The translations under genes and the position numbers were made by a program. 64,000 nucleotides of DNA from NCBI RefSeq assembly GCF_042477335.2, contig NC_091254.1, positions 97,923,001-97,987,000 on the forward strand, given 5' to 3'. Source of the DNA: Ovis canadensis. Taxonomy: Eukaryota > Chordata > Mammalia > Artiodactyla > Bovidae. How positions within the stretch are numbered: position 1 is the stretch's first letter; each line of letters begins with the position of its first letter. The notes under the pieces are model-generated. The model saw nothing but the letters and a program-made list of their open reading frames with translations, made no database searches and had not been told where the DNA came from. This document shows, piece after piece, positions 1 to 64,000 of the stretch.

Positions 1-301
1 TGAATGAGGGAACAGCCATTTGCACTGCAGGGCCCAAAGTAATGGGCTCTCAAGCTGGGCTGCGTATCGTAGTCACCTGGAAGGGTTTAAACCAGGTCAA
101 GTCCCTCCGACTGGATCAGGAATTGTAGCCACAAATGCAGGCTCAGTGTTCAAGGCGGTGGGGGTTGGAGATTCAGGGGAACGAAGGTATTGGTGTCCTA
201 CTCCACTAACAGCGGAGGTCATAGCTGGCATAGACTGTGTCCCCCCCCAGGCAGGTGGGGCTGCCCCAGCACTTTCCACGAAGGCCTTTTCCCATCCCCA
301 G
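1..301. other. Unrecognised sequence, left edge
   Basis: No repeat family or gene was recognised. A C-run lies at 240-249 and a pyrimidine-rich tract leads to the AG at 300-301. Short open frames on both strands overlap each other and show no family similarity. Confidence 0.5.
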
Positions 302-358
302 CTCCCCAGGAGGTGGACCCTGGCTTCTGCGAAGCATCTCCCGCAGTTGGGCGGCCAG
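302..358 (+). other. Possible isolated exon-like segment (weak)
   Basis: A pyrimidine-rich tract ending in AG (300-301) is followed by 57 bp open in all three frames, then CAG/GTAAGT, a consensus 5' splice site with the GT at 359-360. No homologous protein was recognised and no partner exon was found, so chance occurrence is likely. Confidence 0.1.
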
Positions 359-904
359 GTAAGTGTCCCTTTCCCCAGTGCAGACAGAAGAGGAGCAAGG
401 CGTGGGAAGGCGGCTGTGCCCTGGGTCCCCGGGTGGCAGCACCCACGGGTGTGAGCGGCCTGGACCATCCAGCCAAAGCTGGATGGGCTGCTGCAGCTGA
501 CGGCAGGGACACAGCCAAGTGGAACAGAACATCCAGGAGAGACAAACGGGGGTTTTTCTTGGCCCTCTGACAAGAGAGGAGAAACTGAAGATTATTTGGC
601 ATGAATCAGCAAACACTTTGCTTGCACCCCACTGCCATTTCTTAAAAGTCTTGTGTGGAGGAGCTGATGGGAATTTCAGAACATCTCAAATTCTCCTCTC
701 CACTTCACAAGCTGCACATTTTCTCTTTACAGGGGAGTTACCAACACTGCCCTTCTCAGTCTCTCCATCTGTGGAATGGAAATTTCTTTGCTACCCGTCT
801 ACCTTAGAGCAGCATGCATAACCATGAACCACCCTAGCCCAGGACCCGTGACGATCTCTTGCTGAGCAGGTGAGCTGGAAACGTTCCTCCCACTTGGTCT
901 TCAC
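359..904. other. Unrecognised sequence
   Basis: Nothing assignable was seen. The overlapping frames at 97-616 on both strands are mutually exclusive and look like chance open frames in GC-rich DNA. Confidence 0.5.
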
Positions 905-1100
905 ATGTGTGCTAGGTCGTGTCCAACTCTGCCAGCCCACAGACTGCAGCCTGCCAGGCTCCGATCCATAGGTTTCTCCAGGCAAGAATACTGGAGTGGG
1001 GTGCCATGCCCTCCTCCAGGGGATCTTCCCACCCAGGGATCAAACCAGTGTCTCCTGCATTGGCAGGCAGATTCTTCCCTACCAAGCCACCTGGGAAGCC
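905..1100 (-). mobile_element. Bov-tA-type SINE, near full length
   Basis: Read on the minus strand it starts with the tRNA-derived head (the complement of ccacctgggaagcc at 1087-1100), passes the B-box region near 1040-1050, and ends in the BovB-like tail complementary to gtcgtgtccaactct at about 916-930. Diverged but not rearranged. Confidence 0.9.
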
Positions 1101-3711
1101 CTTTCTCCCACTAAGGGGATGATGCAAAGGAAAGAAGCAAAGGAAAGAAAAAGATGGCCTTTTGCTTTCTCCACGACTGGGACATAAAGACCACGTGTGC
1201 CTTTCTACCAGTGTTCCATGTGAATTTTATGATCGCCACCCTCTGTAATCATTAAGTAACAAAAAGCTTTGTGGAAAATTGCTTTTCCCTAAGAATCAGA
1301 ACGCTGATAATGAAGCAGGGCTAGTAATCTTGCTTTAGTGAAATGAGGAGTCTAATCCACTACTTTCAGGGAAGATGCTAAATCAGAAAAAGCAATAAAA
1401 ATGCATTCCCATATCAATAAAAAGCGATTCTTTATGTTCTTATTATGGAAAGCGGGAACCCTGGCTCCCTAAGGAAGACGGTGCTGGGCCCCACTGTGCT
1501 CCCTCACAAGCACCTCGAAGCCTGCTTCCTAGGCAGTCAGTGAACACACGGGTCTGTTCATGAAAAATCTGTTCATTACCCCATTAGCCCCGTGCACGGC
1601 GTTTTCGGTGGTAAAACAATTTGCAGCGCAGACAGAGGTTTATGGGAGACTCGAGGGGGATGGTGAAGCGAATGCATGAATGAACGAGAAGGAGTGTGGG
1701 GTTTAAGCCACGCCGCCTAGCCATCCTTTCAAACCTGTATTTCGTCCAGAAAGCTTTTATTTTAAAACCAATTTAAAAAGTCAATAATCATGAAATATGC
1801 AGAGACACTCGTGTGCTTCCTGCTTCGGGTCTTAGTCCAAAGCAGACGGTCAGCGCCTTGTCTGTGCGCTGCACGTGCAGGGAACAAGGGCGTGTCGGCA
1901 CCCACAACCCTGATTTCCAAACACCGATGGTTCCTGTAATTTCCGTAGACCCCGCAGGGTATCAAAAGCAGGAGCTGCTATTGCCTCTTCCGGTCCTTGA
2001 AGAACTAAATGAGAAGCAAGCTCTGAGCTGCCAGCGCTTGCCAAGTCCGGAGGCTTCCTGGACATCTGCCAGCGCCCCCTGGCTCTAGAAGGACCTGGAA
2101 GGCCTCCCTTCTTCTCTGCCCACCAGGTTTTGTTTGCCTGCTTCTGACCTAGATCTGTGGACAAACCGACAGCACCCTGGGGTATTTTCCTAAGTTCCCT
2201 CCTTGAGTTTCCTCCTGCGCCCGTGGATTTGGAGCTTGGCAAGGTGACCTTTTTTTAAGGGCATGTCCTGAGGGGGCCCTGAGCGACCTCACCCCGGCCA
2301 GGACACACTGGGTACAGAGTATGACTTCTTGGTATTTGGCCTCTGGAGTCACTCACTCACTACACAAAGTCTTTATCTGTGTGCATATCCTGGAATAATA
2401 CTCTTAAATAAATACTCTCCGAGGCATTTTACTCCGTGGCTATTTGCTTTGCATTTCCATGATCTCAGTGGAACACAGAGAGGGAGGAGAGAGGAAGCTT
2501 GGCAAACAATTATTCGCCACCATGTGCGCACGAGGGGACAACCCCAAGGGATGTTGTTTTGTTTCAAAAGAGAGACACGTCACTGACTTGACGTAGTACA
2601 TCCGTGTGCCAGCCAGTCACCTCGAAAATTCCACTTGGCAAAGCGCGCCAGGTAACGTCTATCTCAAGAGAACAGAGACCCCTTGGGGCTCAAGGTCCAT
2701 CGCTGGGACGACCCTCTCGGCCTTGAGATCTGAGACAAGAGACCGCGTGAGTCTTGATTGCATCCTACAGTCCAGAGATCTGGTAGGTTTTTTAAAGGGG
2801 GTCCTGTCTGCTGACTCTACCGAAGGACAGAGATACAAAGGCAAGGGTGGGCAGCCTGCTGGTAGAGCGATCACCCTAACTCCATGAGCCAGGATTACCA
2901 GACGTGCCATCACTGCATCATTATTGCACGATTTTAAAAAATCTTATATGAGATTTCAGGTACTTTGAAAGGTCAACATGTCCACGGAAAAAGATTGTCC
3001 TAAGCATGCCCACTTTTGTCAATGAAGCCTTTCGTGCTCAATGTGACTGCTCCTTCCTCCTGCCTCTCCATTTCAATTCACTCTGAACGCAAGGCTCTGT
3101 CCTCAACCAAGAAACCCAGATTCCCGTGAAGAGCTGCCAAAAGGAAAAGCAGAAGAGGAAGGAGAGCGGTGCTTTCTCAAGGTTCACTGCGTTTGTACCT
3201 ACTTAAGCCAAACTGACTTCATTCAGATCCGAAGAGAGCACTGCGGGTCTGCGTGATCACAGCCAGCGGGAGGCTTCCCAGGAAGGCACTGGACGTTTTC
3301 CCAGCAGCCCGAGGGGACAGGGGCGGGAAATGATGGTTTATTTTACTTGTAGGCAGTGGGGAGGATCCGCAATTCAGATCCCGAATCATCCCACGAAGGT
3401 CCAGGAGCAGGGCAGATTGGAAAAAGTCAGGTGTCAAGCCACAACTGGGCTCATCACGACCCAAAGGAGAGTGGGGTTCACGTGGCCCATGGGGTTCCGC
3501 CCCAGCGCTGGCTGCAGCCCACTGCTCCGCACACACCTCGGGCCGCCTTGGAACAGAAAAGCATGTTCTGTTAAACACAAACAGAGGAAGCTCTCAGCCC
3601 AATCCCTCAATGGCCCTGTGATCCTGAGAGGCCATGATTTAATTCAGTTGTCCTTCTTTGCTTCAGAACATTCTTAGAGCCTCATCTTTGGAGAATTCTC
3701 TTCAAAGTGTT
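1101..3711. other. Unique sequence without recognised genes
   Basis: Mixed-composition DNA with no recognised repeat. The longest frame (1850-2242, minus, 130 codons) has no recognisable domain and overlaps equally long frames on the other strand. Ancient repeats too diverged to read by eye may be present. Confidence 0.5.
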
Positions 3712-3875
3712 CAGCGTATAGAGCACGGGGAACTATATTCAACGCCTGATAATAACTTATGATGAAAATGAAAAAGAATATGGCAATATATGCCTGTGTA
3801 CATAAAGGAATCACTCTGCTGTATGCCAGAAATGAACACAACAGTATTGTAAGTCAACTACAATTTTGAAAAAGG
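3712..3875 (+). mobile_element. L1 3' UTR end (sense)
   Basis: The order of elements matches the ruminant L1 3' UTR: cacggggaactatattcaa at 3725, then gaatcactctgctgta at 3808, then gtaagtcaactacaatttt at 3850, ending in a short A-rich stretch. It is a 5'-truncated copy of about 160 bp with no coding sequence left. Confidence 0.75.
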
Positions 3876-5627
3876 AGTGGAGCCCAGAAGTTCCTTTCTG
3901 CAGAGCACCCCACTTCCAAATACTTGGACGCCCCAGGGGGCCAGGGTATGCCCCACCGAACGATTACACGGAGCGCAAACAGCAGGATGTAAGTTGCAAT
4001 GTCGTTGAACTCCTGTTTGATACTAAAGGAATCATGGCAATAAGTCGAGCAACAATTAATTCTAGTAATAAATGGTTTTACAGTTCAGTACAATATTAAA
4101 ATATTTGTTTTGAAGTCTGGCTGGCGTCTAAAGCTTTCTTTCAGAACTCCGTTTTATTACAGTCCATGGTATTTATTTGAAATATTGGAGGGGACTCTGA
4201 TTGTCATTATTCAAAGTAAATTGCCAAAGTCTACCCTGGACCTTTCATTGAGCACAGACCCCCCGGAAACAAGTAACAAAGAGGTACACGGAGAGACAGA
4301 CGCCCATAAAAGCACTGTGCTAATCCCAGATCATAAAACAAAAGGCAAACTTCCGTTCATGAAAGCAATTTGATGGGGACATCTCAGGATGCAAAGGGCA
4401 GGGGCGGGGGTGGGCGAGGTGGCTGTTTACGCCAAGTGGAAGTGGAGCGGGGAGTCGTGGCCCCAAATCTGGCTGGTGGCCTGGAGAGGCTTAGGGAGAA
4501 GTAAAATTTAGAAACTACTGCAAAGATGGCAAGGGAGAACAGAGCCCATATCATCTTGGTACAAAAGAATTAATTTAAATTAGTGCCATCCTGCGGGGCC
4601 CGTCTCACCAGCTACAGTGATGAGAGATGAAATCGTCAAAATGGTACCGAGGGGCCTCTTTATCTAAAGAGCAAGATCTGAGCTCTGGGTACCAGTTCTG
4701 ACTTTAAAAGAGTGAGGCTACAGACGTTGGTAACACTTCAGCTGTGGGGAGAGGAGCATAGGTTCTATCATGTATGTGACAGTGAGTGATCTAGCCCCCA
4801 CTCGAGGAAAGGGGAGCCTGGAGCCTCGAGTTAAAAGCCGAAATTGACAGCTCTCACAGAATGCACTGGAATTGAGGGTAAAGATAGAATCTTCCCTCAG
4901 GTTCAGAGAAAAAAAAAAAAAGCTCTTATTCACATTTTCGATTTACCCATTGACATGAAAATTGCCTGCGGAAAGCAGAAGTCCCGGGGGTACATGGCTT
5001 TTCAGCTCAAATCTTCCCCTTCCTGTCTCCTTTCTCAGCTGCCCCGTGTGCACGCACGTGTGTGTGCATGTGGGTGTGTTTCTCCAGGAATGATCTTTCT
5101 TGACTGCGGGCGGTGACCCCCACCAGCAGGAGGGTTGAAGCCCGTTTCCATCTGCCCGGGACAGGTCTTCGCTCAGAACCTGCGTGGTTTATCCTGCGCA
5201 ACTGCGTGGTCTATCAGGCATCATGTAAACTGCCTTTCCCTCTGATCCCGCTCCCAGGAACGAGAAAGGAAGGGTATGAAGAACCATTTCAACAGGGCCG
5301 GAGGCTGTTTCCAGAGAGAAGTCTCCGCATGCGGGGCGCAGGAAGACCTGCGTGTGTCAGTTTATCTGGAAAGGCAAATTATATCCGATGCACTTGCAGC
5401 TATTTGGCGTGCGAAACGCTGTGAAAGCCTATTGTAAACTTGCTTGTTTAGATCACATATTTCTTTAATCTCACACATGATTACCCACAATTTACTCTGT
5501 TGCTGGGTTTCATCCATTTCCTTAGATACCTCAACTGATTCCAAGAGAGGCCTGAGAAGGAGCTGGAACCCTCCTTTCCGCTTGCTAAAATATCACGAAC
5601 GGAGCCAAGGATTCGGGTCAGAAGGAT
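3876..5627. other. Unique sequence; short A-run and TG-rich patch
   Basis: No recognised repeat. A 13-base A run lies at about 4909-4921 and a CA/TG-rich alternating patch at 5045-5080. Open frames of 60-100 codons on both strands are unsupported. Confidence 0.5.
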
Positions 5628-5760
5628 GCTTGATTTTATGTGTCGGCTCGACTGAAGCACAAGACGCCTGGACATCTGGTCAAATGCGATTCCGGGTGTG
5701 CCTGCAAGGATGTTTCTAGATAAGACGAGCATATGAACTGGAGGCTGAGAGAAGCAGGTG
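5628..5760 (+). repeat. Ancient mammalian interspersed repeat, family not settled
   Basis: The stretch beginning ttttatgtgtcggctcgact (5634) and continuing through ggtcaaatgcgattccgggtg (about 5678) matches a widespread old mammalian repeat I recognise by its diagnostic words but cannot name with certainty. A reverse-oriented relative lies at 48655-48795. Confidence 0.5.
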
Positions 5761-5924
5761 GGCCTCCCTCCGTTCTGACCTGACTCCGTCGAGCAGTGTC
5801 ACCGTTAGGAGATTGGGTCACCCTGATCAGAAGTGAGGGGTGCCAGAGATTCCAGAGAGAGGGTGTTTTCCTCTGACTCCTTTTTTGCTCCGTTCTCAGT
5901 GTTGAATTTTTGAGACTGCAAGGC

Positions 5925-6226
5925 CATTCCATCCTAAAGGAAGTCAATCCTGAATATTCATCAGAAGGACTGATGCTAAAGCTGAAGCTCCAGCACTTTG
6001 GCCACCTGATGTGAAGGGCAGAAGCGTTAGAAAAGACAGATGTTGGGAAAGACTGAAGGCAGAAGAAGGGGGCTACAGAGGATGAGATGGTCAGGTGGCA
6101 TCACCGACTCAATGGACATGAGTTTGAGCAAGCTGCAGGAGATAGTGAAGGACAGGGAAGCTTGGCATGCTGCAGGCCACGGGGTCACAAGGAGTCTGAC
6201 ACGACCGAGCGGCTGAACAACAGTGA
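5925..6226 (+). mobile_element. BovB LINE 3' fragment
   Basis: The sequence from ccattccatcctaaaggaag (5925) through gatgagatggtcaggtggcat (6080) to the tail cgagcggctgaacaaca (about 6205-6221) follows the end of the BovB reverse-transcriptase ORF and its 3' terminus. A stop after the region corresponding to GHLM and several indels make it non-coding. Confidence 0.88.
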
Positions 6227-7316
6227 ATGAGTTATTGATATATTATACGCACAGTGAGTCACTAGGAAGCCCCCATATGCGGTGCACGAGTCTAATATAT
6301 CATCATTTTCTTTAGCCATCCCAGGGTGCCTTTGATATGGGCTTTTCCCAGCTCACGGCCCCCATGTAGGGGAGACCGCCGGCATCCCTGAGGTTTGGAG
6401 TGTGCTCATTGCTGTGGATTCTCGCTTCTCTGTCTGAATAGCCTTCTTGTTGACCTCATCTGGACACCCTGGTGAAGATACTGATGACATTCCAAGGAAC
6501 CCCAACATCTTCTGGGCGAACACAGCTCCTCTCCAACGTGAACTCGCTCTCATTTACAAAAGCATGATCTCATTTAAGGATGGAGTAAGGCTACAAGCAA
6601 AGTATACAGAAAAAATTTTTTTCAGATGAAAAAACAGAAGAAATTGGCAGACAGAGGTGGCAGTGATGCTGGGGGCGGAGTGGGGGCATCGTTAATCAAA
6701 CACCCTGTTACCTTAGGAGGCAGCGCGCTGGCTGCGATGAGCTGTCAGGGTTAACAGTCTGTGGCTCCTCTCTCTCTCTTTTTAATGTGCCTGTGTCTAC
6801 ATCTTAACAGCCAATTCGGATTTCTGCGCATTCGGTTTAATCTTCTGACGTGAGTATCGGTCATTAATATGCTACACCTCACTTTATAACCCAGGCAACG
6901 GAGGGAGGAAGCACCAAATCGCTGCCAGAAATGTGAGCGTCAGTGTCACCCTGACAACCTAATGCAAATAGCGGCTGTGACTGCAGCCCAGAGGACGTTC
7001 AGTGCGCACCTGGAGCTCACGGGCTGCCTGAGGCCTCACCTGACAGGTACAGCCACACCTGGCCCCGTGAGCTAACCGGCATCCGCGGTATCATCTTTCA
7101 GCGCTGGAACACGCCGGTGAGTGAGCTCCAGTGGGCGACGCCCACAGAGCCCTCTCACCGGGTTGGCACTTTTATTATCGGTACATGAAAGGCAGGTAAA
7201 AATGAGTGGCATTTCTGGCTTGGCCTTGCTGCTTTCGGAGGGTTCTGCCTTATTCCAGAGGTCCTTGCCTCGCTCATCACATCTGGAAATGGTCACTTGC
7301 CATTTACTGGCAGCAG
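6227..7316. other. Unique sequence
   Basis: No repeat or gene recognised. It includes a pyrimidine run at 6762-6784 and an A/T run at 6609-6621. Confidence 0.5.
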
Positions 7317-7510
7317 AGTTCCCTTGTGGCCCAGCTGGTAAAGAATCTGCCTAAAATGCAGGAGACCTGGGTTTGATCCCTGGGTTGGGAAGATCCCCTG
7401 GAGAAAGGAAAGGCTACCCGTGCCAGTGTTCTGACCTGGAGAATTCCACGGACTACATAGTCCTTGGGGTCACAAAGAGTCAGACACGACTGAGCAACTC
7501 TCATTGGCAC
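7317..7510 (+). mobile_element. Bov-tA-type SINE, near full length
   Basis: Sense orientation. The A-box-like tggcccagctgg lies at 7327-7338 and the B-box-like gggtttgatccc at 7369-7380. These are followed by gaagatcccctggagaa (7389) and the tail cacaaagagtcagacacgac (7471-7490). Confidence 0.93.
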
Positions 7511-8689
7511 AGTCCGGATGGCTGTAATGACCCACTCGAGAAAAGGTCTTCCCGTTTAGAGTCAACAGTGGACTGTCCTCACCAATCGTAGGTCCGCACC
7601 TGAAGTGCCTTTCCCGTGGCCCGCTTCAGAGAGGCAGGTGTCCAGACCGTCAGCCTGGCCTCCAGCAGAGGATCCGCCCTGGAAGCCTGCTGCCGCAACC
7701 TTGTCCGGCCCTTCAGAGCTGACTGGGAGCTCACCCTTCTGTGAACAAATAGCAGCGGGCCTTTTCCCCAGAGGACAGAAAGAATGCGTCGGTTTTGCGT
7801 TCTCGCAGGGGAATGTGATGGCAAGTTGTAGGCTGGTATCCGGTGAGACAGGCTGAGTCGTGGGACTTCTCCTTCCACATGATGGGGAGAAAAGAAGAGT
7901 CGCAAAGGCTATCGCAGCTGCCCTCAGACTGGCGTGTGCTTGTCAGTTATGAGAAGGGAAGTAGATTAAAACTGGGGGATTAACTCAAGGGACATCACTG
8001 AATCTCAGTGGGTGACCACAGGCACCACGTTCAACTGTTCAGGGAAGGGTCAGAAGGGGAGGAGAGGGCCACGTGTTGGAAAAGTAACTGAGTTTTGTTG
8101 GTTTCTTCCTTTGTCGTTTAGTAAGCCAAGGGATTTGAAGACTGACGTCTGAGGGGGTCTCCGCTGGGCTGGGAACTGGCTGGCACCCATGCCCAGCTTC
8201 TGCAGAGAGAATGTGGTATGACTTATGGTGTGTTTGAAGGTTCAAACTCCTCTGTCACAGTCCTTCTGAGCTGACTTTCTTAATGGACAGAGTCCCGTCC
8301 GGGACTTTTACCAAACATGATCCCAGCCCCACAGAGAAACAGACCACACACATGTAAGGAACAAGAAGCAAACACAAGTCCAATTCACTTCAGACTCACC
8401 CACAAATTGAGATCATGTATTCTGGTGTTCATCTGCTCGTTTTGTTTTTGTTATACTGAATTCAGTTCAACCACTTGCTTTTTCCTACAAGCTAGTCAGA
8501 ATCAGCTTTTCCTTCGGGCCCACGCAGGTGTGATCTGAAAGGGGCATCTTGGAAGCCATATCCCATTTCAAGAGAGGACATGTCTCCTTGCTTTCTCTGT
8601 AGAGTCAAGAGTCATTTCAAAATGTTTCTGAGCCGCTGAGTTTTGGCAGTATACTTTATTTTCTTAAAAACCTATCTTCAAAGTATGGT
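7511..8689. other. Unique sequence
   Basis: Nothing recognised. A 108-codon minus frame at 7579-7905 has no domain I know and is opposed by an 83-codon plus frame. Confidence 0.5.
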
Positions 8690-8819
8690 AGTGGTTTAGT
8701 GGCTAAGTCGTGTCCAACCCTTTGCCACCCCATGACTGTAACCCACCAGGTTCCTCTGTCCATAGGATTTTCCAGGCAAGAATACTGGAGTGGGTAGCCA
8801 TTCCCTTCTCCAGGGGATC
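8690..8819 (-). mobile_element. Bov-A-type SINE, 5'-truncated
   Basis: The plus strand shows the complement of the SINE tail (gctaagtcgtgtccaaccc, 8702) through ctccaggggatca (8810-8820), where similarity stops. The tRNA-derived head is therefore missing. Confidence 0.88.
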
Positions 8820-9059
8820 AAAGTACAGGCCACTAAAACGATTCTTTGGTTTACATATGACAATACAAAGAGGTAAAGCACTCACGTTGTGCCTGGAAAA
8901 GTGTCTGCCAAGAAGGTGGAAGAAATGAAAAACTAACCGTGAGGTCAAGACCCCAGATGATGATACAAGCACTCAGATGGATGACGCTTTCATAGAACAG
9001 AGGGTAGAACGAGAGTCTCCCGGGATCATGGGGAGGAGAAAATGGGGAGATGAAGGTTG

Positions 9060-9400
9060 AAGGGTATGCATGAAGTTCTGGGTATGCAGGATGAATAATA
9101 CCGGTTTCCTGCTCAATACATGCCTACAGCTGGCAGTATTGTATTGTATACTTGGAACTCGCCGAGACCATAGGTCTTCTGTTCAGTGGTCTTAACACAG
9201 AGACATACACACTAGTAATAATAATGACGATAATACTACAAATAAAGGGGACAAGAAGAAACTTTGGGGGGCGATGGAGCTGTCCATGGTCTTGATGGTG
9301 GTGATGTTTCACTGGTGTGCATGTATCCCCAAACTCGTTAAGTTGTATATGTTAAATATCTACAGTTGTATGTATTAAATCACCACCATAGAGTGATTTG
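9060..9400 (+). mobile_element. Probable old L1 3' UTR relic
   Basis: The words cagtattgtattgtatacttgg (from 9133) and aagttgtatatgttaaatatc (9339) resemble the 3' UTR of old L1 families. It is heavily diverged; orientation and family are by-eye judgements. Confidence 0.4.
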
Positions 9401-9829
9401 AAAGGAAGAAAACCACATTGGTAGGGTTACATAGAGGATGAGAGAGGGGAAAGGCAGACTGTAGGGCCTTTGGTAGGTTCTGGAGGCTGGAGACGAACAC
9501 GGCCTTGCAGGTGGTGGGTGCTGTGCCATGTAGAAGCCTGTATATGATGAATGCTGATATCCTGAGATGCTAAAGTAGGAGAAGAGAAAAAACAAACAAG
9601 ACGTGTGTACCCATTTGTCTGCCGGCCAGTACCCAAGGCAATAAATAATGTAAGTTTGAGGTCATCATTTAAGACAGTAATTGTAATCTTACAAATCACA
9701 CCGGTGCTTTGACCGGTGGGATTTATTACTGAAACTTGGTGACAAAGAGTACGCAGTCTTAAAAAGAAGCAGGGCTCCATACTAGCGTGGGTTAAATGGT
9801 TTCCTTGGAAAGGGTGTGTTGAAATCTTC

Positions 9830-10210
9830 AAACCCCCAGCACCTATAAATGTAACTTTATTTGGAAATAAGATTTTTGCAGATGTGATGCTCTTGAGATG
9901 AGATCACTGGGGTGGACTCCAAGTCCAGTAGGATGATGTCCTCATGGAGAGAAGATGCGGAAACACACATGGGGTCGTGCGACGTCAGAGAATGATGTAG
10001 CTGTGAGCCAAGGGCCACTGAGGACCAGCCCCACTGGGAGACGGAAGAGGCAAGGAAGACTGCTTGCTTAGTGTCAGAGGGAGCGTGGCCCTGCCAGCAT
10101 CCTGATTCGGGCCTTCTGGCCTCCAGAACTATGGTGCAGTACATTTCTGTGACTTTAAGCCGCTCAGTTTGCGGTCCTTGGTGACGAGAGCCGTAACAGA
10201 CTAATACACC
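9830..10210 (+). repeat. Ancient interspersed repeat, probably LTR-like, family uncertain
   Basis: A series of diagnostic words in the expected order: taactttatttggaaataag (9851), gatcttgagatgag-like (9890), ggcaaggaagactgcttgc (10049), cttctggcctccagaactat (10113), agccgctcagtttgcgg (10158) and agactaatacacc (10198). This matches a common old mammalian repeat whose exact name I cannot confirm. Non-coding. Confidence 0.55.
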
Positions 10211-10574
10211 TATGAGGAAGACGGAGCTGTGCTTTGAGAAACACTGCAAACTCAAGGGTTGGCTCTTGGTGAAGATCAAAGGCCATATTAATATGTCAGA
10301 GAGCACACACAAATCACCCACCGGAGGAAAGAGAAGAGAAAACTCGAGGCTGTGATTGCAGTTTAGCTTTTAAGTTTCACACAGAGGCAAAATAAAGAGA
10401 TGGTTGGACAGTTCAACTTCCCAGAGCTGTCGGGCTGAACACAGAGGATGTGACCAGACAGTCGTCTTTCATCTCACTGATGAGTCGTCACCCTGACTTT
10501 AGAAAAGACATTGATTGGCAGAGACTACTATTTGATAAAGGGGAAGAACCGGAGGCTCTGGGTGGTGGTGGGTT

Positions 10575-10780
10575 GCTGGTTTATTTGCTAGGTCCTGTCC
10601 AACTCTTGTGACCCCATGGACTGTAGCCCACCAGGTTCCTCTGCCCATGGGAATCTCCAGGCAAGAATGCTGCAGTGGGTTGCCATTTTCTTCTCCAGGA
10701 GATCTTCTCGACCCAGGAATTGAAGCTGGCTCCCCTGCATTGCAGACAGTGTCTTTACCAACTGAGCTATGAGGGAAGCC
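10575..10780 (-). mobile_element. Bov-tA-type SINE, near full length
   Basis: The plus strand reads the complement from gctaggtcctgtccaactc (10587) to tgagctatgagggaagcc (10763-10780), including the complement of the tRNA-derived head. Confidence 0.92.
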
Positions 10781-10836
10781 CAGTGCCTTGGGAGCAGAGA
10801 CCAAAAAAAAAAGTTTCTTCAAAGTCACACACGTGT

Positions 10837-10838
<2 letters not shown>

Positions 10839-10871
<33 letters not shown>
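10839..10871. repeat. (TG)n microsatellite at a SINE 3' end
   Basis: About sixteen uninterrupted TG units directly abut the 3' terminus of the minus-strand SINE that follows. On the SINE's own strand this is a (CA)n tail. Confidence 0.97.
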
Positions 10872-10873
<2 letters not shown>

Positions 10874-11064
10874 CGGCTGTGTCTGTTCTTGGCGACCCTA
10901 TGGACTGTAACCCGCCAGGCTCCTCTGTCCTTGGGATTTCCCAGCAAGAATGCTGGAGTGGGTTGCCATGCCCTCCTCCAGGAGACCTTCCCGACCCAGG
11001 GATCAGACCCCAGCCTCCCGCACTGGCAGGTGGGTTCTTTGCCACCTGCACACCCTAGGAAGCC
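10872..11064 (-). mobile_element. Bov-tA-type SINE with (CA)n tail
   Basis: The complement runs from gctcggctgtgtctgttc (10871) to the tRNA-derived head ending at cctaggaagcc (11054-11064). The 3' tail has become a dinucleotide repeat. Confidence 0.92.
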
Positions 11065-11434
11065 AGATGTATCAATAAGGTGGTCTGAAAGTTTCTGGCA
11101 ATAAGTATATCTGTAGAAATGAGACTTGAAAGACAACCCTGATTCAAACAAAGAAACATGGAATGTGTCTGAAACGTAAAACTGACTGATAGGTGTCGGT
11201 CAGACAGACAATCTACAGGCTCAGACTCCTTGCAGTTCACGGATGCGATCTTACAAAACGGACTATAACCAGAGCTAAGTGTGGGAGAGAAAGGGGGACC
11301 TCTGGAACATGGCCGCCAGGGTAACGTGCAGAAGGGCTGGAGCTACAAAATGTTACCAGGCAACGGAGCAACCTTTTAGCTGTAACCCAAATAAAACACA
11401 GAAGCAGGGAGGCAGACCGGAGGGCAGAGAAGAA
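11065..11434. other. Unique sequence
   Basis: No repeat or gene recognised. Confidence 0.5.
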
Positions 11435-11560
11435 CCCGGGCTCTGGAAACAGGCAGACGTGGGTTTGACTCCCGGCTTTTCCGTCTCATCTGTGATGAAC
11501 TTGGGTAGGCGTGGGGCCTACGTGTGCTGTGGCTCGGTCATGGTTTTCGCTTACGGAAGG
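11435..11560 (+). mobile_element. MIR fragment
   Basis: The segment ctctggaaacaggcagacg, gggtttgactcccggc and gatgaacttgggtagg follows the MIR order (tRNA-like part, then the conserved core). It is about 125 bp and diverged. Confidence 0.6.
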
Positions 11561-11644
11561 CTATGATAAGCACGGGATGGAGGTGAACGGAGCGGGTTTG
11601 GTGCAGCACATGGTCTGTGAAAGAGCCCAGGCCCACCGCCATTA

Positions 11645-12490
11645 TGTTATTTCTGTGTTATTGAAGCATAATTGATTTACAGCTGTTCAGGTGTACAGCA
11701 AGTGATTGGGTTATCATACACAGGTATCCTTTTTCAGGTTCTTTTCCATTACAGGTTATTACGAGATATCGCATATAGCTCCCTGTACTATACAGTAGGA
11801 CCTTGTTGCTTATCATTTTTTTATATCGTGGTGTATATCTGTTAATCCCAAATTTCCAATTCATCCCCCCCCTTCCCCTCTGGTAACCATGAGTTTGATT
11901 TCTATGTCTGTGAGGCTATTTATGTTTTGTAAATAAGCTGATTTGTATCATTTTTTTTTTCAGATTCCACATATCAGTGATGTACATGATGAAAGAGAAA
12001 GTGAAGTCGCTCAGTCGTGTCTGACCCTTTGCAACCCCATGGACTGCAGCCCACCAGGCTCCTCTGTCCATAGGATTTTCCAGGCAAGAATACTGGAGTG
12101 GATTGCCATTTCATAATACCTTTCTAATTTACTTCACTTAGTATGAAAATCTCTACGTCCATCCATTGATGTTGTTACAAATGGCATTGTTTCATTCTTT
12201 CTATGACTGAGAAATACCCCATTGTCTATACGTCTCACATCCTCTTCATCGTCCATCTGTTGTTGGACACTTAGGTTGCTTCCACGTCTTGGCCATTATA
12301 AACAGTGCGGATATGAACACTGGGATGCACGTATCTTTTCAAATTAGAGTCTTCATCTTTTCTGGGTATATGCCCAGAATTAGGATTGTTAGGTCATATC
12401 AGAACTTTATTTTTAGGTTTTTAAGAAACCTTCATACTGTTCTCCATCATGGCTGCACTAATTTACATTCCCACCAACGATTATAGAAGG
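11645..12490 (-). mobile_element. L1 3' end, split by a SINE
   Basis: The plus strand reads the complement of the L1 3' UTR and the end of ORF2: attgatttacagctgttcag (11670), ctatacagtaggaccttgt (11789), cagattccacatatcagtg (11962), then after the SINE acttagtatgaaaatctct (12137), ttgccattataaacagtgc-like (12290) and gggtatatgcccagaatta (12364). No intact ORF2 reading frame remains. The SINE at 11990-12115 is a later insertion. Confidence 0.88.
11990..12115 (-). mobile_element. Bov-A SINE nested in L1
   Basis: gaaagtgaagtcgctcagtc (11998) to gagtggattgccatttc (12097-12113) is a single Bov-A monomer in complement, lacking a tRNA head. L1 sequence resumes immediately on both sides, so it is younger than the host L1. 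Confidence 0.9.
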
Positions 12491-12599
12491 GTTTCCTTCT
12501 CTATAACCATCATTAATTAGAATCATTTAAAATATGTCTTGAGAACATTTAAAATAGGGAAGCATAAGTTTTTTTAAAAAAAGTAAACTGCAAAATAGA

Positions 12600-12770
12600 A
12601 AGTTATTACATGTAAACATATAAAATGTTTTATATATGTTTTTATATATATATAATTTTTCTGGATTTGTGAAGTATAGTTGAAGATTAAAAGTTGTACA
12701 TGTTTAAGGTGTACAGCTTAATGATTGACATACATGAACTGTACCATATCCATCAAAATGGCAGTTTTAA
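12600..12770 (-). mobile_element. Probable old L1 3' UTR relic
   Basis: gtgaagtatagttgaagatt (12670) and gtacatgtttaaggtgtaca (12696) resemble the complement of an old L1 3' UTR. An alternating TA stretch precedes it at 12630-12655. Confidence 0.45.
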
Positions 12771-13480
12771 AATATTTGCTTTGTTGGTAAAAATAGACTG
12801 GAACTTACTTGGAGAGAAGAATCATGTACTAGGAAGAACAGTTGAAAAACGAGGATGTTTGAAAAGGCAAAAAGGAGATGAGAAGGACCTCCCAGGGGGT
12901 GACCCCAGTTTTGTGGGCTACAGTGAAGTTGCATGGGTCAGCTTTCAGGTCAAGAAGGGTCAGGAGCTCGTGATGCTCGTCTGAGTTTCCTGAAGGAGGA
13001 GCCACCCTTCAAAGGAGCTCCTGTGACGCCCAGCCCCACACGGCAAGAGCTCTGGACACCGTCTGCTCTGATGCATCCATCCCTTTGTGGGGCTGAGGTT
13101 TCTCTCCAAAGAGAAGAATTCTGGAGGACTGGAGAATCTCGCAAAAGCACCTTGTATAGAAAATCCCAGGATAAAGTGGTAACAAAATCAGAGAATCTGT
13201 ACTATCCATTCAAACCCCCTGGGCTTTGACCTCCGTGATCTGGTCCAGGAGGGCAGAAGGGAATGAAGAGCAGTGAAGAGCAGGGGCCCCAGAGCCTGGG
13301 GGGTGTGGGGGTCAGTGCAGGAGTGGGCCCTCAGGAGACCACGCCGGGGCGTGCACTCCCGTTCCAGGGGCGGGATACAGCCTGGAGGGAAAGTGATTCC
13401 TGTGGGCAGCTCCATGCACGGGTCCTTCAGACTTTGTACTCTTGGTGGGAGGAGAAGGAGAGAACATAGATTCTAGAGCT
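12771..13480. other. Unique sequence, no gene recognised
   Basis: Open frames at 12933-13229 (+, 98 codons) and 13188-13415 (-, 75 codons) overlap on opposite strands. Neither has a recognisable domain. Confidence 0.5.
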
Positions 13481-13632
13481 ATTGTTGTTGTTCAGGTGCC
13501 GAGGCGGGTCCTCCTCTTCGTGACCCTATGGAGAGCAGCATGCCAGGCTTCTCTGCCCCTGACTGTCTCCAGAAGTCTGCCCAAGTTCATGCCCATCTAC
13601 TAGGTGATGTCATCCAACCATCTCATCCTCTA
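13481..13632 (-). mobile_element. BovB LINE 3' terminal fragment
   Basis: The complement of the BovB 3' end: gttgttgttcaggtgccga (13484), catgccaggcttctctgcc (13540) and gatgtcatccaaccatctc (13605). About 150 bp, non-coding. Confidence 0.82.
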
Positions 13633-14139
13633 GAATTTTTTAAAAATGATTATTTGCATTAAGGAAATAACATCTTTCAGTAAACACATGGATCTGGGTT
13701 TTTTTGTGGGTTTTTTTTTTTTTTTGCCTTTCCATTTCTTAATTGCCCCCCCTTTTTTCTTCTCATGCTTCAGCCAGATATCCAGTCCTTCATGACCAAA
13801 ATCTCCTGGAACACCTGTGGGCTTTTGCTCTCCTTGTGGTTTGCTTCCCTTGTCCAGAGAGACAAGACTCGGGGACCAAGGCTGGGAAGGCGGGGGCTGT
13901 GGTAGCGAGGGGAGAGGGGCCTTCTGCCTTGGCCCCAAGGATGAGGCTGAGCAACCATCTCTCAAGTGTTTCCATCGACCCATGATCCTAAAGCGTGCCC
14001 ATCGCCAGGCCCATGCCCTCTGCTCTTTCCGCTTGTGTTCCATTCCCTGAGTCACAGGGGCCTGCCTGGATCAGCCCACAGATTTCTTCCTTCTTTTTTT
14101 TTCTTTAAGAATTTCATCCTTTGCTTATTTCTTTTTAAA
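13633..14139. other. Unique sequence with T-run
   Basis: A long T-rich tract at 13698-13726. The minus frame at 13630-14055 reads the A-run as lysines and is not credible as a gene. Confidence 0.5.
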
Positions 14140-14302
14140 AATATTTATTTATTTTAGCGCCCCAGGGCTCCGTTTTGACATGTGGAACCTTTCACTGTGG
14201 CATGCAGGATGTCATTCCCTGACCCGGGATCAAACCCAGGCCCGCTGCGTCGGGAGCTGGCGGTCTTGACGGCTGGATGGCCAGGGAAGCCCCGCAGGGA
14301 AG
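14140..14302 (-). mobile_element. CHR-type tRNA SINE
   Basis: The complement of a cetartiodactyl CHR SINE: A/T-rich tail at 14133-14156, catgcaggatgtcattccct (14201), gacccgggatcaaaccc (14221) and gatggccagggaagcccc (14275). A 14-bp direct duplication of its last bases follows at 14282-14310. Confidence 0.75.
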
Positions 14303-14646
14303 CCCCGCAGGGGCGTCTCTATTGCCAGCATCTGTGTCCACGGCAGGCATCCTTTCTGCTTTCCGAACCAAGAAGCTCGGCTGTACCTGTACTTCCAGCA
14401 ACTCTTAGCCAAAGGAAAGAAATGGTTTTCTTATTAATATTAAGTGCCCTCAACTATAATTCCTTACATTAAGCTTGAGAAGTGTTCTGAAGCAAGCAGA
14501 TTCTGCTGCCCAATACAGAAAAAATAAAACTGGAAACTATTTGTGTCATCTTCCAAGCAGAAGACACGCGCTTGGCTATGCCATTCAGCACATCTGTGGA
14601 TAAAACCAAAGTGTGTCTCTTTTGTTATGGTCTCCCTGGTATTCTT
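14303..14646. other. Unique sequence
   Basis: No recognised feature. Confidence 0.5.
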
Positions 14647-14891
14647 GGGCTTCCCTGACAGCTCAGTTGGTAAAGAATCCGCCTGCAAGGCAGAAGACCC
14701 CAGTTCGATTCCTGGGGCGGGAAGATCTGCTAGAGAAGGGAAAGGCTCCCCACTCCAGTATTCCTGGGCTTCCCTGGTGGCTCAGCTGCTGAAGAATCCA
14801 CCTGCAATGTGGGAGACCTGGGTTCAATCCCTGTATTGGGAAAATCCCCTGGAGAAGAGAAAGGCTCCCCACTCCAGTCTTCTGGCCTACT
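14647..14891 (+). mobile_element. Dimeric Bov-tA-type SINE
   Basis: Two tRNA-derived heads lie in tandem. The first runs from 14647 with a B box at cagttcgattcc (14701-14712), the second from gggcttccctggtggctc (14766) with a B box at gggttcaatccc (14819-14830). Each is followed by a gatc...ctagagaag or ggagaag monomer body. It ends near 14891 without the usual full tail. Confidence 0.9.
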
Positions 14892-15130
14892 ATTCTTAGG
14901 CTGCTCTGAAGATGTGGCAGTGTTTTGTTTTTATTTTTGTAAACGGGGTGTAACAGCCTTTCTGTGGTTGCCATGGTTAATTCTTATTCCCACAAGGAGA
15001 AAATGCAGGGAAAGAGAACTGACGTCCCCTTAGACCATTCTGGGAGTAGACGTGCATAAAATAATCTACTCACTGGAAAACAGAAGAGGATGAAAGAAAC
15101 ACCTCAAGTTTCAATTACAGATGCATATAT
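14892..15130. other. Unique sequence
   Basis: Nothing recognised between the SINE dimer and the putative LTR-like region. Confidence 0.5.
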
Positions 15131-15790
15131 TGTTACTAACTTGTGGGTCCAGACATAGCCACCCCAGTCTGACTCCAAGTGTTAAACCAAACCCTTCAAA
15201 ACTGTAAAGGCCCCAATATCACACAGCTGTCTTACCACTGACCTTTCGTGTTGAAAGATGTGACTCTCTCCTGTGCTTCCGGTCTCCTTTGCAAACCTGT
15301 TTATCAAATGTATGGAACATTTTTGTTTATGATGGTTTATGGTTAATCATTCACCAAGGACATGGGCCCTTTGTACCTATTACTGGTGTGCATTTGTTTG
15401 GACTGTGTTTGACCCTTTGTACCCAAGTGGCCTGTGTAGGAACCTTTTGAAAACAATCTACCCGGTTAAATGTGTTTATGGTACTTGCGGAAATCCTGTG
15501 GCTTTGTAGCTATCACATTTGGGGAAACCAAAATGACAATTTCACTCTCAAAATCAAGTTGATTGTTATATCAAGATAAATACGTTCATCCTGGGTTCCT
15601 TGGAAGCATTCTGGGGTGAAATCTTAACCACTGTTTTGAGCAATAGATGGCCACTTTGTGACCAAGCGGTGTTATATAAAATGCGCCTCTTTGCAGAAAA
15701 CAAGAGTCTCAGATCTGTCCTCATCTCTGCTCTGTACGTGACGATCAAAGTTCTCAGCAGGTACATCTCAGGGGAGTTCGTCTCCCCACC
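15131..15790 (+). other. Possible solitary LTR-like relic (weak)
   Basis: The segment begins TGTTACTAAC (15131) and carries a clean TATATAAA at 15673-15680 upstream of an initiator-like stretch. I see no primer-binding site, no internal retroviral region and no confirmed target-site duplication. It could equally be unique DNA with a chance TATA box. Confidence 0.2.
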
Positions 15791-16458
15791 AGATGCCCTA
15801 GAGACGGGAGGGTCTCAACTTCCAAAGCCACAGGTCAAACGGAAGAACGGAATGTGTCCTGCGCCCGTTTAATCATTCACCCTTCAGACACCCCTTACAG
15901 GAGTCACTGCCTCAGTGTTCCTCTCCTGTCCTCCACTTGGGCGGTCTGCAAACAGTCATCACAAGGCCACCTGTGTGAAGGGAGTCACGTGCAGAAATCA
16001 GCCAGGATGGTCTGTGAACTCCAGGAATGTATCCTCTCGCACTGGACACGGACGTGCCCTGTGGAACTTCAAAACAAAGTCGGTAATGTGTTGCCGCGTG
16101 TGAGACAGAGAAGGATGGCCAACAGCTCACAGGAGGGCGATATGCTTGTACAACAAGGCCCCTACAGACAAACCTTCAAGTTGCAGACTTCCAACGATGC
16201 AAACCTGCACTCCATCAGCGTCAGGAGTGAGTGAAATTGCAGCTTTCCCTACCTCTGTCTCCCGCTTCTGATGCTCCTTCAGCTCAGCCCTCTCCGCCCC
16301 CCTTCAGGAACTCTTCCTGCTCACTCAGCGCCAGGCCCTGTGAGCCGGCTGTTCTACAGACCTATGTTTCAAGATCTTGTCCTCTAAGATGAAAAATGAC
16401 TTCTTAATTTCTGTGTGTTTGTTTTTCATGTATTATTTGCGTGAAACATCCTGGAAGC
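15791..16458. other. Unique sequence left of the 54-bp array
   Basis: No recognised repeat. The 126-codon frame at 15854-16234 has no recognisable domain. The last 20 bases hold the pre-insertion flank from which the array unit was copied. Confidence 0.5.
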
Positions 16459-18456
16459 CTATTGTAGTACCATATGGGGTTCCCTGAGAGCTCAGGTGGC
16501 GAAGAAGCCACCCTATTATAGTACCGTATGGGGTTCCCTGAGAGCTCAGGTGGTGAAGAAGCCACCCTATTATAGTACCGTATGGGGTTCCCTGAGAGCT
16601 CAGGTGGTGAAGAAGCCACCCTATTATAGTACCGTATGGGGTTCCCTGAGAGCTCAGGTGGCGAAGAAGCCACCCTATTGTAGTACCGTATGGGGTTCCC
16701 TGAGAGCTCAGGTGGCGAAGAAGCCACCCTATTATAGTACCGTATGGGGTTCCCTGATAGCTCAGGTGGCGAAGAAGCCACCCTATTATAGTACTATATG
16801 GGGTTCCCTGAGAGCTCAGGTGGTGAAGAAGCCACCCTATTATAGTACCGTATGGGGTTCCCTGAGAGCTCAGGTGGTGAAGAAGCCACCCTATTATAGT
16901 ACCGTATGGGGTTCCCTGAGAGCTCAGGTGGCGAAGAAGCCACCCTATTGTAGTACCGTATGGGGTTCCCTGAGAGCTCAGGTGGCGAAGAAGCCACCCT
17001 ATTGTAGTACCGTATGGGGTTCCCTGAGAGCTCAGGTGGCGAAGAAGCCACCCTATTGTAGTACCGTATGGGGTTCCCTGAGAGCTCAGGTGGCGAAGAA
17101 GCCACCCTATTGTAGTACCGTATGGGGTTCCCTGAGAGCTCAGGTGGCGAAGAAGCCACCCTATTATAGTACCGTATGGGGTTCCCTGATAGCTCAGGTG
17201 GCGAAGAAGCCACCCTATTATAGTACCGTATGGGGTTCCCTGAGAGCTCAGGTGGTGAAGAAGCCACCCTATTATAGTACCGTATGGGGTTCCCTGAGAG
17301 CTCAGGTGGCGAAGAAGCCACCCTATTATAGTACCGTATGGGGTTCCCTGAGAGCTCAGGTGGCGAAGAAGCCACCCTATTATAGTACTATATGGGGTTC
17401 CCTGAGAGCTCAGGTGGCGAAGAAGCCACCCTATTATAGTACCGTATGGGGTTCCCTGAGAGCTCAGGTGGTGAAGAAGCCACCCTATTATAGTACCGTA
17501 TGGGGTTCCCTGAGAGCTCAGGTGGCGAAGAAGCCACCCTATTGTAGTACCGTATGGGGTTCCCTGAGAGCTCAGGTGGCGAAGAAGCCACCCTATTGTA
17601 GTACCGTATGGGGTTCCCTGAGAGCTCAGGTGGCGAAGAAGCCACCCTATTGTAGTACCGTATGGGGTTCCCTGAGAGCTCAGGTGGCGAAGAAGCCACC
17701 CTATTGTAGTACCGTATGGGGTTCCCTGAGAGCTCAGGTGGCGAAGAAGCCACCCTATTATAGTACCGTATGGGGTTCCCTGAGAGCTCAGGTGGCGAAG
17801 AAGCCACCCTATTATAGTACCGTATGGGGTTCCCTGAGAGCTCAGGTGGCGAAGAAGCCACCCTATTATAGTACCGTATGGGGTTCCCTGAGAGCTCAGG
17901 TGGCGAAGAAGCCACCCTATTATAGTACCGTATGGGGTTCCCTGAGAGCTCAGGTGGCGAAGAAGCCACCCTATTATAGTACCGTATGGGGTTCCCTGAG
18001 AGCTCAGGTGGCGAAGAAGCCACCCTATTATAGTACCGTATGGGGTTCCCTGAGAGCTCAGGTGGCGAAGAAGCCACCCTATTATAGTACCGTATGGGGT
18101 TCCCTGAGAGCTCAGGTGGCGAAGAAGCCACCCTATTATAGTACCGTATGGGGTTCCCTGAGAGCTCAGGTGGTGAAGAAGCCACCCTATTATAGTACCG
18201 TATGGGGTTCCCTGAGAGCTCAGGTGGTGAAGAAGCCACCCTATTATAGTACCGTATGGGGTTCCCTGAGAGCTCAGGTGGTGAAGAAGCCACCCTATTA
18301 TAGTACCGTATGGGGTTCCCTGAGAGCTCAGGTGGTGAAGAAGCCACCCTATTATAGTACCATATGGGGTTCCCTGAGAGCTCAGGTGGTGAAGAAGCCA
18401 CCCTATTATAGTACTATATGGGGTTCCCTGAGAGCTCAGGTGGTGAAGAAGCCACC
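16459..18456 (+). repeat. 54-bp minisatellite, 37 copies, built from a SINE 5' junction
   Basis: There are 37 head-to-tail copies, every one exactly 54 bp: starts fall at 16459 + 54n through 18403, with no indel. Each copy has 17 bp of flank type (ctattRtagtacYRtat) followed by 37 bp matching the start of a Bov-tA SINE head (ggggttccctgagagctcag...gccacc). Copy 1 begins in unique DNA, and copy 37 continues without a break into the rest of the SINE at 18457. Only a few sites vary: A/G in the flank, C/T and G/A in gtacYRtat, G/T in gagagctc, and C/T in ggtggYgaag. An 8-copy block starting at 16783 recurs at 17377 with offset 594 bp (11 units). Because 54 is divisible by 3 and the unit lacks stops in one frame of each strand, long open frames result: 736 codons on plus (16496-18706) and up to 337 on minus. 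The plus frame contains no ATG within the array, which argues against translation. Confidence 0.97.
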
Positions 18457-18723
18457 TGTAATCCAGGAGACCCCAGTTCGATTCCTGGGTGGGAAGATCC
18501 CCTGGAGAAGGGAAAGGCTCCCCACTCCAGTATTCTTGGGCTTCCCTTGTGGCTCAGCTGGTAAAGAATCTGCCTACAATTCGAGAGACCTGGGTTCGAT
18601 CCCTGGGTCGGGAAGATCCCCTGGAGAAGGGAAAGGCTCCCCACTCCTGTGTTCTGGCCTGGAGAATCCCATGGGCTGTATAGTTCATCAGGTTGTGAAG
18701 AGCTGAATACGACTGAGTGGCTG

Positions 18724-18728
<5 letters not shown>
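18457..18728 (+). mobile_element. Parent dimeric Bov-tA-type SINE of the array
   Basis: This continues the last array copy. The first B box, agttcgattcc, lies at 18475-18485. A second head follows with A box tggctcagctgg (18550-18561) and B box ggttcgatccc (18593-18603), then the tail to gactgagtggctgtc. Counting the head in copy 37, the element spans about 18420-18728. Confidence 0.93.

Positions 18729-18761
<33 letters not shown>
18725..18761. repeat. (CA)n microsatellite at the SINE 3' end
   Basis: About eighteen CA units form the SINE tail. The next bases, ctaccgtat (18761-18769), match the gtaccgtat that precedes the SINE head in most array copies and so look like the 3' target-site copy. 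Confidence 0.96.
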
Positions 18762-18763
<2 letters not shown>

Positions 18764-18769
18764 CCGTAT

Positions 18770-19094
18770 AGTCAACTGTGTTCGCTGCCCATCTAGGCTA
18801 GCTTTGTTGAACTTGTGAAGGCATGCTGGGAATCAAGCTGCTTCGTATGTTGGGGACTGTAATCTGTCACCCAGAGGCCGCTTTACAGAATGAGCAGATC
18901 TGGAGTAGCGGGATGACTTGTGCATCCTGATGGGAAGGAAGTGCCAGGATTAGGAATCGGAGGCTGTGGAATCAGAGGGTCAAGAATTTAACTAGAGAGT
19001 TTGCCTAGATGGTGGCTCATGAACTGAATTAGTTGGAGGCGAGAATGGAGGTGATGGGGGTCTCACATTTATCATGACTTAAGGTGAGCTGTCT
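18770..19094. other. Unique sequence
   Basis: No recognised repeat or gene. Confidence 0.5.
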
Positions 19095-19195
19095 GGCAAC
19101 CCACTCCAGTATTCTCGCCGGGAGAATTCCATGGACAGAGGAGCCTGGCGGGCTGCAGGCCATGGGGCTGCAAAAAGTCAGACTGAGTGACTAAG
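19095..19195 (+). mobile_element. Bov-A SINE, 5'-truncated
   Basis: Starts at ggcaacccactccagtattc (19095), continues through ggagcctggcgggctgcag (19140), and ends in the tail near gtgactaagtg (19187). The head is absent. Confidence 0.85.
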
Positions 19196-20163
19196 TGCAC
19201 GCAAGACGAGCTATCACAGGATGAGACACAGAACTGACCAGGCAAGACTGCAACAGCCGCTAAAGCCTAGAAGTAGGGGATCTACCACACTGTGTAGTGT
19301 TCTATCTATCAAATGCTCTGTGATACTAATAGTGCAATATAATTATATCTAAGTTTAACTCAAGAATGTCCCCACTTGTCTGACATACTGACTTATTCCT
19401 CCATCTTAGAATGTGCCGGTCCATGTCAATAAACCCATAAGAAATTCTAAAAATGTTTAAACATCAGTTGATTTGACCATCATTTCTGCCCTCCTGGGCT
19501 ATGAACCTTGACCTCATAAATAGACGCTGATGAAGCCGGCGGCCGGTGTGAACTGATTCATTGCGTGTCAGTTATTACAGAGAAAGTTCAATGATGACCT
19601 TCCTGTTCTTCAAATCAATACATGAACAGATTCTAAGAACTATAAACCTCCCCAGTTCAATAACATGAGGGAAGCATGCTGACTTTTAATGCTTAAAAAT
19701 ATTTTCAAAAAAGCAAGTGACCTGAAAAATTATGGGAAACTCAAATAATGAAGAGAGTGATAATAGTCAGAAACCACATTCCCCTTGACTTCCTTCCCCC
19801 TGAAAACAAGAAGCACTTTCCTACTGGGGAAAGTTTAAAATCCATGTATTGCTGAGGGACATTGGTTTTCCTTGGTGTGAGGGAAAACCGTTAGTTAGAG
19901 ATTGGTGAAAAGTCCCGCGTTGATTCAATGTAACTTTAATTCCTATAAAAGCATTTTCTAATTACATGATATAACTGAGAGATAGGTTTCACTCCAGAAT
20001 AAGGAGTCGGCAGTATATTACCAGGAGACATTTTTCTGCTTTTGGTTTCGGGGGTGGCAGCCTGTCCACAGTGCCATCAAGTCTGAAATCCGTGGCGTAA
20101 CTGATGAAGGAATTAGGAAACAAGAGGACACTTTGGCAGGTGTGTATGTGTGTGTGCACGCAG
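19196..20163. other. Unique A/T-rich sequence
   Basis: No repeat recognised by eye. TG/CA alternation occurs at 20139-20160 just before the next SINE. Confidence 0.5.
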
Positions 20164-20361
20164 GCTCTCATCACGGCCAACTTTTTTTGCCCCACCATGG
20201 ACTCCTCGGCGCGTGGAATTTTCCAGGCAATAACCTGGAGTGGGTAGCCATTCCCTTCTCCAGGGGATCTTCCTGATCCAGGGATCAGACCCAGGGATTA
20301 AACCCACGTCTTCTCCTGAACTGCAAGGTAGATTCTTTATCGCTGAGCCACCTGGGAAGCC
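20164..20361 (-). mobile_element. Bov-tA-type SINE, diverged
   Basis: The complement from about 20164 through ctccaggggatcttcctgat (20259) to gctgagccacctgggaagcc (20342-20361), the tRNA-derived head. The BovB-like tail is interrupted by a T-run at about 20183-20189. Confidence 0.85.
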
Positions 20362-20366
20362 TCTCC

Positions 20367-20444
20367 TGGTACATACTCTGCACGTAAACCAGACCACAAG
20401 TATCTTGGTACATACTCTGCACGTAAACCAGACCACAAGTATTT
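20367..20444. repeat. Tandem duplication, 2 x 39 bp
   Basis: The 39-bp segment starting tggtacatactctgcacg at 20367 is repeated at 20406 with nearly perfect identity. It directly follows the head of the preceding SINE. Confidence 0.95.
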
Positions 20445-20502
20445 GTGGATCATGTCATTTCTTAAAAATGTTTCAAAGTTCCAACTCCATTACACTAAAG
20501 GC

Positions 20503-20719
20503 GAGTGAAAGCAAAAGTGTTAGTCACTCAGCCGTGTCCGACTCTTTGAGACCCATGGACTGTACCCCGCCAGGCTCCTCTATCCATGCAATTCTCCAGG
20601 CAAGAATACCGGAGTGGGTAGCCATTCCCTTCTCCAGGGGATCTTCCCAGCCCAGGGATGGAACACTGGTCTCCCACATTACAGGCGGTTTCTTTACTGT
20701 CTGAGCCACCAGCAAAGCC
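20503..20719 (-). mobile_element. Bov-tA-type SINE, near full length
   Basis: The complement from gtgaaagcaaaagtgttagt (20506) through gccgtgtccgactctttg (20531) to tgagccaccagcaaagcc (20702-20719). Confidence 0.92.
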
Positions 20720-21414
20720 CACACTGAAGGCAAAGGAGAAGCTGATTTTAGAAGCCCGTGGGGATCTGCTCAGATAACCACCTGCGCAGATGCCACACCT
20801 ATCCTCTCACATGTGTACTGCTCCCTGCATGCTTTCAGGAAACATTTCCTAGCATCTACTACTGAAGCATCCATGCTGAAACGGGTGATTCTTTAAGATC
20901 ACATTATCTCAGAGATAAAGGGATATTTATTTTATTGCCGGTTGAAGGTGCTCCCTCAGAAAGTGATAGCCCATTTAATCTCTCCTTCAGCTAACATGTC
21001 GTCCATGCCCCGGAAAATACAAAGGCAAATAAGAGACGCTCCCTCGGAGAACTGGCTCTCTGGTCTCATCTCCAACCCAGAGTCTCACAAGCGCAGTCTG
21101 ACTCTATAAGCTTCTGTATTTATCATCACTCAGAATGTGTTTGAATAAGACCATCTGTGAAAGCATTGCAAAAACATATCTATTATCATTCTGATTCATT
21201 TTATGGATGATTCCCTTCGGATGTTTGAAAACATGGAACTCCAACACATGTGATAAAAATCACTTCTTATTGCTTTATTGTCTTTGTTTATTTTTTAAAA
21301 GGTTTTATTTTATCTTCAGGCTATAGTACATCTCAAAACAACTAGTTAAATCTTGATCACTTACAGGAATTCACAGGCACGCAGGCCTGGACTCTAGAAA
21401 GCCGCTCAAAAAGA
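20720..21414. other. Unique sequence
   Basis: Nothing recognised. A/T-rich from 21120 onward. Confidence 0.5.
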
Positions 21415-22090
21415 TTTTTGATAACTGCTTTACTGAAATATAATTCACAGACTCTAAGTCCACTCTTTTAAAGTGTGTAATTCGGTGGGTTTTAGTATAG
21501 TCACGGAGTTGGGAAGTCATCACCGCGTAATTGTCATCACCCGCAAACAAAACACATCTCAGTCACAATCCATTTCCCTCCAAAGTCTTCCCAAGCTCCT
21601 GGCAACCGCTAACCTACTTCGTGTGTGCACGGATTTGTCTGCTCTGAACGTATCATGTGAGTGGGTTCATACGATACCCAGCCTGCTGGTACTGCTTCTC
21701 TCACTGAGCATAACGCCGCCAAGGTTCATCCATGTTGTATCAGGTATCAGAACTTCTTTCTTTTTATAAAACGTTGAGTATTCATTGCGCAAATACACCA
21801 CGTTCTGTTTATCCATCCATCTGTTGGGGAATGCTGGGCTTGTTTCCCATTTGACTCTTATGAATAATGCTGATAGGAACTTTTGAGTACAGTTTTTGCC
21901 TGGATGTAACTTTCCAGTTCTCATGGGTGTTCGTCTAGGCGTAGGATTGCTGGGCCAAAAGGTACGTATAACCTTTCGAGGAATTGCCAAAATGTTTCCC
22001 AAAGTGACTGCAGCATTTTACATTCCTCCCCTCAGTGGACGAGAGTTCCAGTTTCTCCACGTCCTTATCAACACTTGTTTCAGAAAGATT
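21415..22090 (-). mobile_element. Old L1 3' end
   Basis: The plus strand reads the complement of an older L1 family: ctttactgaaatataattca (21428), catgtgagtgggttcatac-like (21653), tatccatccatctgttggg (21809), ggattgctgggccaaaagg (21943), and cattttacattcctcccc (22013). It has many substitutions and no open ORF2. Confidence 0.8.
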
Positions 22091-22797
22091 TTTGTCCTGG
22101 CATATGAAGAATGTGTCTTTATTTCTCAGAATTTATTTCAAAGAAGAGGGTGAAGGGACGTGATAACAATCTTCTCCAAGGGAGGTGAGAAATGGTCTCT
22201 TTTCCCCAGTGCTGACAGCTTCTCGAAACCCTGGCCACTCTGCAGGGTAAGATTCCAGAAATGAGACTCCTTGTAGCATGTGTCCACTCCTTGAGGCAGA
22301 GTCATTCTCTCTCAAGCTTTCCCCGACCCAGTAAGGATCATCACAGCAAATGGTCAATGGCTCTGCAGACAAAAAATACACTGTGCAGGCAGGTAGCAAT
22401 CAAGAGATATGGATTCTTCAGGGCTCGGAGGCTGAAGAATGCGTGATTTGTCTCCATTTCATAAAGATGACCTATATAGATCTTAATTGGAAATTTTACT
22501 TTTCTCATGATTACAATTTTTCTTTTATGAAGCAAGTGCCCAGATATCTGATGACAGTTTTATGTGGTTAGTGGCCAGATATTTCCGTTAAGTACATTCC
22601 CTAGGCAAAATAAAGATGCCCAGCATGATCCGCGATGATGGAATTCGAGTTGGCCAGGAAGGACCAACTCTGTGAGTCTTCGGCCATTTGTTATAAGGTG
22701 TTCAGTCCGCTCCTCTTCTTAAAGTTAGCAAAGACGGCAAGGGACCTGCAAATGCTTGAAACGCTATTAAAATGCAATCACTACATGTTATAATGTG
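22091..22797. other. Unique sequence
   Basis: No recognised feature. Open frames of 60-90 codons on both strands overlap one another. Confidence 0.5.
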
Positions 22798-23043
22798 CTT
22801 TAGGGAAAGGGTTTTACCCACTCCAGTATTCTTGGACTTCCCTTGTGGCTCAGCTGGTTAAAAAATCTGCCTTCAGTGCAGAAGGCCTGGGTTCGATCCC
22901 TGGGTTGGGACGATCCCCTGGAGAAGGGAATGGCTACACACTCCAGTATTCTGGCCTGGAGAATTCCATGAACTGTATAGTCCATGGGGTTGCAAAGAGT
23001 GGGACAAGACCGAGTGACTTTCACTTTCTTTAGGGAAAGAGTT
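22798..23043 (+). mobile_element. Bov-tA-type SINE with 16-bp target-site duplication
   Basis: ctttagggaaagggtt (22798-22813) and ctttagggaaagagtt (23028-23043) flank the element with one mismatch. Inside lie a short upstream monomer end, a complete head with B box gggttcgatccc (22889-22900), and the tail to tttcactt. A clean insertion. Confidence 0.96.
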
Positions 23044-24569
23044 GCCTGCAGCGGTGCGGAAGAGCGTGATTATAGGCACCAGCACCACTGTGGCCATGAG
23101 CCTGACCTTGCTAGACTAGGTGAAGGGCTTTAGGTAGATCGTGTTGGGAGGGAGACACCCCATGTTGCTATTGGAGACTGTTGACTCATACATGTATACA
23201 AGCCTGCACATGCATGCACACGTGTGTGCCCACATGTCAGTACACGGTGGGGGACACCACCATGCGTAGGATCGAATTCCCGAAACGCTCATGTCCTGAG
23301 GTGCTCTGCAGGCCCCAGCATGTTTTAGCAGCTCAAAACTGTTTACGAAGTGATTGAAGATAGCTGCTGAAACCTCTAGATCATACGGTTCTCGGAAGCG
23401 TTCCTTTCCCCTGTGTTGTTAGCTTTTGCAATCTCGTTACCCTAGATATTGAGTCAACGTCAGGGTCTGTTGCTGATGGATTTTTTCGTGAATGGAACGG
23501 GGGCAAGAGAAAGAAGGTTTCAGTCTCTCCAGAGACTCTAGTTGCTTCTGCTTTTACCTGAAGGACATTGTCTCCACCCTCCGTCTCCTGGGGCTGACTT
23601 AGACCTTTCCACTAGAAGGAACGAGCCTAGCAAGGCACTGTCGACCACAGCTCTGCTTGGCGCAAGATCACAGCTAGATCCAGCAAACGGCCTCCAGCCC
23701 AGGCTTAGACCTGGGGGAATTTGGGACATGACTTCACCTTCTGGAAGAAGAAAACCCAAGCATCTGAGTGTCCAGTCCGCTGTAAGGTCTCTAAGCAGAA
23801 CTGCAGGCCTGCTCCCTTGTCAGGGGTCTCCTTCTGCTCTCACCTGCTTTTCAGCCCCCCCCAACACTCTCCAGAAGGGAAGCTGCAGGCCAAGGGTTGG
23901 GTCTTGACCATCTTTGCATCTCCACGGTCTGCCATAAACTGGTGTCTGGTGGGTGTGTGGGCTGGTTGCCACCATCCGCTAAGTCCCCTGCAAGATGAAG
24001 AACGCTGTGAGCACTTCCGCTGGGCTGTGCCACCGAGGGTGTCAGGGGAGCGGAGGCGAACTGTCTTCCGGCTGGGCACGAGAATACAGTGATGGAAGAC
24101 AGATTAGCAGGGGAAAAGCACGAGAATTTGTCCATGTCTGTGAGAGCCCCACAGAACAAATGAAGACCCAAAGAAGGGACAAAGCCTCATTGCCCATACA
24201 CCAGCTTGAACGAGAGAGACCCTTGAGGAAAAGTGATGAAACACACGGGGACCAAAGGAAAGATTAGACTTACTCTAGCAAGATCTGTTTGTACAGATTT
24301 TTCTGCCATTCCCAACCCTGGGCAGAAGAGTATGTCTCCCCTCCTGGTACAAGGAGGACACCTTCCATGTGGCACTTTCATCTCCTGGCTTCAGGAAGGA
24401 GGGGGAAATGGGGCACCCTTGTGGCACCTGCTGTTTTTCAAGTTCTTTTAGCTCAAAGAAGCATATTTTCAGGAGACAGGTTCTGTTATCCATTTATTTA
24501 TTTACACAGATGATGTCCATCCCCTTCATAACGTTCCTTCAGAGAAATAAATGAATTGTGTGTGCGTAA
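23044..24569. other. Unique sequence; purine-pyrimidine patch
   Basis: Alternating purine/pyrimidine sequence (catgtata, gcacatgcatgcacacgtgtgtg) lies at 23190-23230. Frames of 106-123 codons at 23542-24171 lie on opposite strands over the same DNA and have no recognised domain. Confidence 0.5.
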
Positions 24570-25059
24570 GAGACATTACTTTACCAACAAAGGTCCGTCT
24601 AGTCAAGGCTATGGTTTTTCCTGTGGTCATGCATGGATGTGAGAGCTGGACTGTGAAGAAAGCTGAGCACCAAAGAATTGATGCTTTTGAACTGTGGTGT
24701 TGGAGAAGACTCCTGAGAGTCCCTTGGACCACAAGGAGATCCAACCAGTCCATCCTAAAGGAGACCAGCCCTGGGTGTTCATTGGAAGGACTAATGCTGA
24801 GGCTGAAACTCCAATACTTCGGCCACCTTATGCAAAGAGTTGACTCATTGGAAAAGACCCTGATGCTGGGAGGGATTGGGGGCAGGAGGAGAAGGGGACG
24901 ACAGAGGATGAGATGGCTGGATGGCATCACCGACTCGATGCACATGGGTTTGGGTGAACTCTGGGAGTTGGTGATAGACAGGGAGGCCTGGCGTGCTGCG
25001 ATTCACGGGGTCACAAAGAGTCGGACACGACTGAGAGACTGAACTGAACTGAATTGAGA
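24570..25059 (+). mobile_element. BovB LINE 3' fragment with open RT C-terminus
   Basis: A 5'-truncated BovB (RTE clade) copy. The frame 24551-25042 is open for 163 codons and carries the C-terminal region of the BovB polymerase: residues like [60 protein letters not shown]. It ends in the BovB tail of ctgaact repeats (25041-25056). The polymerase palm and endonuclease are absent, so it cannot be active. Confidence 0.95.
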
Positions 25060-25130
25060 ACAATCCCTTGCATTTACTAAGTGCTACGTAAGTATTTAGT
25101 AAATTTAACAAATGCTTCCCAGGTGGCCCT
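25060..25130. other. Short A/T-rich spacer
   Basis: Unassigned sequence between the BovB tail and the next SINE. Confidence 0.5.
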
Positions 25131-25330
25131 GGGCTTCCCTGGTGGCTCAGACGGTAAAGAACCTGCCTGCCACGTGAGACACTGAGGTTTCATCCCTGGG
25201 TCGGAAAGATCCCTGGAGAAGGGAATGGCTGCCTACTCCAGTACACTTGCCTGGAGAATTCCATGGACCGAGGAGCCTGGCTGGCTACAGTCCATGGGGT
25301 CACAAAAAGTCAGACATGACCGAGCAACTA
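25131..25330 (+). mobile_element. Bov-tA-type SINE
   Basis: Complete head from gggcttccctggtggctcag (25131), degenerate B box aggtttcatccc (25185-25196), and tail to gagcaactaacac (25322-25334). It is immediately followed by a second head in the same orientation. Confidence 0.93.
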
Positions 25331-25335
25331 ACACT

Positions 25336-25545
25336 TTCCCAGGTGGCGCTAGAGGTAAAGAATCTGCCTGCCCATGCAGGAGACGCAGGAGACATAGGTT
25401 CAATCCCTGGGTCTGAAAGATCCCCCCTGGAGAAGGAAAAGGCAGCCCACTCCTGTATTCTTGCCTGGGAAGTTTCATGGAGAGAGGAGCCTGGTGGGTT
25501 ACAGTCGATGGGGTCACAGAGTCAGACACTACTCAGGACAGCACA
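25336..25545 (+). mobile_element. Bov-tA-type SINE, tandem neighbour
   Basis: The second copy starts at ttcccaggtggcgctagag (25337), has B box ggttcaatccc (25398-25408), and ends near actcaggacagcac. A short duplication of gcaggagac in the head (25376-25391) distinguishes it from its neighbour. Confidence 0.9.
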
Positions 25546-26350
25546 GCGTGACATGGAAGTGTTAATCACTACCTTTAGTTTAAGGACATGATTTGTGTGG
25601 GTTAGTGATGTTTCTACCAAAGTTTGGTCCAATCTGGCTCCCTGATATTGTACTCCTGCAAGTATCTACATTTCAAAAGCACTCCCCTTGAATATATAAA
25701 CTCATGTGTGACTTTAAGCTGAACATCTAGCCTGCAAAAATAAATTATTAATTTAGTAATCAAAGTCCTAACAAGTGCGTAATCATGAAATCTCTAATTA
25801 TTTTCTTGTTCTTCCCAGGAACAGACATGGGCATGAGAGACAAGAGTGCTAGGCCCGGGAAATTCTGCGTGTGACCTGTTTAATGTAACCACGTTAACTG
25901 TCATCCAAGTATTTGTCTTAGGCTCTCGACATTATAAGCTTCATGACTGTTTGCCGAATACTGAGATAGGCACCCCAGAAGCTCTCCATAAACATTAATT
26001 GAAAGAATAATTGAAAATAAACCTACATGCATTTTCACTTAAATCTAAGGCTTTGCTAAGGTTTAGCTTTCTCGGTCATATAATCACTTTCTATATACGA
26101 AGGAAAAAATACAATCAGCGGGAGCCGCTTTCCATTCTAAATTCCACTTTAATTTTTGCTTCAAGCACAAACATTACAGATTTGATATGACTTATGTATT
26201 TAAGTTTCAACTGAGCTCTGGAAACAGCCTGAGCATATTCCCTCATTCCCCTTGTTGAGGATCCCTCCTTGTGTCTGTCCGCTGGACTAACTGCATTTTA
26301 ATTATGTCCTGGTCGCTTTGCCTCTGTCAGGGGGCTGTGCTGCGCCGCGC
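25546..26350. other. Unique A/T-rich sequence
   Basis: No recognised repeat or gene. Confidence 0.5.
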
Positions 26351-26553
26351 TTAGCCGCTCAGTCGTGTCTGATGCTGTGCAACCCCGTGGACCGCAGCCC
26401 ACCAGGCTCCTCTGTTCACAGGATTCTCCAGGCCAGAATACTGGAGTGGGTGGCCTTGATCTCCTCCAGTGGATCTTCCCAGCCCAGGGATTGAACCCAG
26501 ATCTTCTGCATTGCAGGCAGATTCTTCACCATCCGAGCCATCAGGGAAGCCCC
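26351..26553 (-). mobile_element. Bov-tA-type SINE, near full length
   Basis: The complement from ttagccgctcagtcgtgtct (26351) to gagccatcagggaagcccc (26536-26554). Confidence 0.92.
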
Positions 26554-27735
26554 ATCAGGTGGCTGGGGGACGACGGGTTAGTGTGCTGGGGCTGTAGTCA
26601 GGGTAGGCTCCCAAGGGTTAGCAATTGCAAAGTGGTCGGTGAAACAATGGTGCATACTTCTCATTCTCAAACTGCCAGCCTTTGACATGAAACTAGCGAA
26701 TGACTCAGATCACAGTTTGCAGCTGAAAAGAGAAGGCCAGCTCAGGTCTCACAGACTGTGGGCGCCCGGGGCTGCCTCTGGGGTAAAATCCACCCCTACT
26801 GGATTCACCCAAGTGCCGTGTTTATCTCCCTGCAGGCAGGCTCCATTTTTCCATCCAGCTCATCCTCATCATTCTGTGAGCACAAACCAAGAGCTCTATT
26901 TACATAAGAACAAATTCATGCATGGAAGAGTCTGATCAGGAAAAGGAGGTTCAGAACTTACAAAGTGAATAGATCAATAGAGCCATCTAGCCAACTGCGT
27001 GAGGCTAATCCAAGCTGGCGTCACGAGAACATCTCTGGTGTACACGCGCAGGAACATTGTCTAGAAAATCTCCAAACGGACGCCCTGTGCTTAGTTTCTC
27101 TTCACAAAGAGGAAAATCCAGGTAAAGGCACCTGATTGCTGAACTCCACAAACAAAAAGGAAGAGAGATTTTCTGTTAAAGATCAAGACAGAAATGTTAT
27201 TTTTATTTTATGACTCGAAAGCAGCTTGCAAGCAGAGCCGTGGTCTGTGCTCTTACCAGGCCCCTGCCCAGAAGAAGCGATTCTAACTCCTGAGCTCCGG
27301 CTGACGGATAACCGACACGTTCCACGGATGAAGCAGTCTGCAAAAAAGCTTCATGTATCATCTCGCTACAGATTCTCCGGCAGCCAGACAGCCTTGCCCC
27401 TTCTCCATCCTTCTCGCTATTTATGTGTTTCCATTTACATGAATCTAGTCTATGCTTGTGCCCGGTTGATTTTTCAAGTTAATCATAGGGCACTTGGGGA
27501 AAGATTAATGTCAGGAATGCAGAGGTTCAGCAAATTGTGGAAGAGTTTCACCATATAATTAATCTCTCTCTTCACACGTTACAAAAGTGCAAGGGACAAA
27601 GGCAGAGAGCTGTCATAATGCAGACATCACAGGTCTGTCTGGAAGAGCCGGGGGAGCCAGCTATGGAACACATAGGAAGATGCTCTAAGGGCTTATAAAT
27701 CACCCCCTTCTCCCTGCATCTTTCCTCATTGCCAG
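26554..27735. other. Unique sequence
   Basis: No recognised repeat. The 110-codon plus frame at 27226-27558 has no recognised domain. Confidence 0.5.
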
Positions 27736-27953
27736 GCTGTTGTTTACTCGCTCAGCCGTGTCCGACTCTTTGTGACCCCACGGACTGTAGCCCACCAGGC
27801 TCCTCTGTCCATGGGATTCCCCAGGCAAGAACACTGGAGTGGCTTGCCATTTCCTCCTCCAGGAGGTCTTCCCGACCCAGGGATGGAACCCGCATCTCCT
27901 GTGGCTCCTGCCTTGCAGGTGGACTCTTTACCACCAAGTCACCGGGAAAGCCC
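27736..27953 (-). mobile_element. Bov-tA-type SINE, near full length
   Basis: The complement from ctgttgtttactcgctcagc (27737) to caagtcaccgggaaagcccc (27935-27954). Confidence 0.92.
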
Positions 27954-28790
27954 CTTCTTGCCTGATGCTTGTACCTCAATCCCGTTTCCCACTCAGCTGT
28001 CATTGTCCCAACGACAGCACCATAAGCTGGGCCATGGGAGCAAGTGGAGACGTCCTCTCAGTTAAGGCAACGCCACGCTCTTGATGCTGAGTCTGACCTC
28101 TGTACCCAGGACAGAATTAATCGCTGAACTCTGGGTGAACTAGAAAAGAATAGCTTTATGGCTTTGCCAGGCAAAGGGGTTTGCCCCAGGGGGCTAATGC
28201 CTTCAAAACTCTGACCCCATCTGGACAGGGTAGTGAAGAATTGTATGGTATTGGTTCACAGAGGGCATGAGCAGCTCGTGGACACTCTTCTAATGGCGTG
28301 GCGGTGAGGGAAGCGGAGTCAACATCATCAACTTTCTGGTTCCAAGCCGTCCGGGGCCTCCGTGTTAGTGGGCAGAAAGCAACTAACTTCTCCTATGCAG
28401 TGGGGGTTTCCGTATCTGCAGAAAGCTCAAAGATACCATCCTGTGTGACCCTTGACGGGAACCAGGGCCTGGCTCCAAGCCGGCCCTACTGTTTCTTGAC
28501 TGCTCTTTCCTGGTTTCTGCACCCCCTCCCTTCCCTGATTGGCAGCTGTTTGAACCTGCCTGTTGGAACTCAGAGAAGGTCGTGGAGGCTGAATGAACCC
28601 TATTTCCTGTAATCAAGAAACGGGGGACACAGACGTCTTTTGTGCCCAGGAGCCCCACGAGGTCCTGCTCTGTCTCACTATCATCTCCTCAGATGCCCCT
28701 CATATCCTTCACGTCCAGCTTTATCCGTATTCCTCTGCTATCAAAACCTTTTGTAGGACACGTGAAACAAACTTCTTCCCTCCAAGGCAG
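27954..28790. other. Unique sequence
   Basis: No recognised repeat. Frames of about 90-109 codons at 28298-28922 overlap on both strands without domain signal. Confidence 0.5.
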
Positions 28791-28836
28791 GGCTCTCTAT
28801 CGTCAGCTGGTGGGGCTCTCTATCGTCAGCTGGTGG
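28791..28836. repeat. Tandem duplication, 2 x 23 bp
   Basis: ggctctctatcgtcagctgg at 28791 recurs at 28814 in direct orientation at the left edge of the CpG-rich segment. Confidence 0.93.
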
Positions 28837-28844
28837 GAATGCGG

Positions 28845-29160
28845 CGCCCAGCGGTCGCGGGACCTTCCCAGTGCTGCGCTTCCCCGGAAGCAAAGGTTCA
28901 GGATGCCCTAGCTCAGTGTTAGCGGCAGCTTCACAGAGAGGACCGCCAAGTGGACTCCCGAGGCGCCAGGGTCCTGTTTGCGGCCAGGCCAGTAGGAGCG
29001 AGGCTGTGGCAGGAGGGGCGCTGGGCGCCGGCTGCGGGGGGCCCCGTGCGGGGCAGGGAGGGGCAGGCGCGGAGTGTCCCCTTTTCCGGGTCCCTGGGCA
29101 CCGGCTGCACTGGTTTCAGGGAGCTCCCCCTACATCAGCTGGAAAGCCGCCGGAAACCAA
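28845..29160. promoter_or_regulatory. Candidate CpG island
   Basis: About 25 CpG dinucleotides in roughly 310 bp by hand count, in DNA of about two-thirds G+C. Most of the surrounding sequence is CpG-poor. Clusters lie at 28850-28861, 29009-29026 and 29046-29072. No TATA box or convincing first exon is visible. It may be an unmethylated regulatory element or simply GC-rich DNA. Confidence 0.4.
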
Positions 29161-29709
29161 GGCAGCTGAGTTCTGCTTTCCGTTCCTCACACGCACATTT
29201 CTGTGGACTGAAACTACCCCAAAGTCACAATAAGGCTTTCCAGCTGAACCCTCGACGCAACAGTAAACATCCGTCAGGTAATGACAGCCATTCTCTTCCT
29301 TGCAAACAAAATGGAAGGAAAGATTAGCAGATAAGGTTTCAGGTCCTGATCCACGACCTCATTACATAGCTGTACTTACTTAAAATGACCCCCTTTGCCT
29401 TCCACTAAGGAAACATCTTCTCCCTTTCAGTCTTGACTTTGGTCAAAGAACTGAAATGGTGAGAAAAAAAAATGATGCAAATGCTGTTCATTTAGGAGTC
29501 AGGGGTCCTGTGTTATCAGAGCTGATGGACAGCCTGCCGATTAGACAGTTTTACAAGAAGTGCAAACTTAACTGGACAAAGCTCGCTTCATTTAGGAAAA
29601 CTCACGCTTAGGCAGCACTGCCTTCCTGATCCGCCCCACCCTCCCCCTCCCCACTGCGTCACTCATCCGGGGCATCTAGGTCTCCATTCCCGCTCCGTGG
29701 TGTGGGCTC
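29161..29709. other. Unique sequence
   Basis: No recognised feature. A nine-base A-run lies near 29464-29472. Confidence 0.5.
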
Positions 29710-29800
29710 ATCTTTACCATTTTTCTAGATTCCAAATATATGCGCTAATGTACAATATTTGTTTTTCTCTTTCTGGCTTACTTCATTCTGCACTTAGTAT
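29710..29800 (-). mobile_element. Short L1 3' relic
   Basis: ttctagattccaaatatatg (29724) and ggcttacttcattctgcact (29775) are the complement of the L1 3' region also seen at 11960-12140. Confidence 0.55.
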
Positions 29801-30448
29801 TACAGGTCAACGCAAAGCAGGAAAGAGCCAGAAAACCTCACATGCTTCTCCGCGTATGTACCGCTGTGATGAGGGAAGTAGCAACTACTCCCATCTCTAG
29901 AACGGCCACTCTGCCAGCTGCTCTGTGCACACGGTGGGCAGTGCGCTTGCCATCCGGCAAAGTGACCACGCCCACCCTGCCGCTCAGAAGGAGATCAGGG
30001 ATCCCCCGCCCCGCACCGCCCTGCTCAGAGCAGCGGAGCCCTAAAGCGACACAGGGGCAGAGCTGGGATTACATTCACATCTGTGCAGCTTCAGAGTGGC
30101 ACTGTTTTCACTTCGCTGTGCTAATTCGTGGAGGTGGATCGGAGGCAACCTCAGCTTCCCATCTTCCACACAGACGTCGCATCCATTACAGTCCATGACG
30201 CCCAGAGGACAGGCACAGAGCAAGCTGACCACTGCCCGTCCCAGAGACACCAGTCTCCCATCTCCAGCCACACTCACTGCTTCACCCTAAAGCAGGAGGC
30301 CCCGTGTGCAAGCCCTGGAAGGCCCCCCATGCCCGCCTCCCGGGTGTAGTCACGCAGGTCTACACGCAGCCCTTCTCCGGGGGCATGACCTTCACCTGCA
30401 CAAGGTCATTGCTCTCCTGGGTGGGAAAGTGTGAGTCGGGGACATTCA
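29801..30448. other. Unique sequence
   Basis: No repeat recognised. Moderately GC-rich with overlapping short frames on both strands. Confidence 0.5.
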
Positions 30449-31669
30449 GTTCAGTTCAGTTCAGTTCAGTCGCTCAGTCGTGTCCCACTCTTTGCGACCC
30501 CATGAATCGCAGCACGCCAGGCCTCCCTGTCCATCACCATCTCCCAGAGTTCACTCAGACTCACGTCCATCGAGTCAGTGATGCCATCCAGCCATCTCAT
30601 CCTGGGTCGTCCCCTTCTCCTCCTGCCCCCAATCCCTCCCAGCATCAGAGTCTTTTCCAATGAGTCAACTCTTCTCATGAGGTGGCCAAAGTACTGGAGT
30701 TTCAGCTTTAGCATCATTCCTTCCAAAGAAATCCCAGGGTTGATCTCCTTCAGAATGGACTGGTTGGATCTCCTTGCAGTCCAAGGGACCCTCAAGAGTC
30801 TTCTCCAACACCACAGTTCAAAAGCATCAATTCTTTGGCACTCGGCCTTCTTCACAGTCCAACTCTCACATCCATACATGACCACAGGAAAAACCATAGC
30901 CTTGACTGGAAGGACCTTAGTTGGCAAAGTAATGTCTCTGCTTTTGAATATGCTGTCTAGGTTGGTCATAACTTTTCTTCCAAGGAGTAAGCGTCTTTTA
31001 ATCTCATGGCAGTCACCATCTGCAATGATTTTGGAGCCCAAAATATAAAGTCTGACACTGTTTCCACTGTTTCCCCATCTATTTCCCATGAAGTGATGGG
31101 ACCAGATGCCATGATCTTCATTTTCTGAATGTTGAGCTTTTAAGCCAACTTTTTCACTCTCCTCTTTCACTTTCATCAAGAGGCTTTTTAGTTCCTCTTC
31201 ACTTTCTGCCATAAGGGTGGTGTCATCTGCATATCTGAGGTTATGGATATTTCTCCCGGCAATCTTGATTCCAGCTTGCGTTTCTTCCAGTCCAGCGCTT
31301 CTCATGATGTACTCTGCATAGAAGTTAAATAAGCAGGGTGACAATATACAGCCTTGACGTACTCCTTTTTCCTATTTGGAACCAGTCTGTTTTTCCATGT
31401 CCAGTTTTAACTGTTGCTTCCTGACCTGCATACAGATTTCTCAAGAGGCAGGTCAGGTGGTCTGGTATTCCCATCTCTTTCAGAATTTTCCACAGTTTAT
31501 TGTGATCCACACAGTCAAAGGCTTTGGCATAGTCAATAAAGCAGAAATAGATGTTTTTCTGGAACTCTCTTGCTTTTTCCATGAGCCAGTGGATGTTGGC
31601 AACTTGATCTCTGGTTCCTCCGCCTTTTCTAAAACCACCTTGAACATCAGGGAGTTCACGGTTCACGTT
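30449..31669 (-). mobile_element. BovB LINE, 5'-truncated, 1.2 kb with RT palm
   Basis: The largest BovB copy here. On the minus strand similarity begins near 31669 (NRELPDVQGGFRKG) and ends in five tttcagttcag-type tail units (30449-30470). Reverse-transcriptase motif A, FIDYAKAFDCVDH, lies at about 31502-31540, and the YADD catalytic box at 31222-31233. The C-terminal region ([40 protein letters not shown]) follows. The endonuclease domain and 5' UTR are missing. Confidence 0.96.
30466..31669 (-). pseudogene. BovB reverse transcriptase remnant
   Basis: The polymerase frame is split. One frame runs to about 31370 and a second covers 31344-30466. The break coincides with a five-base T-run (31366-31370 on plus) just before the SPCLFN block. 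Within the second frame, about 30 residues after KVGLK do not match the family, and similarity resumes at LGSK, which indicates a pair of compensating indels. RTE elements normally encode an AP endonuclease before this domain and here it is gone. It reads as a dead copy; no host function is suggested. Confidence 0.88.
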
Positions 31670-32506
31670 TGTAGCAGCTGAACTGTAATAAACTGGGGTA
31701 AGTCTGTCTTGTTTCTGAGAATAAATACGTTGCACTTTGTCCGTGGCTTGGATCATGGGCAGAGTACAGGCGGTAGAGTGCCAGCAGCTGGAAAGGCTTG
31801 ACCCCACAGGAAAGGCAGCATGTTTGGTCCAGGGCCTCCTGTATAAATATGTGAAGTGTTTATGTGGCCCATCGGTTGCTGTTAGGGCACCAATAACCCC
31901 CCACAGGTGGCAGAGCTGGGGACACAGCCACACTGGTGTCCGAGCCCCAGGCGCTTACTCAGGGCATCTCTCAGGTCTGCTGGTTCGGGAACCTCTTCTC
32001 CGTCTTCCATTCATGAAGTGAACACGTTTGTGATCAATACGTAGAGATCAATTGACTGATATCATTACAAGGAAAAAAGCAAATGAGATCCAATGTAAAT
32101 ATGTCGATTCTAGTTATCAACATACTCTGTGATTCCCACAATTGCTTGTCCCCAAATGTAAAAACGACGTGATTAAACAGCCTTTTAACTCCTGTTTGCC
32201 AGTGAACACCAGGTCTTGAGTGTGCCCCACCCACTCCCTAGGCGCAGAAAAGACCTGGTCTTTTTGTAAGAGTGGAGCCCAGCAAGCGGGTTGTTCCTGC
32301 TTCCTTCTGTCCGATCCCACTGACCGAAGAGCTGCCTTTGCCAGCAGGGTGACGTAACGTCCCCCGGGCCCCCAGCGTCTAAGAATCTCTGCAGAGTTTC
32401 CAAATAGCCACCCTGTTCTCTCCATCTTTCAACAAAATGCAATGTCATAAAACAATTGTTTTCCAGAATTTCTCTGACTGCAGTTTGATCTTTAGCCTCT
32501 AAACTT
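31670..32506. other. Unique sequence between two BovB fragments
   Basis: No recognised repeat. Open frames of 94-109 codons on opposite strands have no domain signal. Confidence 0.5.
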
Positions 32507-33015
32507 GCCGACAAAGGTCCGTCTAGTCAAAGCTGTGGTTTTTCCAGTAGTCATGTATGGATATGAGAGCTGGACCATAAAGGAGGCTAAAAGCTGAAGA
32601 AGTGACGCATTCAAATTGTGATAAGGATGTGAGAGCTGGAAAGAAGGCTGAACACCAAAGAACTGAGCTGCAGTGCTGGAGAAGACTCGTGAGAGTCCCT
32701 TGGACTGCAAGGAGATCCAATCCGTCCATCCTAAAGGAAATCAATCCTGAATATTCACTGGAAGGACTGATGCTGAAGATGAAGCTCCAATACTTTGGCC
32801 ACCTCATGCGAAGAGCTGCCTCATTGGAAAAGACTCTGATGCTGGGAAAGATTGAGAGCAGGAGGAGAAGGGGATGACAGAGGATGAGATGGTTGGATGG
32901 CATCACTGACTCAGTGGACATGAGTTTTAGCAAAATCCAGGAGATAGTGAAAGGCAAGGAAGCCTGCATGCTACAATCTGTGGGATCATGAAGAATTAGA
33001 TATAACTTAGCAACT
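32507..33015 (+). mobile_element. BovB LINE 3' fragment with internal duplication
   Basis: From gacaaaggtccgtctagtca (32509) through ggagatccaatccgtccat (32711) and gatgagatggttggatggc (32883) to gcaactaaacaac (33010). The segment ggatatgagagctgga (32559) is repeated in altered form at 32624 (ggatgtgagagctgga), so the start of this copy is locally rearranged. The longest remaining frame is 91 codons. Confidence 0.92.
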
Positions 33016-33379
33016 AAACAACAAAATTCAACATTTCAAAACCTTGCATACGATACAGCTCCAGCCTCTGTTCCTAAACATCCACACCAATTTCCACTGC
33101 CCTCAGCAGGAGAGAGTTCACTTACACGGAAGGTACTCCAGGATCTTAACATGAAGACAGCAGCTGCCACATACACGTCCTGCTCCCCACTTCCCACTCA
33201 AGCCAAACACTTTGGGTGCTTCCTCCCCAGTTTCTCTCCTCTTATTTCCCTTTCTTATCCCAACTACAGCGTCTAGCCATCTGTCAGAGGAAGGGAGGAT
33301 ACACATGCCTGGAGCACCCTTGCCCCGGGGACCATCCTCTGTGTACTGACTGTCTCCTTTACAGCTTGAACTGAGGGCC
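33016..33379. other. Unique sequence
   Basis: No recognised feature. Confidence 0.5.
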
Positions 33380-33448
33380 ACCTGTATTCCATGGGGCCAC
33401 AAAGAGTCGAACATGACTGAGCGACTGAACAACAACCTGTATTCCATG
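33380..33448 (+). mobile_element. 41-bp SINE/BovB tail insertion with 14-bp target-site duplication
   Basis: acctgtattccatg occurs at 33380-33393 and again at 33435-33448. Between them are only 41 bp of the shared Bov-A/BovB tail (cacaaagagtcgaacatgac, then gcgactgaacaaca). This is an extremely 5'-truncated retrotransposition product with intact hallmarks. Confidence 0.92.
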
Positions 33449-33779
33449 CACAATGATACATTCTGGCTCAGTGACCATGTAAATTACAGTATTTGGACGT
33501 GTTCCCAAATACTGTGAAATGGAGAAAGAGAAAAATTGTGGCTGCAACTTTAGTAGGTGCACTAAGAAAAGCTACAATGATAAACCTTGGTTTTCTGTAG
33601 GCAGATAAAAGGTGGTAGTCATTTGCAACCCCAGTAAATCAGAAAGGCTTGAGAGATCCCAAAGGAAATAAAGGGCAAGGTGAACTCTTATCAAAACCAA
33701 ATTTTCAATTCCAGGGAACTTGAGGACTTTTAAGATAAAAATTACAGTTGGACCATCGCACTTCAGTTCACACATCTCT
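33449..33779. other. Unique sequence
   Basis: No recognised feature. Confidence 0.5.
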
Positions 33780-33860
33780 TTGTTTCAGCTTCTTCATCTG
33801 TGAAATACAGTACCATCTTGCTACTTAATGATGTTATAAAATAATCAGTGAGACATGATA
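33780..33860 (+). mobile_element. MIR 3' relic (weak)
   Basis: tttcagcttcttcatctgtg (33783) followed by taatgatgttataaaataatc resembles the 3' half of MIR. Short and diverged. Confidence 0.4.
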
Positions 33861-34461
33861 AATTTGAATTATTTGTGCGCACCCTGAATCTCTAGTAAAT
33901 AATGGAGGAAGGAGAGGAGGGAATCAGAAAGCATCCATGGATAATACAAGCAGGAACCGTAATCGCCAGGTGTTTGCAGGGAACTAATCATTCCATAGAC
34001 AACTTGATTGCTTTTGCGATGGAATTACAAGATTTACAGATGAAAGCAATGCAGTTGATGCATGTCTAGAATGACGACTGCAATATAATACATCTGATAC
34101 AGTGTTGCACAAAATCCCGCTTGCAAAATACATCTGTGTGGGTTGGGACTGTCACTAGGACAGAAAGCCAAGGAGAGGCCGCCAAGAAATGAGTAAGAAG
34201 AGATGCAACTGCTTCTTTGGAGCCTACCGTAACCCTGACTTACAACAAAGAGGACCTTGGATTTGATGCTGAAAAATCTGTTTAAAAACCAACAGGCAAA
34301 GGATAGTCATACACATCACCCTTGCTGAATGTTTGGAACTACAGAAATGGTACCAAAAAAAAAATGATAGAACCATGGACCACAGACCACAGATTCTTGA
34401 GCAAAAACTAAAAGTTTTGTCAACTCTGGCAAAACACATATTTTTTGTTTTCCAGAAATTA
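33861..34461. other. Unique A/T-rich sequence
   Basis: No recognised repeat or gene. A nine-to-ten-base A run lies at about 34356-34365. Confidence 0.5.
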
Positions 34462-34704
34462 TATCTCTCATGCATGTGCTCACTCACTAAGTCGTGTCCA
34501 GCTCTTTGCAACCCCATGGACTGTAGCCTGCCAGGCCCCTCTGTCCATGGGATTTCCCAGCCAAGAATACCGTAGTGGATTGCATTTCCCCCTCTGGGGC
34601 GATCTTCCCGACTCAGAGATCCAACCCCCATCTCCCGCGTCTCCTGCATTGGCAGGCGGATTCTTTACCACTTGAGCCGCAGGGGAAGCCCGGTATCTCT
34701 CATG
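34462..34704 (-). mobile_element. Bov-tA-type SINE with 11-bp target-site duplication
   Basis: tatctctcatg at 34462-34472 and 34694-34704 flanks a near-complete minus-strand SINE (complement tail ctaagtcgtgtccagctc at 34487, head complement ttgagccgcaggggaagccc at 34672). Confidence 0.96.
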
Positions 34705-34798
34705 AGCTACTAGTAAAGCTGGAGACGTAGCTCTAATCATAATGTAGCATTTATGGAGCGCCTGTTGTATGCCAGATAATGACTTCAGCATCTCTCAC

Positions 34799-35015
34799 GG
34801 GGCTTCCCCTTTCACTCATCGGTGAAGAATCTGCCTGCAGTGCAGGAGCTGTAGGAGACTCTGGTTCAAACCCTGGGTCAGGACGGTCCCCTGGAGGAGG
34901 GCACAGCAGCCCACTCCAGTATTCTTGCCCAGAGAATCCCATAGACAGAGGAGCCTGGCGGGCTACAGTCCATGGGGTCGCACAAAGTCGGACAGGACTG
35001 AAGCGACTTAGCATG
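34799..35015 (+). mobile_element. Bov-tA-type SINE
   Basis: Head gggcttcccctttcactcat (34799), B-box-like ctggttcaaaccc (34861-34873), and tail cgcacaaagtcggacaggac (34979-34998). It lies about 95 bp from an opposite-orientation SINE. Confidence 0.92.
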
Positions 35016-36698
35016 CCTGCAGGCACACACCCCTCATGACTGAGACCCACGAGGCGGGTCCTGCTTCGACGCGCAGTGTGGACGCTGTTGGCATCCCGCC
35101 CAGGCCTCCTCCACTGCTGAGCATCAAGGCTTCCAGTGGCCAGGACACCCCTTCCTACTCCACTGGCTCTGGCCTTGCTGGAGCCTCTGCTCCCGAGAGG
35201 TTATTCCTCCCCAGCTCCATCTCCTGCAAAGACAATTTGCACCCAGCTAACACAGGGACACCCAGGCTGGTTCCGGGGCCCTTGTCTCAGAGCGGGTCCA
35301 GCTTTGCCCAGCACTTCCCTCTGCAGAGCTCCCCGTGGAATCAGAGGGAACACAGACTCTAGCTGAGACCACATCCTTGCCCCAGCCTGTCCGGCTTCTT
35401 CCCTGCCTCCTTTTCTCCTGAGACTGTCCCCTCAGGCAACCAAGTGCATCTCTCTGCTTCTGGAGAACCAAGTTCAGAATGGAGCTGGCAGAGGAGGAAA
35501 GAGCCTTAGGAAGGGTCGATAACTAGGTGCTGGGTCATACTGTGAACTGGCAGAGTCGGAGTCTAGCCCAGGCTGCCCTCTAGGACCAACATGCCCAGAG
35601 GGGGAACAAGGCTGTCCGATAGGGCGGGCAGGGACAAGAAGGGTACCAACCATGCCTGCGCCCTGCTCCATCCGCCCTGGGCCCTACCGCCTTCACCCTT
35701 CAGGCAGGTTCATCACCCGAGGCCATAAATTGCTGTTTGACCACATTTGGTCCCGTTGAATTTCTGTCCCTTGCAACCAAGAATCTGGAGGCAGCATCCC
35801 TGATGTGAGTAGGGAGGCCAGGGGTGAAGCATTAGCTTCTTTCCGAGACAAGGTAACGAGCTTGTTCTCGGACACATTTAGGTGGAGGTGCCCAAGGAGA
35901 GAAGAGATGTCCACAAGAGCGCTTTCCTAAGAGAAGAGTCGACGATGTGGGCGAGCCAGAGCAGGACCCGACGGGGACGAGGACCCCACGGCCTGGCCCT
36001 TCCCCAAGTCCTCGGCCTGTCTCCCGTCTGTGCAAAACTGTAGTCAAAGAAAAGTTTAATCAGAAAATTGAGAACCTGTGAAGACAGGGGAAACAGTCAA
36101 AGGAGAGCAAATAATAATAATGCGCTCATTAACCATAGTCAAGGACCCTCAGCTCCTTCTCAAGGGCTCTGGATGATATTCTGAGGCACATCCTGTGAGC
36201 TGTCTTACAGATACTGAAACCCCAGGTGGAGGAGTTAACTACTGATGACCAGACCGTACCCAGGACACGAGCTGCCACAATTCTGAGAACTGGCCACAAA
36301 GAAATGGGGGGAAATGGACCCTGGAACTGAGGATTCACTGTACCTGAAACAACCAACACGATGCTGACCAGACCATCGACGACCAATCGGAAGGCGGCTG
36401 TCAGAGGTGGCTGTGCTGTTTCTGATGGAGCTCCCCCATCTCCCACACTCCGTCTGTAAAAGCGCCTGCCCCACTAGTTGGGGGCTGGGTGGGGGGAGTC
36501 AGCCTTCAGACAGATGTCTGCCCCCCTCCCTCCCTAGTTCCCGGCGTCTGAAATAGAACAGACTGTCCTTTCCACCATCCTGGCCTGTTCGGTGGCTTTT
36601 GGGCAGCAGGAAGCCAGACCCCACCACACCTCTTTCACTAGCAGAAAACGGAAATAAATCTTGAACCGGGTACTGATGGTTTGCACCAAAATAAAGAT
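35016..36698. other. Unique GC-moderate sequence; possible MIR trace
   Basis: No gene recognised. cttacagatactgaaacccc (36204) followed by ggtggaggagttaac weakly resembles complement MIR. Frames of about 100-108 codons at 35036-35362 and 36129-36446 carry no domain. Confidence 0.45.
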
Positions 36699-36911
36699 AC
36701 GGAAGGGGATGCACGTGTGTGCTCAGACATCTCCGACTCTGTGCAACCCCATGGACTATAGCTCCTCTGTCCATGGGATTCTCCGGGCAAGGGTACTGGA
36801 CTGGTTGCCGTGCCCTCCTCCAGGGGAGCAGGGATTAAACCCGAGTCTCCCGAGTCTCCTGCACTGGCAGGCAGTCTACTTCTGCACCACCTGAGAAGCC
36901 CACGGAAGGGA
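36699..36911 (-). mobile_element. Bov-tA-type SINE with short target-site duplication
   Basis: acggaaggg at 36699-36707 and at 36902-36910 brackets the element. The complement tail begins at gtgctcagacatctccgac (36719) and the head complement ends at acctgagaagccc (36889-36901). Internal gagtctcccgagtctcc is duplicated. Confidence 0.92.
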
Positions 36912-38450
36912 ATATTCCCAGACAAGTTTCCAGGTGCTGATACTAGGTAGGGCTGTCAGATTCTATGAATAAAAATACAGATGGCCCCTAGTTCCACGTG
37001 TTTTTCTTATTCAAAATCTTGGTGCTTCAAGACACACTGTGTACGGAGTCTGTGGAGCTGCTGAAGGAGAAAGAAAAAGAGTGATGGGATTTAGACTGTG
37101 ACTTTACTAAACATGCTGGTCAATCAGACAACTAGTTCAATACCTTTAGACCATGAAACGTCTGCACCTGGTGTTATGACTCTGGGTTTAGTGCGCCAGT
37201 GTCTCCAGCGTATCCTAGCTTATAGCTGATGGGAACTTGAATAGAAATTTGTGTCCTGCTGTTGTGTAAATATTGTGTAAATCTTAATTATGTCGAATTG
37301 ATTCGTAATGTCTCTCAGGTCTACTGTATTCTACTTTCCTTTACATTCATTCTATTAATTTTGGAGAATTTTATATTGAAATTCCAACTAAAAATCTTAA
37401 TTTATCTACTTAAGCAATTGTAGTATTTAGCGGAACTGTATGTAATTTTGTTCTGTATTTTCTATGTCTCCTATAAATATGTTATCATATTTTCATAACT
37501 TAAAAAAGAAAAAAGAAAAAAATAAGCTATTTTAACGATTCCTCTGATGAGATAAATATTCAGATCCTTCCATTTATATAGGTTTCCACTGATGTTTCTT
37601 GGCAAAAAAAAATGTTTATTATTTTCTACATTGTTTACAGTTGCACAGATTTTGTACGAAAGTACTTAAATGAGCATAAAATGCCTTCCTCCTCTTTCCT
37701 AAACAATGACCCCCTCATCCGGAATCTTTTCAGTCGCTGCTTCGCCCACACTGAACAGAAGCACTCATTCTTGACTCTGCCAAATTTCTCAACGACTGCT
37801 GCTTATTCATACCCAGATCTGCGGTAAACTTCCTGAACTATTTATAATTATCGAGGCCCTGGCTGGCGGCATCTGGCCCCATCTCCACCAGGAGGGGTGT
37901 GCTGCGCCAGCGAGAGTGCATGAGCTCCTCTCTCCCAGTTGTGGGCTTGTTCCCCATCCATCACGACTTCTCACGAGCGTGCGACCTGACGGGCGCATTT
38001 CTTGTGAAATCCGGGGCTGCTTGACCTCTGAGACTCTGAGTTTCCTCGGCCCAACCGCGACCTCTTTGGCTCACTTCTCTATCTCTGTATTGACTTTGCT
38101 TCCTCTTCCCCCTCAAACTTCTTCGTAAACATGAACATTTCCCTGAGCTAATTCCTTCATCTCTCACCAGCTTGTTGCTCCCCCCTACACTAGCAAATTC
38201 ACCCAGTAGCACCATTTCCCCTCTAAGACACTGAGGAAGAGTTCCATTTTCACCTGAGCATTTAAATCCAACCCACGCAGCCCGGGGTGAGGATGGTAAA
38301 TGCCCCTCCTGTTTCCTTATTTCTGTTAATGCACCTGCCTCCTCACCATCGTCCGCACCAGAAGCTCTTCAGTCGCCTTGGACTCCATCCTGTTTGTTCC
38401 TTGGGGCCGAGGAGTCGCCGTGCCTGGTCCGTTTTTTCCCCATCTATCTC
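36912..38450. other. Unique sequence, strongly A/T-rich at 37240-37640
   Basis: The A/T-rich core includes an A-run at 37503-37529 and many TTTTAT/ATAAAT words. No repeat family named. Short frames at 37612-38215 are unsupported. Confidence 0.5.
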
Positions 38451-38530
38451 AGTGAAAGACAGGGGAGCTTGGCATGCTGTGGTCAAAAGGGTCACAGAAT
38501 CGGACACAACTGAGCAACTGAACACAGACA
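38451..38530 (+). mobile_element. BovB 3' tail fragment
   Basis: gtgaaagacaggggagcttgg (from 38450) to cacaactgagcaactgaacac is the terminal part of BovB. Only about 80 bp remain. Confidence 0.75.
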
Positions 38531-38569
38531 ACAACTCTATCCCTTCCTTTCCCATCTAGTACCACTCGG

Positions 38570-38690
38570 AAATGGCGACCCACTCCTGGATTCTTGCCTG
38601 GAGAATCCCACAGACAGAGGAGCCTGGTGGGCTACAGTCCTTGGGGTCTCAAAGAATCAGACCCGACCGAGAGCCTAAGAACACCAGTCA
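38570..38690 (+). mobile_element. Bov-A SINE, 5'-truncated
   Basis: Starts aatggcgacccactcctgg (38570), passes ggagcctggtgggctacag (38619), and ends near cgaccgagagcctaagaac. Head absent. Confidence 0.88.
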
Positions 38691-39679
38691 CTTCCAGAAC
38701 ACAGATCTCTCCACCGCATGGACACGGAGCCACTTTCACTAGCTTTTTTCCCAACACTCTGTTCTTTTAATGCATTTTACACAATAGCAGGTGTAACACC
38801 TTACTGCGTTGCTTTCTAGATCACGTTCCTTGCCCGTGCCTGGTTAGCTCGGAGGTAGACTGGGTGTGGACAAGCTGAGCTGAGACTCCTGGTGAAGGCA
38901 GAGTATCCACCAGGTCTGGGCATCCAGACCGCCAGCTTGGGAAGGGTGATGGAGATTGGAAATGTGAGTCTGCAATTCAGAAGCAACCAGAAGACCATCT
39001 GAAGGCAGGCCAAGAGTAAGCGGAGGGTGCAAGCCATTCCCTCTGATGCTCAGCCCTGCCCACGATGGTGAGAGGGGACGGACGCAGTCAGCACCCCCTA
39101 GAAGCTGGCGGGTTCCCGCAGGGGGCTGGCGAGCTGCTGGGAGATGCGGCTGCAGACACAGAGTGTCGATTCAGGAACACATGGGGGCTGGTAGGCAGAG
39201 AGCCGACACTCTGGAGAGGCTGTGCTCCGTGAGGGGTATCCTGGAAACACAGAGCAATACGCTTCAGGGGAGCGTTTGCCAAGCTCAGAACAGGAATAGG
39301 AACAAAGCTGGATGGAGAGCGGGCAAACTGCTGAATGAGGACTTCGTCCAGGCCCCCAGCCCGACCCCAGCAGGGGAAGGTGGGCCGGGGACCTGTCACT
39401 CAACACCTGCCCTATTTAGAGAGAAATGGGAAGCCAGAACCAGGTCAGAAACCTAAAGCCTCTAAGCCTTCCCTGCAGGGCATCATCCGAGCTCCTTAGC
39501 CTTTCCAAAGCAATCGCCCAGAACTGAAATGCATTTATCTTTTCATCTGGATTCCAGCTTTTCCCTTAACTTCTTCCCTATTTTAGTCAACCCCTTAAAC
39601 CATCGAATATATATTTGAACTTTTCCATAATCCTTAACTGTCTCTGATCCACCCCCACGTCATCCGCCCTTTAAAAACA
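38691..39679. other. Unique sequence
   Basis: No recognised repeat. Frames 39046-39456 (+, 136 codons) and 39088-39406 (-) overlap over GC-rich DNA with no domain signal. Confidence 0.5.
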
Positions 39680-39960
39680 AGGTCTACACACCCCTTCTCT
39701 GAAGAGATCTTTCTTGATCAAACTTTGCCCATTGTATCTCCCTTACTTGGGCTCCCAAAGCACCTGTCTTCTAACTCATTTCTCAGTTCACCACGTGTGT
39801 ATCACGTCGAGGGGATCATCCATCTGTAGTGATTATGGCAGGATCCCCCAGCCAGAATGCGACGTCCTTGAGCTCAGGAAACCTCCTGTGTTTGCCTTGG
39901 TACCTCCTACAGTTCTTGCAATAAGGTTGCTTACCTCAACAGGTAATTGTTAAATGTTGC
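39680..39960 (+). mobile_element. L2 LINE 3' fragment
   Basis: Word order ctctgaagagatctttcttg (39698), ttgggctcccaaagcacctg (39747), gcgacgtccttgagctcagg (39858) and gcaataaggttgcttacc (39918) follows the L2 3' region in sense orientation. Old and non-coding. Confidence 0.6.
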
Positions 39961-40582
39961 GTGGTCGCCGTCTCCTTTAAAATGCTTAGGCCCAAGAAGG
40001 AAGAATTTTTTTTTCTCTGCCTTCCTGTTTTCGTCGTACAATTTGTGAGTTCCTCTCATTTACATTCCTCTTCTGATAAAAGCGCTTGCCATAGTAACAG
40101 CCTTGCCTGGTGATGCTCAATCTCCGGTAATAAGCAGGATGGATGCGGATGTCTTGGAGGAAGTGAAAAGGCATATACCGACAATGAAAAAGCCAATATG
40201 TTGGGGAAATACACCAAATGATTATTTTTCTTTTGTTTTTTTTTTTTCGCCGAGTCTTTATATTTAAAGGTCTTTTCCAAAAGATAAATATTGTCCCTTA
40301 TTGACTGTGTATTTCCAATTTGTTGGAAGCTTTAGGGCTTTCTGAGTTTGTTTGCTTTTTCACACAAACCCAAGAGCTTTGAACAAGGGAATCTACCAGG
40401 CCTGCAAGAATCCCTTATAGCTGAATACAACTTGTTTTTTTTCCTTCCTTCAAGATGAGAAGCCCAGGGTGAAATGGGACTCCTCTGGAGAGAGAATTAT
40501 AATCCCTAGACAGGCGAAGACTCTGTTTTCCCCCCTCAGTAAAACACTGTATGGGAGTTAGCACACCTTGTCCTGTTTCTGG
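39961..40582. other. Unique sequence with T-runs
   Basis: T-rich tracts at 40005-40014 and 40225-40247. No recognised element. Confidence 0.5.
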
Positions 40583-40772
40583 GCTTCCCCAGTAGTCAAG
40601 TGGCAGATGCGAGTTCAATCCCTGGGTCAGGAAGATCCCCTGGAGAAGGAAATGGCAACCCACTCCAGTATTCCTGCCTGGAGAATTCCAGGGACAGAGG
40701 AGCCTGGCGGGCTACAGTTCCTGGGGTTGCAAAGATTTGGATTCTACTGAGCGACTAACACTTCCACTTTCA
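40583..40772 (+). mobile_element. Bov-tA-type SINE with internal deletion in the head
   Basis: gggcttccccagtagtcaag (40581) passes directly to gcagatgcgagttcaatccc (40602), so roughly 20 bp of the tRNA-derived head between the A and B boxes are missing. The body and tail to ctaacacttccac are complete. Confidence 0.9.
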
Positions 40773-41760
40773 CCCACGTGGGGCCCTGTGGATTCCTCTG
40801 CCCAACCCGCCCTCCACAGTGAGCGGAGGAACCTCATGGCGTCACCGCAGGCTTGCTTTCTCCACCTCCCCACAGCCAGGCAGACTGAGCTCTCCTGGTC
40901 TCCTAAGAACATCTGACCTCCAAACGCTGAGCTCCCCTGGGGGCATTCATTCTAGGAGGCAGCCCGTGTTCCTTTTGGCTTTTCAGAATGAGCTGAGTTC
41001 CTTGCTGCTGGAGAAAAACAGGGACATATTGACAGATTGATTTCTTTTCATAGATTGATTCCCATCCTAACAGAAAGTCTGTGCTGTTCAGAAGAAACAC
41101 AGGGTACCTATTTACTGAATCTGACGTCTGCGTTTCCAGGGCTCTCATCGCTTTCAAGAGGGACACACAGTCTGACCGAGGTGGAGGAGAGAGGCCCGAG
41201 TCCCACATTCTCCTCCCAGTACATTGCTTTTCACACTGACGGCCCCTGCCTCGCCTCTTCTCACCTCTTCATGTTGGGAAATTGATTTGGACTTTCTTTC
41301 TCCATCGATTGCTGCATTTTTGTTAGTTTCCCTGCATTTGCCAGTTCAGAATCATTGGTCCAAACGAGATCCCCTTGGGGAGAAAGGAGGCCAGTCAGGT
41401 CATGCAAAACTGAGAATGTTTTTGTTGGTGTAACCACGTCTCCCCCGCCCCCACGCAGGTACACCCACGTCAGGAACCATCGTGACTAATTACAGGGTCA
41501 GCGCAAGGCGTTCGAGTTGTGCAATCGGGTCCCACACACGCCAAAGCAATGTTTTTATTTGCTTGTTTTGATCCGGTGATTTTGCTTATGTAATTGCTAC
41601 CAAGCTAAAGCTTTCTGAACGTTGTTTACTTCACACCTTAACTCCATAAATGAGTCTGGATCAACCCTTCTAGGTCAAAAAATGAGAAGATCCCTAATTT
41701 CCAGCATTTCCAGACTGTCTGTTCTCCATGGAAAATGATTGCCTCAGAAGACAACTGTTC
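40773..41760. other. Unique sequence
   Basis: No recognised repeat. Frames of 60-101 codons on both strands are unsupported. Confidence 0.5.
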
Positions 41761-41782
41761 TGTCACAACCTCTGTTGTGACA
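41761..41782. other. Perfect 9-bp inverted repeat with 4-nt loop
   Basis: tgtcacaac (41761-41769), loop ctct, then gttgtgaca (41774-41782). No T-run or gene context suggests a terminator. Possibly chance. Confidence 0.85.
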
Positions 41783-42084
41783 CACCAAAATACACACCGG
41801 TGCCTGGCAACTTGCAAAATGCTTCAGCACTGAAACGTTCCCATTTTGCTTTTAAAGGAAGAGTGCACAAAGACGTTAAAAACAATTGTCTAATGTAGCA
41901 TGTTTTGCTCAACTTCATTTGACACGATCAATAAATTTGTGGAGAAAATCAATGTATTAAGAACTATAAATTTTCTTTATTTCCTCTACATAGAAGAATA
42001 TTGATCTGACAGGAGAGTGGATATGTGTTTGTAGGCACCAGGAAGGTTCGGAAAGGGACCTCCTGGCAATAAGGTCCTCCGTGA
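41783..42084. other. Unique A/T-rich sequence
   Basis: No recognised feature. Confidence 0.5.
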
Positions 42085-42240
42085 GGTCTGCCAGGCTGCT
42101 CTGTCCGTGGGATTCTCCACGCAAGAATACTGGAGTGGGTTGCCATGCCCTTCTCCAGGGGATCTGCCCAACCCAGGGATCAACTCAGCTCTCCCACACT
42201 GCAGACAGATTTTTGACCATCTGAACCACCAGGGAAGCTC
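42085..42240 (-). mobile_element. Bov-tA-type SINE, 3' tail missing
   Basis: The complement from ctgccaggctgctctgtcc (42089) to gaaccaccagggaagctc (42223-42240). The BovB-like tail region is lost on the left side. Confidence 0.88.
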
Positions 42241-42663
42241 TACAAAGCATGAAATGGCAAATGGCTAAAGTAAAAATTTTTGCAACAGAAAGCAGTGCAG
42301 TTTATTTGCACCCTCTAAAGGTCCAGCGAATGGAAGGTTTCCCAGGGGAGGGCTGTCCTGACACCTCAGAGAAGCAGGACAACAGGTGAGACTCTTCAAA
42401 TATCCCCCCAAACAAGACTCAGGTAAATTTTCCCAAAGTTCCTAGAGATGGAGAGCTATAAGAAACTAAGAAATTAGATCAACTACACATTGCGTGCAAA
42501 AGGCACGCTGAGGAAAAGAAGGAGTTGCTTCCACACCCGGCTCTGAAAGCAAGTCCTGAATTTGGACGCTGGTGGGACACAGCCTGGCCATCAGGACAGG
42601 CCAGCAGCAGGCAGGCCAGGGGCCTCAGAAGTAGCCGTGACCAGGAGGAGGCGGACGGGGCCT
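42241..42663. other. Unique sequence, GC rising to the right
   Basis: No recognised feature. Confidence 0.5.
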
Positions 42664-42790
42664 GGAGGAGGGGCCACCCCGGGGATGGGGGGCACCGCTG
42701 TCCCACGGCATCAGCGGGGCCTGGCAGGGGGGCTGCCCTGGGGATGGGGGGCACCACTGTACCACGGCGCCAATGGAGCCCGGGCAGCCT
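42664..42790. repeat. Imperfect tandem duplication, period 59 bp
   Basis: ggggatggggggcaccgct (42681) recurs as ggggatggggggcaccact at 42740, with related flanking sequence (tcccacggc and taccacggc). Overlapping frames on both strands cross it without domain signal. Confidence 0.85.
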
Positions 42791-43002
42791 GGACTCGGGG
42801 TCCTGGTGAGCACCGTCCTCTGCAGCCGGGCCATCTCACTAAGTGACTTTCGGACTTAACTTAGGGGGGCCCTGCTCAAGGGGAAGATCCTTCCTCTCCT
42901 AGCACTACAAGCCCTGAGCCCTGTCAACAGGAATGTCATTGTCCAGGGCTGAGTCTGAGAAAATGGTGTTCCCCAGCCTTGCAAACGAACTGCAGGCTCA
43001 CC
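42791..43002. other. Unique sequence
   Basis: No recognised feature. Confidence 0.5.
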
Positions 43003-43680
43003 TTCAGATATGGGTGTTCAGTCCCAGACCACTGCAGTAAAGCCAGCGTCACAGTAAAACAGACAGCGCAATAAAGTGGACCACACGAATGTTTTGCTTT
43101 CCTGGTGCATATAAAAGCTTCATTTACAAGGGATGGCCACCTAGTAGGTGTGCAGTAGCATCGTATCTAAAAAGCATGTACATACTTTAATTAAAAAAAT
43201 ACTTCACTGCTTAGAAATGCTAACCACCATCTGAGCCTTCAGCAGAGTGCAGTGCACGTGGGTGCTCAGTTGCTTCCTGTCTGATTCTTTGTGACGCTAT
43301 GGACTGCAGCCCGCCAGGCTCCTCTGTCCGTGGGATTCTCCAGGCAAACATACTGGAGCAGGCTGCCATGCCCTCTTCCAGGGGATCTTCCCAACCCAGG
43401 GATCAAACCTGCATCTCTTACGTCTCCTGCATTGCAGGTGGACTCTTTACCGCTGAACCACCAGGGATGCCTGCCAGGTGTAGTTGTAACATCAAAGATC
43501 GTTGATCACAGATTGCCATAGCAAACACAATAATAATAATGAAAAAGTTTGAAATATTGCACGAATTACCGATAGATGATGCAGAGACACCAAGTGAGCA
43601 AATACTGTTGGACAAATGGCACTGAGAGACTTGCTAGAGGCAGGGTCGGCCCAAACCCTCGATTTGAAGAAAATAGGCAA
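43003..43680 (+). mobile_element. Old DNA-transposon relic (Tigger-like), split by a SINE
   Basis: Left part: tcagtcccagaccactgca (43019), aatgttttgctttcctggtg (43089) and gctaaccaccatctgagcc (43219). Right part after the SINE: aacatcaaagatcgttgatc (43488), aataataatgaaaaagtttg (43532) and gcaaatactgttggacaaat (43598). These follow one non-autonomous mammalian DNA transposon in order. Assignment to the Tigger group is from memory and not certain. Confidence 0.6.
43257..43472 (-). mobile_element. Bov-tA-type SINE nested in the DNA-transposon relic
   Basis: The complement from gtgggtgctcagttgcttcc (43258) to gaaccaccagggatgcc (43455-43471). Host-element sequence resumes within about 15 bp. Confidence 0.92.
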
Positions 43681-43681
43681 C

Positions 43682-43802
43682 AGCTTTTTTTTTTTTTTTT
43701 CTGGCCTTATGGCAGGATCTTAGTTCCCTGCCAGGAATCAAGCCTGGTCACGGGAGCAGGTCTCCCAGGAGTGTTATGTAAACCACTAAGTCTCTCGGTC
43801 CC
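43682..43802 (-). mobile_element. CHR-type tRNA SINE
   Basis: The T-run at 43684-43700 is the complemented A tail. ggcaggatcttagttccctg (43711) and ccaggaatcaagcctggtc (43731) match the complement of CHR. The head end is diverged. Confidence 0.75.
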
Positions 43803-44524
43803 TGGTTGGCCTGTTTCTGGAATAAAAGAGAGAACACTGTGACTCTGCCTATAGACTTCATTCTTGCGGCAATATTTCCTCTCTGCGTGAGTGTCCCTCA
43901 ACATTGTCTTGTCCACCCCTGAAGGAGTTTTTAGACGTGTCCTTCCTAACCCCTTCCCGTGACCTGTTCTGGTCGCAGATACGGTGCACATGGTGTGTAC
44001 TGTGGTCATTTGAAGGCCCACAGACTGCGGCCATATCTCAGGGACTTTCTTTCCATCGAGGATCAGTTTTCACCTCCTGGGAACCACATTGCCCTGTTGG
44101 AGATGCATGTTCTGCCAAACCCATGACTTCCCTGTCCTGTTCTTAAGAAGAGGTGTGTGGAGAGCGTTTGAAATTCTCATGCCAGTTTCCAGTGAGCAAT
44201 TCTTAATACACGATCTTCCTGCTCTTAAAACTCTGAGATGATCCTGCGTTTCCCTGTGAAAGGAAAGGTCAGCCTCTTCCCATGGAGACCTGAAGGGTAT
44301 GAAATTCGATGCTGGCGGCCACACCTGCCCATGGATGTGGGTTGGGAGGAGGGAGGGGGGCAGGACACGTGATGTGAAGTGGGTGCCAGGTGACAGGCAG
44401 TGTCAGGCATGTTCCATCATAAGCAGGAAAGGAAGTGCACTCTTCATAGGCAGATGAAGGAAAATCCGCCTATCTCAGGGGTTCTGAGTGCGGTGTTGCA
44501 AATAAATGACATACTACTTTTTCA
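43803..44524. other. Unique sequence
   Basis: No recognised repeat or gene. Confidence 0.5.
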
Positions 44525-45025
44525 AAAAATCTATTGAAGTGTAGTTGATTTACAATGTATTAATTCCTGCTGCATAGTGAAGTCACTCAGTTATACATAT
44601 ATTCATTCCTTTTAAAAATATTTTCCCATACGGTTTATATAGGACGGCTTCCCGGTGGCTCAGATGGTAAAGCGTCTGCCTGCAGTGTGGGAGACCTGGG
44701 TGCGATCCGATCCCTGGGTCGGGAAGATCCCCTGGAGAAGGAAATGGCAAGCACTCCTGTACTGTCGCCTGGGAAATTCCACGGACGGAGTACACTGGTA
44801 GGCTACAGTCCACGGGATCACAGTCATACACGACTGTGCAACTTCACTTATCCAGGATATTGAGTACAGTTCCCTGTGCTCTACAGAGGGACCTTCTTTA
44901 TCCATTCTACGTGCAAAAGCTCACATCCACAGACCCCGACCTCCCCCTCCACCCCTCCCCCAAGCCCCTCCCCCTTGGCGACCATCAGTCTGTTCTCTAA
45001 GTCTGTGATTCCGTTTACAGAATTT
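44525..45025 (-). mobile_element. L1 3' UTR, split by a SINE
   Basis: The complement of the L1 3' UTR: gaagtgtagttgatttacaa (44535) and gttatacatatattcattcc (44590) left of the SINE; ggatattgagtacagttccc (44855), tctacagagggaccttcttt (44880) and ggcgaccatcagtctgttct (44977) right of it. Same L1 segment as at 11645-11900. Confidence 0.88.
44645..44850 (+). mobile_element. Bov-tA-type SINE nested in L1
   Basis: Head cggcttcccggtggctcaga (44645), B-box region with a duplicated cgatccgatccc (44704-44715), and tail tacacgactgtgcaacttc. It interrupts the L1 between 44640 and 44852. Confidence 0.93.
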
Positions 45026-46524
45026 AACATAAAAACAGACCTACAGCATCTCAGCATCACTCAGTGTGGTAACTCTCCTGCCTTCTGCCTGTTTCCGTGG
45101 AGAGGTCAGCCCCGCCAGGCACAGAGCGTTTTCCCGGGGACCCACGGTCTACCTTAGGCGGGTGCCTGTGAAGGCCATTTGGCACCTGTTTGCGAGTCGG
45201 CCAGATGTTCGTTCAGCAGATGGCTAGAGCCATCAGCACGTGTCCGGGAGACAGTGCGTGAACTACCTCGGAGCATTAAGCCAAACCGTCCGCCTCTCGC
45301 AGTTTGCAGATGCAGCTCTGATAGCTCCTCCTCTTCCCGGGAGGAGTGAGAGGCTGTGCCATCCTGCCCAGAGCCCTAGTGCTGCCTGAGCCACATGGAG
45401 GGTCAGAGTGAGGGGCTCCGGGGCTCTTCCCAAGTGCTGGAAGGAGCAGCTGGGAGGGCACGTCCTTGGAGCACTCCTCCCAGGAGATGTGCACCCTCTG
45501 ATCCTCCTGGGATCTCCAGCACTGCTCCCTACAGGTCAGACCCAGGGCACCGCAGGGTGGATCCTCAGGCAGACACGTTGCCATGGGGAAAGTAAGGGTG
45601 GGGGGTGGCTTTCTGCATTCCCCATCCTCTCCCTCCATAAAGATGCATGCTGACCAACAAGGCAGAGTCATTCTCACTTGGCCTTGTTTGTTCAGATGTC
45701 TTTACACTCTGATGAATTGATTCTGAAAAAGATGAGCAGATCCCAATGCACAGAACTTTTTCAGTTGACTGGAGCAAATCCAGCCTGCGGCACTGCCCCC
45801 ATCCTAATGCTTGGTCAGAAGAAACGATGACACCCAGGGTGGCCAGCTCACAGGCAGGACCTGAGGTCCAGGCTTGGCCATCAGCTGCATAGACCACCAC
45901 ACTGATCTCTCTTTCTACTTCTGGGCCGCGTTCAGAGCGGTGCGTGGGGAAGCCACCCAACGGGATGCTGGCTACAGAAATGAGTGAGTGCAGCTCTCAA
46001 AACTGCCTTCCATTTTTCCCGAGTCCCTACTTTTTATACAAGAAGTAGAAGCAGCTGCAATGGCTAAGGGTGAGAGCTGGGTGCTGAGACAGACTTCCTG
46101 GATTCTCTTGGCAGGCCAGTGAAAAAGGTAAACGTACATGATACCCCATTAACATGGAATAATGGCAACCTTTAGAACTGACTCGTTTGTTTTCTCAACA
46201 GTGTGTTTGAGGGCAGGGAGTGCAGAGATGAACCTGATGGGCAAGGTTGAGTGGAACCACTGAGGGTCTCTGGTGAGGCGGGGGCGGAGGGGTGTTGTTC
46301 TCAGCCTGGGAGGTGAGCGATGGTTGTCTCAGCTTGCAGGCTTGGCCCAGATTCTGAGATAACAGGGCAAGTCTCATTAAGCATCCTGCTACATGAATAT
46401 CAAGCTCGTGTGATCTGGAGAATGTTTTAAATATAGTTTATTACTGACATGAAGCAAATAAAAAGCCATACATTCCACCATCCCAAATTTTACTCTTGAG
46501 AGCACGAGTCAGCTAGTTTTCTCC
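45026..46524. other. Unique sequence
   Basis: No recognised repeat. The frames 45276-45677 (-, 133 codons) and 45565-45960 (-, 131 codons) overlap in different frames and carry no domain. Confidence 0.5.
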
Positions 46525-46725
46525 AAAAAGGTCCAGATAGTAAATATTTCCGTGTTTCAGGCCGTGCGACCTGATTCTCAACTATTCACTTTGCTTTTGT
46601 AGCATGAAAGTGGCAGTAGACAATGCGTACACAAAAGGTCAGGGCCATGTCCCAATAAAACTTTATTTACAAGCACAGAGCCGGGGCCATGGTTGGCTCA
46701 CTCTTGGTTTCTAGCGTTGAAACAA
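46525..46725 (+). mobile_element. Charlie-like hAT transposon relic
   Basis: aaggtccagatagtaaatat (46529), gtggcagtagacaatgcgta (46609) and ccaataaaactttatttaca (46653) are in the order of a widespread hAT-Charlie nonautonomous element. The terminal inverted repeats are not visible. Confidence 0.6.
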
Positions 46726-46799
46726 AATTGTTACAGTAAACAGAGTATCCATCCAGGAAATACGAGTTAGAAGTTACACGGCGAGCGTGGCACGCGCTC

Positions 46800-46918
46800 T
46801 GACCCTCAGTTGCGTCCGACTCTTTCGCGCCCCCACAGACTGTAGCCCGCCAGCCTCCTCTGTCCATGGGATTTCCCAGGCAGGAACACTAGAGTGGGCT
46901 GCCATTTCCTTCTCCAAC
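46800..46918 (-). mobile_element. Bov-A SINE, truncated
   Basis: The complement from tgaccctcagttgcgtccga (46800) to gccatttccttctccaacac (46901-46920). tRNA head absent. Confidence 0.88.
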
Positions 46919-47203
46919 ACGTGGTATATACCTTACAACAAGTAAGTTCAAAAACGAGAGTTTAAAAGATAAGTTCTCATTCTAAGATGCAGAACATCTT
47001 TGTATCTCTGAAAAATTATAAGCAAAGTTTTGTGTAACAGTATTTTTCCAAGGACTCAATCTATAACTGCCAGGAGATGCCCAAACTGTTTGAAAAAAAA
47101 AAAAAAAGCTAAAAATCACTGATTTAAAATAAAATACAAATTTCAAAGTGGATGATCTCCAGTTTCCTAATAATGATGGTAGCAGCCACTCTCCCAACCT
47201 CTA
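46919..47203. other. Unique A/T-rich sequence
   Basis: A-run at 47093-47107. Nothing else recognised. Confidence 0.5.
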
Positions 47204-47328
47204 CTCCAGAGAAGGTGAAAGTGAAGTCGCTCAGTTGTGTCTGACTCTCTGAGACCCTGTGGACTATAGGCCACCAGACCAGGCTCCTGCGTCCGTGGGA
47301 TTTCCCAGGCAAGACTCCTCCAGAGAAG
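47204..47328 (-). mobile_element. Bov-A SINE with 11-bp target-site duplication
   Basis: ctccagagaag at 47204-47214 and 47318-47328 flanks a truncated Bov-A monomer (complement tail gtgaagtcgctcagttgtgt at 47221). Confidence 0.94.
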
Positions 47329-47796
47329 CTCATGCTAAACCACTAGCAATGTCCTTGTCTCGTCTGCTTGATGCCCCAGCCACGTTTGTGGGCCCAGAAG
47401 ACTCCGCAGACAAGGCCGGAGAAGGGGAGGCAAGCCATGTGCCGTCGCAGAGTGAAGCTGTCCACTCCTTCTGTGACACCAACGTTCACCAAGGCTTTTT
47501 AGCTCTGTCGTAAACCACGATTTCCTCGGGGTCTCATGAAGCCTCGGGGTGTTCCTGGGAGGATTAATTCCTTTTAGGCAGGTCAAGCAGGAAATAAAAC
47601 AAGATTACTCACAGGTAAAGGAATGTTCTTAGAAATTCCTTTTTACTATTCTTCGTTTCTTTTTTACTGAACATGCCAAAAACCACACCTTGTAGCTCTG
47701 GGAAATTCATTTTCCACAGCTATGTAAAGGACTCTCCACACCTCAGACTGTGGCTTCTGCAGATGATAGCTGAAGCATTAAAAGCTTTCAGAAACT
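47329..47796. other. Unique sequence
   Basis: No recognised feature, although the A-rich stretch immediately after it could be the tail of an undetected retrocopy. Confidence 0.45.
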
Positions 47797-47834
47797 TTAA
47801 AAAAAACAAAAAAAAAACAAAAAAAAAAAAACAC
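47797..47834. repeat. A-rich simple repeat
   Basis: Runs of 6-13 A separated by single C, interrupted only by C. Confidence 0.95.
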
Positions 47835-48039
47835 AGCACTGTGCACATGCTCCCTAACAAAAAAAAAAGTGAAATAAAATCAAGCTCTAGGTGTATTCCC
47901 AGGAAGCTCAAAAGAGCTGGAGGGCTCAGGGCCTAGAAAATAAGTAATGATTTCCAAGGAATTTATACGTTTTAATTAAAAACCATATGTATTTTTACCT
48001 ACATACACAAAAAAAGAGAGATAGCTGTGAAGAATCCAC
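47835..48039. other. A-rich unassigned sequence
   Basis: No recognised feature. Confidence 0.5.
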
Positions 48040-48580
48040 ACCTGAAAATCTTTCAAAACTTGAAAAGGTTAGTAAGCCCAGAATAGCGTCCCAATATTTA
48101 AGAAAAATAAAGTCAGAGTACTAATGTACCCAGCTTCAGCACTTTCTGTAGAACTAGAATAATTACAACCGTACAGGATTGGGAAAAGAACAGAGAAGAC
48201 AGATCAATGCAATAGAATAGACAACCTGGAAATAGACCCATGCAGATAAAGACCAATGATTTTTGAAAAAAGAACCAAGGCAAATCGATGGAGAAAAGAC
48301 AGTCTCTGCAACAAATGAACATCCTGAAGCAACTGGACATCCACATGCGAAAAAATAAAGCTAGACACAGACCCTACAAACTTCACAAAAATTAACTCGA
48401 GATAGGTGAGGGAACTAAGCACAAAATGCCGGTCCATGCACTCCCAGAAGACAGCCTGGGAGCAAGCCTCGATGAGCTCGGCTTTAGTGATGACGTCACT
48501 ACAAACGCGATCCAAGAAAGAAGCAGTGCCTCGGGGGGACTTCATGAAAATTAAAAACTACTGCTTGAGCTCAGGGAAAG
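48040..48580 (+). mobile_element. L1 ORF2 C-terminal relic
   Basis: agatcaatgcaatagaatag (48201), acctggaaatagacccatgc (48223), ggagaaaagacagtctctgc (48290) and ggacttcatgaaaattaaaa (48537) follow the 3' part of L1 ORF2 in sense. Frame breaks are frequent. It is the only visible L1 coding remnant in the window. Confidence 0.8.
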
Positions 48581-48654
48581 CCAGTGTCCCAGAGGAAAGC
48601 CAGTTACCGGGGAAGAGTCCTCTCTTACTTGGGAAGGGTCAGCCTTTCTTCTAT

Positions 48655-48795
48655 TCAGGTCTTCAACTGACTGGGTGAGGCCCACACCTACACTGGGGAG
48701 AGCAATCTGCCTTAGTTACCCATTCAAGTGCGAATCCCATTCAAAGCGTCCTCACAGACACACCCAGGATACTGTTTGACCAACATCTGGGCCCC
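48655..48795 (-). repeat. Ancient interspersed repeat, relative of 5628-5760
   Basis: ttcaactgactgggtgaggc (48661), gagagcaatctgccttagtt (48697) and tactgtttgaccaacatctg (48769) form the reverse of the family at 5628-5760, extended at one end. Confidence 0.5.
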
Positions 48796-48819
48796 ATTAA
48801 CCAGTCAGGATGACCCAGT

Positions 48820-48942
48820 GAGGGGACTTGGGCAATGGTGGGAGCAAGGGGCTTATGGGGACACTCTGTACCTTTTGCTCAGTTCCGGCATGAACCTAAA
48901 AATGCTCCAAAGAATAAAATATACATTCAAAAAAAAAATTTA
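48820..48942 (+). mobile_element. L1 3' terminus with poly(A)
   Basis: gacactctgtaccttttgct (48860), catgaacctaaaaatgctcc (48890), the signal aataaa at 48914-48919, then A10 at 48931-48940. This is likely the end of the same old L1 as 48040-48580, interrupted by other sequence. Confidence 0.7.
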
Positions 48943-49389
48943 ACCACTCAGAATGAATAGCTCACTTTTCAAAGAAGTAATCTCCAAACATAACTACATG
49001 AAGGGTGAATGCGTCTTACAAAAATAAATTTCAGTTAAGTGGAATTGATTGACAAGATTCACCGGTTTTCAAAAGCCTCTCCCCTTCAGCCTGGCGGATA
49101 TTAACACAACCCTTATTGCAAGATAATAATCATTAACTGGCACTTTAAATCTGTATAGTGATTGTTCTCTTAGCACTACAATAGAGGATTTCTGAGTGTA
49201 AGTTAAAGTAGACAGAGATATCTTTAGTCAAAAGAATTCTGCCACCTTCAGTCTAGAAAACAGGAGAAGGGGCTCTGTGTAGCCCACTCCAGGGCGTAAG
49301 AGAACTCCACATGCTGTGGTAACAATGAAACAAGGGAGTGACTGTTACATCAGGTGTGATATTAAATCAACGCTCAATAAAATCAGAGG
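48943..49389. other. Unique A/T-rich sequence
   Basis: No recognised feature. Confidence 0.5.
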
Positions 49390-49640
49390 CTGGAAAATTG
49401 TTGCCTAAGACTCAAATATGACCGCCTCATGTTTTACAAATAAAGTGTTACTGGAACACAGCTGTGCTCACCTGTTTAATCGTTGTCTGTAGCTACTTTT
49501 GCAAAGGTGAAAGTGAAAAGTGAAAGTAAAGTCGCTCAGTTGTGTCTGACTCTTTGCAACCCCAGGGACTGTTGCCTGCAGGCTTCCCCGTCCATGGGAT
49601 TTTCTGTACTATCTGGCCCTTTGTAGAATAATCCTTCCAA
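49390..49640 (-). mobile_element. Charlie-like hAT relic, split by a SINE
   Basis: ttttacaaataaagtgttac (49433), cgttgtctgtagctactttt (49482), then after the SINE tactatctggccctttgtag (49606) are the complement of the element at 46525-46725. Confidence 0.65.
49505..49602 (-). mobile_element. Bov-A SINE nested in the Charlie-like relic
   Basis: gtgaaagtaaagtcgctcag (49520) to ccgtccatgggattttc is a truncated Bov-A monomer in complement. hAT sequence resumes directly after it. Confidence 0.88.
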
Positions 49641-51565
49641 CTCCCAATAAATTTCATCAGTGGTTATTTTCTTAGGGGAAGTTTGGCTTGTTTAATTTTA
49701 TGGGGGAGGAAAAAAGTCTCCAACCACTTCTAAATATGATATGGTATCCTGAATTAAATCCTGGAAGAGAAAAGGAACATTGGTTTGAAGAATGGTGAAA
49801 TCTAAATAAAGTCTATAGTTAGAAGTATTACAGCAATGTTAATTTCAGGGTCTTACCAAATGCAACATGGTTACATAAAACATTAACACCAGGAAACTTC
49901 TCTGCGAAATGCATGCAACTTTTCTGAAAATCTAAAATTATTGCAAGATATAAATGTTATTCAGAGAAAAGTTATCATCTGATAGGTATTTGAAATTAAA
50001 CATTCAGAATGTGGATGGAGTCTGTCTCCAGTCATAGCAATGGTGTGGCTATAGGGGTCATTCATTCATTTATCCAATAAACATTTGAGGACTTGTGACA
50101 GCAATCAAAAAGCCTCTTTTACATGAGTATGGATGAACGCAGGCTCGCTTCCCTGATTCTGGCAAATTTTATCCAAGCTGAATGTTGGAACCTGTAAAAA
50201 TCTTCCTGACAGAGATGACGAATGCATTGTGAGCAGGTAAGGAGGTATGGATTTGCAGGTAACAACAAATTCAGATAAGCTCAAATAAAGTCTTCCATTT
50301 TTAACATTCCCAGAGGAAGTTTAAAAAAGAGAGGAAATGAATACTTCCTTAAAGTACTGGCGAGAGGAGGAGGTGAAACATCTGAGCGCCCGCTCTTCGC
50401 CCAGGTTGCACATTTCCTCTCCTGGCCGCCTGCCAGGTCTGAGCACCATGGAAGCATTAACCCAGACAGGATCCAAAGGGCTGAGCCGGGGGGCCCAGGC
50501 TGGGTCCCCAAGGCTTTGGGATGGCTGATCTCAGGGAAGTCGTTTCCACTCCTGGAAGAAAGTTCATGCCACATGCAGAGGGGCTCTGGATGACTGGAAG
50601 CCAGACGCTTCAAAAGGCAAAAGTGGGTATGAAATCATGTCCAGAGAACTTACGGAGCAGCGATGCTCCATCCCAGCCCTGCCGGGGTTGGACACACTGC
50701 GGAGATGCGCGAGATGCTAGCAGCGCAAAGAGACCCTGCAATGCCCACGTGGTTTTATTTGTTATTTGATCAGTGGCACAGAGAGGGAAGGTGCCCCCAC
50801 CCTTTCCTGCTCAGTGGCTGTCCACGCTCATGACCAGCACACATCTACCAAGATGCAATGGCCAGCTCTGTGGGGAAGAACTGGTTAGTCCGTCCTGTTC
50901 TGCTAAAGTTCAGAGCCTAGTCGTTAAGCCCTGCCCGATTGCAGGGAGGTCAGCCTTACCCACCCACCTCTGCTTGCTCAGTCTTAGCTTCATGCCCTGC
51001 ACGCTGAAGGGATGAGAAGAATAATTGTGAATGTGCCCTTCAACTCTGAAACGTATGACACCGTGGTGAGAGCCGAGAGCTCTGACGTCCACACGCTCCC
51101 TCTGACCTGATTAGCAAGGTGTCCCCTGGAGAGAAAGTGACGGAGTTGAGGTCCGGGCACCCCACTTGGGCCACTTGGGTGCGAGAATTCTGACATTCAG
51201 AAAATACACATTCCCGGAACCGCAGGGCGCTGTCACAGTTCGGCCTTTGGGAATCAGTGTTGTAAGTGCCCGCCGAGACTCAGCAAAGGCCACTTGGTGA
51301 TCTCAAGGAGGAAACTTGAGCCTGGGAAAAAAAAATCATACTGTTTGGATTGTATTTCCTGTCATAAAGTTGGAGTCATGGTTTTCGCTCCCAAGCCGGA
51401 AACAAAGTGTTTCCTTATTGCCAGAGGCCTGAGATACGGGGTTAAAGGTCCCAGCGCGGAAAGTGATTCAGTGGCGGCTATGTCCCTGGAGAACGCTGAC
51501 CCACGGCTCCACGGGCGGCGGGCTCACTGCTGAGCGCTTTGCAAGAATTGGCTAATTTAACTTCC
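49641..51565. other. Unique sequence; tiny L2-like trace
   Basis: attcattcatttatccaata (50061) resembles an L2/MIR end but is too short to assign. Frames 50281-50613 (-) and 50521-50769 (+) have no recognised domain. Confidence 0.5.
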
Positions 51566-51755
51566 GCATCTGCCTGCAAGGCAGGAGACACCAGCTCGAT
51601 CCCTGGGTAGGGAAGACCCCCTGGAGAAGGGCATGGCAACCTGCTCCAGTATTCTTGCCTGGAGAATCCCACTGTCAGAGGAGCCTGGTGGGCTACAGGC
51701 CATGGGGTTGCAGAGAGTTGGACGTGACTGAGCAACTAACACTTTCTCTTTCACC
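51566..51755 (+). mobile_element. Bov-tA-type SINE, 5'-truncated
   Basis: Begins within the head at gcatctgcctgcaaggcag (51566), B-box-like cagctcgatccc (51592-51603), complete tail to caactaacactttctctttc. Confidence 0.92.
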
Positions 51756-51789
51756 TCCGTCAGCTCTACGGAGGAGAGGTTGTCTTGAT

Positions 51790-51905
51790 TCCAACAGGAG
51801 GAAATCAATTCTCAGGCTTGATAACCCAGCCCAAGTCATACAACTAAGAACTCAAACGCCAGGAGTCAGAACCTGAGGTCCACAGCTGTCAGCACTCCGC
51901 CTGGA
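51790..51905 (-). mobile_element. MIR fragment (complement)
   Basis: gcccaagtcatacaactaag (51829) and gccaggagtcagaacctgag (51858) match the complement of MIR. A further weak match lies at 52170-52230. Confidence 0.5.
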
Positions 51906-52565
51906 GCCCCGTGACGTGGGGATGTCACTGCACGCTTAGTGTCAGAAAGAGGCCTGCCCAGCTAAGCGACAACGTGACCTCCCCTGCCAGAAGAGCAACG
52001 ATGGAGGTGCAGCTAAGGTCTCCTCTCCGCAGTCTAGAAGCTGAGGCTCTGCTTCCCTCTGTCCTGGAGGAGCCCTGAAGTGTGACCCGTAGCCACTGAC
52101 CCCTCTCAACGACCAACTCTGAGCTCTGGCGTAGCCTCAGGTAACTTGACCTTGTGAACAACCCTCTACCTGAGAAGTAGGGGCTAAAAAGGTTATGCAC
52201 TTTCCCAGTTATAAGACAAGCTCACACGAGATCAGGGATGGGGTGACGTTTAGAATCAAAATGGTTCATGTTCATACAAGAAAGATAAAACTACCGTTTT
52301 CTCCATGAAATTATAGTTCCAGGCATCTGCTCTTTCTGTGGTTCTTATTTAATTTCTCTTTCTGTGTCTCTGATGATAACAAGACATACAACTTACAAAA
52401 GTGCTTTTCCTGTTCAAGAATGTATTTTACCTTGTATGACCACATCGTCGTACTTTATTTACATCTCAAGAACCTGATGCAATTAAACATACTATTCTCT
52501 CACTAGAAGTGACTCTGCTTAAAATATATACTGTACTTTGTATATTCTACTGAAGTACATGCTTG
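51906..52565. other. Unique sequence
   Basis: Apart from a weak MIR-like stretch near 52175, nothing recognised. Confidence 0.5.
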
Positions 52566-52690
52566 GGACTCCTCTGACCATCCAGTGCTTAGGATTCCAC
52601 GCTTCCCCTGCAGGCGGCTTGGGTTCAATGCTTGGTCGAGGAACTAAGATCCCACATGCCACATGGTACAGCCAAGTAAACAAATAATGA
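52566..52690 (+). mobile_element. CHR-type tRNA SINE
   Basis: gggactcctctgaccatcca (52565), ggcttgggttcaatgcttgg (52617, B-box region) and gaactaagatcccacatgcc (52641), then an A-rich tail. Distinct from Bov-tA by its gaactaagatccca body. Confidence 0.82.
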
Positions 52691-52818
52691 AGTACATCTG
52701 TGTTGCCATTAAACGTAAGTGCTCTTGTGTAGAAAGTTGGGATATTTTTATATTCTTATTTTTGAAAGTGACCATAGTTTTTAATTCACTGAAAACATTT
52801 TAAAGTTGTATGCTTTCT
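52691..52818. other. A/T-rich spacer
   Basis: No recognised feature. Confidence 0.5.
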
Positions 52819-53069
52819 CTTAAACTGATTGGGCTTCCCTAGTGGCTCAGTGGTGAAGAGTCCACCTGCAACATTGGAGCCGCAGGAGACACAGGTTAGA
52901 TCCCTGGGTCGGGAAGGTCCCCTGGACGAGGGCATGGCACCCCACTCCAGTATCCTTGCCTGGAGACTCCCATGACAGAGGAGCCTGGCGGGCTACAGTC
53001 TGTGGGGTCACAAAGAGTCAGACACAACTGAAATGACTTAGCATGAAGCACGCGTGCTTAAGCTGATTG
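52819..53069 (+). mobile_element. Bov-tA-type SINE with 13-bp target-site duplication
   Basis: cttaaactgattg (52819-52831) and cttaagctgattg (53057-53069) flank a complete sense SINE: head gggcttccctagtggctcag (52831), B box caggttagatccc (52891-52903), tail cagacacaactgaaatgac. Confidence 0.95.
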
Positions 53070-53702
53070 TCTTACAATGAAGTCAAAAGCCATATTCTCC
53101 TTCTATCCGACATTTCCAACCATGGAAGCTTATCTTTAGTGATAAGACATATAAACTGATGATCTTCAGTGACTGTCATCTACAAAAAATGATTCTTTTA
53201 TACAGCTTTACCAAACACAGCCAGTTGAACAACAAGCAGAAAACTTTGCCAACATTACCTTGAAGTGAATGAGTGAGAATGTCAGCGTGACATTCCATCT
53301 GTCTCTGCAAAGGTGTTCTCCACCTGCGCTGTGCAGAGAGAACACAAAGGCCACCCCATCTGACTCCCCGTGGCGTTCTCAGCACAAGGAGTTAAACCAC
53401 AGCTCAGCTGCGTATCAGAACTGGCAGGAATTCTTTCGGTCTGAGGAAGCGATCTGATGATAGCGGTGTTGTAATACGTCTGTGGTGAGTTCACTGAAGA
53501 CACGGTGTTCCGTTCTTGTCAGACCCTGTTCATCGAAACAGGACTTTTGCAATGATGGAGAGAATGAAGGCAGTGACCTACAAACACAGCTTGGGAGAGA
53601 CGCCAGAGGTCAACAACGTGGCCTGCAAATGTCGAGGAAGGGCAGGAGTGCACCTCGAAAACGTGCGGCCAGATGTTAGAGGGGAGCCAGGGCTTCCGTG
53701 TA
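53070..53702. other. Unique sequence
   Basis: No recognised repeat. Frames of about 60-70 codons only. Confidence 0.5.
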
Positions 53703-53842
53703 GGCGTGTGTGTGCGTGAGTGTGGGTGTGCACACCTGTGCTTGAGTGTGGGTATGTGTGCGTGTGTGAGTGCTTTGGGGAGCACACAAGCACATGTGTG
53801 AGTGTGTGGTGTGTGTGAATGTGTGTGTGTGTGTGTGTCTTT
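53703..53842. repeat. Imperfect (TG)n-rich tract
   Basis: About 140 bp of TG units with GAG/GGG/CAC interruptions, ending in a purer (TG)n at 53821-53839. The long His/Thr-rich minus frames across it (53519-53929) are by-products. Confidence 0.93.
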
Positions 53843-54266
53843 ACACCACAGAAGATGAGCCAGAAAACGCCCATTGATTCCGACCAAACTGGCCTGAACT
53901 TGGACGCCCTGGAATCGTATCAAACGCATCCCCAGAGAGGTTGGAGAGGAAATGAACCAAAAGCTCTGTTTCCAGTTAGGATGGAATTAACTCCATAATT
54001 GAGTCTGGCAGGATGACTCTGCAAGCTAGGAATTTTGATAGATGGTGTCGTGTGAGCTAAGCCAGGCTGAAGTTTCAACATAAACAACACACTCATTCCC
54101 AGTTTCAGGGGAAGAGTTAAGTTTCAAACCAAGGATGTCTTCATTTCCCCTTTTCCCTGCTCTTCCTCTTGAATTTAGCAATAATATACCTTCACAAGAC
54201 AAGCGAGGGCTTCTCTGTGGATCCGCCCAAGGCGACGATGGACACGGGAGGATGTTGCTCATGAGC
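53843..54266. other. Unique sequence
   Basis: No recognised feature. Confidence 0.5.
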
Positions 54267-54714
54267 GGATGTTGTTGTTCGTCTGCTCAGTTGTATACGA
54301 CTCTTTGGGACCAGGTGGGCTATCGCCTGACAGGCCTCCCTGTCCTTTACCATCTCCCGGAGCTCACTCAAACTCATGTCCATTGGGTCAGTGATGCCAT
54401 CCAACCATCTCGTCCTCTGCCAGCCCCTTCTCCTCCTGCCTTCAATCCTTCCCAGCATCGATGTCTTTTCCAATGAGTCGGCTCTTAGCATCAGGTGGCC
54501 AAAGCATTGGAGCTTCAGCATCAGTCTTTCCAGTGACTATTCAGGACTGATTTCCTTTAAGATTGATTGGTTTAATCTCCGTGCTGTCCAAGGGATGCTC
54601 AAGAGTCTTCTCCAGCACCACGATTGGAAAGCATCAGTTCTTTGGTGCTCAGCCTTCCTTATGCTCCAGCTCTCACACCGTGCATCACCGCTGGAGAAAC
54701 CACAGCTTTGACCA
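54267..54714 (-). mobile_element. BovB LINE 3' fragment
   Basis: On the minus strand: SWSIRKAEHQRTDAF, CWRRLLSIPWTARR and SILKEISPE in one frame (to about 54537), then [38 protein letters not shown] in another (54521-54192). The frameshift lies near 54521-54540. It ends in the BovB tail at 54267. Confidence 0.93.
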
Positions 54715-54948
54715 GAGTGAGTGGGTGAGGGGAGCCAGCCCTGGAGCCAGTGCGGGGAGTCACGGCAGGGTTGTCTGAGCGTCACCCGTCCCCACCCTCA
54801 CCAGCCTTCCAGGCAGCTCTCTCCAAGATCCACGTGCAAATTCCCTGCCTGCCTGCAGCCTGGATGCCCTTGACTCCCAGGTTGGTTCCCAAGAGGAGGG
54901 CTGGCCCATCAGGCTTGTATCTGGGAACGATCATCTCACAGTATGCGG
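54715..54948. other. Unique sequence
   Basis: No recognised feature. Confidence 0.5.
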
Positions 54949-55246
54949 AAGACCTGCTGCTGCTGCTGCTGCTGCCAAGTCACGTCAGGCGTGTCCGACT
55001 CTGTGCGACCTCAGAGACAGCAGCCCACCAGGCTCCCCCATCCCTGGGACTCTCCAGGCAAGAACACTGGAGTGGGTTGCCATTTCCTTCTCCAATGCAG
55101 AAAGTGAAAAAGGAAAGTGAAGTCGCTCAGCCGTGTCTGACTCTTAGCGACCCCATGGACTGCCGCCTACCAGGCTCCTCCGTCCATGGGATTTTCCAGG
55201 CAAGAGTACTGGAGTGGGGCGCCATTGCCTTCTCCTAAGACCTGCT
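54949..55246 (-). mobile_element. Bov-A2 dimer SINE with (CTG)n and 10-bp target-site duplication
   Basis: aagacctgct at 54949-54958 and 55237-55246 flanks two Bov-A monomers in complement, without a tRNA head (first tail gtcaggcgtgtccgactctg at 54984, second gtgaagtcgctcagccgtgt at 55118). The 3' end carries about seven CTG units (54953-54974). Confidence 0.96.
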
Positions 55247-57388
55247 CGCTCACGGGAAATATTCAGGTTAAGACAGAAGTTACCTGTCTTGGTTGGACTC
55301 TTAGCTGCCACCACGTAAAAGTCAATGGGGTAATTTTTGAATTCTCCAGGCCATTCCTCTTTATAATTGGAGGTGGGGGGTGTGGGGGTTCAAACCTAGC
55401 AGTTTTGTGAAAGAAAAAAAAAAAAGATGAGAGATTGAACGCAAAGCTCAGAGCAGAGCCTGGCCCTTATGAATATGCAGCGGCTTTACATGGACCTTCC
55501 GGTCCATCTGAACTTCCCAGGAGGAATCAGTGGCATGGAAGTTGCTAGAAACCTTGCAAGCTCCTTGTGAGGGGAGCAGAGAGCCACTGGGGACCAGACA
55601 GAGAACTCCTCCACGGGAGGGGGGCTGTGGGAGAGACGCAAGATGGAAAGAGGGAAGTGGAGGTGGCTGCGGAGGCCCTAACAGTCACACAGGTGCGGGA
55701 CTTCTCCATGTCCCGAAGGGGAGAGGTGAGACAGCGGCTTCCCACATGCTCAAGATTCCTCTTCTGCATTTTCTTTTAAACCATGCGGGTTAGAGGCCCT
55801 CTGGAGAGGCTTCCACTAAACCACGTGACCAAAGAGGAAGGCAGGGGATCCGCTGGTGGTGCAGAAAGTGTAAACTCCCCTGACCGTGGGGTCCCGTCTG
55901 TGCCGCTTCTGATCTGAAGAACCTGTCCCTTGTATAAAGCACCGTGAAGAGGAACCTACACCCGGCGCGTGTCTCTGAGATCAGCTGTCTCTTACCTTAT
56001 GAAGCTTCCCTGCCGCTGGTTCACAGACCCCTGTGTCCTTTCCTCTTGGATGTCTTCCTTCTGTCTCTGCCCCTCCTCCCTGCTGTCCCATCTCTTGTAA
56101 GATATGCACACAAGAGGAGACAGCTGTCCATTTTTCCTGGTGGCAAGCAGAATGAATGAGCAAGCTCAGCTTTTGTCGCCGAAGGTGTCCTCAGACAGCC
56201 CTGGCATCTGCCATCCGAAGGTTTGTTGAGTCTCAGGACCACGGCCCTTGCGGGTGGCCATCCTGTGGTCAACATGCAGACGCTGCCTTTCTGCATGATG
56301 CTGAGTCTCAGGTTTGCCATGCCAAGGCATGGTGTATGTTTTTAAAAGAGTCGAGCTCCACGAAAGCCTTTATAGTCATGATGAAATTATCTAATTGGAC
56401 AGAGGAAAGAGTCTCGGGAGTTTTCAACGGGGGGGAGGGTGGGGAAAGTCTGGCACGTTTTCCTTGTTCTTGCTCATCTTAAACCCTGTACCAAGGAGCG
56501 TAAACAGAGGCTTTTTGCTATCGACATACATCTGAGTTGGCAATACCAAGCTGCTCCACATGTAAGGGTGCATATCTGCCTCCTAGATGATCATCTTTCG
56601 GGATGGGCTCTTGCAAGCTACAGATTTGAAAATCCTAAAAGCGAATCTTAGCACAGCAAACATTCTCTCTCGAGAAGTGCTGTCACGGAAGGAAACACGG
56701 TCCTCTGGGATCAGTGCCCATCCGCTTCAGCTACAATTTTAGAACTTCATTTTTAAATAAATATATACATATAATCTCCAAACCCACTTGAAGCAGCTCA
56801 ATGTTGATTTTGGTAACGCCTTGCCAGCAGTAGGGAAAAATCACAAGTGGATCTGGTATTTGTCCCGGTGATCATAGGTACAGATAAACACATCCGGCTT
56901 CAGTGACGGACTGGTCATTTCTCACCTCTGCTTTGAAACAGTGAGAGCCGCGGCTCAGGAGCCTCCTTTACCTGTCTCAGGTGATAAGACTCCGGGGCGC
57001 CTTTAGCATTTAGCCTGTTCAGCCAGGGTGTACTCAGAAGAGTCAAACTCCAGAGAGGATGGTGGGAAGTCCAACAAATAGATTTCTTTTTCAAGAGATC
57101 CGTCCACTTTAGATATCAAATAATGGCCTTATTTGTTCCCCAGTGGGCACCAGAGCTTTGAGCTTTGCTGGAGGTGGCTGCGGCCTGCATCATAATTGAT
57201 AGAGCAGGTGACCCAGAATTTGTTCAGTTTCAGTATATCACCGACTTATTTGACACAAACATAGGAAGTGTGTGCAATGTCATGTGCTTTCCGTGGTTTC
57301 CACAAATCCGTAGCCCGCGGTGTGGACCTTCAGGTAGGTCTAAACTAAACGTTTTAAAGATCGTATGTATATATATTTATATGATTAG
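55247..57388. other. Unique sequence
   Basis: No gene or clear repeat. G-run at 55372-55380, A-run at 55413-55424, alternating TA at 56760-56775. Frames at 55530-56482 overlap on both strands without domain. Confidence 0.5.
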
Positions 57389-57611
57389 GGCTTCCCCAGT
57401 AGCTCAGCTGGTAAAGAATCCAAATGCAAGGCAGGAGACCTCATTTCAGTTCCTGGGTAGGGAAGATCCCCTGGAGATGGGATAGGCTATTCACTCCAGT
57501 GTCCTTGCCTGGAGTATCCCCATGGACAGAGGAGCCTGGCGGGCTACAGTCCGTGGAGTCACAGAGAAGACACAACCATGGGGACATGACTGAGCGACTA
57601 AGCACACACAT
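57389..57611 (+). mobile_element. Bov-tA-type SINE, near full length
   Basis: Head gggcttccccagtagctcag (57388), altered B box atttcagttcct (57443), tail with a short insertion at agaagacacaaccatgggg (57565). Confidence 0.92.
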
Positions 57612-57766
57612 ATCTATTTATATTTATACATTATATATGATATAGACATATATCATCACTGAACTCGCATGCATACGTATATAATACCATAGTAAGGAGA
57701 CATGCCTTCACTTGGCATCGAGGGTGTGGAGGCACAGAGTTTGTAGAGAGGGAACATCTGATGTGC
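57612..57766. other. TA-rich spacer
   Basis: Alternating TA/TATA at 57610-57652. Otherwise unassigned. Confidence 0.5.
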
Positions 57767-57928
57767 ACTTTGAGGGAAAACCTTGGAGAAGGGAATGGCA
57801 AACCACTCCAGTATTCTTGCCTGCAGGATTCCACGGAGAGAGGAGCCTGGCGGACTACAGTCCATGGGGTTGAAAAGAGTCACACACGACTGAGCGACTA
57901 ACGCTTACTTAGTTACTTTGAAGGAAAA
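57767..57928 (+). mobile_element. Bov-A SINE with 14-bp target-site duplication
   Basis: actttgagggaaaa (57767-57780) and actttgaaggaaaa (57915-57928), one mismatch, flank a 5'-truncated monomer beginning ccttggagaagggaatgg. Confidence 0.94.
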
Positions 57929-58026
57929 ATATCTTTCACCAGCCAAAGTGGCAAAGGTGGGAGCGTCAAAGACCAGGGGTGGGAGACCTTTGCGATTATA
58001 GGACCAGGATGAACTGGGTCCAGAAT
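57929..58026. other. Unique flank of the GGTGAT array
   Basis: The only ATG that could start the plus acidic frame lies here at 58009. Confidence 0.5.
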
Positions 58027-58815
58027 TATGGTGATGCTGACAATGGTGATGATGGTGACGATGGTGGTGGTGACGGTGGTGATGGTGGTGACGATGGTGG
58101 TGGTGATGGTGGTGATGGTGGTGATGGTGGTGAAGGTGATGGTGGCAATGATGGTGGTGATGATGGTGCTGATGGTGGCGATGGTGGTGGTGGTGGCGAT
58201 GGTGGTGGTGGTGGCGATGGTGGTGGTGGTGGCGATGGTGGTGGTGGTGGTGGTGATGTTGGTGAAGGTGGCAATGATGGTGGTGATGTTGGTGAAGGTG
58301 GTGATGATGGTGGTGGTGATGGTGGTGATGGTGGTGAAGGTGGTGACGATGGTGGTGGTGATGGTGGTGATGGTGGTGAAGGTGGTGACGATGGTGGTGG
58401 TGATGGTGGTGATGGTGGTGAAGGTGGTGGTGGCAATGATGGTGGTGATGATGGTGCTGATGGTGGCGATGGTGGTGGTGGTGGCGATGATGGTGGTGAT
58501 GGTGGTGATGGTGGTGACGATGGTGGTGATGGTGGTGATGGTGGTGATGGTGGTGAAGGTGGTGGTGGCAATGATGGTGGTGATGATGGTGCTGATGGTG
58601 CTGATGGTGCTGATGGTGGCGATGGTGGTGGTGGTGGCGATGGTGGTGGTGGTGGCGATGGTGGTGGTGGTGGTGGTGATGGTGGTGAAGGTGGCAATGA
58701 TGGTGGTGATGTTGGTGAAGGTGGTGATGATGGTGGTGGCGATGGTGGAGATGAAGATGGTGACGGCGGTTGTGGAGACAGTGATAAAGAAGCTGATGGT
58801 GATGGTGATGACTGA
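58027..58815. repeat. GGTGAT-family array, about 790 bp, with higher-order repeats
   Basis: Built from GGT/GAT/GGC/GAA/GAC triplets. A 42-bp unit containing ggtgaaggtggtgacgatgg repeats at 58333, 58375 and (diverging) 58417. A longer segment is duplicated at an offset of 423 bp: ggcaatgatggtggtgatga at 58144 and 58567, and ggtgaaggtggcaatgatgg at 58261 and 58684. All registers lack stops for long spans: plus frames read Gly/Asp (58009-58815, ATG-started) and Met/Val; minus frames read His-rich, Thr/Ile and Pro/Ser. Such openness in five frames is what a triplet array gives without selection. Confidence 0.97.
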
Positions 58816-58874
58816 CATTAAGGGGGCCCCCTTGGAACTTAGATTTTGTCTTTGGCACTAACTGATACATGAAA

Positions 58875-59020
58875 GCTGAGACACAAAACCCTCATTTATA
58901 AACCAAGGATAATAATAATAAAACCTAAGTCTCAGGCTTACTGTGATGACTGAATAAATTTCTGTATACGCAACACTGTACCTAGAATGTACTCAGTAAG
59001 TATTGGGTACTGCCATTTTT
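58875..59020 (+). mobile_element. MIR 3' fragment
   Basis: aaccctcatttataaaccaa (58887), ggataataataataaaacct (58907), gcttactgtgatgactgaat (58936) and aatgtactcagtaagtattg (58986) follow MIR in sense. Confidence 0.65.
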
Positions 59021-59243
59021 ATTCTTTTTTTTTTAATTAAATGGATTATTTGATAGGGAGTGAACACGTACTATAGTGAACTGGTTGGGAAAGTCTATGA
59101 TGCATTTTGCCCAAGAATAACTGTGTGTGGTCGTGAAACAAAGCGCAGTTCTGATTTGCCGGTGGGGCTCTCACATCACCCTCCCTGCCTGCTGGGGGGC
59201 TGGCAGAACTCCTGACTCGGATCTGAAATTTTCCTTCAGTGTC
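59021..59243. other. Unique sequence
   Basis: No recognised feature. Confidence 0.5.
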
Positions 59244-59265
59244 TTTTTTTTTTTTTTTTTTTTTG
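59244..59265. repeat. Poly(T) tract
   Basis: About 21-22 T. It could be the complemented A tail of a minus-strand retrocopy to the left, but no body is recognisable. Confidence 0.9.
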
Positions 59266-59639
59266 GCGCTTTTTCTCTGCTGCATTTGAAAGTAGCTCCA
59301 GAATGCGTCAGAACAAATCTGTGTCACATGGAGGCTCTCCTTACGCCAGGACCGACACAGCAGTCTGGAACATCCTCTCTCCTTCTGCGCTTGCTCAAAG
59401 TTCATTTAGGCCGCTTGCAATTAGATTTTTGTTGTTCTTCTCTTTGGAAATTTTCTCTTTGGGAACAATCACCTTTTTTTCCTTCCTCCTGATTGGCAAA
59501 AGAGCGGCCTCAACGAAGGCCGTGAACCATTTGTCCAGAATGTTTACCCAGTCTCTGTCTTTTCATTTCATTCCTGCTCTTGGGTTTCGCTCATTTAAAC
59601 TTTTGTTTTTAATTTTTACAAAGTCAGATTTATGACTCT
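59266..59639. other. Unique sequence
   Basis: No recognised feature. Confidence 0.5.
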
Positions 59640-59900
59640 TCCCTCTCGTAGTTTCTTCCATTGGTTCACGTTTAGAAAACATGCTTCTGAGGTTGGTGAC
59701 ATTTCTACTTGTATTTCAATTTAGATCTGTATAGATGTTTTCTTTTTTATATTTGACCCTTTGGTCCATCTCGATTTTTTAAAAATTTCCTTTGAAGTAA
59801 GAATCTGAGTTTTGTCAGTCTGATGCTTTGCTAGATGTTTAAAAATATTAGCTGATATCCTAGCATTATCTATAAATGGAAATGTCATCTTCCACTTGAT
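59640..59900 (-). mobile_element. Probable old L1 ORF2 relic
   Basis: tttgaccctttggtccatct (59752) and tcctttgaagtaagaatctg (59788) resemble the complement of L1 ORF2. T-rich throughout and much diverged. Confidence 0.4.
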
Positions 59901-62739
59901 TTGAACATGCTTACTTAATCACATAATAAACGTTTTTATCTAAGGGCAATTGTCCCTGCAAATGCCTTCTTAAAGTGACCCTCAGCATCTACAGATGAGA
60001 TGGGAACACCGAGAATGTATGTGACTCTGGGAGGGAAAGAGGCATCACGCCTCAGCAGGTCTCTGGTGAGCAAGCCCTGCTTTTCCCACGGCACTCCCCT
60101 CCCCAGCTTCTCAAGGCCCCGTTGCTAATAGGCTCTGAGCTCGTGAACCTTTCTGTTGGCTAGTTGGCATTTCCTGAGTAAACATTGCACTCACTAAACA
60201 AGTCACTGCATATTGAAGTGTTTAGCAGATGCAGAGTCTGAGCCAGACGGAGTACGCCCAACACAGAGGGTCCAGGCTCTAGACACGCTGTTTCTCAAGG
60301 CCACATGAAGGATCTTGAGGGCATCACCCTGGGCCTGGACCACACTGGGGTAAGAGCCGGCGAGCTGCCTTCGCCTCCCCGACGGACGCCCGGAATCATC
60401 TAGGAGGTTGACAGAGAGGACAGAAAGAAACTTCCGCCAACAGCTTGGTGCACAGAGTACATCCAACACAGATATGGACGTGGAGGCTCCCGGGAGGTCG
60501 TTGCCACTGTGCTTCTATCAGTTACTGTGGTGTCCTCCACCCTCCCCAGGTACACCCCCAGGGGCTCTGCTGACTGACAGGCAGGTCTGGGTGACCAGAT
60601 GTCTCATCCTCACCAAGCTCCATGCCTATTAAGCCCTAGGGCATAGCAAGGTACATTTTTTAGAGTGAGTTTTTATTTGCACTATTCTAGAAAGTAGTTG
60701 AAACAATTAAAGCATTTTAGGGGGTCTCCTCCTTTTCTTTGAAACCCTTGTCTTCCCCATCAATTCACTCCTAAAGCCAGTCAATTGGCTGGAGCCGTGT
60801 AAATGTCCACGTCGGGTGGAAGGAGCGATGGAGGATTGGGGGCCAGAGTGTCATTAGGTGAGCTTGCCAAGGGCAGAGCTGGGCACAGAGGTGTCCCTGG
60901 GGCTGTGGTGCAGCAGGATGGAGGCTGGGATGGGAGGGGAGGGCATGGGACCAGGGCAGCCTTTGGGACCACTTGGGATAGGGGACACTCTTAAGTACTG
61001 GGGCCCCGAGCAGAATGGAGAGTGTATCCAAGTGGGGGTCGAAGTTGGGGTGGGGGGTGCAGCTCCCAGTAGGATGAGGAGGACAGCTGGAGGTGCCAGG
61101 CACTGGAGGAAAGGGTCAGAGGCTTCATGGGGAGGAGGCTTTTATGTGGGAGGAACAGCAGCAGGAGAGCTTACGAGGTGGGGGTGACCGCGTGCGGAGA
61201 AAGCCCGGGTGGGGTGCAGTCTGGCAGGAGGCCAAACAGAAGCTGGAAGGTTACAGGTCAGAGAAGGGTGGCAGCGGCGGTCGGCAGTGGCTGGCAAGGC
61301 TGAGCACCGGGCGCAAGAGTTACAAACATGGGAGAAGAGGCAGGGCCCGTCCTGGGCTGCTGAACTGGAGGTTCTGGGATGAACTCGGGGTTCTCAGCAT
61401 GAGTAGATGTGTCTGGAGCTGCTTGTGCGTGCGTGTGTCAGCCGGCTCTGTCCGCGGACACCAGCACCCACTCCAGACCTCGCTGCCGAGTTCCATTCTC
61501 CCCTTAGGGGAACCAGCGCTCCTCGGAGTCCAGGGCAGGGAGGGGCCGTGGTCCATCTGCAGCTTGTCTTCAAGCTGATGGGGAGGACGTGTTTAGAGGG
61601 TGATGAAGCATCAGATCCAGGCACCTCGGAGCATCGCGGTGAGTGATAATGATGACAGATTATAATCCATCAAGTGAAGTGGAAACCACAAGTTCACACC
61701 AGGAGGGGCGAATAGAGAAATGAGTGAACCAACTGCCAGAGGAGGGGCAGGCTACACACACGGTTTTAAGGTGGTTCCCACCCGACTGGTGTCGTCACCG
61801 AAGGGAGGAGGCGTGAGGACACCAGCAGAGGCCATCTCGGTGGCCAGGGACCGACATCATCCCTGCAGGGCCTTCCTGCCAGACGCCTGGCCACCTCTGG
61901 TCACAAGGAGGCCGCAGACAGACCTGGAGTCTCCACGGGGCCAAGGTCTCGAGGGTCAAAGAAGATCCAGGAACTTCTCCAGGGCGGGGAGGAGCAAAGC
62001 AACATGATGACCAAATGCAACACGAGGTTCTGAAGTGGGTCCTTTCGTTTTCGACCACTTTGTAGGGCAGACGTGCGTGCCATCTGGGGATGTGTTCTGT
62101 GAAGTCTGTTTTTGCCGGCTCTGTTGAGGTCATGTGGAGACCGTTCAGAAGATACAGATAAAAATGCTCAGGGGTCGTAGGATGTAACGGAGGAAAATAG
62201 TTCTCAAAAGGGTCGGCAATAAATTACTTGGTGGTACTTTCAGCTTTTCTGTGAGTAGTTTATGATTGTTTAAAACTCAGACTTTCTACAGGGGATTCCT
62301 TTATATGCAAAGGGAAGGTAAGAACTTTGGATGAAAATAAGTCCCTGGACCCCTGGGAACCTGTGAACCCACGTGGGGTCATGCTGTCCCCACTCTAGCC
62401 GGGTGCTCCCAGGTCGTTTGAGTGTGACCTGTGATGACACAAACGTGCCCCAGGCTGCCCGTGCAGCGGATGGTGACCAAACCCCCTGCAGCGTGCCAGC
62501 GTCCTAAATAAAGGACAGCGAGACCGCAAATGACGCCCTGGGCTGCCAACCCAGGAGGAATGGAGAGGGTCAGGAAAGGTCTGCTCGGGGAGGCCAGTCA
62601 GGTGAGCGTCCAATGAGAAGTGCCCAGGCAATCTCAGGACCCGGTAATGGCAGCACTAAAAATAGCCAGAGCGGCTGTTTATGCTCAGCACTAAGTCCCC
62701 GGCTCCAGCATCTCATGTGACCAGCGCCGCTGTCCTGCA
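59901..62739. other. Unique GC-moderate sequence
   Basis: No repeat family or gene recognised over 2.8 kb, the longest such stretch at this end. Frames of 95-161 codons at 60771-62133 overlap on both strands and show no domain. Nothing resembles a conserved exon by eye. Confidence 0.5.
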
Positions 62740-62830
62740 AAGAGAGTATAATTAGTGTCCCCACGGGAGGAGGAAACCTGAGGCCCGGAAGGCCAAAGGA
62801 CGCGGCACCTGTGACCTGCCAGGCAGATGC
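62740..62830 (-). mobile_element. MIR fragment (complement, weak)
   Basis: tataattagtgtccccacgg (62747), gaggaaacctgaggcccgga (62770) and cacctgtgacctgccaggc resemble the complement of MIR. Confidence 0.45.
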
Positions 62831-63095
62831 CCCGTGGCCAGCATCTCACAACGCACGCAGAGGCGGCACCTTCTGCAGCACACCTGAAACTGACCAAGGG
62901 CTGCACTGACTGCATCTGATGGAAACCACAGTACAAGCGAGCAGCGGAGCTGGGGCCGCTCTGGCTCACTCTGCCGCTCATTTCATCCCAGCGGTCTCAG
63001 GAAGGCCGCGCACATTCCCCAACACACACAGGTAAGGACCCAGAGGCAGCAATACTGGGGACCAGCCCAGGGTCACCGTCTGTGATTGGAGGGCT
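62831..63095. other. Unique sequence
   Basis: No recognised feature. cacacaggtaagga at 63024-63037 resembles a splice donor without other support. Confidence 0.5.
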
Positions 63096-63321
63096 GGACA
63101 CCCCTCTTTCATATCCCTGGGCCACTCTCTGAGCCCACCATCTTGGACTCCTGGACACCCCTCTTTTCATCTCCAGGCTGCTCTCTGAGCCGCCCCTCTG
63201 GACTCCGGGACACCCCTCTCTTCATCCCCCGGCTGCTCTCTGAGCCCGCCCCCCTGGACTCCTGGACACCCCTCTCTTCATCCCCCGGCTGCCCTCTGAG
63301 CCGCCCCCCTGGACTCCTGAG
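63096..63321. repeat. Minisatellite, about 56 bp x 4
   Basis: ggacacccctct-starting units begin at 63096, 63153, 63208 and 63264 (spacings 57, 55, 56). Each contains a tcatc...ggctgctctctgagcc core. C-rich on plus. The 112-codon plus and 109-codon minus frames (63086-63438) are its products. Confidence 0.93.
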
Positions 63322-63671
63322 CCCTGTGGTAAGGGCTCCATGCGTGGCCGCGGGCTTCATCACGGCTGGACTCTGTGGAACGCTGGGTGAGCAGCCCCTG
63401 GGGCGAGCGGCGCTCCTGGGCTGACCCTCCGCGGCCACGGCACCATGCTCTCCCCCACGTCCCCACTGGGCTCTGAGCGACTCGGAATCATCACCTCCCC
63501 ACCTGCAAGCTCACATCTCATCCTGGGACAGGGACTGCCGCAGGAGGGCAGGGGGCAGGGCACAACTTCTGAAAGAAAGTCGGGCCTGAGGACGCAGCAT
63601 AAGCCGACTACAATCAAGTGAATCCGGGAGGGAGACACACCAACTGCAAGGAGACTTAGACCCTCAAAGGG
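63322..63671. other. Unique GC-rich sequence
   Basis: No recognised feature. Confidence 0.5.
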
Positions 63672-63945
63672 AGTGAAAGCCGTCCAGTCCTGTCTGGCTC
63701 TTCGGGACCCCACGGACTATACCGTTCATGGACTTCTCCAGGCCAGAATATTGGGGATGTTCCCAACGCAGGAATCGAATCCAGGTCTCCTGCATTGCAA
63801 GCAGATTCTTTACCAGCTGAGCTACAAGGAAGCCCAAGAATACTGGAGTGGGCAGCCTATCCCTTCTCCAGTGGGTCTTTCCAACCCAGAAATTGAATCA
63901 GGGTGTCCTGCACTGCAGGCAGATTCTTTGCCAACTGATCTCTCT
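63672..63945 (-). mobile_element. Dimeric Bov-tA-type SINE
   Basis: The complement carries two head ends: gctgagctacaaggaagccc (63816) and tgccaactgatctctctgag (63928), each preceded by a gcagattcttt block. The tail lies at left (gccgtccagtcctgtctggc, 63680). Same dimer architecture as 14647-14891, in opposite orientation. Confidence 0.9.
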
Positions 63946-64000
63946 GAGAACCCTCAGTCAGCAAGCTAAATGACATATCCAGAAGGGTCACGGCAGTTCC

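Follow-up and report, generated by a model that had tools for sequence, protein, structure and literature searches.

The 64,000-nucleotide stretch analyzed here (the window, C10:97923001-97987000) contains a minisatellite that begins in the DNA flanking a short interspersed element (SINE) and runs into the element itself; both lie on the plus strand, as do all features described below unless stated otherwise. Tandem Repeats Finder (TRF) reported a period of 54 with 37.0 copies, 98% matches and no indels at positions 16458..18456, and cutting the array in register gave 37 units of 54 bp plus 1 nt. A 42-base unit pattern (up to 3 mismatches) matched 37 times in the window, as compared to a maximum of 0 in 100 shuffles. 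The array is a real tandem repeat, and the unit length and copy number of the original prediction were borne out by all of these counts. Each unit is a chimera of 18 bp of target sequence (10 bp of target DNA and the 8-bp target site) and 36 bp of a SINE head. One C is shared at the boundary, so that the unit frame slides by one base and the division into 17 + 37 bp proposed earlier is equivalent. In unit 1, the target-site copy reads TACCATAT (16468..16475) and is followed by SINE positions 1-36 (16476..16511), as assigned from the sequence and from sibling elements; 32 of the 37 units carry TACCGTAT instead. The SINE-proximal unit 37 (18402..18455, by the register cut) leads into the intact remainder of the SINE, just as had been predicted. 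Contrary to the earlier claim, the copies are not exact: only 12 of 37 match the consensus, and the other 25 deviate at one to three of columns 7, 14, 15, 31 and 43, giving eight unit types. Consisting of head-to-tail units within the size range of ~10-100 bp, in tens of copies at one locus, the array is a minisatellite. It is likewise a tandem repeat derived from a transposable element (TE), as it overlaps a TE and 36 of the 54 bp in its unit are SINE head; under the published criterion, which asks for a TE overlap of one full period, the outcome depends on how the TE is annotated.

The SINE body (18420..18724) is complete and has a dimeric head, the second head starting at 18538, as recognized by head-to-head matching and comparison to siblings. 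It is followed by a (CA)18.5 tail (18725..18761, TRF), which is abutted by the 3′ target-site duplication TACCGTAT (18762..18769). The tRNA-like head, the A- and B-boxes and the target-site duplication characterize a tRNA-derived SINE, which we take to be of the Bov-tA type. A- and B-boxes without mismatch reside in the second head, and a box search located a B-box-like AGTTCGATTCC with one mismatch in that part of the first head which is still single-copy (18475..18485). Relatives with dimeric heads were found in the window at 14647-14888 and 63953-63678. A further SINE head at 26475-26548 on the minus strand was called a tRNA by Rfam (29.7 bits, cut-off 29) and tRNA-Cys by ARAGORN. Among the best 40 of 6949 candidates scored in the assembly, the 305-bp SINE had 39 other siblings at 85-89%, whose alignments started at SINE position 1 (24 siblings), 2 (seven), 5 (five) and 6, 7 or 9 (one each). 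All 16 top siblings that were fetched showed GGG at the exact SINE start, preceded by differing upstream DNA. Since the siblings begin there, we placed the 5′ end of the SINE at the unit junction. As a control for extra heads the 39 siblings are unsuited, because the listed matches lack two array units that ought to be among them and because diverged 37-base copies would not show.

The target site TACCGTAT abuts the SINE at both ends, with the SINE starting directly after it; outside the array it occurs once on the plus strand of the window (the 3′ copy) and nowhere on the other strand. The DNA that received the SINE is itself repetitive. Genomic matches, the best pieces of which start from 16149, delimit the 5′ half of an old dispersed repeat (~30% diverged) at 16149..16475, and copies of this host repeat indicate that it continues past the insertion at 18770..18819. 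Among the matches listed by the assembly search, dozens of dispersed loci match parts of 16301-16475 at 70-83%; the assumption that copy 1 of the array starts in unique DNA was therefore wrong. We fetched 20 host-repeat copies with ~400 bases per side and compared them to the joined flanks of the SINE. The junction was spanned by a flagged piece in 18 of these 20 copies, and 17 entered the base-level alignment after L021 (crossing by 13 bases), L026 (ending before the junction) and L028 (best piece only) had been dropped. Because host-repeat copies run across the junction without an insertion, the pre-insertion state, with one copy of the target site, can be reconstructed from sequence at the level of the repeat family.

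These features can be explained by a sequence of events that starts with an ordinary retrotransposition. A dimer-headed Bov-tA-type SINE entered the old dispersed repeat by target-primed retrotransposition and duplicated TACCGTAT, a step that is documented by the sequence and by the insertion-free copies of the host repeat. A 54-bp segment, in which 10 bp of target DNA precede the 8-bp target site and the first 36 bp of the SINE follow it, was then duplicated in tandem, as demonstrated by the composition of the unit. This duplication should postdate integration, since only then were target and SINE contiguous as DNA. The units holding both target and SINE DNA, the target-site copies flanking the element and the insertion-free host-repeat copies thus support the proposal that a tRNA-derived SINE was already in place when the array arose at its 5′ junction. 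From two copies onwards, slippage, unequal exchange or gene conversion would have expanded and homogenized the array, as suggested by the unit types and their clustering. We consider this course of SINE insertion, 54-bp junction duplication and subsequent expansion, taken as a whole, to be highly probable.

The original prediction had named an established satellite, dispersed over many loci, as the observation that would speak against such an origin. In the 2.974-Gb assembly, 16 of the 18 matches listed for a three-unit query fell inside the array. The remaining two (84-90% over 40-51 query bases) turned out to be dimer-headed SINEs of the ordinary kind, each having one 5′ head and no match to the host repeat, and no array was present in the ~100 bases upstream of either. 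No other full-unit match was among those listed for the 2.97-Gb assembly by this search, which skips very common words; full units were found at one locus in the assembly, and the array does not have the distribution of a satellite dispersed over many loci. The unit pattern was found neither in viral contigs nor in genome contigs; the common SINE head was also missing from the viral set, so that the viral negative is uninformative. Tandem arrays are a weak point of assemblies, and the true copy number might be smaller or the array the product of mis-assembly, a notion to which the identity of units 25-31 lends some support. Five variant columns and clustered unit types argue against an artefact, and contig C10 (first 4000 bases N) terminates in telomeric TTAGGG repeats. 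Such an end hints at an assembly from long reads, which would span 2 kb. We therefore regard an artefact as very improbable. The copy number reported here is that of the single assembly covered and is potentially variable. The telomeric end of C10 is 2.57 Mb away from the array; minisatellites are said, in the accessible part of a review, to accumulate in subtelomeric regions (PMC6947457).

The order of unit types along the array (ABBCDEFBCDDDDEBCCGBCDDDDCCCCCCCBBBBHF) shows that like units cluster, forming 20 runs as compared to a mean of 29.5 in shuffles, a value as low being reached in 3 of 20000. Units 25-31 are all of one type. A six-unit block, BCDDDD, occurs twice; when units were shuffled freely, repeats of this kind arose in 352 of 20000 cases, rising to 1419 of 20000 once runs were kept, and we thus rejected a higher-order block structure as not significant beyond clustering. 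At column 43, T is the state of all 16 fetched siblings and of the SINE-proximal units 32-37, while C is present in 25 of the 37 units, indicating that C is probably derived; the more distant dimer at 63954 carries C as well. At column 31, 35 of 37 units have G and the 16 siblings have T (13), C (two) or G (one); the T of units 6 and 14 may be either an old state or a reversion. At columns 14-15, CG is found in most units as well as in the 3′ target-site copy, and five units have CA or TA. Decay of CpG would be expected to give this pattern, although the host repeat, too, commonly has TA. Every variant state is present in at least two units and none is private. Assuming 2.2e-9 mutations per site and year, this lack of private variants bounds the last overall turnover of the array to roughly 0.7 million years, a rough estimate that ignores homogenization by conversion. 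The array is apparently young in its present form. The SINE differs by 11-15% from its best siblings and therefore looks older than the present array.

How the first duplication arose is the step for which several explanations compete. It had been proposed that a microhomology common to the flank and the SINE head, GAAGCC, seeded it by slippage, in the manner of the Haber and Louis or Taylor and Breden models. The two motifs do sit near both breakpoints, and some TE-derived repeats have been explained in print by microhomology models, according to the available text of Ahmed and Liang (PMC3389668). However, the pair is spaced by 50 bp and the period of the array is 54 throughout. Slippage between the motifs would yield GAAGCC-TATT, lacking ACCC at the join; the sequence in the array is GAAGCCACC-CTATT. 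Of random 54-bp intervals in the window, 6.9% have a 6-bp repeat in an equally good position. In the host repeat, 13 copies have a base at the position of the first G in GAAGCC, and in 12 of them it is T; at the fourth position, 13 of 17 copies have A. An insertion beside CC that would mend the spacing occurs in none of the 17. At the true 54-bp junction, the homology amounts to 1 nt in the present sequence, a value shared by 27% of random 54-bp intervals of the window (~44% have at least 1 nt). The simple microhomology model is hence disfavored for this locus, and we judge this origin of the first duplication to be very unlikely. Most likely, the duplication would have been a homology-free error of replication or repair, for example a stalled polymerase re-priming 54 bp back.

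The main rival is an almost homology-free error or break that involves no hairpin: a nick or break at the boundary of target site and SINE, conceived as an endonuclease-sensitive site at the TE 5′ end, followed by repair, with the hairpin described below being incidental. Ahmed and Liang proposed such an origin for 136 human partial-Alu repeats, as far as the accessible text of that paper goes (PMC3389668). The junction homology of 1 nt is as expected from this mechanism, and the unit straddles the boundary. The breakpoints themselves are off the boundary, however, lying 18 bp upstream of the SINE and 36 bp into it. To this adds a base rate drawn from 63 SINE 5′ ends, 39 of them in 200 kb sampled from the assembly, where 1,215 bases are N, and another 24 within the window. 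None of the former 39, a small sample, had a tandem repeat (unit 20-200) within 10 bp, which counts against this rival. In the window, apart from the array, two SINE 5′ ends had a tandem repeat nearby, namely the dimer element at 14647, where the repeat consists of its own two heads, and a 39-bp duplication at 20367, which speaks in favor of breakage at SINE edges. All in all, we hold a nick or break to be a serious candidate that falls somewhat short of being probable. The 39-bp duplication itself (20367-20442, 1.9 copies, 100% matches) lies wholly in the flank, ~5 bp upstream of a SINE 5′ end (20362, minus strand), and is possibly a second, unexpanded duplication at a SINE edge.

Returning to a homology-free replication or repair error, its weakest element is the possible aid of a hairpin across the right breakpoint. 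Folding revealed a hairpin, CAGGTGG[T/C]GAAGAAGCCACCTG (18437..18458), whose 3′ arm contains this breakpoint (after 18455 or 18456). The 71-nt SINE head folded with -14.3 kcal/mol (z -2.9), and one of 200 shuffles was as good; in the comparison of 22 heads in the window, the head at the array had the lowest z (-2.7). Folds of 60 nt gave -14.3 here vs. -3.3 to -9.0 in the 16 top siblings, which form stems of 5 bp or less and all lack the hairpin. For a single 54-bp unit, the fold is no more stable than in shuffles (z -0.75; 46 of 200 were equally good). Stems of 7 bp occur at 0.79 per kb in the window, and by our own arithmetic the chance of such a stem over a given breakpoint is ~2%, or ~3-4% for either; the link between hairpin and breakpoint was, moreover, noticed after the fact. 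Two further heads show that the stem is not sufficient for array formation: the head at 11065 (minus strand) carries an 8-bp stem, reaches a lower raw energy (-15.0, z -1.3) and has no array, and sibling L072 (C1:215297728), outside the 16, could form the same 7-bp stem (CAGGTGG/CCACCTG) and has no array either. Because these heads have similar stems without an array, we consider it doubtful that the hairpin helped the first duplication. The T-to-C change at column 43, now present in 25 of 37 units, lengthens the stem within each unit from 5 to 6 bp. It is conceivable, though rather unlikely, that point changes in one SINE copy built the hairpin at the breakpoint and turned a stable 5′ junction into a minisatellite, and that the later change at column 43 may have aided its expansion.

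The array is probably neutral and needs no function. As an alternative, selection might have multiplied Pol III promoter elements, A-box-like or other. Each unit indeed contains an A-box-like GAGCTCAGGTGG, replaced by TAGCTCAGGTGG in units 6 and 14, but the usual form deviates by two mismatches, no B-box match in 16401-18800 falls within the array, and it is the second head that has both boxes in perfect form. Pfam searches in six frames of 1-15 kb and 18.6-33.6 kb returned frame-broken reverse transcriptase only. We rejected a Pol III promoter array on the quality of the boxes, and a functional array of any such kind appears scarcely credible. Open frames run through the array on both strands (753 aa at 16445-18706, plus strand; 706 aa at 16433-18553, minus strand). 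Both strands stay open because 54 is a multiple of 3, and we accordingly took this coding potential as mechanical; gene callers could annotate a false repeat protein here. Across 30 open frames and the six-frame translations of the two intervals, Pfam yielded only pieces of reverse transcriptase and no nameable gene. Two overlapping frames with RVT_1 matches at 30466-31954 (minus strand) apparently represent a frame-broken LINE remnant, the larger reverse-transcriptase frame having no match in PDB sequences. Two other repeats were observed in the window, a degenerate TGATGGTGA-type repeat of ~0.7 kb (58032-58778; GC skew 0.39 in the surrounding 2-kb bin), through which long frames are open on both strands, and a 56-bp unit in 4.1 copies with 86% matches (63094-63319, TRF).

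The array belongs to a known kind, in which part of a SINE is repeated in tandem beside an intact copy. In the human genome, 7,276 TE-derived tandem repeats were reported, 6% of which are explained by known models, leaving 6,817 unexplained, as stated in the accessible part of Ahmed and Liang (2012, PMC3389668). The same text lists 136 tandem repeats of partial Alu beside a full or near-full Alu and discusses duplication at the TE 5′ end (PMC3389668). Like these, the present array repeats part of a SINE next to an intact copy and has no direct repeats at its edges. According to the same excerpts (PMC3389668), the human partial-Alu repeats average 88.6 bp, as compared to 54 bp x 37 here; most of the 6,817 unexplained repeats have two units, as compared to 37; and, set against the partial-Alu cases, target DNA makes up one third of each unit at our locus. 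The birth models of Haber and Louis and of Taylor and Breden likewise assume duplication of a segment followed by expansion. In that paper's account (PMC3389668), the former needs flanking direct repeats of 5-10 bp, whereas 1 nt is present here at the true spacing, and the latter needs an incomplete terminal unit, whereas we found 37 complete units plus 1 nt. Alu-derived minisatellites (Jurka and Gentles 2006) and a mouse B1-derived VNTR (Bois 1998) were likewise seeded by SINEs, as cited in reviews (PMC9659126, PMC6947457). A review table places their sources near the Alu 3′ end and within B1, while the unit of the present array crosses the 5′ insertion edge. Xenopus Satellite 1 and Hydromantes Hy/Pol III, entries of a review table, also consist of tandem tRNA-related SINE-like sequence; they are listed as satellite DNAs, in contrast to the one 2-kb array in this assembly. 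We found no ruminant minisatellite at a SINE edge in the open-licence literature searched. The view that expansion across a SINE 5′ end is unusual has to be qualified in light of the 136 human partial-Alu cases, known at least from the excerpted text (PMC3389668); what does set the present case apart is the length of the array, the presence of target DNA in all of its units and how complete its record is.

At this locus the pre-insertion sequence can be read, as can the two copies of the target site, the siblings of the SINE and the unit itself, so that the position of the first duplication is defined to the base. It is this first step that lacks an explanation for most TE-derived tandem repeats (6,817 of 7,276 in human, going by the accessible text of PMC3389668), and the hairpin model can be put to the test at this locus. 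If the copy number varies, the locus could be used as a marker in its species. If the hairpin reading were true, a hairpin in the SINE head would help to predict which insertions turn into minisatellites, without being sufficient by itself.
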